Origin: a virus
Length of the DNA: 33,300 nucleotides
Reading direction: 5' to 3' (one strand)
Virus record (IMG/VR): IMGVR_UViG_3300036716_000145
Span: 1 to 33,300 of that record
Below, piece after piece: positions 1-33,300 of this stretch. Each line of letters opens with the position of its first letter. The stretch's first letter is position 1. The notes below the pieces were generated by a model, which saw only the letters and a list, made by a program, of their open reading frames with translations, did no database searches and was not told where the DNA came from. The translations under genes were made by a program, and so were the position numbers.

Positions 1-338
1 TTGCCTTCCAGATTATTCCGCCTGTCTAGCGTTATTCCTCTACTAGAGCTTTCATGGTAAGTCACATTACTTTCCTCATCGTATTCATATTTAACCCAGT
101 CACCGTCAGAGTATTCAATATAAGTCTGATTACCTTCGTCATCGTATTCAGTTTTCACCCGTTCACCGTCAGAGTTCTCAGTGCAAGTCACATTACCTTG
201 AGTATCGTATTCATATTTCACCCACCAACCGTTAGAGTATTCGATATAAATACGATTACCCTTATCATCGTAGAGTTCTAACCAATCATTAACGACACCA
301 AACCTTTGTTCGTATGCCTTCCTGAAATCTGTTGCCAT
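1..338 (-). CDS. YD-like repeat protein, partial at window edge (5' part)
   Basis: This reading frame starts at ATG 338 and runs off the window at base 1 without a stop. Joined in frame to 33160-33112 it gives a 128-residue protein. The N-terminus (MATDFRKAYEQRFGVV) matches the neighbour at 338-661. The middle consists of 21-residue units with the pattern YDxxGNxxYxExSDGxWxKYE, encoded by 63-bp DNA repeats at 61-123, 124-186 and 187-249. The units resemble YD (RHS-type) repeats, which form beta-strand stacks, but no RHS shell or toxin domain is present. There is no signal peptide or membrane segment. The start overlaps the upstream stop (TGATG), so translation is probably coupled. Function is unknown; the position downstream of SSB makes it an early gene. 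Confidence 0.75.
   Translation of the reverse strand, partial: MATDFRKAYEQRFGVVNDWLELYDDKGNRIYIEYSNGWWVKYEYDTQGNVTCTENSDGERVKTEYDDEGNQTYIEYSDGDWVKYEYDEESNVTYHESSSRGITLDRRNNLEG
61..249 (-). repeat. Three tandem 63-bp coding repeats
   Basis: Units at 61-123, 124-186 and 187-249 share blocks such as ATCGTATTCA and CACCGTCAGAG. Each encodes 21 residues of the YD-like repeat protein. The related gene at 338-661 carries the same 63-bp period. Confidence 0.8.
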
Positions 339-661
339 CACTTTATCCCTGTTAGTTTATATTCTTTACCCTGGATAGTTGCAATTTTGCCTTCCAGATT
401 ATTTCGCTTGTCTAGCGTTATTCCTCTTTCAGAGTCCTCTTTATAAATCGGATTACCTTCCTCATCGTATTCCCGTTTTTCCCAACAACTGTCAGATTCC
501 TCACGATAAGTCTGATTACCTTTAGCATCGTATTCATATTTCCACCACTTACCGTTACAATGCTCACAATAAATCAAATTACCTTCAGCATCGTAGAGTT
601 TTAACCAACCCTCAACAACACCAAATTTTCGTTCGTATGACTTCCTAAATTCTGTTGCCAT
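338..661 (-). CDS. YD-like repeat protein, 107 residues, paralogue of its neighbour
   Basis: This complete small protein is related to the split gene at the window ends. Both share the N-terminus (MAT-FRK-YE--FGVV), the 21-residue units (EYDxxGNxxYxE) and the C-terminus (RGITLD-RNNLEGKIATI-GKEY-L). It is exactly 21 residues, one unit, shorter than the 128-residue paralogue. The start ATG overlaps a TAA (TAATG) and the stop TGA overlaps the next ATG (TGATG), so the paralogues are co-translated. The Shine-Dalgarno AGGAG lies in a remnant of a third copy upstream. No catalytic motif is visible. A binding or inhibitor role is possible but is a guess. Confidence 0.8.
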   Translation of the reverse strand: MATEFRKSYERKFGVVEGWLKLYDAEGNLIYCEHCNGKWWKYEYDAKGNQTYREESDSCWEKREYDEEGNPIYKEDSERGITLDKRNNLEGKIATIQGKEYKLTGIK

Positions 662-705
662 TACTTTATCTCCTTTAGTTTATATTCTTTTAGCCCGTTT
701 ATACG
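661..705 (-). pseudogene. Remnant 3' end of a third YD-repeat paralogue
   Basis: Read on the minus strand this stretch translates as INGLKEYKLKEIK-stop, close to the C-termini of the two intact paralogues (IQGKEYKLTGIK and IDGKEYQLTKVK). The underlying DNA is also alike, apart from a three-base insertion. No matching upstream gene body exists: the SSB gene ends at 749. I infer a duplication in which only the tail survives. The tail supplies the AGGAG ribosome site and the overlapping stop for the gene at 338-661. The rest of the gap, 706-748, shows nothing recognisable. Confidence 0.45.
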
Positions 706-748
706 CCACAGGTGGGCTAGTCCTGCTATGAAGGAATTTAAACCTCGG

Positions 749-1039
749 CTAGAAAGGGATATCTTCAGCGGGTAACTCAGCCATTTGAGGCTTATCCATA
801 GAAGATTGGCCGCCATCAGTGTAGAAAACCTTAACATTACCCAAGATAGGAGTCTGGACACCCCTCTCTCGCTCTTCTTTGTCTACACTTTGACTGATAA
901 AGCCGTTGTTTTCATACTGGTCAGCAACCATAGTGTCTACAAACGTAGTGAGATCAAGGTAAGTACCCTTTTCACCCTTGTATAGACGCCCTTTATCGAT
1001 CTTTGTTACATCAATTCTTACTGATAATCCTACTTTCAT
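749..1039 (-). CDS. ssb: Probable single-stranded DNA-binding protein
   Basis: A 96-residue protein whose C-terminus is PAEDIPF, the acidic tip used by SSB proteins to recruit partner enzymes. The N-terminal half (MKVGLSVRIDVTKID, then GTYLDLTTFVDT) has the beta-strand pattern expected of a small OB fold and resembles short phage SSB-like proteins. It should coat single-stranded DNA during replication and annealing. It follows the exonuclease with an ATGA overlap and completes a recombination module of annealing protein, exonuclease and SSB. It is much shorter than bacterial SSB (about 170 residues). The fold assignment is inference; the C-terminal tip is directly visible. Confidence 0.7.
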   Translation of the reverse strand: MKVGLSVRIDVTKIDKGRLYKGEKGTYLDLTTFVDTMVADQYENNGFISQSVDKEERERGVQTPILGNVKVFYTDGGQSSMDKPQMAELPAEDIPF

Positions 1040-1674
1040 TTTAAATTCTCCGTTTCATTTACAATAATATCAACAGCTTTTTGTACTTCAGCCGCCAACT
1101 TCTCTATGTACTCATCATCACGTTTCACTCTTACGATAAGGTGGGGTAGTTCTTCAGAGTACGCCATTAAATCCCACCAACTACGCCCAGTAATCATCAT
1201 ACAGCCCTGCACTTGTTGTTTGTATTTGTTGATAAACGATTTATTGTTACGATGATAGCCTATCATTGTCGAATTTGCCGGACATTTAATTTCTAAACCA
1301 CCATCTTCACCCACCAAACCGTCAGGTGAACACCCAAACTCCCCAGAAGGATCAAGAATAAACCCATATTCGGTTACTTTTTGCTCAGTTATAAACTCGT
1401 AATGTTCTCTGGCTTCTGGTTCTAGCCTTGTTCCCCTCTCCATGTGTTCAGTAACGTAGATAGGAACACGAACACCAGTTAATCTCTCAGCTATTAACTC
1501 ATTTATGTAGCCATCAGCCTGAGAACTAGCCTTCCCTGCGGAAGTAATCAGCTTATTGAACATGGAAGCAGATGGTCTACCCACTTTAGAGGCAAACCAC
1601 TCGTCACTTCCTTGCTCATGGTCTCCTATTAACAGGGGAGTATTATTTATGTGGTACGTTTTAAATAAAAACAT
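1036..1674 (-). CDS. YqaJ-type (lambda Exo-like) recombination exonuclease
   Basis: A 212-residue PD-(D/E)xK nuclease of the YqaJ family. An N-terminal GSDEWF motif (22-27) is followed by RLEPEARE (83-90), the catalytic Asp in SPDG (116-119), Glu128-x-Lys130 in LEIKCP, and Gln153-154 in the YKQQVQG helix. These are the residues that bind two metal ions and cut one DNA strand from double-strand ends. The enzyme would resect DNA 5' to 3' so that the adjacent DUF1071-type protein can anneal the tails. The start at 1674 lies four bases after the upstream stop with AGGG as a weak ribosome site; the stop overlaps the SSB start. Confidence 0.9.
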   Translation of the reverse strand: MFLFKTYHINNTPLLIGDHEQGSDEWFASKVGRPSASMFNKLITSAGKASSQADGYINELIAERLTGVRVPIYVTEHMERGTRLEPEAREHYEFITEQKVTEYGFILDPSGEFGCSPDGLVGEDGGLEIKCPANSTMIGYHRNNKSFINKYKQQVQGCMMITGRSWWDLMAYSEELPHLIVRVKRDDEYIEKLAAEVQKAVDIIVNETENLK

Positions 1675-1677
1675 TAC

Positions 1678-2220
1678 TCAAACCCTATTAGCCTTAGCAC
1701 TCAGTGCCGCTACAGCTTTAGAATAGTGTACAGCTAACATCTCATCCACTGAGGTTGCTTTGAAGTGCTTGAGAAAGACTTTAACATCTACCCCATGCTC
1801 TTCGATTAGCACTTTGATCTCTTTAGCCTGATCCTCAGACACTACAGCATTTTGTACAGCTTGCGGCAAGTCTTCCCCTGCGTAGATGTAAGCACCTAGC
1901 CCATGCATGGCAATAGCTTTAACTAAACAGCGCATACGAGCATCAGAAATGTCTCTGGATGTAGGATTAGGAACAGCTTTATTCCTATTATCCATGACTG
2001 GTAGCCACATAGAGTGTGTTTTCTCTTTCACTGTGACCGATACGTTGACTTCACAAGTACCATTCTCAAGAAAGGAAGGAGGACAGTATGTGTAGCTTGA
2101 GTCAGGGTAGTGTTCCATCAAAGTAGACCATGCCCATGCCCATGACAGGTAAGACAAGTTGCCTTTCTTCTCAATGTTTTTTGATACGTCTATTGCTGAT
2201 AATGTTTTCCATGTACTCAT
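1678..2220 (-). CDS. Single-strand annealing protein, Sak3/DUF1071 family
   Basis: A 180-residue recombinase. Signature stretches are NLSYLSWAWAW (21-31), LPVMDNRNK (73-81), and RCLVKAIAMHGLGAYIYAGEDLP (about 97-119), all typical of the DUF1071 (Sak3-like) annealing proteins. It would pair complementary single strands made by the YqaJ exonuclease, for recombination and for making concatemers or circles. The C-terminal 60 residues look like a small helical domain. The start is chosen at the ATGA overlap with the upstream gene, behind GTAGGAGC. Confidence 0.87.
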   Translation of the reverse strand: MSTWKTLSAIDVSKNIEKKGNLSYLSWAWAWSTLMEHYPDSSYTYCPPSFLENGTCEVNVSVTVKEKTHSMWLPVMDNRNKAVPNPTSRDISDARMRCLVKAIAMHGLGAYIYAGEDLPQAVQNAVVSEDQAKEIKVLIEEHGVDVKVFLKHFKATSVDEMLAVHYSKAVAALSAKANRV

Positions 2221-2426
2221 CTTATTGCTCCTACTTGTTGTTCGTGGGCATACTGTTGACCGTACCCTTGGTAGTATTCATCTGACTCTCCGTAGTCCGC
2301 TCCGTAACCATGTACGCAATCGTACTCGCCTCTCTCAAAGTCTGAGAAACTTTCCAACATCAGGTTAATGTAGATGTTGCCATCTTCAGGTGGGTTAGTT
2401 CTGTTTGGGTCTTCGTACTGTTTCAT
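2217..2426 (-). CDS. Small acidic Tyr/Gly-rich protein, first gene of the left minus operon
   Basis: A 69-residue acidic protein, rich in Tyr, Gly and Gln in its second half (YGADYGESDEYYQGYGQQY), probably disordered there. No family recognised. It has a good ribosome site (ACAGGAGATAGAC before ATG) and is the first gene behind the divergent promoter region. Its stop overlaps the start of the annealing protein gene by ATGA. Position suggests early expression with the recombination genes. Confidence 0.7.
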   Translation of the reverse strand: MKQYEDPNRTNPPEDGNIYINLMLESFSDFERGEYDCVHGYGADYGESDEYYQGYGQQYAHEQQVGAIR

Positions 2427-2545
2427 GTCTATCTCCTGTTGTTGTTTGTCATAGTATAATGGACTACGGTTAACTAGATGTCAACAAAAGATTGACTAGA
2501 GATTAAAATTAATTTACAGTTCGCATTTACTACTAAGGAGTTAAC
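2427..2545. promoter_or_regulatory. Divergent early promoters with candidate operators
   Basis: Minus-strand promoter: TTGACA at 2484-2479 with CATTAT at 2461-2456, spacing 17 (alternative -10 TATACT at 2458-2453, spacing 20). Plus-strand promoter: TTGACT at 2492-2497 and TACAGT at 2515-2520, spacing 17. Two 15-bp imperfect dyads overlap the -35 boxes: TTAACTAGATGTCAA (2470-2484) and, inverted, TTAATCTCTAGTCAA (2506-2492). Their centres are 22 bp apart, about two helical turns on one DNA face. They are candidate operators for the XRE protein at 2546. The gene start is preceded by AAGGAGTTAAC. Confidence 0.6.
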
Positions 2546-2746
2546 ATGGACATCAACAAATCGATCGATCATTTTATGTATGAGTTACGTTTAAATCAAA
2601 GTCAGCTTGCAGTCAATGCAGGGTTGGACATTGCTACCCTAAGTTTAATTAGAAACAACCACCGATCTCCAAACATGAAGACACTAACTAAACTAGCTAA
2701 TGCTTGTGAAGTTAAGGTTAGCGAGTTCATTGCGGTAGGTGAGTAA
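2546..2746 (+). CDS. XRE/Cro-like helix-turn-helix regulator
   Basis: A 66-residue DNA-binding protein formed almost entirely of an XRE helix-turn-helix. The sequence LNQSQLAVNAGLDIATLSLI (about 16-35) gives the two helices, and the tail TLTKLANACEVKVSEF is the standard closing helix of this family. It lacks the C-terminal cleavage domain of a CI repressor, so a Cro-like role is more likely. It sits next to the divergent promoters and their dyad operators, and is translationally coupled to the initiator gene (TAATG). With no integrase in the window, it probably times early gene expression rather than maintaining integrated lysogeny. Confidence 0.85.
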   Translation: MDINKSIDHFMYELRLNQSQLAVNAGLDIATLSLIRNNHRSPNMKTLTKLANACEVKVSEFIAVGE

Positions 2747-3432
2747 TGGAGAAGCCATCCTATTTTGCTATCCTTACTGCTGATGTGCGTTATGACAAGA
2801 CATTGAAGCCATTGGCTAGATTGTTGTACGCAGAGATCACTGCGCTGTGCAACAAAGAAGGCTACTGTTGGTCTAGTAATCAATACTTTGCTGATCTCTA
2901 TGAGGTAGACCCTAAGACTGTGAGTGGTTGGATAGGACAGCTAAAGACAAAAGGATACATTACAGTACAACTTGAATACAAAGAAGGTACTAAGCAAGTC
3001 CTTAAAAGATACATAAGAATTAACGAGGGGGGTATGGATAAAATAATGGATACCCTCCCCATTAAAAAATGTATACCCTCCCCACAAAATGATGGGGACC
3101 CTCCCCATAAAATAATGGAGGATAATAAGACAATTAATAATACATTTAATAATACAACTAATAAGGGGACTCGTTTCACTCCTCCCAGTGTTGATGAAGT
3201 TAATGATTATTGTAATCAAAGGAACAATTTAGTTGATCCACAAACCTTTATTGATTTCTATCAAGCAAAGGGATGGATGGTAGGCAAGAACAAGATGAAA
3301 GATTGGAAGGCTTGCGTGAGAACGTGGGAAACTAACCGCAAACAGAGATCTAAACCCAAACAACAGGGGACAATAAAAGATAGATCTATTGAAGATGCAC
3401 TAACAGACACATCATGGGCGAATTTATTATGA
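2746..3432 (+). CDS. Lambda O-like replication initiator protein
   Basis: A 228-residue protein in two parts. Residues about 1-90 form a winged helix-turn-helix (LARLLYAEITAL, then SSNQYFADLYEVDPKTVSGWIGQLKTKG), the fold of phage O-like and RepA-type initiators. Residues about 150-210 carry FTPPSVDEVNDYC, then FIDFYQAKGWMVGKNKMKDWKACVRTWE, a domain common at the C-terminus of such initiators. The linker (about 100-122) is encoded by three 23-bp iterons, the arrangement known from the lambda O gene. It should bind these and recruit the host helicase. No separate helicase loader like lambda P was recognised. Confidence 0.8.
   Translation: MEKPSYFAILTADVRYDKTLKPLARLLYAEITALCNKEGYCWSSNQYFADLYEVDPKTVSGWIGQLKTKGYITVQLEYKEGTKQVLKRYIRINEGGMDKIMDTLPIKKCIPSPQNDGDPPHKIMEDNKTINNTFNNTTNKGTRFTPPSVDEVNDYCNQRNNLVDPQTFIDFYQAKGWMVGKNKMKDWKACVRTWETNRKQRSKPKQQGTIKDRSIEDALTDTSWANLL
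3043..3170 (+). other. Putative replication origin: three 23-bp iterons plus AT-rich segment
   Basis: CCCTCCCCA occurs at 3053-3061, 3076-3084 and 3099-3107, exactly 23 bp apart. The flanks are conserved too: each core is preceded by A-rich sequence with ATG and followed by an AAA run. A fourth partial copy (AATAATGGA) follows without the core. Downstream, about 3115-3165 is very AT-rich (for example ATTAATAATACATTTAATA), suited to strand opening. The order iterons then AT-rich DNA, inside the initiator gene, matches lambda ori. Confidence 0.65.
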
Positions 3433-3935
3433 AACACGATAGCAGAACAATTTTAATTGAGTACAATGGTAAAAATCCTAAGCTAACATCAGGTACATTC
3501 TACAGCAGGGACGAGTTGGCTAAAGCATTTGGCGTATCTAAAACATTTGTATGCGAGCGATTAAAAGACAGGGCAAGCGCTAGAGACAGTTACTTTAAAA
3601 AAATTAAGCGCGTTCAAGTTGAATTTAATGGCAATCAACATCAAAAAAAATTAATGACTTTTGTAGGCGATGATGATCGGTTTAATGCAGGAGAAAAATA
3701 CACATTAAAAACAATATCAGAAATTACTGGTATCAAAGAAAACGCATTAAGCAAAAGAATTGGTAAGGCTACTGTGTTTAATAGCCATCATGTCAGACCA
3801 ACTTCTAAGCATCAAAATTATGGAGGAGATAGAGTGAAAAAAATTTATCCTGCTAAAAAAATTCCTGTTGTAACTAGCGTATTTGAAAGTCACGTTGAAT
3901 TTATAAGCGCAAAATGGTTAAAAAGGAAACTCTAA
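3429..3935 (+). CDS. Unknown protein with two helix-turn-helix-like segments
   Basis: I do not recognise the family. From ATG 3429 the protein has 168 residues. ATG 3429 is chosen because it overlaps the initiator stop as ATGA; an in-frame ATG at 3414 is possible. Two stretches look like DNA-binding helix-turn-helices: SRDELAKAFGVSKTFVCERL near the N-terminus and TLKTISEITGIKENALSKRI in the middle. Each is preceded by a short strand pair (LIEYNG, VEFNGN), suggesting an internal duplication. The C-terminus is basic. The place after the O-like gene fits a replication accessory or regulator, but this is inference. Confidence 0.75.
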   Translation: MKHDSRTILIEYNGKNPKLTSGTFYSRDELAKAFGVSKTFVCERLKDRASARDSYFKKIKRVQVEFNGNQHQKKLMTFVGDDDRFNAGEKYTLKTISEITGIKENALSKRIGKATVFNSHHVRPTSKHQNYGGDRVKKIYPAKKIPVVTSVFESHVEFISAKWLKRKL

Positions 3936-4354
3936 TGGGTGAAGCGTACACAGTAAACACTGAACAGAAGAAAGAACTGTTTAAGAAGTTTGTCGATGAG
4001 TTGTTTGAAGACAAGCAGTACATTACTTTTCGGTACACGTTTGGTAAGCCACGATCACTAAAGCAACAATCGGCACTGGAAGTCTATTTTAAAGAAGCGG
4101 CTAAGAAGCTAAATGATGCAGGTATTTACCACAAGATGAACAGTCAGTTTATAAAGGGTGACATTGAAATACCTTGGACACAAGAATCATTTAAATTATT
4201 CTGGAAGCAGATTCAAAACACCATGTACGGCATAGAATCTACTACAGAGATACACTCGGACAAGGTAGCTAAAGTATATGACGCTATCAATCGGGGTTTA
4301 GTGGAGCGAACAGGTATACACATACCATTCCCCTCAAAAGATATGACTGATTAG
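3935..4354 (+). CDS. Conserved phage protein, possibly NinB-like recombination factor
   Basis: A 139-residue protein. The stretch RSLKQQSALEVYFKEAAKKL recalls the RSLDQN motif of NinB (lambda Orf). IPWTQESFKLFWKQIQNTMYG, STTEI and the C-terminal VYDAINRG, GIHIPFPS belong to a widespread phage family usually found beside recombination genes. NinB-type proteins bind single-stranded DNA and SSB and help load annealing proteins. NinG follows nearby, as in lambda. The start is set at ATG 3935 (TAATG overlap, AAGGAA ribosome site) rather than the upstream ATG 3914. The NinB assignment is tentative. Confidence 0.6.
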   Translation: MGEAYTVNTEQKKELFKKFVDELFEDKQYITFRYTFGKPRSLKQQSALEVYFKEAAKKLNDAGIYHKMNSQFIKGDIEIPWTQESFKLFWKQIQNTMYGIESTTEIHSDKVAKVYDAINRGLVERTGIHIPFPSKDMTD

Positions 4355-4362
4355 GAGTTAAC

Positions 4363-4476
4363 ATGGATACTTTATTAGGCATTGGATGGCTCATACTTAT
4401 GGGATTATTTGTAAAAGGTTACTGGGATCTAATCAGAGATGAACAAAAAGAATGGGAAAAGAAAAACAAACGCTAG
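4363..4476 (+). CDS. Small membrane protein, 37 residues
   Basis: A short ORF with a strong ribosome site (TTAGGAGTTAAC before ATG, identical in its core to that of the XRE gene). Residues 4-19 (LLGIGWLILMGLFVKG) form one membrane segment, followed by a charged tail (RDEQKEWEKKNKR). It is a typical single-pass phage micropeptide. Role unknown. Confidence 0.6.
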   Translation: MDTLLGIGWLILMGLFVKGYWDLIRDEQKEWEKKNKR

Positions 4477-4590
4477 GGTATACTCTGTGAAGGGTTCTAG
4501 AAGGGCGATTAAAGGGCTTGTAGAGCTTTCTAAGAGAGTTTAGGGATAAATATGATCTACCCCACAGGGTATGGTAAAATGAGGTTATTT

Positions 4591-4995
4591 ATGGCTGTTA
4601 CATTACGTTCTAAGTGTTTGACTGCAATACAGAAATTGGCACGAATCTCTGCCGCAGATGAGTATGGACTGGTTCAATGTGTATCTTGTGATAAGAGAAT
4701 GCACTGGAAGGAATGTGATGGTGGTCACTACATAGCTAAGGGTAGTAGTTCTTACTGGGCATTAGAGTTTAAGAATGTCCACCCCCAGTGCAAGGGCTGT
4801 AACGCCTTTGGTATGTCCAAGGGTAGTGCAGAAGGACAGTACACACTATGGATGATCGATAAGTACGGTGAGGACTTTGTTCGGCAGATGCACCGAGACA
4901 AAAGAAAGATTAAGAAGCTGTACACTGCTGATTACAGGGATATGTTAAAAGAGTTTAATGATTTAATTAAATACCATGAGGATAGGTTGTTATGA
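4591..4995 (+). CDS. ninG: NinG-like (Rap) recombination endonuclease
   Basis: A 134-residue protein with the NinG zinc/HNH-like core: Cys30-x2-Cys33, GGHY (44-47), NVHPQC (62-67), Cys70-Asn71. It ends in a charged helical region. NinG/Rap resolves branched recombination intermediates. Lambda NinG has an extra N-terminal zinc domain that is absent here, as in many short environmental phage homologues. ATG 4591 is chosen because it has GAGG at the right distance and begins MAVTLRSKC; an in-frame ATG at 4552 would add 13 unconvincing residues. Its stop overlaps the next start (ATGA). Confidence 0.85.
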   Translation: MAVTLRSKCLTAIQKLARISAADEYGLVQCVSCDKRMHWKECDGGHYIAKGSSSYWALEFKNVHPQCKGCNAFGMSKGSAEGQYTLWMIDKYGEDFVRQMHRDKRKIKKLYTADYRDMLKEFNDLIKYHEDRLL

Positions 4996-5228
4996 GTAAT
5001 TTCTTAAATGATCTGCGGAGCAAGGCTATTGATTTAAAGATGGATCATATACCAGTACAGATGGATTCTATCTTTGAGGCTGTGCTGTATGGCTCTGCCC
5101 TCCCTGCTTATGCAGTAGAAGAGATAGATTTAATCTGGTCTGAGGTAGAGGCTGAACAAGAGGCTTTAGCTGAACCACCAACAGATGAAGAATTAAGGTT
5201 GCATCACCCTACGTTTAGTGTAGAATAG
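4992..5228 (+). CDS. Hypothetical acidic protein
   Basis: A 78-residue acidic protein with no recognised family. It begins MSNFLNDLRSKAIDLKMDHI and has Glu-rich helices near the C-terminus (WSEVEAEQEALAEPPTDEEL). It overlaps the end of ninG by ATGA, so it is probably translated with it. It is the last gene before the spacer with a terminator. Confidence 0.65.
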   Translation: MSNFLNDLRSKAIDLKMDHIPVQMDSIFEAVLYGSALPAYAVEEIDLIWSEVEAEQEALAEPPTDEELRLHHPTFSVE

Positions 5229-5340
5229 ATTAATAGCTAGTCAGGTTTCCACTTTTCTCGCTATCTGGTTTAGGTGTCTCACCACCTGAATCAAACCAAA
5301 TATAATTTTCTATTTCATGTGTGTTACCTAGCGTTGTTTT

Positions 5341-5361
5341 GCCCCTTCGGGGGCTTTTTTT
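5341..5361 (+). terminator. Rho-independent terminator
   Basis: Stem GCCCC (5341-5345) pairs with GGGGC (5350-5354) around a TTCG tetraloop and is followed by seven T. It ends the transcript of 2546-5228. The upstream spacer 5229-5340 contains an imperfect dyad (AGGTGTCTCACCACCT, 5271-5286) and no gene I can support. Confidence 0.85.
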
Positions 5362-5363
5362 GG

Positions 5364-5369
5364 TATAAT
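5364..5369 (+). promoter_or_regulatory. Perfect TATAAT -10 box directly behind the terminator
   Basis: TATAAT lies three bases after the terminator T-run and only six bases before ATG 5376. A possible -35, TTGCCC (5339-5344), is inside the terminator stem with a long spacing of 19. If used, transcription would start at or next to the ATG, giving a nearly leaderless mRNA. Confidence 0.45.
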
Positions 5370-5375
5370 CAGAGC

Positions 5376-5654
5376 ATGGAAAAGAAAAGTCTCTTAAAAA
5401 GAATTGGCGTATCTGGGTACAATAAACCCAAGCGTACACCTAACCACCCTACTAAGTCACACGTTGTTGTTGCCAAGTCTGGTAGTCAGGTAAAGACTAT
5501 TCGCTATGGACAACAAGGCGTATCAGGTGCAGGCTCTAATCCTAAGTCAGAGAAACAGAAGGCTAGACGTAAATCATTCAAGGCTCGACACGCAAAGAAC
5601 ATAGCTAAGGGCAAAATGTCTGCGGCATATTGGGCTAATAAGAGTAAATGGTAA
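5376..5654 (+). CDS. Conserved basic phage protein (92 residues)
   Basis: A strongly basic protein: KRIGVSGYNKPKRTP, then KSHVVVAKSG, KTIRYGQQGVSGAG and a C-terminal block KARRKSFKARHAKNIAKGKM followed by SAAYWANKSKW. I recognise this as a conserved small protein in many environmental phages; its function is not established. Charge and size suggest nucleic acid binding. ATG 5376 is preferred over an in-frame start at 5274, which would put the terminator inside the gene. No clear Shine-Dalgarno precedes the ATG. It is coupled to the next gene by TAATG. Confidence 0.8.
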   Translation: MEKKSLLKRIGVSGYNKPKRTPNHPTKSHVVVAKSGSQVKTIRYGQQGVSGAGSNPKSEKQKARRKSFKARHAKNIAKGKMSAAYWANKSKW

Positions 5655-5812
5655 TGAAAGGTTTATACGCAAACATACACGCTAAGAGAAAGAGAATAGC
5701 CGCAGGGTCTGGTGAGAAGATGCGTAAGGTTGGGTCTAAAGGCGCGCCTACAGCCAAGGCATTCAGGAAGTCTAAGAAGACAGCAAAGAGTCTGCTTAGT
5801 AAGTCCAAATAA
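5654..5812 (+). CDS. Small conserved basic phage protein (52 residues)
   Basis: A 52-residue Lys/Arg-rich protein beginning MKGLYANIHAKRKRIAAGSG and containing RKVGSKGAPTAKAFRKSKK. This N-terminal pattern recurs in small proteins of many phages. Function unknown; the charge suggests nucleic acid or virion packing. It begins in the TAATG overlap with the previous gene. Its 3' end overlaps the end of the endolysin gene on the other strand by 17 bases, so no terminator separates the converging operons. Confidence 0.75.
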   Translation: MKGLYANIHAKRKRIAAGSGEKMRKVGSKGAPTAKAFRKSKKTAKSLLSKSK

Positions 5813-6137
5813 CAGGCATAGTCTTTCTAGTGTCTACATGGATGAAGGTCTTAGCTACCCCTATCCCATTAAATCCCATTGACTGAGCGTTCTTTATAAT
5901 CTGGTACGCTTCGTTACCGTTATTTATTTTAATGTCTGCCGCTATACCTTGTCCGTGGGTTCCAACCTTTGCCTTTCTAGCTTCAATGCTGTGTGTCTTA
6001 TCCCTGTAACCACTGGTGATGATAAACGGAAATCCGCATACATGACGCAACTCATCCAGCTTATCCATAAAATCAGTACACATCTCATTGTTGCCTGTCT
6101 CCTGACAATCAAAGTCTTTTAACTTGAAGTATCTCAT
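5796..6137 (-). CDS. Endolysin, M15-type zinc peptidase
   Basis: A 113-residue single-domain cell-wall peptidase. SGYRD (42-46) is the substrate-side motif, His61 and Asp68 in THGQGIAADI and His100 in FIHVD are the expected zinc ligands of the M15A group (D-Ala-D-Ala carboxypeptidase/endopeptidase-like). There is no signal peptide and no wall-binding domain, so export depends on a holin. It is the last gene of the late operon, and its start overlaps the stop of the holin gene. It would cut peptide cross-links of peptidoglycan. Confidence 0.9.
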   Translation of the reverse strand: MRYFKLKDFDCQETGNNEMCTDFMDKLDELRHVCGFPFIITSGYRDKTHSIEARKAKVGTHGQGIAADIKINNGNEAYQIIKNAQSMGFNGIGVAKTFIHVDTRKTMPVIWTY

Positions 6138-6538
6138 TTGTCTCTCTGTACGCCCTTAGCCTTCTCTACCGTCCTCATAGCACCTAGACCTAGCATACCC
6201 ATAAGAACAGGCATCATCTCAGATAAAGAAATAAGGGGTATTGATACCTCAGACTCAGACAATGCTAATGCAAAGTTAGCCATAGGAATTAAGATGAAGT
6301 TACCTGCCATACCAATTGCACAAATCCAACCTACTGCTGGCCGCCAACCCGCGACAAACATATTCTTATGTGCCGCCTCTACCTTGTTGACTTCTAGCTG
6401 TCCCTTGGCAAGTTCCTGAGCGTGTCTCTCTGCCATTGTAGCAATCTGGTGAGCCAAGACATTACTCTGGTCTTTATCTTGTATGAACTTATCAAGAAGC
6501 CCTGCTATTGGGTTTATAAGGCTATGCAGTATAGTCAT
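6134..6538 (-). CDS. Holin-like protein, 3TM gene-transfer-release family
   Basis: A 134-residue protein resembling the family of three-TM holins first described in gene transfer agents. The signature KVEAAHKNMFVAGWRPAVGW is followed by a hydrophobic segment (ICAIGMAGNFILIPMANF) and a second one in MMPVLMGMLGLGAMRTVEKA. The N-terminal half is amphipathic with an alpha-helical stretch (HQIATMAERHAQELAKGQLE). It would form the membrane lesion that lets the adjacent M15 enzyme reach the wall. It overlaps the endolysin start by four bases. Confidence 0.8.
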   Translation of the reverse strand: MTILHSLINPIAGLLDKFIQDKDQSNVLAHQIATMAERHAQELAKGQLEVNKVEAAHKNMFVAGWRPAVGWICAIGMAGNFILIPMANFALALSESEVSIPLISLSEMMPVLMGMLGLGAMRTVEKAKGVQRDK

Positions 6539-6553
6539 TATTCTTTCCTGCGC

Positions 6554-7027
6554 TTATCTAAATGATGCAGTATAGTGTTGACGCAAACTAGAGCCAACAC
6601 TACGAATCCTGAAATGCTTAAAAAAAGCTCCAATTTGCCCCGATTCCTTTCCCAAAATTGCACATATTATTAAATAATAAACATTCCATGTGCGAGAATA
6701 AACGGTATCAATAGCAACACCCATTACAGAAACGACCTCTGCATACCACGCCATGTAAAATACGCACTGCAAAACAACGAGGGTGAGACACATTGCCTGT
6801 AATTTTGTTGCAGTCTTGTTGGGTTCAAATTGTAACATACCTAACGCTACGCAAATACCTGTCCCTTCGGACAGTGCGCTGAATAAAAATACATGTTCAG
6901 GGTGAAATGTAACGTAGTAATTAACAAACAAAGAGCAGGACACAAAAACTAATCCTGCAATCATACTATTAAAATCTTTTTGTACCACACTGAAATAAAT
7001 TAACAGCAAGGCAATCGCAAAATTCAT
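6554..7027 (-). CDS. Polytopic membrane protein of unknown family
   Basis: A 157-residue protein with about four membrane segments: residues 3-15, 22-41, roughly 78-103 (AMCLTLVVLQCVFYMAWYAEVV), and about 116-128 (VYYLIICAILG). The C-terminal tail is basic (FKHFRIRSVGSSLRQHY). No family recognised. It lies in the lysis region, so a holin, antiholin or membrane-modifying role is possible. The start is inside the ATGA overlap with the micro-ORF at 7024-7074. Confidence 0.7.
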   Translation of the reverse strand: MNFAIALLLIYFSVVQKDFNSMIAGLVFVSCSLFVNYYVTFHPEHVFLFSALSEGTGICVALGMLQFEPNKTATKLQAMCLTLVVLQCVFYMAWYAEVVSVMGVAIDTVYSRTWNVYYLIICAILGKESGQIGAFFKHFRIRSVGSSLRQHYTASFR

Positions 7028-7074
7028 TTGTTTGTTTTTTTCTTTTTCTTCTTTGGGGGGTAAGTAGTAGGCAT
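7024..7074 (-). CDS. Lysine-rich micro-ORF, 16 residues
   Basis: The frame reads MPTTYPPKKKKKKTNK. AAGGA lies eight bases before its ATG, inside the end of the preceding gene, and its TGA overlaps the ATG of the 157-residue membrane protein (ATGA). The arrangement suggests that ribosomes finishing the micro-ORF start the membrane protein. It may be a leader that tunes expression through its six Lys codons, or a real basic micropeptide. Confidence 0.5.
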   Translation of the reverse strand: MPTTYPPKKKKKKTNK

Positions 7075-7078
7075 AAAT

Positions 7079-7255
7079 TTAATCCTTATTTTTTTTGTTA
7101 ACTATGTCTTGCATTGTTTTAGACTCGTAAATTCTAATGCCTAACCAAACAATAGTAAAGAGCGAGGCCACTGGAGGCAACCACGCGGCTAGAGAAAGCA
7201 CTCCAGTTGATGCGGCAAGTACGTCCAGAGTTTCTTTTGATTGCTCATCAAGCAT
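7079..7255 (-). CDS. Small membrane protein, candidate holin
   Basis: A 58-residue protein with good ribosome site AAAGGAACTTATT. An N-terminal charged helix (MLDEQSKETLD) is followed by a hydrophobic stretch broken by WLPP (VLSLAAWLPPVASLFTIVWLGIRIYE) and a basic tail (NKKNKD). The hairpin of two short membrane helices with a Pro-Pro turn suits a class II holin. It resembles small membrane proteins seen near lysis genes of other podoviruses. Confidence 0.65.
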   Translation of the reverse strand: MLDEQSKETLDVLAASTGVLSLAAWLPPVASLFTIVWLGIRIYESKTMQDIVNKKNKD

Positions 7256-7267
7256 AATAAGTTCCTT

Positions 7268-7462
7268 TTATTTGTCTGACATTGCTTGTGTAGTTTGATA
7301 ACGGAAGAAGATACCACCCATTCCGAATAGGATACTAGCTAACATAATAGTCTCAGCAGATAGGTTAAGCTGTAGGACGTAGACCTGTAGAGCCGCTAAG
7401 GTTACACCAAAGACTTGCCACCTGTTACTACGGCTACGCCAAAATTGTTTTACTCTGTCCAT
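7268..7462 (-). CDS. Small membrane protein in the lysis region
   Basis: From ATG 7462, 64 residues (an in-frame GTG at 7474 would add four). A basic N-terminus (MDRVKQFWRSRSNRWQ) precedes a long hydrophobic part (VFGVTLAALQVYVLQLN and ETIMLASILFGMGGIFF), consistent with two membrane helices. Family unknown. It overlaps the end of the gene at 7450-7800 and may be a holin partner or spanin-like accessory. Confidence 0.6.
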   Translation of the reverse strand: MDRVKQFWRSRSNRWQVFGVTLAALQVYVLQLNLSAETIMLASILFGMGGIFFRYQTTQAMSDK

Positions 7463-7800
7463 AATTCTACCCACTCTTGGTTGTCTTCATCCCACTCATG
7501 TACGCCTTCCTCTGGATAGGGTACAGGTGAGTCCCATAAACAAGTGTCTTCGTTCAGTGTCCAACTAGGGTAAGGCTGAGGAGGTATGAAAGCATCTCTC
7601 TCCTCGTCGAATGTGTATCCAATCCCTGCATAGTTCTTTCGAAAGGGAGTACCATCGTTAGCGTGAACACCGCCACTAGTATTGTAGCTGGTGCGCTTTG
7701 CTCCGTAATACTCTTCCCAGTTAATGTCACCCTCACCTTCGTCTTTACCAACAAACACCTGAGTGACTATGTTGTTATCTAATACTGCGTAATGTGCCAT
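7450..7800 (-). CDS. Conserved tail-region protein, often fibre-associated
   Basis: A 116-residue acidic protein. NNIVTQVFVGKDEG, TSYNTSGGVH, FRKNYAGIGYTFDEERDAFI, and PPQPYPSWTLNEDTCLWDSP form a pattern I recognise from many marine phages, usually next to tail fibre genes. No enzymatic motif is visible. It is probably a fibre tip, adaptor or chaperone; the function is not established. It follows the glycine-rich adhesin gene by five bases. Confidence 0.75.
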   Translation of the reverse strand: MAHYAVLDNNIVTQVFVGKDEGEGDINWEEYYGAKRTSYNTSGGVHANDGTPFRKNYAGIGYTFDEERDAFIPPQPYPSWTLNEDTCLWDSPVPYPEEGVHEWDEDNQEWVELWTE

Positions 7801-7805
7801 AGTGA

Positions 7806-8705
7806 TTATCCAAAGGTTACTGTGTCAGATGGGCCAGCAGCTATGATTCTAGCTACAGTGTTTCCTGATACTGTACTAGTTGTAAAAGTAACGCCAGCAG
7901 AGAATGTTGCTGTGTTAGCAGTAGGGTAAGACAAATAAATTACTCCTGATCCTCCAGCGGCTCCCCTACTATAATAAGAGGCAGGATTTGTCCACGCACC
8001 GCCACCCCCTCCACCGCCTTTATTAGTATCACCGCTATCAGGAGCAATACCATAAGTAGTCGCATAGCCTCTACCTCCGTAACCACCGCCATCCGTTGCG
8101 GAACCCCCTGCTCCTGTATAGGTTCCACCGCCCCCACCGCCAGCTACGCCAGTGCTGTTTCCAAATGCGATAAAGTTACTACCAGAGCCACCGCTCCCTC
8201 CCGCTCCATTTGGAGTGTTGCCATTGCCTCCAGCGGTAGTTTTTCCTCCACCCCCACCCGCAAGGTAAGTATTACTCCCTAAATGGCCTGAGCCTCCATA
8301 ATTTCCTTGACCACTTGTTTCTGACCCACCAACCCCTTGTGTACTGCCTCCACCGCCAGAACCACCACCGCGTCCTGTTGAATAAATGTTAGTATTATTT
8401 CCACCACTACCGCCGCCAATAGCGGTATCAAAAGAACCAAATATTGAATTTGATCCATTAGGGGCATATGCAAAGCCACTGACCGCCCCAGCGCCTCCTG
8501 CACCAACAGTTAATTGATAAGCAGTGCCTACTTCTACTTGAGCAGTGTTGTCTAACATGCCACCTGCACCTCCACCGCCCCCGATGGTGTAGCCGCCGCC
8601 GCCCCCGCCAGCAAGAAGGCCGTAGGACATTGGAATTAGTGAAGCCCCACCACCACGACCAACAGCCTTGCCTATAGAGAATGCACTTACATTAGCGCCA
8701 ATCAT
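7806..8705 (-). CDS. Glycine-rich tail adhesin, probable receptor-binding tip
   Basis: A protein of about 299 residues with many Gly runs (for example GGGGGGYTIGGGGGAGGM and GGGSGGGGSTQG). Such glycine-rich phage domains fold as a sandwich of polyglycine-II helices, as in the gp38 adhesin of T-even phages, where variable loops between the runs touch the receptor. The C-terminal 40 residues (TATFSAGVTFTTSTVSGN) return to a beta pattern. The start is at ATG 8705, overlapping the upstream stop (TGATG). It lies in the fibre gene block. Confidence 0.75.
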   Translation of the reverse strand: MIGANVSAFSIGKAVGRGGGASLIPMSYGLLAGGGGGGYTIGGGGGAGGMLDNTAQVEVGTAYQLTVGAGGAGAVSGFAYAPNGSNSIFGSFDTAIGGGSGGNNTNIYSTGRGGGSGGGGSTQGVGGSETSGQGNYGGSGHLGSNTYLAGGGGGKTTAGGNGNTPNGAGGSGGSGSNFIAFGNSTGVAGGGGGGTYTGAGGSATDGGGYGGRGYATTYGIAPDSGDTNKGGGGGGGAWTNPASYYSRGAAGGSGVIYLSYPTANTATFSAGVTFTTSTVSGNTVARIIAAGPSDTVTFG

Positions 8706-8977
8706 CACACCACCATTGCATGAATGCCCGTGGCAGTAGTACCTGTAGCTAAGACTCGGTTAACAGAGCAGATCAAATAAAAGTTATCAGGCACAGCTAT
8801 TGTGCGAGAAGTCCCATATCTGTTATGGAATGTTACGTTCCCTGCTCCTGTGATGTATAGGCCAATAGCAGTGTTGCCAGTGCCTACGTTATCTGCACCG
8901 TCGGCAGGAGTTACAGGAACCATATCGTAAACGCTACCGTTAAGTTGACCGCCTACACCTTCAAATGGATTTGACAT
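8705..8977 (-). CDS. Small conserved structural protein of the tail region
   Basis: A 90-residue protein. VTPADGADNVGTGNTAIGLYI, GNVTFHNRYGT and VLATGTTATGIHAMV match a common small phage and gene-transfer-agent protein with a beta-sandwich-like pattern. It probably decorates the tail or joins fibres, but no role is proven. It is coupled with the adhesin gene through TGATG. Confidence 0.7.
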   Translation of the reverse strand: MSNPFEGVGGQLNGSVYDMVPVTPADGADNVGTGNTAIGLYITGAGNVTFHNRYGTSRTIAVPDNFYLICSVNRVLATGTTATGIHAMVV

Positions 8978-8994
8978 TTTAAAACCTCGTTAAA

Positions 8995-9747
8995 TTATTT
9001 TTTAAATATTCCGTAGAACCAAAAGTTACCTAAGTCCATGTCAACATTGTTAATATCTGTAGCATTATTAGTGCCATCTAAAAACAATCCTTGAGCATTA
9101 GTTTTTGTTACAATAGCTTTCATTCTGGCCGAGGGAGTAGAATCAGTTACAATGTTTCCTGTGGTTGTATCTAACCATTGAATTGCTACATCTCCATTCC
9201 CAACGGTTTTTATTAAAGGCATGTAAGGATTAAGTATTTCACCTCCGTCACTCCACGGGCAAACAGTAATTGCCGCGCCTCGACAGTAATCATGGCTAAG
9301 AGTAAGCGTTCCATTTACATACGATACAAAAGCAGGGTCTAAATATTGCGCTGTTCCACTTATAAAGCTCCAAGCAGAACCAGTCCATTCCATAGTAAAC
9401 GCGCCAGTAAAAGCAGAAGATGCAGATATTAATACTCGATTAAGACCTACCGATCCACCTACGCTAATGTTCATTTGATTAGCAAAAGTTTCATCAGGCC
9501 CAATTACCATGCTTATAACTTCACTGTATGCAGTATCAAAATTTAAGGTAATAGTTCCACCGCTAGCCGTAGCATACGTTCCAGAAACACCAACAGGTTC
9601 GTGAGAAGCATCATTAATAAAGTCCCATTTAGTTCTGTCTGTATCGCGCTGTCTAATAGTTCCTGCAACAATGCCAATGTCTGCATCAGGCAAATTGCCA
9701 GCAGTAGGAACGCCTGTTATCATGTTTGGTTTTACTTTAGTAAGCAT
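8995..9747 (-). CDS. Hypothetical tail fibre or appendage protein
   Basis: A 250-residue protein. The N-terminus (MLTKVKPNMI) is followed by beta-rich sequence with many Ser, Thr and Gly, and a C-terminus that contains DGTNNATDINNVDMDLGNFWF. The composition suits a trimeric fibre or collar domain. No catalytic motif. It lies between the gp17-like fibre base and the receptor-binding genes, so I infer that it is a middle part of the host-recognition apparatus. Confidence 0.65.
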   Translation of the reverse strand: MLTKVKPNMITGVPTAGNLPDADIGIVAGTIRQRDTDRTKWDFINDASHEPVGVSGTYATASGGTITLNFDTAYSEVISMVIGPDETFANQMNISVGGSVGLNRVLISASSAFTGAFTMEWTGSAWSFISGTAQYLDPAFVSYVNGTLTLSHDYCRGAAITVCPWSDGGEILNPYMPLIKTVGNGDVAIQWLDTTTGNIVTDSTPSARMKAIVTKTNAQGLFLDGTNNATDINNVDMDLGNFWFYGIFKK

Positions 9748-9763
9748 CTATATAATCCTATTA

Positions 9764-10687
9764 TTAAAATAATGCGCTAGAAGCATTAATTACTTCAACG
9801 GCGCTGTTAAGGGGAGGGGCTTCGCTAAATGTTAAAGAGCTTCCTGATACGGAATAGCTAGATTTGTTTTGATATACTCCATTAACGTAAACAAATGTAT
9901 TTGACAATACAGCGTTAGATGATAATGCAAAAATTGTAGTAGAGCCATTACCTAAAAATTCATTTACAGACATGTTAGTTATAGTAATTTCTTTTTGAAT
10001 AAAGGCTCTAATCTCAATAGTTGATTGAAACGGTGGAGCAACCGAGAAGATTAAATTACCTCCAATTACAGAGTAAGAAGATACTTCTTGTAACAAACCA
10101 TCTATGGCTATCTGTAATAAGTTAGGGCTATTTACTGAGGTTGCAAGACTGTAGGTTGTAGTAACTCCATCGCCTATTTCATCTTGCACATTTAAAATAA
10201 CAGTTTCATTATTCAAATAAGGCTCAACTTTTACAGCACCGTTAATATCGAATGCTAAGAGCCTCTGAGCGCGATCAGCCGCTACTGGTAGTTCCATATT
10301 GATTGTGCCAGCATCAGCGTCAGGTTGCCTTACAGTGCGTTCTATGTCCGTTGTACTCTGCTGTAGTGCTAACCACAGTGCGTCAAAGTCTCCATTAACA
10401 TCTAATGCTAGGAAGTCACCACTGTTCTGGTAGTTAACGGTACGCTGTAGAGGCATATCTAAGTAGATAGCTATCTTGTCACTAGCAGTAGCGCCACTAG
10501 TTAATGTAACATTACCACCGTATGTGCCTACTCCACTTAAAGTGTAGTCACCGCCAAGGCTAAGAGTCACTCCATTCTTGAGGACTTTGATGTCGCTGTC
10601 AGCTAGGGCAGTAAACGTATACGGAAATACCGTTTGACCACTACTGGCAACGTAATCGTTTCTAGTTGTTGCTGATGTTACTGTCAT
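9764..10687 (-). CDS. T7 gp17-like tail fibre base protein
   Basis: A 307-residue protein. Residues 1 to about 155 match the T7 tail fibre N-terminal domain that anchors the fibre to the tail (FPYTFTALADSDIKVLKNG, LPLQRTVNY-like DMPLQRTVNYQNSGDF, FDALWLALQQ). Two copies of a module follow: GDGVTTTYSL...IDGLLQEVSSYSV..APPFQSTIEIR, and GNGSTTIFAL...VNGVYQNKSSYSV..APPLNSAVEV. It is much shorter than T7 gp17 (553 residues) and lacks a tip, so the genes downstream probably provide the distal fibre. Confidence 0.85.
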   Translation of the reverse strand: MTVTSATTRNDYVASSGQTVFPYTFTALADSDIKVLKNGVTLSLGGDYTLSGVGTYGGNVTLTSGATASDKIAIYLDMPLQRTVNYQNSGDFLALDVNGDFDALWLALQQSTTDIERTVRQPDADAGTINMELPVAADRAQRLLAFDINGAVKVEPYLNNETVILNVQDEIGDGVTTTYSLATSVNSPNLLQIAIDGLLQEVSSYSVIGGNLIFSVAPPFQSTIEIRAFIQKEITITNMSVNEFLGNGSTTIFALSSNAVLSNTFVYVNGVYQNKSSYSVSGSSLTFSEAPPLNSAVEVINASSALF

Positions 10688-10729
10688 TTTATGGCCTCAA
10701 TAATTCTGTTAATTATACTATTTTATGAG

Positions 10730-13700
10730 TTATAAATCACTCGATGCTTTCTGAACTTCATCTAATCCATGCCTTATATAAAATAAATTCTGCAAAGGTA
10801 TAAGCCTTCTGAGTGTCCTTATATCTGATTCAGTCATTTCGCCTTCAGATGTAATTGCATTAGTTGCCGCTACAGTAGTAGATAACAAGCTACCAAAAGT
10901 TGGCCCTAGCAAAGACTCAGAAACAGTACGAGATACTTGCTTAGAAGCAGGGGCATCAATTCCTAACAACGGCCTTAGCCCTAAAGAGTTGCCTGATATC
11001 TTTTCTATTGTGTTAGTAATTTCTCCAATAACACCTATTGCACCTGATCTATCAATCCCCTCTGTAACCCATACAGCAGGATCATCACTAACATCCCTTC
11101 CTGCAATCTTCTGTTTAACGTAATAAGTAAACATTCCCATACCGACAAGTGAAGCAAGACCGCCTACTGCATTGTGATCTTGATTCTGTAATGCGGCAAT
11201 AAAGACTCGCTGGGTGGCAGACAATATAAACGATCTAAACTGACCTACTGTTTTGCCCATTTCCCTAGACATGAACAATGGCTTTTCTTGTCCAGGAATT
11301 AGGATTACGCGATCACTTTCTTTACGTACTGCCGCGCCCCACATTCTTTCTAAATCTGGTCTATCCCAGTTTTTAGCATTAGTCAGCCAAATACCATCTT
11401 CATTCTTGCCATGCCTTACTACTTGCTCATACATATCTTTTGCTGATTGCTCGTCAATACCTAATCGAGCTAGGCGCTTGTCATAAACTCCTTTCTTTAA
11501 TCCATCAAAGATAGATGTTTGCATAGTAACAGCGTGAAGTTGTTTCATTCCTGCTGTCCAATGATCTAAGAAGTTTATCTTTCCGAACTTGCTAGAAGCT
11601 GATCGTAACCCTCTTTCAATAGCTGTACCGCCTTGTGCGTAATCTCCAACATCAGCAATAATCTCTGACTTGCCTGACATGATAGCATCAGTGCCTACGC
11701 CATAACGCTTTAATTCAGAAGCCGCAACTTTAAAAGTTTTTGTGTTTTTAATTAATGGTGCTAGACCACTCTTAAATGTTTTAGCAAAACCTTCAGCCAT
11801 AAATACGCGCGAAACATCAGGTAAACTAGATACAGTTACACCACCCAGCAAACGCAAATAGTTTAAGTCTCTTGAAGACCTAGCCATACGAGTCCAGATA
11901 TTGTCCGCAGAAAATCCGTAGACACCACGAATACGATCACGCATTCCTGCAATGTCTTCAACGTCACTTTTTCTTTTCTTTTCTAATTTGTCTTGTTGCT
12001 TTGGAGTCAGCGATTTATCATTTTTTTTCTTAGCATACCATGTGTTAATATCTTTAAGTTGATCGTCCATATTAACATCACCAAACTTTCTAACTAACTC
12101 AATATCTCCAGCTACATTTTGCAGATACCTAGCGCCTAATGTCTCAATGTCATTCTCTAAAAACTCTTCAATTATTTCATCGTCAATTTGGAATACGCGA
12201 TTTCTTAATGGGCCACGTAATGCAGTGCCTTTAATGCCTTTATTATTTACACCGCCTGTAGGTGAGCCGCTACCTAACTTCCAATCATAAGGAAGTCTAC
12301 CGTCTGGACTGCCTTGTATTCTTTGTGCTATTTCTTGAGCAAGAGACTCATAATCTTGGCGTTCAAAATCCATGCCTTTCTTAAATTCAGCCTTGTCGAT
12401 AATTGCCTGAAGATTGTCTTTTTCTTTTCCTGTTGCTGTAGCAATGTTCTCAGAAGCCGCCTTAGCATCTTCAAATAGCTTTACATCTTTCTCTGCAAGC
12501 CAGTTAGAAACTTTGTTTATAAACTGAGGGAAGTTAGCTGAAATTTTATTTTTGTTCCACACACGATTTAGATAGTTATTAGCTGTTTTAACATCTACAT
12601 CTTCAGGAAGTAATTTTAAAGCTACCATCTCATCTTTAAGGGGTGTATATAGTTCTTTATTCCAGTAATCAGCAGAAGCCTTAACTTGAGGTATGTCGCT
12701 ATCACCTTTTCTAATTGCAGTAGATACAGCTTCATTAAACTGCTTACGATTTATCTTGCCACCAGCACCCTTATATTCTGCAAAAAGATTAGCGTTATTT
12801 TGCAATGATGTGCCTAACTTTCCTGAATGTGCTTTAGCTAATGACTCAGCCGCTTGCAGAACATTTCCATCCATTTTAATAGGGTTTTCAGCCATCATAG
12901 TAGCAATTAAACGTGTAGTTGGATTCTCACTTGTAATTGTCCGAGACAGCGGATCAAAGCCCAAAGATTTAACTAAAAACTTTGCAACCTTACCAGACAC
13001 TTGAGTATCACCAAAGACTTGCTGTGCGCCAACACTGCGCGAACCTACAGGCTCAGTAACAGCGTCAATAGTAGGATTAATACCTTCAGCAATCTTAGGC
13101 TCAACATTCATTACGTCTTCGTATGCGTCGATCATTTTAGCATCAACACCATACGTAGATAACTTGGCCGCTGTGCCTCCTAAAACGCCACCTAAGAGCA
13201 TTCCAGCAGAAATGTTAGTGGCAGACTCTCCGTAAGTTCTAGTTAGCTGTTGCGTGTGTAAAGCCGCTTCTTGGAGTGCTGTGTCAACACCAACTACAGA
13301 CCCCATTACAGCCGCACCTTTTAGAATTCCTTTTCCTGCCCTATACGTATTTAGTGCAACACCACCTATAGACAACAAAGAAATAGGATCAGCCATCATT
13401 ACAGGTAAGCCAACAACAAAAGAAGTAGCTCCACCTAGAGCCATTGTTTCTCTGTCGGCTCTTTCTTGAGCCATTTGTCTGCGTACAGCCTCTAGTTCTT
13501 CATCATTATCTGCATATAAGGCATTGCTAACAAACGCTTGGTCTAGTTTTTCTTCTTCTGTAAACAAACCATAAGGATCATAATCTGGGTTATCTTTAGT
13601 AGAGTCAGGCAAGCCAGCTTCTTTAGATGCAAACGCTCCAATAATATTTTCTTGTCGATAAAACGCCTTAGCAATTTCGCTAACTGAAGGGCGCTCTTCT

Positions 13701-13768
13701 TCTTCTAAAGCAAGAGGAACTAATTTTGGAGCTATTAACTCTTGATCTGGGGATGCAACAAAACCCAT
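10730..13768 (-). CDS. Internal virion (core) protein, gp16-like
   Basis: A 1012-residue protein in the position of T7 gp16, which forms part of the channel ejected through the host envelope. A hydrophobic stretch near residues 105-160 (GATSFVVGLPVMMADPISLL, then VALNTYRAGKGILKGAAVMG) and another at about 180-195 (AGMLLGGVLGGTAA) could enter the membrane. I cannot find the lytic transglycosylase motif that starts T7 gp16. The wall-cutting step may be missing or carried by another protein. The assignment rests on size, order and similarity of context. Confidence 0.75.
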   Translation of the reverse strand: MGFVASPDQELIAPKLVPLALEEEERPSVSEIAKAFYRQENIIGAFASKEAGLPDSTKDNPDYDPYGLFTEEEKLDQAFVSNALYADNDEELEAVRRQMAQERADRETMALGGATSFVVGLPVMMADPISLLSIGGVALNTYRAGKGILKGAAVMGSVVGVDTALQEAALHTQQLTRTYGESATNISAGMLLGGVLGGTAAKLSTYGVDAKMIDAYEDVMNVEPKIAEGINPTIDAVTEPVGSRSVGAQQVFGDTQVSGKVAKFLVKSLGFDPLSRTITSENPTTRLIATMMAENPIKMDGNVLQAAESLAKAHSGKLGTSLQNNANLFAEYKGAGGKINRKQFNEAVSTAIRKGDSDIPQVKASADYWNKELYTPLKDEMVALKLLPEDVDVKTANNYLNRVWNKNKISANFPQFINKVSNWLAEKDVKLFEDAKAASENIATATGKEKDNLQAIIDKAEFKKGMDFERQDYESLAQEIAQRIQGSPDGRLPYDWKLGSGSPTGGVNNKGIKGTALRGPLRNRVFQIDDEIIEEFLENDIETLGARYLQNVAGDIELVRKFGDVNMDDQLKDINTWYAKKKNDKSLTPKQQDKLEKKRKSDVEDIAGMRDRIRGVYGFSADNIWTRMARSSRDLNYLRLLGGVTVSSLPDVSRVFMAEGFAKTFKSGLAPLIKNTKTFKVAASELKRYGVGTDAIMSGKSEIIADVGDYAQGGTAIERGLRSASSKFGKINFLDHWTAGMKQLHAVTMQTSIFDGLKKGVYDKRLARLGIDEQSAKDMYEQVVRHGKNEDGIWLTNAKNWDRPDLERMWGAAVRKESDRVILIPGQEKPLFMSREMGKTVGQFRSFILSATQRVFIAALQNQDHNAVGGLASLVGMGMFTYYVKQKIAGRDVSDDPAVWVTEGIDRSGAIGVIGEITNTIEKISGNSLGLRPLLGIDAPASKQVSRTVSESLLGPTFGSLLSTTVAATNAITSEGEMTESDIRTLRRLIPLQNLFYIRHGLDEVQKASSDL

Positions 13769-13769
13769 T

Positions 13770-15809
13770 TTATCTCCTGTTAGCTATGGCTCTTAAATCT
13801 GGAGTAGATGCATAAATTTGTCCACTTTGTGCGGCTCTCATTTCTTGCTCTGCTGTATCTCTAATTATAGCTTGCTCTTGTTCTTCAGCAGTTAAAATGT
13901 CAGGAATGTATCTATTTAACATTACCTCATTGCCATCTTCATCCTGCCCAGCAAACACAGCAGTTCTTAAAGTCCCATCTCCATCCTTATACATTACGGT
14001 ATAAGACGGTTTTCCCATTGAGGCTTCTCTTGCTGTGATTTCATCAGAAACTAAAATAATGTCTTGTTTAGACAACTCAAGGCCAAAAATACCTGATGGG
14101 CCAGTTAGCTCATTATAAATATCTTCTCTAATATAATTTACGCTGTCAGTCACGCCTAAACCGTAGTAGTCTTCAGGACGAAACTTCATAAATCCAAACT
14201 CACCTTCTTTATAATTAGTTTGAATATTTATCATTGCCTGCTCTTTAGCGTTATCTACAGACATTCCAGATTTATAATAGCTTTCAACTAAAGTGCCGTA
14301 ATCTTTTACTAGCTGATACTGGGCAATATCATTGACATTAAATTTCTTAAAATATCCTGATCCATATTCTTCAATCAATTCATTTTCATAAGAACCGCTA
14401 AAGGTTTTCTTACCTTCCTTGGATTTAATTTCTGCTGTTCTAGCCTCGATTCTTGCCTTGTTAGTCGGATCAGTATTTGCAATAGCTTGTTGCGTAGCAA
14501 GGTCTGCTCCCATGAACTGACTTAATGAATTAACTTCTGCGGCAAAAGCACGTTGTTGTTCAGTAAGAATTGTTTGCCCAATTCCAGGAATTTCTGTTAA
14601 TCTTCCAATGGTTTCTGAAGCCGCTTGTATCCTGTTTACATCTTGCGACATTAAATCATTAGTTAACTCTTGCTTTAACATTGCAGGAACAAAACCAGTT
14701 TTTGCTACAAAATCTGTTTGTTGTGCACCTCTAGCTTGAGGATTGTCAGAAGGCAATTTTTGAAACGTCACTTCTGCATAATAATCATTTGCATCTTTTT
14801 GCGTAATTGGAATTTGATCTGCAACAGGTGTAACGCTATCTATTACATTACCAACACGAATCATTCCTTGATCTTTTTTAGATTGCGCTAATTCTGCTTT
14901 ATATGCTTGTCTAACACCATTTAACCTTTGGCTAATCAAGCCTAGCATTTGATCTTTTTCTGTAGGGGTTATACCTTTGATTTCTGAAGTTCTAAAATCT
15001 TCAAGGAATTTAGCGCCACTAATCAACTTTTCTTCGTTAGACAAATCTTCATTAAAAACAGCCCTGTCAACATTGCCAATTTCAGCTTGAAGCAAGATTG
15101 ATCTTTCAACTTTGCGTTTTTCATCTTCAACTATTCGGGCATATTTAGGACTAGCTTCAGCTAAAGCATCCATCTCTGCAAATAATATTTCTTTTTCTGC
15201 ACTAACGAGTTCTGTATTGCCATTTCGAGCATAGTTTTCAATATCAATAACGCCAGTATCTACACCTTCGTTTAATATATTAATATTTTCGTTTTGAGCA
15301 TTTACCTCAAAAGCCTTACCTATATTTGCACTAGCAGTAGCAATTCTTGGAGCAATAACGCTAATAAGGTCTTGTCGTATTGCTATAGGGGCAGAATTAA
15401 TTGTTGCATCAAAATATGCTTGAGAAGCATTTTCATATCCAATAGGATCATTTGCAAACTCTTCAGCAAGTTCCGTAAGACGAACTTTAGAATCAGTGTT
15501 GCGTTGCGAAAACTGTGTCATTACTGCGGTACGATTAAATGCGCTAGAACCCCAACCAGTTCTTTTTGCTACTTCTTCGTAAACAATATTGCCTGCATCA
15601 TCAATGGTGCGGGCCTCTTCTACAGCTTGCTGTGCTTGCTCAGGAGCCTCACGTTCTGCCTTAGCCCTTCCAAACTGTTCAGCAACGCCTGCTACAGTCT
15701 CTCCTAAGCCTGCTAGAGCCTGCATACGCCTAGATATAGAGCCATCTGCCCCAGTAGGACGGAACTCTCCGTAGGATTCAATACGTTGTTGTCTAGGTCG
15801 TTTAGCCAT
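13770..15809 (-). CDS. Internal virion (core) protein, gp15-like
   Basis: A 679-residue, mostly alpha-helical protein in the position of T7 gp15 (747 residues). The N-terminus MAKRPRQQRIESYGEFRPTG is basic; Gln/Glu-rich helical segments follow. It is expected to form the middle part of the ejected core tube. Its ATG overlaps the stop of the gp14-like gene (TAATG), and the gp16-like gene follows with one base between. No enzymatic motif is seen. Confidence 0.75.
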   Translation of the reverse strand: MAKRPRQQRIESYGEFRPTGADGSISRRMQALAGLGETVAGVAEQFGRAKAEREAPEQAQQAVEEARTIDDAGNIVYEEVAKRTGWGSSAFNRTAVMTQFSQRNTDSKVRLTELAEEFANDPIGYENASQAYFDATINSAPIAIRQDLISVIAPRIATASANIGKAFEVNAQNENINILNEGVDTGVIDIENYARNGNTELVSAEKEILFAEMDALAEASPKYARIVEDEKRKVERSILLQAEIGNVDRAVFNEDLSNEEKLISGAKFLEDFRTSEIKGITPTEKDQMLGLISQRLNGVRQAYKAELAQSKKDQGMIRVGNVIDSVTPVADQIPITQKDANDYYAEVTFQKLPSDNPQARGAQQTDFVAKTGFVPAMLKQELTNDLMSQDVNRIQAASETIGRLTEIPGIGQTILTEQQRAFAAEVNSLSQFMGADLATQQAIANTDPTNKARIEARTAEIKSKEGKKTFSGSYENELIEEYGSGYFKKFNVNDIAQYQLVKDYGTLVESYYKSGMSVDNAKEQAMINIQTNYKEGEFGFMKFRPEDYYGLGVTDSVNYIREDIYNELTGPSGIFGLELSKQDIILVSDEITAREASMGKPSYTVMYKDGDGTLRTAVFAGQDEDGNEVMLNRYIPDILTAEEQEQAIIRDTAEQEMRAAQSGQIYASTPDLRAIANRR

Positions 15810-16243
15810 TATGAGTCCTTGTTTGCCTGATAGGTTTGAAATCCACCATAAGCATCAGCCGCGCTTTTAAGCAAAGTAGATGTAGCCTGAGTGTAAGCAG
15901 TTCCTTTATCCATTTTTCCTTGCATTCTTATTTGTCTGCGCTTTAACTTTTCAGACAACCCTATCATGCCTTCACTTGTGCCTACTGCTTTAGCACTTTC
16001 TAAAGCGATACTGGCAGGAGTTCCTTCTCCAGTCATACCAGACATAGACGCTCCAACAATGTTAGAAGCAAGGACTTTATTTAACTCTTGTCGTCTTTGT
16101 AATTCACGACCTTCAGCGGCAATCTTTTCTTGTCTAGCTTGTTCTATAGCCTGCTCTTCTGCCGCTTTACCAGCTTGTATTTGACCATAGGTACTTACTG
16201 CTGTGCCTGCCGCCATTAAACTAGCCACTATTGCAAAACTCAT
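15809..16243 (-). CDS. Internal virion protein, gp14-like
   Basis: A 144-residue protein. A short hydrophobic N-terminus (MSFAIVASLMAAGTAVSTYG) precedes a long helical, Gln/Glu/Lys/Arg-rich stretch (EEQAIEQARQEKIAAEGREL). This is the plan of T7 gp14, the small core protein inserted into the outer membrane at ejection. A second Ala/Ser/Gly-rich part (MSGMTGEGTPASIALESAK) follows. Its position directly before the gp15- and gp16-like genes supports the call. Confidence 0.75.
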   Translation of the reverse strand: MSFAIVASLMAAGTAVSTYGQIQAGKAAEEQAIEQARQEKIAAEGRELQRRQELNKVLASNIVGASMSGMTGEGTPASIALESAKAVGTSEGMIGLSEKLKRRQIRMQGKMDKGTAYTQATSTLLKSAADAYGGFQTYQANKDS

Positions 16244-16573
16244 CTAAATATCCTCTGGCTCTAACAAAGCCGCTTCTATCTCGTCTATATCAGTTAAGTG
16301 TGTAGGGTGATATGTAATCCATACACAGTCTGTTTCAGCGTATATAACACGCTTAGTTTGCGGAATAGTCTCTCCCATAAACGGAGCCTCTATGTCCAAG
16401 TTACCAAATTGGCTAGACACTTTACATCTACCCTTTACTACCATGTACAAGTGAGTCGTTTTGTGTAACGCTCCTACTAAACATACGCCAGCAGGTATAA
16501 ACAACTCTCTTGCATATAAGCCATCACTAAAATGATGCTTTACTTGTAACTCTACAGTCTCACCTTTTAACAT
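16244..16573 (-). CDS. Cupin-like small protein
   Basis: A 109-residue protein from ATG 16573 (a TTG three bases upstream is possible). IPAGVCLVGALHKTTHLYMVVKG with two His four residues apart, then KRVIYAETDCVWITYHPT, follows the double-stranded beta-helix pattern of cupins. It may bind a metal or small ligand, or act as a fold in the virion. Similar cupin-like proteins occur in the core gene region of other podoviruses. The ribosome site is weak, and 44 bases separate it from the tail gene upstream. Confidence 0.65.
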   Translation of the reverse strand: MLKGETVELQVKHHFSDGLYARELFIPAGVCLVGALHKTTHLYMVVKGRCKVSSQFGNLDIEAPFMGETIPQTKRVIYAETDCVWITYHPTHLTDIDEIEAALLEPEDI

Positions 16574-16617
16574 CAATGACTGTAGTTGTATTATCTCATC
16601 TTGCTTTGCTACTTGAT

Positions 16618-19464
16618 TTAAGATGATTCTACCTCGTATTCTATAGCTTGGATATGGAATGGTGTAGGACTAGGTACTGTAATGACAGGCTGTATGTCTA
16701 TGCCCCATCCGTTACCACCATTGTTATCTTCTATAATACCAGTTTGTTCAGGTAAATTGGAATCTAATGGTGTGTTTGCCGCATCTCCAAACTGTCTAAT
16801 AGGTACAGGATTGTCATCAATGTATACACCAGAGCTTTTGTACACTCGTAAGTTCATGCGCGTTATCTTTTTCTCACGCATTTGGTTTTGTCCAGCAGGG
16901 CCAGCAGTATTCAAAGGCATACCTACAATCTTAGGTGTAAAGTTATAACCTACCTCGACATCAATTACACCGCCTGAAGGGTCTTGCTCAAGAATAAATG
17001 ACTTTTCTTCATCAGTTAAAACAATAATTCCTCCTGCTTGGACTACACGATTATCTAATGTTGTTCCTCTTGCTACAACACTAACCGTTTCTCCGTCTAA
17101 ATGGTTTGAGGCTAAACCCAAGTTATTGCCTGATATGCTTGTGCTTGATAAAAGCCTAACAGATGAATCCATTAAATAATCAAAGTCCCACTTCTCTATT
17201 GTGTAAGTAGTATCTGATGCAGTAGTTCTTTTGTTCACTAAAAATAAATCATTGTTAACCACAGATACAGAAACAATTTTTAAAGGGTATTCGGTTTTAG
17301 TATCTCCATTAGTCCACCTAGTAAATCCGTTAATGTCTTGTGTACGCAAAGTATTAAGTATTGCGGCTGTACCATCTTGGTTAACAATAAATACCCAGTT
17401 AGCATCTTCTGATAACGATCCAGTTAATGTAGCTAGGTCAAGAGGCTGATTAATAAGCTGAGAAGACAACACAGATATGTCTGTACTGTTGTAAGCATCT
17501 TCATTGTAGTTATACAGATAAGATCGTAATGTTCTACCGTTTTGATCTACAAAGAGTGTTGCACCATCTACAGACTTAACCTCTAGGAAAGATGCTCCAT
17601 GTTGTGTTTGCGCTTCAATAGTAATGTCAGACGGAGTATTACCTCTAACAATAAACTCTGCTCCTGCTGTAAACACTTGTAAGCCACGATCAGGGTTAAT
17701 GTCAATAATCTCTGTTAGCTGTCGTGAAGATATAGTTGTGAAGATACCCTCATCATCGTCACCTTCTTCAGTAAAGAAATCAAAGAATGATCCAGAGCGA
17801 GAGGCAAACAAACTTTGTGTTTTAGATTTAGTGCCACCTAGCCACAGCCTTCCACTATAAAAAGCACCCATTCGAGGATAGCCGCGTAACGCGCTCCATA
17901 CGCCTTCTTTTCTTGTTGAGCCATTTTGAGACTTTACTGTAGTTATTGTTCTTACTGCACCTGTAGCGCCTGCCGTCTGAAAGCCTGTAAATAATTCAAA
18001 GTTTTTTGCTGATGCTCCAGAGCAAGTTATTGTGTATTGATGCGAACCAGTCCTTGTAACTGCAACGCCATCATCAGCCATAACTGGCATTTCTTGTATG
18101 TTTTTTTGCAAATTAAATTGCGTAGAAGACTGCTCGTTAGTAGAGTTATCTCCTGCGTAAGTAATGTTTTTACTTAACACCCCCTCAATATCAATCTGAA
18201 AAGTATCACCTGTTTGAAATCCTGCAAATGACATAACTTGTACATCATTACTAGCAACAGGACTATTATTATCGTTGTAATCGTATTGAGGTATTTTTAA
18301 AAACGGAATGCTGTCAATAACAAACGTAGATGTATTTGTATTTATTATTCTTTTAGGATGATGTTCCTCATGGAACATTAACATGACGTTTTCTGTTTGA
18401 ACATCACGTACATTTGCCACCTCGCTAGACTTAAAAGGCAACGGCAAATAAGCTACAGGCACAAAATTATATGTTTGATCTGTTACTCTGTAAATAGACA
18501 TATTACCAAAGGAAGGCGTAGTTTCTTCACCCCCAGTAATTACACATAAGTAATGCCTGTTTGTCTCAACGCTAAAGTCAAATGTCTTAACATCAGAAGC
18601 ATTATCTGTTGCGTATAAAACATTAAACTCACTAAGCTGTATTTTTAAAGTTCCTAAGTCTCCTGTATCACCAATTCTTACTATTCTATAATATTGACCT
18701 ACAAACGTAGAAGACAAGCGAATACGATAAGACTTTGCTTCTGCTGTAACAGTTAGAGTCTCTTCGGTAGTCCAAGCAGAACCGTTGCTAGAAACTTGTA
18801 CTTTAAATTGACCAGAGCCAGTACCGTTTAGCTTGATGTCTTTTACATCTATAAACTGACCTCTATTAGTTGTTCCAAGAACATTATATAAAGCTACTAT
18901 ATATTCATCATCTGGCGCAGATTGCCCTGTTGTACCTAATACACCAATATTAGTTGTTGTGAGTCCTACCGTTGAGCGATCAAAGTCATTAATATTAGCA
19001 ACAGTGCCGCCTCTAGGCATACTTGAAGTAAATGTCGTAAATGCAGAATATACAAGATTAAGTGTACCAACTGTTTTAGTAAGAGTTCCGCTGGCAGTAG
19101 GATTATTAGTTCCAACCGTCCTTTTTGCGTAGACAGTATATGGAAGACTTGATCCAGTGAAAGAAAGAACCGTAAAAGTAGAAGAATTATTTGTATATGT
19201 AGCGCCAACAATAGGCAAACCAGTAGTAACATTAAAAGAAAATAATTGCCCTAATCCACTAAAAACAAAAGGAGCTATAATGTTTTCTGCTAAATCAACG
19301 TGTTGTGTTCCTGCTCTACGCTTTAACCCTCCCTGTGGGACAATAAGCACATTCTCAGCAGTTTCCATGCCTTGATAGTATTGGTCAAGATCAACACGAC
19401 CCTTAATTAGAGGCGATAGCTCTCCACTAACAAAAGAACTTTGAAGAAATTTAGATTTAGCCAT
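16618..19464 (-). CDS. Tail tubular protein B, gp12-like (nozzle)
   Basis: A 948-residue protein beginning MAKSKFLQSSFVSGELSPLI with RVDLDQYYQGMETAENVLIVPQGG, the characteristic N-terminus of podovirus tail tubular protein B (T7 gp12, 794 residues). Other typical stretches are RGYPRMGAFYSGRLWLGGTK and FTTISSRQLTEI. It forms the nozzle of the short tail below the gp11 ring. The extra length lies in the N-terminal third, which contains a Ser/Thr-rich beta insert. Confidence 0.9.
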   Translation of the reverse strand: MAKSKFLQSSFVSGELSPLIKGRVDLDQYYQGMETAENVLIVPQGGLKRRAGTQHVDLAENIIAPFVFSGLGQLFSFNVTTGLPIVGATYTNNSSTFTVLSFTGSSLPYTVYAKRTVGTNNPTASGTLTKTVGTLNLVYSAFTTFTSSMPRGGTVANINDFDRSTVGLTTTNIGVLGTTGQSAPDDEYIVALYNVLGTTNRGQFIDVKDIKLNGTGSGQFKVQVSSNGSAWTTEETLTVTAEAKSYRIRLSSTFVGQYYRIVRIGDTGDLGTLKIQLSEFNVLYATDNASDVKTFDFSVETNRHYLCVITGGEETTPSFGNMSIYRVTDQTYNFVPVAYLPLPFKSSEVANVRDVQTENVMLMFHEEHHPKRIINTNTSTFVIDSIPFLKIPQYDYNDNNSPVASNDVQVMSFAGFQTGDTFQIDIEGVLSKNITYAGDNSTNEQSSTQFNLQKNIQEMPVMADDGVAVTRTGSHQYTITCSGASAKNFELFTGFQTAGATGAVRTITTVKSQNGSTRKEGVWSALRGYPRMGAFYSGRLWLGGTKSKTQSLFASRSGSFFDFFTEEGDDDEGIFTTISSRQLTEIIDINPDRGLQVFTAGAEFIVRGNTPSDITIEAQTQHGASFLEVKSVDGATLFVDQNGRTLRSYLYNYNEDAYNSTDISVLSSQLINQPLDLATLTGSLSEDANWVFIVNQDGTAAILNTLRTQDINGFTRWTNGDTKTEYPLKIVSVSVVNNDLFLVNKRTTASDTTYTIEKWDFDYLMDSSVRLLSSTSISGNNLGLASNHLDGETVSVVARGTTLDNRVVQAGGIIVLTDEEKSFILEQDPSGGVIDVEVGYNFTPKIVGMPLNTAGPAGQNQMREKKITRMNLRVYKSSGVYIDDNPVPIRQFGDAANTPLDSNLPEQTGIIEDNNGGNGWGIDIQPVITVPSPTPFHIQAIEYEVESS

Positions 19465-19472
19465 TCTTTAAC

Positions 19473-21683
19473 CTATAATAAAGCTGGTATTAAGTTAGTG
19501 TTGTTTTCAATATTAGGCAATCCTTGCACAAATACAGCAGGAGGATTTATCTGTATAGAGTTAGATCCTGCCGCAATAATACTAACTCCATCATCCCGAT
19601 CAACCCACAAGTTATTTATCTGTAGCGGAGTTGAATTTGTATTATCCCATGTAATTGCTGTCTTACTGGTTACATTGGTTATTCTGTTTACTTGCGGCCA
19701 GCTTAAAGCGCCAAACGCCTCTGCAATGCCTGTAGGAGTAGTAATAAAATACTGATACCATGCTCCAATGTCGGGGCCATCAATAACATTGTCAGCCTCG
19801 TTAAAGTCAAATTGCATATTGCCTGAGTCCCAACTAATGCCAGTTACAGTAGACCCGTCTTTACCATGCGCCGCGTAAGTAGAATTACTGTCTTGCGAAA
19901 CTAGCGCAGACCATCCAGCAGAAGTAGCCACTACAGACGTAGTAAATTCTAACTTGTCTATTTTTGCCACTCTTAACTCTAGTACATCACCTACAGAATA
20001 CCCTACACCTTCTGCGTATGTTGCAGTATAGCTTGTTCCTGCTACCACCTGATTAACTACTTGAGTAGAGGTTGTTGTGTTGTAAACTCTTATCCTAGAC
20101 CCTGCAACTAATCCCGTTATAGATACGCTTCTAGGAGCTAAGATTGTACCGTTAGCATCGGTTCGCGTTCCGTTAAACACTGCACCATTGGCTAAAGTAA
20201 TTACACCTGTCGTAGTCATATCACCAGTAAAGGTTGATGCTTTAATTGTTATGGTGTTACCAGATATTGCAAACGCACTAGAAGCCGTTGCGTCGATAGT
20301 GACGTTATAGGCTCCTACGTCAATTAACGCTCCTGATCGAGATAACACAAAATCAGTGTAATCTCCAAAGTTATCTTCTAGGTACGCACTTGCTCTATCA
20401 TAGAGCTTTGCAGAAGTATCTATTTGAGTGTAAGCATTCACCGTAGCCTTGTTTGCTTCTGTAATATTAGCATCAGGCAAAACGGATGACGTAACAGTTT
20501 TAACACCGTTACCCACTAAAGTTGGAGTAACATTGCCAACTAATTTACCATACTTATAAAAAGCAAAGGTTATATTAGAGCCATTTGAGTTGCCCCTGTT
20601 GTCTATTGTGTAAACGCCTGAGATCTTTCTTGAAAAAGCAGTGTAAGGTAAAAATGAAATAGAGCCTGAAGCTGTAGCTCCTTCGTAAGTCTTTGTCGAG
20701 TCTGAAATGTCAGTGCCACCACTCACTACAATAGTTCCAAATCTGCTTCCGTTGTTTACGTCTTGAGCGTACACCTTGACATCAGTTGCATTTAAATCTG
20801 TATCTAAGAAATTTAAGGTTAAATTTGACTGCCATACACAAAAATTAAAACCATCATTATCCGACATTACAACTACAGTATTAGGCGCATCCTTTTGTGA
20901 ATCAACTAATATAACTGTTCCGTAATTAGTCGTGCCTTGCATGTTAATTCGTATATCTTGGTTTGACGTATTGTAAGTTGCAAAATCTACAACAGTTGTA
21001 TGTGCATTAGATACAGCCGCACCACCAAATAAAAACCCTTCGTTAGCCTCTCCTACTGTAAAGCCATCAAAAGTATAAGTGCCCCCTCTGTCTGCAAGAA
21101 CGGCTCCTAACAGCGTGGTCCTGCGAATTAAAACTGTACCTTTAAATGAATACTGTACGTTTGACAACGCTGTTTTAGTCATCATTATGCAATCAACTAG
21201 CTCAGACGTGCCATTAAAAGATGATATAATTCCTTGGCTATTTGAGTTCTCGCCAACAAAAACGCCAGTTAAAGCAATAGAACCACTTGGATGAACAGAA
21301 AAAAACTTTCTGCCTCCGTTGTAACTTGTAGCGCCCCCCGGCCCTGCAATAGCTCTTGTACCAAAATCAATACAAGGCAATAAAGCATTAGTTTGAACAA
21401 ACCCGCCAAAAGCTACACCGTTGTCGCAAGCAATAGTTAAAGATGCCCCATCATCAACATAGATCGACATGTAGTTTAAGCCTGTTCCGCTATCATCGGG
21501 GTTTACAAAAACCATCCTTTCAGTGTAGCCGTTAAAACTTAAAGTGCCTTCAACTCTTAAAAATACATTATCTAAAACATAAACGCTGTCATATATTGTT
21601 ACGCCTGTTAGCCCTGACAAGCCACTTAGGTTAGTGTCTGTACCTGTTTGCGTAATAATGCCGCCTGAATAACTAAAGCTCAT
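19473..21683 (-). CDS. Large tail protein, possibly a tailspike-like beta-helix
   Basis: A 736-residue protein rich in Thr, Ser, Asn, Gly and Val, with repeated strand-turn patterns (GAVFNGTRTDANGTILAP, AISGNTITIKASTF, LDNVFLRVEGTLSF) of a right-handed beta-helix. The C-terminal part (GSTVTGISWDSGNMQFDF) has a different pattern, probably a separate domain. No hydrolase motif can be named. It lies between tail tubular A and B genes, not with the fibre genes, so it may be a spike fixed at the tail joint. It starts right after a TAG with ATGAG. Confidence 0.65.
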   Translation of the reverse strand: MSFSYSGGIITQTGTDTNLSGLSGLTGVTIYDSVYVLDNVFLRVEGTLSFNGYTERMVFVNPDDSGTGLNYMSIYVDDGASLTIACDNGVAFGGFVQTNALLPCIDFGTRAIAGPGGATSYNGGRKFFSVHPSGSIALTGVFVGENSNSQGIISSFNGTSELVDCIMMTKTALSNVQYSFKGTVLIRRTTLLGAVLADRGGTYTFDGFTVGEANEGFLFGGAAVSNAHTTVVDFATYNTSNQDIRINMQGTTNYGTVILVDSQKDAPNTVVVMSDNDGFNFCVWQSNLTLNFLDTDLNATDVKVYAQDVNNGSRFGTIVVSGGTDISDSTKTYEGATASGSISFLPYTAFSRKISGVYTIDNRGNSNGSNITFAFYKYGKLVGNVTPTLVGNGVKTVTSSVLPDANITEANKATVNAYTQIDTSAKLYDRASAYLEDNFGDYTDFVLSRSGALIDVGAYNVTIDATASSAFAISGNTITIKASTFTGDMTTTGVITLANGAVFNGTRTDANGTILAPRSVSITGLVAGSRIRVYNTTTSTQVVNQVVAGTSYTATYAEGVGYSVGDVLELRVAKIDKLEFTTSVVATSAGWSALVSQDSNSTYAAHGKDGSTVTGISWDSGNMQFDFNEADNVIDGPDIGAWYQYFITTPTGIAEAFGALSWPQVNRITNVTSKTAITWDNTNSTPLQINNLWVDRDDGVSIIAAGSNSIQINPPAVFVQGLPNIENNTNLIPALL

Positions 21684-22112
21684 CTAACTCTCCGTAATAC
21701 TGGTTAATACACCGTTGGTGTAGTTGAGAGTTTTGGTAGTCACTACGCTGTCAGCAGTTAAAACAATGCTAGTTAATACTCCATCAGTATAGGAAAGGGC
21801 TTTAGTCTGACCGCCGCCATAAGTAATACCAGTTAGTAATCCGTTAGTATAGGTAAATGCAGGATTGCTTAAAACGCTTGCACCTTGCAAAACAACAGTA
21901 ACAACACCACTAATAATTGACTGCACATCTAGGGTTACGCTTGGGCCTTGCTGTGGAAGCAATATAGTGTCGCCTGCTATCATAGCGTAAGCCATTTGAT
22001 TAAAATAACCTGACGCTAAAATAAGAGACACAGACTCTACGCTATCGTAAGACCACAAAGACCCTTCTCCTTGCTGGCTTACTTGCCTAAAGTCATAAAT
22101 ATTAAACGCCAT
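21684..22112 (-). CDS. Small virion protein with C-terminal YTNG repeats
   Basis: A 142-residue protein. The N-terminal half (NIYDFRQVSQQGEGSLWSYDS...ASGYFNQMAYAMIAGDTILL) matches a domain often seen at the start of phage tail accessory proteins. The C-terminal half has three repeats based on YTNGLLTGITYGG, YTDGVLTSIVLTA, YTNGVLTSITES. The ATG overlaps the stop of tail tubular A (TAATG). It may act as an adaptor for the beta-helix protein that follows. Confidence 0.7.
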   Translation of the reverse strand: MAFNIYDFRQVSQQGEGSLWSYDSVESVSLILASGYFNQMAYAMIAGDTILLPQQGPSVTLDVQSIISGVVTVVLQGASVLSNPAFTYTNGLLTGITYGGGQTKALSYTDGVLTSIVLTADSVVTTKTLNYTNGVLTSITES

Positions 22113-22669
22113 TAACGTCTCGCATTAATAAATGGTTGGCTTCTCATTGGCTCAGTAGGGTATTGTTGTGAGTCAGTGTAACGCGCCATACGAGATGCGT
22201 TCACATACTTGTTTGCATTGATCTCAGCAGATGCCGCACTGTCTCTAATAGAAGGAGCGAAGTCCATTGCCAACGCATACTCTATCATCTTAGCAAAGTA
22301 GACAGGCCATTGGCTCTCAGGAACATTTGCTGTGTAATCAATGTATAAAGGGCCAGATGTATTAGTGTACACCTTATCCCCATAGATTCTGTATTGTACT
22401 GCTGGATCTAACTTAATTACGTTAATCAAGTCAGCAGGCAACTGGTACATATTTTGGTATTCAGTTCCTACAGGAGTATCAGCAGTCATTGCTAGTTGTG
22501 CTGTACGTCTGGAAAATCCCCATCGGTACTTAGACATTTCGGACTGTACAATATTGTCATATAGGTTATTAGCAACTGTCTCTGCTCTGCTATTACCGCT
22601 TAATGACGTAACTGGCAGATCGCCAATTAATATCAAGGCGTTAGAAATTAACTTAATCTTTTCTGCCAT
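22112..22669 (-). CDS. Tail tubular protein A, gp11-like (head-tail adaptor)
   Basis: A 185-residue protein with the family signature: IKLISNALILIGDLPVTSL, NNLYDNIVQSEMSKYRWGFS, YQLPADLINVIKL. T7 gp11 has 196 residues and forms the ring between portal and nozzle. ATG 22669 is chosen behind AAAGAGGTTAGT; a longer frame would run into the capsid terminator hairpin. The gene therefore starts just after that terminator. Confidence 0.9.
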   Translation of the reverse strand: MAEKIKLISNALILIGDLPVTSLSGNSRAETVANNLYDNIVQSEMSKYRWGFSRRTAQLAMTADTPVGTEYQNMYQLPADLINVIKLDPAVQYRIYGDKVYTNTSGPLYIDYTANVPESQWPVYFAKMIEYALAMDFAPSIRDSAASAEINANKYVNASRMARYTDSQQYPTEPMRSQPFINARR

Positions 22670-22680
22670 ACTAACCTCTT

Positions 22681-22703
22681 TGAGAAAGGGGGCCGAAGCC
22701 CCC
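22681..22703 (-). terminator. Strong terminator behind the capsid gene
   Basis: On the minus strand GGGGGC (22703-22698) pairs with GCCCCC (22693-22688) around a four-base loop, followed by TTTCTC. It lies between the capsid stop and the tail tubular A start. The short T-tract suggests partial readthrough into the tail genes. Confidence 0.85.
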
Positions 22704-22725
22704 AATCAGTTTACCCAAAAACAAC

Positions 22726-23559
22726 TTATACGTTATCTTTGTACTCAACTTTACAGATACCGTCAACATCACGTACGGCAGCACCAGCTTTCATCATGCC
22801 GTTGCAGAGCCAAGAAGTCTTCTGTGCAACCCAATCCACAGAGGTCTTCATGTCAATACCAATAGCAAGTCCAACAGCGTCACGGCTAAAGAAGTATGAA
22901 TCAACAGTGTTACTTGTAACAGTCAATCCACCTTCAGCACGATCATCAAGAATGATGAACTGGAATCCAGCTAGGCTATTTACGCCACCGCTAACAAGTG
23001 CTTTCACAGCTTGGTAGTCAGCAGAAGTTGCCTTCTCATCTTTCAAAAGACCGCCAAGTCCTGCACTGTTAATTGCGGCATACAAGTTAGCATTAGGAAC
23101 AGCTTGACCACGCAATGCTACTTGAGCATCAATGACCTTAGCCATAGTCAGTCCTGTGCTACCGTGTGCAACAGTAGCAGGGGTAGGAATTGCATCAATA
23201 GCATCAATTACTAGCTGATCACTACGACGACCCAAAGCGCCAGCAATAGTGTCTGCCAACTCTTGTTTCTCGTCAAAGTTTACTTCAGCTTGGTCAAAGA
23301 TGTCTGTGTACTCAGGAGCATTCCAGTTTGCAAGAGTAGCTGTTGCAAATGCATAGCTTATGCCCATAGGAACAACATCAGCAGAGGAGGTTGCTTTTTG
23401 GTTAGCAAGTCCCTTGCCCATGTTACGGAATTTGTAGGTGTCGCCAACTACATTGTTACGGATTGTTACAGCAGGCTTCAATAGCCCTTTTTGCGCGTAC
23501 GCATGTTTTACCATACTGTCAAATTCAATCGACGCTACGGCTGATAGATTAGCACTCAT
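22726..23559 (-). CDS. Major capsid protein
   Basis: A 277-residue protein, the HK97-fold-type capsid protein expected after the scaffold gene. Start ATG 23559 follows GAGGAAATCATT; in-frame upstream codons to 23598 lack this. N-terminal MSANLSAVASIEFDSMVKHAY leads to VTIRNNVVGDTYKFRNMGKG, and DADAI-like VIDAIDAIPTPATV and WLCNGMMKAGAAVRD belong to the phage capsid family of BPP-1-like and other podoviruses rather than to T7 gp10. The gene has its own promoter, a leader hairpin and a terminator, which suits the most abundant virion protein. Confidence 0.85.
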   Translation of the reverse strand: MSANLSAVASIEFDSMVKHAYAQKGLLKPAVTIRNNVVGDTYKFRNMGKGLANQKATSSADVVPMGISYAFATATLANWNAPEYTDIFDQAEVNFDEKQELADTIAGALGRRSDQLVIDAIDAIPTPATVAHGSTGLTMAKVIDAQVALRGQAVPNANLYAAINSAGLGGLLKDEKATSADYQAVKALVSGGVNSLAGFQFIILDDRAEGGLTVTSNTVDSYFFSRDAVGLAIGIDMKTSVDWVAQKTSWLCNGMMKAGAAVRDVDGICKVEYKDNV

Positions 23560-23614
23560 AATGATTTCCTCGAAAAGAGTATTAAAAAAAGTTTTCAAGG
23601 TTTTTTGCTGAGTA

Positions 23615-23654
23615 CCCAGTAAAAATGGTCAGCATTCAACCTAAATTTACTGGG
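23615..23654 (-). promoter_or_regulatory. Stem-loop in the capsid mRNA leader
   Basis: CCCAGTAAA (23615-23623) and TTTACTGGG (23646-23654) form a perfect 9-bp stem; inside it GGT and ACC can pair. There is no T-run, so it is unlikely to terminate. It lies between the promoter and the ribosome site of the capsid gene and may be an mRNA stabiliser or an RNase III site. Confidence 0.55.
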
Positions 23655-23683
23655 CCTTTGGGAAAAGGGTATCCAGTGTACCG

Positions 23684-23713
23684 ATTATACACCTTTTACC
23701 CCATATTAATCAA
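23684..23713 (-). promoter_or_regulatory. Sigma70-like promoter for the capsid gene
   Basis: TTGATT (23713-23708) and a perfect TATAAT (23689-23684) are 18 bp apart on the minus strand. The -35 box overlaps the scaffold stop codon. The start of transcription would be near 23677, giving a leader of about 118 bases. Confidence 0.6.
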
Positions 23714-24417
23714 TTACCTGAACCGCCCCACGCTTCCATCATCTTCTGAATCTTGCGCTCGTGTTCTATATTTGTACTTCTTAGAAGGTTTCCTTGCTCG
23801 TCTTTCTTAAACATCTCTGTCTCGATAGCTTCCCAAGATAGACCTTGAGGGTTATGCCCTCCGTCCATTGGCAGCTTAGCAGGAGCAGTAGCTTGTACTA
23901 GCATTTCAACAAGCGCAATAGTATCTGCGTTAGTTACTAAGTTTCGTGCTTGCTCGTAAGTCTCTGGATCAAGGTTGTTCTTCATAAACCCTTCTACAGT
24001 CTTAATTCTTTCCTGAGCATTCTCTCCTAATTTCTCTAACTCTTGCTCTTGATTAACTTCTTGCGAGGCATGATCTTGAGCAGATAATAGTTCCCATGCT
24101 TCCCCAAACGCATCAGCACTCATGTTGGTTTTAGTAGCAAATGCCTCTAACTCTTGATACAAGGCATCATCATTCTCAATGCCTTCAGGGGGTGTATAAC
24201 CGTCTTTAGGAGTTCCTTTAAATCCACCGAACTTCTTTGATAACTCAGAATATCCTTTAGCTTGATCTGCTACAGACTTATATTTTGTATCTAGCCATTC
24301 GGGTACTTCACCAGTTCCTTTGATACCATCGGTTAAAAAATACTCACCTTCTGAAAGTTCTGGTGTAGCACTGTCTAACAAGGTATCGCTTTGTACAGCG
24401 GCTTGTTCTTCTGACAT
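23710..24417 (-). CDS. Scaffolding protein
   Basis: A 235-residue acidic, helical protein directly before the capsid gene, the position of podovirus scaffold genes (T7 gp9). The stretch WLDTKYKSVADQAKGYSELSKKFG is typical: many phage scaffolds carry this KYKSVEDQAKAY motif. The middle is Glu-rich, and the C-terminus (HERKIQKMMEAWGGSGN) could contact the capsid. It assembles the procapsid and is then released. Confidence 0.85.
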   Translation of the reverse strand: MSEEQAAVQSDTLLDSATPELSEGEYFLTDGIKGTGEVPEWLDTKYKSVADQAKGYSELSKKFGGFKGTPKDGYTPPEGIENDDALYQELEAFATKTNMSADAFGEAWELLSAQDHASQEVNQEQELEKLGENAQERIKTVEGFMKNNLDPETYEQARNLVTNADTIALVEMLVQATAPAKLPMDGGHNPQGLSWEAIETEMFKKDEQGNLLRSTNIEHERKIQKMMEAWGGSGN

Positions 24418-24427
24418 AACTTAGTCC

Positions 24428-24709
24428 TTATTTGATTTCAGCTTGTTTCATCTGATTGATTAAAAACTTAATTACCCCACCCTCACCATTATGGTAAGCG
24501 GCTTCATAATTAATATTTTCTGCACCAAAAGAAGTGTCGTTCTCATATACAAACCTTCTGGTCAGGTCTGCTAAGATACGCGCTCCATCATCAGTTGTAA
24601 AGACTCTGTGGTATGTTTGAGCTAAGTCGTTAGCATTACGCTTACGTATTTCTGCTTGTTTTTTAGCAACTTCTGAATCAGCAAGTTGATCAATATTTGA
24701 CCAACTCAT
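24428..24709 (-). CDS. Small structural protein, Bbp19-like
   Basis: A 93-residue protein. LAQTYHRVFTTDDGARILADLTRRF followed by TSFGAENINYEAAYHNGEGGVIKFL matches the Bbp19 family, small proteins encoded between portal and scaffold or capsid genes in podoviruses related to Bordetella phage BPP-1. Its role in the particle is unclear. It overlaps the end of the portal gene by four bases. Confidence 0.75.
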   Translation of the reverse strand: MSWSNIDQLADSEVAKKQAEIRKRNANDLAQTYHRVFTTDDGARILADLTRRFVYENDTSFGAENINYEAAYHNGEGGVIKFLINQMKQAEIK

Positions 24710-26277
24710 TGAACAGGCATCGGTGCTTGCGAGGGTTTCATACCAGCTTGTGCGGCTTCTGCACCAGCCTGAATAACCTGTGCTTTCTCAGTAGGTGTTC
24801 TTACCAGTTCAGCAGGCATTCCTGTCTTAGACGCTACCCATGTTCCAAAGTCTTCTTGCTTGAATCCAATCTTAGCTTGATCAGGGCCAGCATTCTGTAA
24901 GACAAACTGTACTGCTTGTTGGACATTGATAATATCTTCAGCATCTTGTGCTTTAGCTAGAGGTGATAAGAACTTAATCTCAATGTCACGCCCATCTAAC
25001 TTTAGAGGCTGTAGTATTCCCCTACGTGTAAGGATATGGACAACACGTTTAAGGATAGGAACAAGAACTTCTGTTTGTAAGCGACCAAATGCACTACCGA
25101 TTCTCTTAGCTAACTCCCTAGACTCTATGGCTACCTCTGTCGCAGAACGCACAGCACCAGTAGGATCGCGCAGATCGTTAAACAAAGCACGTTTGATAGC
25201 AGTCTGTAGCTCCTGCATTTCAAATTGCGCCAATGCTAGGTTAGCACCAGTGTCTAATCTCTGGATAGAAGGGTTAGACGAGTTGTTAGAACCAACTGGA
25301 ATAACAACCCCTGGACTTATAACTATATTGTAGGGGTTAGTCACGCCATCATCTGTAGCCGTATACATACCTGACAGGTCAATAGCGGCTTTCTGTAGTA
25401 CAAATTCTTTTACTTTGTTTAGTGAGCGTACATCAGGCAATGCTTGTACAGCAGGGCCGCGACCACGTATCTCACCAGAAACTTTAGAGTAACGACCAGT
25501 TACCCAAGGGCTTGAATCGCCAAAGTCTTCTTTCCAGCTTATACGATCTTCACCTTTAACCCATACACAGCCATAGTATTTCTCAGACTTAGGCATATAC
25601 ACAACGCCTTCACTGAGTTCTACCTCTGCATCGGGTTGATTGTCTATTAAGTTCTGTACATTTTCTGAAGGTTTAAAGCCTCTCCACTGTCTTTTAAGAT
25701 TACGCGCCTTAACAGTAAATTTACGCCAGTGCGTTTCAATAGAACCATACGGCCCCTCTTCAAACGCAATACCTTTTTGTGGAATAGCGTTAAACACTAT
25801 TGGCATATTTGTGTTGTCAGTCTCATCAATACGTAACGTACCTGTACCGACTAACAGATCAAGAGCGTGCTCATAGAACTGTGTAGCAAAGTTAGAACGG
25901 TTAATAAAATCAAAAACAATGTCTGCTTGTTCTTCTAGGTTTTTTCTTATGTCTTCTTCAGAGACATCAAACTCACCACTTTCTAATTGCTTAACAACAT
26001 TTAAAGATGGAGCAAAGGTTGCCCAGTTACTCCAGATAGGAGCAATGTTTTCTTGTAGCTTGCTCGCTCCTTGTTGGATAGCTTCAATAGCAGTGGAATC
26101 AAAGATGCGATCCATTTTCTTTGAGCCGGAAGTATTAGAGTCAAACAAGTTTCTGTTAGGAAGGAAGTATTCATAAGTATCATCTAATAGGTCATACCAT
26201 GAGGCCATCTTGTCAAAAGCTATTGCTTCTCTTGCTTTTAAATCTTGTAATGATCCTAATTCTTTTGGCAGTTTCAT
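24706..26277 (-). CDS. Portal (head-to-tail connecting) protein
   Basis: A 523-residue protein, close in length to the T7 portal gp8 (536). The N-terminus (FDKMASWYDLLDDTYEYFLPNRNLFD) and DSTAIEAIQQGASKLQENI are typical of the podovirus head-tail connector family. RDPTGAVRSATEVAIESREL in the last third is the conserved wing-stem region. It forms the dodecameric ring through which DNA is packed and ejected. It starts directly after the previous stop, without a spacer. Confidence 0.92.
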   Translation of the reverse strand: MKLPKELGSLQDLKAREAIAFDKMASWYDLLDDTYEYFLPNRNLFDSNTSGSKKMDRIFDSTAIEAIQQGASKLQENIAPIWSNWATFAPSLNVVKQLESGEFDVSEEDIRKNLEEQADIVFDFINRSNFATQFYEHALDLLVGTGTLRIDETDNTNMPIVFNAIPQKGIAFEEGPYGSIETHWRKFTVKARNLKRQWRGFKPSENVQNLIDNQPDAEVELSEGVVYMPKSEKYYGCVWVKGEDRISWKEDFGDSSPWVTGRYSKVSGEIRGRGPAVQALPDVRSLNKVKEFVLQKAAIDLSGMYTATDDGVTNPYNIVISPGVVIPVGSNNSSNPSIQRLDTGANLALAQFEMQELQTAIKRALFNDLRDPTGAVRSATEVAIESRELAKRIGSAFGRLQTEVLVPILKRVVHILTRRGILQPLKLDGRDIEIKFLSPLAKAQDAEDIINVQQAVQFVLQNAGPDQAKIGFKQEDFGTWVASKTGMPAELVRTPTEKAQVIQAGAEAAQAGMKPSQAPMPVQ

Positions 26278-26574
26278 TTATCTAGCCTTTCTTGTGGTAG
26301 TGTTAGTTGCAGTATATCCTGCACCAGATTGTAACCCAGAACTTCCTGCGCTACCGCCTCCAAAAATTCCAGCCCCAGTAAATCCCCGTGTAACACCTGA
26401 TTGTCCACCTACACCACCAGCTTTTGCTAACAAAGACTTAGACCCTAGCTTACCACGAGCCAAGGCTTTTAATCTTTTCTCACTTTCTTCCATCTCTTCA
26501 TCGAGCATTCTACTTTGTCTTTCTACTACAGCTTTCTCTTGTGCCGTAGGCTCTGGTGTTTTAGGCCGCTTCAT
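26278..26574 (-). CDS. Small Gly-rich protein before the portal
   Basis: A 98-residue protein with a charged helical N-terminus (KAVVERQSRMLDEEMEESEKRLKALARGK) and a Gly/Ser/Thr-rich tail (GIFGGGSAGSSGLQSGAGYT). This helix-plus-flexible-tail layout is often found in small genes between terminase and portal. Function unknown. It overlaps the end of the preceding gene by 14 bases. Confidence 0.65.
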   Translation of the reverse strand: MKRPKTPEPTAQEKAVVERQSRMLDEEMEESEKRLKALARGKLGSKSLLAKAGGVGGQSGVTRGFTGAGIFGGGSAGSSGLQSGAGYTATNTTTRKAR

Positions 26575-26911
26575 GGTGACTCCTTAGATGCTTTAATAAT
26601 TGATATGGCGTTAGAATGAAAGGATTGTTGATACCTAATATTTGTTTAGTATGACCCACACAAGTATTAAGCATAAATAATGATCTTCTGCATTCTCTTG
26701 GTATATAACTTTTCATTATATATTTACCCTCGATTATACTCTTTTGGTCTAATACAGTAAATAAATCGACGCTTTTGACTGATTTTCCGTAGATAATGAA
26801 AGAATTTGGCGTTGGTTTGACAATATAACAGTGCCTAATGCCTTTTTTTAAGAATTTTGACCACCATCTTTGCTGATCATCCTCAAAAATTACATAAACT
26901 TTAGAAGACAC
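26561..26911 (-). CDS. Possible circularly permuted NlpC/P60-like protein
   Basis: A 116-residue protein. QRWWSKFLKKGIRHCYIVKP carries a conserved His, and a later CRRSLFMLNTCVGHTKQILGI supplies a Cys-helix, followed by FILTPYQLLKHL. The order His then Cys is that of permuted NlpC/P60 (YaeF/YiiX-type) papain-like folds. Proteins of this type appear between terminase and portal genes in several podoviruses. Whether it cuts peptides or acyl bonds is unknown. It overlaps the terminase stop by 11 bases. Confidence 0.5.
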   Translation of the reverse strand: MSSKVYVIFEDDQQRWWSKFLKKGIRHCYIVKPTPNSFIIYGKSVKSVDLFTVLDQKSIIEGKYIMKSYIPRECRRSLFMLNTCVGHTKQILGINNPFILTPYQLLKHLRSHHEAA

Positions 26912-28358
26912 TAACTTGTACTTTTGCTGTCACAGGTTTAGAAAACGTATCAGTACGTCTTAATGCGGCACGACCTTCGCCCTCACCTTGTAATGCGTAC
27001 TCCAAAGCCTCGACAGGGTGTGAATATTCGTTCTTATCAGGCTCATCAGTGTATCTTTCCCCTGAAGTCTGGACTCTACGGTAGCAGAAACCACCTTGTA
27101 GACCCTTACGAATCATAGATGCTTTAGGTAAAACAATAAATCTAGGCTTACCATCCATACACATTTCTTTCATAGGGACTTCTAGTGCGGCTCTACGCTT
27201 CATAGGATCATTAGAGGCAGTAGGTTGACAGGGTATGCCTGCGGCTCGCATTATCTGGAAAGGTGTTTCAGAGTTAGACTGGTTCTTATTGTTACCAGAG
27301 GGATCACCCCACCCCTTAAACGTGTGATCAGGGTAGACTTCTTCGATGTATCTTTTAAGACTAGGGGCAAAGTCAACAGCACCAGAGTCAGTTAACACAG
27401 CTTCATCAAAGCATACCCACCTTCCTATAGCGGTTCTCTGCATAAACGCACACGCTGGTGTACGTCCAAAGTCAAAGCCAAGGATAATAGGTTGATCTTT
27501 AGTAGGCGTAAACTCTAAGTGTTGACAGTGTACTGAATCAGTATACATAGGATGGACAGGTTTACCGTTAGACACAAAGCCGTATTCATTGGCTAGATTA
27601 ACTTTAATCCAATCATCTGTCTTTCCCTGTAGTCCTCTTTTATAATATCCATCAGGAAGGTTAGTAAGGTTTTCCGCTTTGTCATTAATAATCCAACTCT
27701 CACCGCTTTTTAAAACCCCTCCCTGCTGTCTGTAGAATGCCCAGTCATCAGGTCTTTCTATCTCTGCTAACTTAAAATACCAATGATCTTCATCAGGGGC
27801 GTTACTATCTCCTATGATTCCATGATGTGTAGGACGCGCACCCTCTTTGTTAGAAGGGTATCTACCATGTCTAAGGTCTAACATATCTAAAACAGCCTTA
27901 GAATGCTCCTTAGTCTCGTTTAACCACACCCATGTAGTCTGTATACCCCTAGCCTTCTTAACGTGTTCAGGACGGTCAAACGCAATAAAGACAACATCAC
28001 ACTCTACCCTTGTGCCATCTTCTAGTTTAAACCGTATGAAGTGTGTAGGAGGCTCCTTGTTACCTTGTTTGAAGTCACCTAACTCACCGTGTATCTCTAG
28101 CCAGTCTTTAATCGTAGTAGAGAACAGTTCAGAATAAGTATTACGTGCGGCAATGATACGAGATAAGCGTACGTTATAGTTCTTGTGCGACTTGTCTTTG
28201 ACGGGTTCCTGCTCACACATAAGGTCAAAACATTTAAGAATACACTGGACTGTCTTACCTGAACCTAACGGCCCCATGATAAAGGAGTTTCTCGCACGAC
28301 AATCATTGAAATCTTGCAGGACTTGTCCCTGCGGCATTAAATTGTATTCAATTCTCAT
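26901..28358 (-). CDS. terL: Terminase large subunit
   Basis: A 485-residue DNA packaging motor. The ATPase part has Walker A GPLGSGKT (29-36) and a Walker B-like TWVWLNE (142-148) whose final Glu is catalytic. The nuclease part has the RNase H-like acidic residues in LGFDFGRT (Asp296) and GDPSG (Asp352), and the C-terminal DEPDKNEYSHPVEALEYAL. It cuts concatemers and pumps DNA into the portal. It is shorter than T7 gp19 (586). Confidence 0.95.
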   Translation of the reverse strand: MRIEYNLMPQGQVLQDFNDCRARNSFIMGPLGSGKTVQCILKCFDLMCEQEPVKDKSHKNYNVRLSRIIAARNTYSELFSTTIKDWLEIHGELGDFKQGNKEPPTHFIRFKLEDGTRVECDVVFIAFDRPEHVKKARGIQTTWVWLNETKEHSKAVLDMLDLRHGRYPSNKEGARPTHHGIIGDSNAPDEDHWYFKLAEIERPDDWAFYRQQGGVLKSGESWIINDKAENLTNLPDGYYKRGLQGKTDDWIKVNLANEYGFVSNGKPVHPMYTDSVHCQHLEFTPTKDQPIILGFDFGRTPACAFMQRTAIGRWVCFDEAVLTDSGAVDFAPSLKRYIEEVYPDHTFKGWGDPSGNNKNQSNSETPFQIMRAAGIPCQPTASNDPMKRRAALEVPMKEMCMDGKPRFIVLPKASMIRKGLQGGFCYRRVQTSGERYTDEPDKNEYSHPVEALEYALQGEGEGRAALRRTDTFSKPVTAKVQVSVF

Positions 28359-28371
28359 TACAACCCCGTTG

Positions 28372-28536
28372 TTATTTAGACCAATCTATCTTATCGTAAT
28401 TAGACTTAAATACTTCTCGACTACTCGCTGTAGACTTACGAGCATAGCTACCTTTACCACCATTGTATTCAGGGAAGTGCCTATCTCTTGTTTCTTTGTC
28501 TAACTTATGAATTAAGCTCTGGCCTTTCTTCTTCAT
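28372..28536 (-). CDS. Small basic protein before terL
   Basis: A 54-residue basic protein (MKKKGQSLIHKLDKETRDRH, then GGKGSYARKSTASSREVFK). It starts within the preceding gene, overlapping it by 32 bases in another frame. Basic residues and its place among packaging genes suggest DNA contact, but no family is recognised. Confidence 0.55.
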   Translation of the reverse strand: MKKKGQSLIHKLDKETRDRHFPEYNGGKGSYARKSTASSREVFKSNYDKIDWSK

Positions 28537-28669
28537 TTAATTCGCCCATAAAATCTGTTAACTGATAAATAAGCTCGCGCATAGCAACAGGGTCACGATC
28601 CACAAAAGCAGATATAAACGCATCTACTATCTCAACTTCTATATCATCTAATTCGTAATTCTCAAACAT
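28505..28669 (-). CDS. Small acidic protein before terL
   Basis: A 54-residue acidic protein (YELDDIEVEIVDAFISAFVD, RELIYQLTDFMGELNEEE). It starts right behind the stop of the upstream gene (TAA then ATG) and overlaps the next gene by 32 bases. The acidic/basic pair of overlapping tiny genes may act together. Function unknown. Confidence 0.55.
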   Translation of the reverse strand: MFENYELDDIEVEIVDAFISAFVDRDPVAMRELIYQLTDFMGELNEEERPELNS

Positions 28670-28867
28670 TTAATTATCATCCCTTAACCAATCTTTCATT
28701 ACAAGTGTTTTTGCTAACTCAAGATAAAACACCTCAGATTCACTTCTAAGCGTACTTCCTACCTCAACCCCTAGCTCACCTATAGAAATTACAATAAAGT
28801 CCTTAGAATGCCTTATATGAGCTTCTATGAGGTCTTCTACGTCAGGTCTGATCTTATGAATAGTCAT
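28670..28867 (-). CDS. Small hypothetical protein after terS
   Basis: A 65-residue protein (MTIHKIRPDVEDLIEAHIRH, then FIVISIGELGVEVGSTLRSE). Mixed helix-strand pattern; no family recognised. No clear ribosome site is visible before the ATG; the upstream sequence is A-rich. It belongs to the cluster of small genes between the terminase subunits. Confidence 0.5.
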   Translation of the reverse strand: MTIHKIRPDVEDLIEAHIRHSKDFIVISIGELGVEVGSTLRSESEVFYLELAKTLVMKDWLRDDN

Positions 28868-28938
28868 TTAAAAGTCATAATTTTTTTTTGGGAGGGACAT
28901 ATATATACATATCACGCGCGCCTTCGGAGGGGGGGGTG
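28868..28938. other. GC-skewed spacer between terS and terL cluster, candidate packaging site
   Basis: This spacer contains nine T (28881-28889), GGGAGGG, an alternating AT tract (ACATATATATACATAT), then CACGCGCGCCTTCGG and a run of eight G (28929-28936). Such a GC block stands out in this AT-rich genome. It lies next to the terminase genes, where cos or pac sites are often located. There is no gene in it. Confidence 0.3.
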
Positions 28939-29235
28939 CTACTCCGTTGACTCTCCTGAGTAATTCTTGCGCTGAATTGCCACTGTAATCCCTGTATCAC
29001 CTGTACTGTGCTCTATTGCCTTTAGCTTTGGTGCTACATACTCTGCTATCTTTAGCCATGACGCTATAGAGTCGCGTTGATTGGCTACCGATGGATCTTC
29101 CTGCGCCAACTGGTCGAGGGTATGAGCCTGCTCTGCCGCCTTCATTATGGGATCGAAGTCTTTACCATACATATCCTTTAGACGATTGAGAAGAAATGCC
29201 TTGTTCTTGCCTAATGCTCCCTTGGGACGTGCCAT
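28939..29235 (-). CDS. terS: Probable terminase small subunit
   Basis: A 98-residue protein, similar in size to T7 gp18 (89). MARPKGALGKNKAFLLNRLKDMYG is a basic DNA-binding start; IASWLKIAEYVAPKLKAIEHS is a pattern seen in phage small terminases (…YV-PKLKAIE). It would recognise the packaging site and regulate terL. It is the first gene of the late operon, preceded by CAAACGAT without strong Shine-Dalgarno, though GAGGATC lies near. Confidence 0.65.
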   Translation of the reverse strand: MARPKGALGKNKAFLLNRLKDMYGKDFDPIMKAAEQAHTLDQLAQEDPSVANQRDSIASWLKIAEYVAPKLKAIEHSTGDTGITVAIQRKNYSGESTE

Positions 29236-29466
29236 ATCGTTTGATCCTCTATATTATTTATTCCTACACCATTGATTCAATTGATCATTTTTTAACCAGA
29301 TTGATCATTATTTAACCAATTATACCCTATTTAGCCCTTTTATATGAGTAAAAGTGAGTTTATTGTTTATCCTTATAAGAATTCGATATAAAAAACGATG
29401 TATACATTGTTGACATCTGTCAATATATAGATAGAATAGATACCACACAAACAGAGAGGTAATACC
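29236..29466. promoter_or_regulatory. Second divergent control region, late and early promoters with repeats
   Basis: Plus promoter: TTGACA (29410-29415) and TAGAAT (29432-29437), spacing 16, before the tiny early genes. The -35 box is half of a perfect dyad TTGACA-TC-TGTCAA (29410-29423). A 10-bp palindrome ATGTATACAT lies at 29398-29407. Minus side: a TATAAT at 29324-29319 could serve terS. Just downstream, two direct repeats TTGATCATTWTTTAACCA at 29281-29298 and 29301-29318 are 20 bp apart, in a position to act as operators. Confidence 0.55.
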
Positions 29467-29685
29467 ATGACAAACTACATTTTAGTAAAAGGTTTAACAA
29501 TCACAAATTATGACGACATAGAGCGCATATATGTTGTAGAGAGTGTCACGGATGATGGTGAAACTATAACCACTTGCGGCCATCGTATTGGGTGGGATCA
29601 CATGATGCCCCAGAATGCGTTAGTTGTTTGGGGCAAGTCAGGTAGACGAGTTATGCATTCTGTATCAACAGACTATGTTAAGTAG
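29467..29685 (+). CDS. Tiny early gene 1, hypothetical
   Basis: A 72-residue protein (MTNYILVKGLTITNYDDIER, then YVVESVTDDGETITTCGHRI). It has a mixed strand-rich pattern and no family that I recognise. It has a strong ribosome site (AGAGAGGTAATACC) and is the first gene after the TTGACA promoter. It is probably among the first proteins made, where host takeover or anti-defence factors are usual; that role is inference. Confidence 0.7.
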   Translation: MTNYILVKGLTITNYDDIERIYVVESVTDDGETITTCGHRIGWDHMMPQNALVVWGKSGRRVMHSVSTDYVK

Positions 29686-29742
29686 TTAAATAGGTAGCAT
29701 TGTTTTAGATCAGTGCTACTCATTGTAACTATTTAAATAACT
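29681..29742 (+). ncRNA. Long RNA hairpin filling the spacer between early genes 1 and 2
   Basis: Inner stem 29694-29702 pairs with 29711-29719 (nine pairs, one G-U, eight-base loop). Outer stem 29686-29693 pairs with 29729-29736 (eight pairs), extendable to 29681/29742 with small defects. The structure runs from the stop codon of gene 1 to just before GAGG of gene 2. It has no T-run, so termination is unlikely; an RNase III-type processing site or stabiliser is plausible. Confidence 0.55.
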
Positions 29743-29755
29743 GAGGTAATACAAC

Positions 29756-29968
29756 ATGACAATTAAGACAATATTTGACCCATTATCTGCCAATATAAAA
29801 GAATCTAAGCGTGCCTACGATATCGCATGGCTTGGACTGTTAAATTATAAAGGTAGCGACAGCATGGAAGTAGTCGCGCTAGAGAACGCTTTACAGTGTG
29901 CCTCCGATAATTGCCTAAATGCTTACAAGGCGTTCGATAACACTTATTACGCTTTACCTAAGGGCTAA
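29756..29968 (+). CDS. Tiny early gene 2, hypothetical
   Basis: A 70-residue helical protein (ANIKESKRAYDIAWLGLLNY, then VVALENALQCASDNCLNAYK). No recognised family; two Cys six residues apart are present. The ribosome site is CTGAGGTAATACAAC. It sits between two structured spacers, a hairpin upstream and a hammerhead ribozyme downstream; its stop codon lies in the internal loop of ribozyme stem I. Confidence 0.7.
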   Translation: MTIKTIFDPLSANIKESKRAYDIAWLGLLNYKGSDSMEVVALENALQCASDNCLNAYKAFDNTYYALPKG

Positions 29969-30026
29969 ACTTACCTGATGAGACTAATGGGGATTAGTCG
30001 AAACGCCTTAGGGCGTAGTAAGACCC
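29961..30026 (+). ncRNA. Type I hammerhead self-cleaving ribozyme
   Basis: Stem I: CTTAC (29970-29974) with GTAAG (30018-30022). Core CTGATGA at 29975-29981. Stem II: GACTAAT (29982-29988) with ATTAGTC (29993-29999), loop GGGG. Core GAAA at 30000-30003. Stem III: CGCC (30004-30007) with GGCG (30012-30015), loop TTAG. Cleavage triplet GTA (30015-30017), cut expected between 30017 and 30018. GGG (29962-29964) can pair with CCC (30024-30026) outside an internal loop, as needed for tertiary contacts. All conserved core positions match. Confidence 0.88.
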
Positions 30027-30050
30027 AATAACATAATAGAGGTAACAAAC

Positions 30051-30284
30051 ATGAAACCAACAGTATACGATATAAAGCAATCCTTAGCGCTTGGCCCTCA
30101 TTTCTTTAGCCGTGACACTTTTCGGTTCTTTGGTCAAACCATGTCTAGCTTTAAAACTGACTGGCACAACAAAGATAAAGGCATTGTAAGAATATACGCG
30201 CCTATGAGAGACCATACAGGCCAAAGAATGGGAACAACAGAAAGATTCGTTGATATTAATACTTTTATGGAGGTGACAGCATGA
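30051..30284 (+). CDS. Tiny early gene 3, conserved phage protein
   Basis: A 77-residue protein with HFFSRDTFRFFGQTMSSFKT and VRIYAPMRDHTGQRMG, a pattern found in small proteins of many phages; the function is not established. The ribosome site is AGAGGTAACAAAC, 16 bases after the ribozyme. Ribozyme cleavage would leave this gene at the start of a new mRNA with a 5' hydroxyl and a leader of 33 bases. Stop overlaps the next start (ATGA). Confidence 0.75.
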   Translation: MKPTVYDIKQSLALGPHFFSRDTFRFFGQTMSSFKTDWHNKDKGIVRIYAPMRDHTGQRMGTTERFVDINTFMEVTA

Positions 30285-30439
30285 AAACTAACGACCTTTA
30301 CGAGCACAGCGAGTTTACGCACTGGCTTTCACAAATGCCTGAAAATGTAGCGTGTAATTACCGAGAGGAAATGGTTGATCTACACGGTACGCGAGTTGAG
30401 ATAATCTTTTACATACCAGACGAGGAGGTGACACAATGA
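30281..30439 (+). CDS. Tiny early gene 4, hypothetical
   Basis: A 52-residue acidic protein (MKTNDLYEHSEFTHWLSQMP, ending EIIFYIPDEEVTQ). Good ribosome site GGAGGTGACAGC before ATG. It overlaps both neighbours by ATGA, which supports translation. No family recognised. Confidence 0.65.
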   Translation: MKTNDLYEHSEFTHWLSQMPENVACNYREEMVDLHGTRVEIIFYIPDEEVTQ

Positions 30440-30627
30440 GACTAGATAACATCGAAGCGTTAAAGATACGCAACAGGAACGAGAGGGCAGAGAGATACTT
30501 AGCCCTTAAAAGACATGATAAAGCCGTTAGATCGACGCACAGAACGGATATAAGCATATCGTTCATAGCAGGCTTAACTGTAGCCGTGTTGGTCATGGGC
30601 TACCATATGCACGTTGGAGGGTTTTAA
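30436..30627 (+). CDS. Tiny early gene 5, basic membrane-anchored protein
   Basis: A 63-residue protein. The first 40 residues are basic and helical (ALKIRNRNERAERYLALKRH), the rest is one membrane segment (ISFIAGLTVAVLVMGYHMHV). Ribosome site GAGGAGGTGACACA. The layout, cytoplasmic basic part plus C-terminal anchor, suggests a membrane-tethered factor. Family unknown. Confidence 0.65.
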   Translation: MRLDNIEALKIRNRNERAERYLALKRHDKAVRSTHRTDISISFIAGLTVAVLVMGYHMHVGGF

Positions 30628-30628
30628 A

Positions 30629-30832
30629 ATGACACAGAAACAACGCATACTGGACTACTTGGAGCGTGGCCATACACTGACACGCTTGAACTCTTGGAAG
30701 ATGCTTGGCATATTAGAATGCCCTGCCAGAATCTGCGAGTTAAAACAAGACGGCCATGACATAAAGACAGAACGGTTAACAGTAACTAATAAATATGGTG
30801 AGAAGGTATCTATCGCCAAATGGAGGCTGTAA
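30629..30832 (+). CDS. Tiny early gene 6, small helix-turn-helix protein
   Basis: A 67-residue protein resembling the HTH_39 type domain common in phages: QKQRILDYLERGHTLTRLNSWKMLGI then CPARICELKQDGHDI. This is a winged helix-like DNA-binding pattern. ATG 30629 is chosen behind GGAGGGTTTTAAA; an in-frame TTG at 30614 is less likely. It is coupled to the next gene by TAATG. A regulator of early transcription is plausible. Confidence 0.75.
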   Translation: MTQKQRILDYLERGHTLTRLNSWKMLGILECPARICELKQDGHDIKTERLTVTNKYGEKVSIAKWRL

Positions 30833-31008
30833 TGGAAAAACAGGAAATCTTTAACATGATAGAGCGTTATTACGATGTTGACCTAGATAATTGCACAATG
30901 ACCCACGAAGATTGGATTAATGAAATCGTAACCGCTTTGACAGATTATAGGTATATAGATAAATTCAAACTGATGCTCGAAGAATACAACAAGGAAATGA
31001 GTGCCTAA
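30832..31008 (+). CDS. Tiny early gene 7, hypothetical
   Basis: A 58-residue acidic helical protein (MEKQEIFNMIERYYDVDLDN, then INEIVTALTDYRYIDKFK). No family recognised. Ribosome site GGAGGCTGTA inside the end of the previous gene. It is the last gene of the operon; a terminator follows 24 bases later. Confidence 0.65.
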   Translation: MEKQEIFNMIERYYDVDLDNCTMTHEDWINEIVTALTDYRYIDKFKLMLEEYNKEMSA

Positions 31009-31032
31009 AAACTTTTTAAATCTAACCCTGCC

Positions 31033-31058
31033 AAGCCTCCATCATGGGGGCTTTTTAT
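31033..31058 (+). terminator. Terminator of the tiny-gene operon
   Basis: AAGCCTCC (31033-31040) pairs with GGGGGCTT (31046-31053), one G-U pair, loop ATCAT, followed by TTTTTATTT. It ends the plus-strand operon and overlaps the tail of the metallophosphoesterase gene on the other strand. Confidence 0.85.
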
Positions 31059-31822
31059 TTCCCTTCGTATTTGTTCCGTAGGTAGTTCATCGACACTGGC
31101 AACTCATCGCACCCACCATTAGCAACCTCGTTCAACATCCATATACCACGCCATGACGAATTAGTTTGTGGGGTAAGGTAATCCTCATCATGTTGGTAAT
31201 AAATCCCTGAGAACAATCCTAAAATGTTTGTTCCGTCTGCTCTCCTGCCATAGGCAATGTCTCTATCTTGTACATGACCCATAATACATGACATCATCTT
31301 TTTACTGAGCATATTCCTAGCACTGGATACAGGCCGCCCCATGATCCCAGATGTAAAGTAATGAGCGTATGCGATTTGATCTATAATCACCACGTCAAGG
31401 AAGTCATAAACCTCAAAACCCATCTCTTCCAACTGTAAATCCTTGTACCCTATCAGGCCATCTAGTTTGGGATCACTTTCAATGGCGCGTTCAATACGGT
31501 TTTCATGGTTGCCTAACGTGTAGACCATGCGAGGCCGCCACTGTTTATGCTTGTTTACCTTTAACCGTTGTTGCTCATCTCGTATAGGCTGTAAGAATAC
31601 TTCCATGGCGTGTATCCCTGCCTCGATATCATCCTTGTATCTACGGCCTTCAAACGACTTCTTACCGACATCCCATGATGATAGGCTAGGCATGTCAAAA
31701 TGATCGCCAATATGCACGATAACATCTGGCTTTTTCTCTGCCGCATACAACCCTGCCCATCTTAGGTGGTCAGTAGGTGAGTTAGGTTTGACTTGAGTGT
31801 CTGGAATAATTAAATGCTTCAT
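31055..31822 (-). CDS. Calcineurin-like metallophosphoesterase
   Basis: A 255-residue enzyme. Motifs: IPDTQ (6-10) for the first metal site, HIGDHFD (37-43), LGNHEN (103-108), and GHVQ (182-185). The usual D-x-H and GH-x-H His residues are Gln here, a variant I recall from phage members of the family; activity is still likely because the bridging Asp and GNHE are intact. Possible substrates are DNA ends, nucleotides or 2',3'-cyclic phosphates. Start follows GTGAGGTTCT. A terminator lies directly upstream, so either readthrough or a separate promoter is needed. Confidence 0.85.
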   Translation of the reverse strand: MKHLIIPDTQVKPNSPTDHLRWAGLYAAEKKPDVIVHIGDHFDMPSLSSWDVGKKSFEGRRYKDDIEAGIHAMEVFLQPIRDEQQRLKVNKHKQWRPRMVYTLGNHENRIERAIESDPKLDGLIGYKDLQLEEMGFEVYDFLDVVIIDQIAYAHYFTSGIMGRPVSSARNMLSKKMMSCIMGHVQDRDIAYGRRADGTNILGLFSGIYYQHDEDYLTPQTNSSWRGIWMLNEVANGGCDELPVSMNYLRNKYEGK

Positions 31823-31831
31823 AGAACCTCA

Positions 31832-31855
31832 CAAAAAAACGCCCCGAAAGGCGTT
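31832..31855 (-). terminator. Terminator between micropeptide and metallophosphoesterase genes
   Basis: On the minus strand AACGCC (31855-31850) pairs with GGCGTT (31843-31838), and eight T (31839-31832, the last after one shared base) follow. It overlaps the micropeptide stop codon. It would reduce transcription of the metallophosphoesterase gene. Confidence 0.75.
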
Positions 31856-31928
31856 ATGAATTTGTTAAATCGTCTTTTGCAATGGCAAGCAAGCCGCACA
31901 CTACAATGACTATGTAGTAAGTAATCAT
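31854..31928 (-). CDS. Micropeptide, 24 residues, single membrane segment
   Basis: ATG 31928 is preceded by ATGAGGTTGAA, a good ribosome site. The peptide MITYYIVIVVCGLLAIAKDD plus four residues is almost entirely one hydrophobic segment. It lies between a possible promoter and a terminator. It may be a membrane micropeptide or a leader; no homology can be claimed. Confidence 0.4.
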   Translation of the reverse strand: MITYYIVIVVCGLLAIAKDDLTNS

Positions 31929-31956
31929 TTCAACCTCATTATGTCTGTGAAGCGCG

Positions 31957-31986
31957 ATTATACTTACCTCCCATTCTTTTAGGTAA
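31957..31986 (-). promoter_or_regulatory. Possible promoter upstream of the micropeptide
   Basis: Perfect TATAAT at 31962-31957 on the minus strand. The best -35 is a weak TTACCT (31986-31981) with spacing 18. It would drive the micropeptide and, by readthrough, the metallophosphoesterase gene. The stretch 31929-32018 has no other gene I can support. Confidence 0.35.
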
Positions 31987-32018
31987 TGACTTTTCTAAAT
32001 AAGCGGCATACCAAAAGG

Positions 32019-32225
32019 TTATATTTTCGTTTCTTTATCTATCAAGAAATCAATGTAGTGTTTAGCCTTGCGGAGATCATCTATTCCTCCCTTAGACTGC
32101 CACCTCGAAACGTATTTAACCACATTTCCCTCACAATATCCAAGTTGGTTGCCCAAGATGTAATCTATGGGCTGTATCTCAAGGTCTTTGTAGTGGCTTC
32201 CGCCTATCTGGATATCCTTACTCAT
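32019..32225 (-). CDS. DUF3310 (SaV-like) protein
   Basis: A 68-residue protein covering the short DUF3310 domain: GGSHYKDLEIQPIDYI (8-23), then LGYCEGNVVKYVSRW and KGGIDDLRKAKHYIDFL. These proteins are frequent in phages and have been called nucleotide-kinase-like, but the biochemical role is not settled. ATG 32225 is chosen behind AGGAGAAAGTG, identical to the ribosome box of a neighbour. Confidence 0.9.
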   Translation of the reverse strand: MSKDIQIGGSHYKDLEIQPIDYILGNQLGYCEGNVVKYVSRWQSKGGIDDLRKAKHYIDFLIDKETKI

Positions 32226-32241
32226 CACTTTCTCCTGTTAG

Positions 32242-32409
32242 TTATCGCACAAATGCATAATAAACAACATAAAACCAGCTAAAAATCCCATGAAGCATTG
32301 CCCAAAGAATTGACTTGTTTGCGCTCCAAGAAATTATCATCGCTAGAATCGAACCATACTCAAACAGTCGAGTCGGAGTAAACGTAAAAACTTTTTCTGA
32401 CTTACCCAT
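32242..32409 (-). CDS. Small membrane protein
   Basis: A 55-residue protein with a basic N-terminus (MGKSEKVFTFTPTRLFEYG) and two hydrophobic stretches (ILAMIISWSAN and ILWAMLHGIFSWFYVVYYAF). AAAGGAGAAATTG precedes the ATG, which lies inside the end of the previous gene (8-base overlap). Function unknown. Confidence 0.65.
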   Translation of the reverse strand: MGKSEKVFTFTPTRLFEYGSILAMIISWSANKSILWAMLHGIFSWFYVVYYAFVR

Positions 32410-32755
32410 CAATTTCTCCTTTATTGTAGCGTACATTAAGATCAACAGGCGTTGCGTATTTCCAGTCATCGGCCACACAGTCCCGATAGCCCTCACCGTA
32501 AAGAGGTCTACCACTTACCCATTCAACATGCCAAGTCTCTTCGGCTGAATCATTACTGAGATAACACAACACCCAAGTCTGATTGTCAGTTGGGTCTAAG
32601 TTATCTGACCAGTGCGGTTCTTTTGCGAATAGTCGCTCTAGTTGTTGTCTCGCCTCGGCATCTAAACCGTCTGGACACAGAAGATAGGCGGTCAACGATT
32701 CGTCCAAATAGCAATTTAGTTCGTAAGCGTCCATCGTGTCTATTAATCTACTCAT
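32402..32755 (-). CDS. Hypothetical acidic protein
   Basis: A 117-residue acidic protein rich in Trp and Tyr (HWSDNLDPTDNQTWVLCYLS, WHVEWVSGRPLYGEGY). No family recognised. ATG 32755 is preceded by GGGAGAAAGTG; a GTG at 32758 is in the same site. It belongs to the early minus-strand operon. Confidence 0.7.
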   Translation of the reverse strand: MSRLIDTMDAYELNCYLDESLTAYLLCPDGLDAEARQQLERLFAKEPHWSDNLDPTDNQTWVLCYLSNDSAEETWHVEWVSGRPLYGEGYRDCVADDWKYATPVDLNVRYNKGEIDG

Positions 32756-32770
32756 CACTTTCTCCCAATT

Positions 32771-33109
32771 TCAAAACAATAACGTCCTATCGCACTCTTC
32801 AAGAAACGCGCGAAATTTTCTGCGTATGGCGCTTAACGCTTCGTGATTTAACCTCTCATCACCTGCTAAAACTAAGTATCCAAAATCTTCAACGTCTAAA
32901 TGATTAGTAATGAATTCTTGTATTTTTTCGTTAGTTGGTATTTCCATCACTTTCTCTTGCCTTGCCTCTTTGACGATAGCATTACGCTCAACCATTAACT
33001 CATAGGAAACAATATCGAAACCACAAGAATTGCACTCATGGTACTGCAATTCTTCATCTTCTACCTTGAGCACCATCTCTCCATCGTGGCATTTTTTACA
33101 CTTATCCAT
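32771..33109 (-). CDS. Zinc-ribbon protein, possibly a fusion with an internal start
   Basis: A 112-residue protein. The N-terminal part holds two CxxC pairs (CKKC at 4-7 and CNSC near 31-34) typical of a zinc ribbon. The second part (MEIPTNEKIQEFITNHLDVE, then IRRKFRAFLEECDRTLLF) is helical. Between them, in frame, lies GAGAAAGTGATG, the same ribosome box that starts 32755 and 32225, giving a possible second product of 58 residues from ATG 32947. Either two products are made or a stop was lost and two genes fused. Confidence 0.7.
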   Translation of the reverse strand: MDKCKKCHDGEMVLKVEDEELQYHECNSCGFDIVSYELMVERNAIVKEARQEKVMEIPTNEKIQEFITNHLDVEDFGYLVLAGDERLNHEALSAIRRKFRAFLEECDRTLLF

Positions 33110-33111
33110 CA

Positions 33112-33300
33112 CTACTTCACCTTTGTTAGCTGATATTCTTTACCGTCAATAGTTGCAATTTTGCCTTCCAGATTATTCCGCCTGTCTAGCGTTATTCCTC
33201 TACTAGAGCTTTCATGGTAAGTCACATTACTTTCCTCATCGTATTCATATTTAACCCAGTCACCGTCAGAGTATTCAATATAAGTCACATTACCTTGAGT
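33112..33300 (-). CDS. YD-like repeat protein, partial at window edge (3' part)
   Basis: The frame enters from the right edge and ends at TAG 33112-33114. It reads TQGNVTYIEYSDGDWV, then EYDEESNVTYHESSSRG, and ends EYQLTKVK. Bases 33161-33286 are identical to 1-126, so this is the C-terminal part of the gene at 338-1. At the edge it skips one 21-residue unit found in the other copy (CTENSDGERVK and following). The TAG overlaps the GTG/ATG start region of the zinc-ribbon gene (TAGTGATG). Confidence 0.75.
   Translation of the reverse strand, partial: TQGNVTYIEYSDGDWVKYEYDEESNVTYHESSSRGITLDRRNNLEGKIATIDGKEYQLTKVK
33161..33286. repeat. Terminal direct repeat, identical to 1-126
   Basis: 126 bases are identical between the two window ends. 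At the next base (127 against 33287) they part, and the right end continues with sequence matching 190-203. That offset is 63 bp, one unit of the coding repeat. This indicates a circular or permuted genome of about 33,160 bp with a repeat-number variant at the join. Confidence 0.85.

Follow-up and report, generated by a model that had tools for sequence, protein, structure and literature searches.

A compact type I hammerhead in an early-operon spacer of an uncultured phage: a probable mRNA processing element that exchanges with an intergenic hairpin

A compact type I hammerhead lies in an early-operon spacer of an uncultured phage, where it very probably processes the early mRNA and is proposed to form a pseudoknot. 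The phage is represented by a 33.3-kb IMG/VR virus record, and this whole stretch is the window analyzed here. In the sequences compared, the motif is complete, all of its stems covary, its boundaries are sharp, it is placed between many gene pairs, and it exchanges with an intergenic hairpin, hereafter module B. Cleavage, pseudoknot formation, and an effect on expression are inferred for the hammerhead of the window. Among deposited phages, the terminases nearest to that of the window are those of Burkholderia phage BcepC6B (51%) and Pseudoalteromonas phage vB_Pun_Y3 (44%). No DNA match to the right part of the window was obtained among GenBank phages, and a search of bacterial genome contigs found no bacterial hosts. 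A 136-bp stretch within a gene rich in repeats recurs at the two ends of the record (1-136 and 33161-33296), the copies being 98.5% identical; this reflects an overlap of the termini or else tandem gene repeats.

The early operon consists of seven small genes on the + strand (29467-31008), located between a promoter-like site and a terminator-like hairpin (Table 1). The frequency of promoter-like sites around the operon is not above that in shuffled sequence. Only two gaps, of 70 and 82 nt, are present in the operon, the first containing module B and the second the hammerhead; the remaining neighboring genes overlap by 4-14 nt. The promoter scan found no promoter within the hammerhead spacer. 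No function emerged from PHROGs or Pfam for either of the genes flanking the hammerhead, and the downstream 77-aa protein has no match among GenBank phages.

The first-pass annotation had placed a complete type I hammerhead at 29961-30026, and this assignment is confirmed. At 29969-30027 (+), stem I, CTGATGA, stem II, GAA, stem III, U16.1, and A17 follow one another in order. The core has the type I form (CUGANGA ... GAA with A15.1-U16.1 and H17), and the three stems, with stem I open, have covariation support. The minimum-free-energy fold, at -20.2 kcal/mol, is exactly the hammerhead three-way junction, only moderately better than the folds of shuffles (z -1.84). When both strands of the window were scanned with a strict type I descriptor, this element was the sole match, and surrogate windows generated with a first-order Markov model (n = 600) yielded three loose matches, none with all stems of at least 5 bp. 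Hammerhead numbering predicts cleavage at 30017/30018, in agreement with the position named earlier. As also described there, the element fills the spacer between the stop codon (29966-29968) and the next Shine-Dalgarno, at about 30039.

Table 1. Positions of the early-operon features and hammerhead parts in the window
Feature	Position	Strand	Remark
Promoter-like TTGACA-16-TAGAAT, head of early operon	29410..29437	+	11/12 consensus matches
Module B, 22-bp interrupted intergenic hairpin, alternative spacer	29680..29734	+	fold z -3.68
Upstream gene, 70 aa	29756..29968	+	no known family
Stem I, 5' strand CTTAC	29970..29974	+	pairs with 30018-30022
Catalytic core CTGATGA (C3-A9)	29975..29981	+	read in sequence; 7 bases invariant in 18 distinct aligned copies
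Stem II, GACTAAT (29982-29988), loop GGGG (29989-29992), ATTAGTC (29993-29999)	29982..29999	+	
Core GAA (G12-A14, 30000-30002) plus A15.1 (30003)	30000..30003	+	sequence; invariant in relatives
Stem III, A15.1 (30003), CGCC (30004-30007), TTAG, GGCG (30012-30015), U16.1 (30016)	30003..30016	+	fold
Predicted cleavage site after A17 (30017), GUA triplet	30017..30018	+	deduced from hammerhead numbering
Stem I, 3' strand GTAAG	30018..30022	+	pairs with CTTAC
CCC, putative pairing partner of the GGGG loop (pseudoknot)	30024..30026	+	
Downstream gene, 77 aa	30051..30284	+	no known family
Terminator-like hairpin, operon end	31033..31053	+	

One detail of the earlier description has to be revised. An outer GGG/CCC pairing across an internal loop had been proposed as an extension of stem I, and it appears in the fold. 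We reject it because the GGG (29962-29964) is coding sequence, within the final codons of the upstream gene, and most relatives with other upstream genes lack it. Judging from the conserved letters, the likeliest partner of the CCC is the GGGG loop of stem II, in a pseudoknot. The loop is GGGG in every relative, even where the scan pattern left it free, ACCC follows stem I in the relatives, and the CCC and the GGGG loop always occur together, invariant. As the GGGG/CCC pairs never vary within the family, this contact is put forward as a proposed one. Perreault et al. (PMC3088659) described and tested a pseudoknot of this type, between loop II and the 3' flank, in hammerheads. Across 33 further viral type I hammerheads, the complementarity between loop II and the 3' flank was 3.76, vs 3.12 ± 0.14 for re-dealt partners (0/500), as exemplified by GTAGGAC/GTCCTGC in contig L036 and TGGCT/AGCCA in L038. 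Longer pseudoknots between these two regions, up to 7 bp, are found in other viral type I hammerhead families (L036, L093, L022, L038, L116, and L118).

Three pattern scans of IMG/VR recovered the module of the window and, besides it, numerous type I hammerheads of other viral families. The family of the window comprises at least 22 distinct copies in about 35 IMG/VR contigs, many of them short; L141 and L144 have an additional, more divergent second copy. The covariation alignment comprises 18 distinct copies and excludes those with one extra base ahead of stem II. In this alignment, 98.3% of the cells are paired, vs 34-44% with slid partners, and double changes occur at eight pairs: two in stem I, five (of seven) in stem II, and one in stem III. 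In stem I, one pair changes between U-A and C-G with a U-G intermediate, and another between C-G and A-U; in stem III, the second copy of L141 has a compensatory G-C to A-U pair. Covariance of the stems in related phages, the lack of which the first-pass annotation had named as refuting its reading, is present in all three stems. The core and loop II/CCC stay constant across the relatives while the stem II letters vary. In L160, L163, L165, L166, L168, and L172, an extra T adjoins the catalytic core between A9 and stem II (CTGATGATGACTA...), and some relatives have a U.U mismatch at 10.1/11.1; either feature could weaken activity in those relatives. The sequence family is absent from the GenBank phage and bacterial genome collections searched, with only short module matches of 80-92% in GenBank phages. 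Elsewhere in IMG/VR, a single viral contig (L134, 592-2935, - strand) has five distinct type I hammerheads in a stretch of about 2.4 kb; Rfam reports none of them at the gathering score.

The spacer regularly lies behind a stop codon and ahead of a Shine-Dalgarno. Its 5' edge is sharp, with identity falling from nearly 1.0 within the module to about 0.28, the background level, immediately upstream. Script-called genes around 28 hammerhead and 9 module B spacers with distinct surroundings fall into 17 upstream and 14 downstream families in shifting combinations, counts that are approximate because some ORF calls are uncertain. One automatic upstream family, "U8", was discarded as a wrong-frame ORF, the real gene being the 70-aa MTDFTAK gene. 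Two hammerheads flank one gene in L009 and in L141/L144, and module B together with a hammerhead flanks one gene in the window, L051, L138, and L139. Relatives of the 77-aa gene are found behind module B in L125 and behind a promoter leader in L126. The L126 relative (95%, upstream of 2607) is apparently promoter-proximal in its operon; therefore, the place of this gene in the operon moves.

The drop in identity at the module edge and the reassortment of gene families around two spacer types are also what speaks for a module kept mainly as a shared joint, through which early cassettes would be exchanged by homologous recombination, with cleavage secondary or absent. We consider this explanation unlikely. 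A pure joint requires no compensatory stem changes, yet eight pairs have them. Moreover, the core and loop II/CCC are retained though the letters of stem II differ, and a structurally unrelated hairpin occupies the same slot.

This hairpin, module B, is present in the window and in L051, L125, L138, L139, L154-L159, L178, and L179. Its outer part is conserved and its inner stem variable. In L138, L178, and L179, a different inner stem, likewise paired, stands in its place, and four pairs have double changes among eight distinct copies. With 22 pairs and interruptions, module B has the form of an RNase III site, in that it is an irregular duplex between genes, some two helical turns long. By this analogy, we hypothesize that it is probably an RNase III site, and it is possible that it is another RNA element. 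Matches of module B to miRNAs were below gathering scores and were rejected as chance matches to a long hairpin. Four downstream gene families occur behind either spacer: the 77-aa gene (hammerhead in the window, L123, and L124; module B in L125), the 70-aa MTDFTAK gene (L009; L139), the MKAIQIK gene (L051 and L141; L178), and the MTI[EQ]IHG gene (L165; L179).

Because the hammerhead recurs between many gene pairs and alternates with the hairpin, it probably cuts a shared messenger into single-gene pieces, which agrees with the earlier suggestion that mRNA of an early operon is processed there. We propose that the RNA would fold as RNA polymerase passes, with the GGGG of loop II pairing with the CCC just past stem I, and that co-transcriptional self-cleavage after A30017 would separate the early messages. 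Hammerhead cleavage leaves a 2',3'-cyclic phosphate upstream and a 5'-hydroxyl downstream. The upstream message would end shortly past its stop codon, where the hairpins of stems II and III would precede the terminal 2',3'-cyclic phosphate, and the downstream message would have a 5'-hydroxyl on a 33-nt leader containing the Shine-Dalgarno. Module B would separate messages likewise, through a host enzyme, so that the two spacers would split the seven-gene transcript into three units. Each cut would leave a structured 3' end behind a stop codon and a short leader with a Shine-Dalgarno.

Instead of constitutive processing, cleavage could be regulated, acting as an on/off control responsive to a metabolite, Mg2+, or a protein, as has been raised for phage hammerheads (PMC3088659). 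The module, at 59-61 nt with short loops, is without an aptamer-like extension and serves many unrelated genes, which makes such control decidedly improbable.

The Rfam type I hammerhead model, suggested in the first-pass annotation as a check, did not recognize the element: RF00163 (Hammerhead_1) gave 10.9 bits, below the 34-bit cut-off. The nearest Rfam model is RAGATH-1-hammerhead (RF03152), in which the core order is alike; unlike its members, the window element scores only 17.0 bits vs the gathering score of 56.3. At gathering score, Rfam matched neither the window nor any of 17 loci, most of them with clear type I hammerheads; phage hammerheads are thus missed by an Rfam search alone. 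A sequence that resembles a hammerhead by chance or is inactive, or a hairpin of the ordinary intergenic kind, would suit the scores under the Rfam cut-offs and the moderate fold z-score, but is hardly credible given the 0/600 surrogates, the covariation, and the conservation.

Several precedents are available for the preferred reading, a self-cleaving processing element. Perreault et al. (2011, PMC3088659) reported hammerheads that flank prophage genes and cleave in vitro and in E. coli, as well as clusters of phage hammerheads around single small genes of changing identity; 4 of 18 consensus-matching hammerheads were inactive in vitro. For the hammerhead of haloviruses HF1/HF2, a 5' end has been mapped no more than 3 nt away from where the ribozyme cleaves (PMC3088659). 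A 2017 review considers the role of prokaryotic and phage hammerheads an open question (PMC6155905). The window hammerhead shares with the bacterial and prophage examples (PMC3088659) the core, the type I topology, and the clustering around single small phage genes, to which the proposed loop II pseudoknot would be added. Unlike them, it belongs to a new sequence family and alternates with a hairpin module. Like the HHphage hammerhead of HF1/HF2, it lies directly upstream of a tailed-virus early gene, the mapped 5' end being a feature of HHphage. HHphage is, however, a variant hammerhead discussed with high-salt activity (PMC3088659), whereas the window core is canonical and nothing found suggests a halovirus. 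Since prophage hammerheads, gene clusters, the pseudoknot, and the halovirus early-gene case were published in 2011 (PMC3088659), the window hammerhead is a new family within an already described type. The T7 early transcript is divided at five RNase III sites (PMC4858673), which likewise serve to process RNA between the genes of a phage early operon; module B has such a form, and the hammerhead, unlike these sites, requires no protein.

The exchange of the hammerhead with module B looks new; no earlier description was found in the literature searched, which mostly excluded subscription papers. We tentatively suggest that these phages use a kit in which a ribozyme and a protein-cut hairpin would be functionally equivalent, interchangeable processing spacers that insulate freely reassorting early cassettes; alternatively, module B may be an undescribed self-cleaving RNA. 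Within this family, the occurrence of the same gene behind a hammerhead or an RNase III-like hairpin amounts to a natural swap experiment on mRNA processing.
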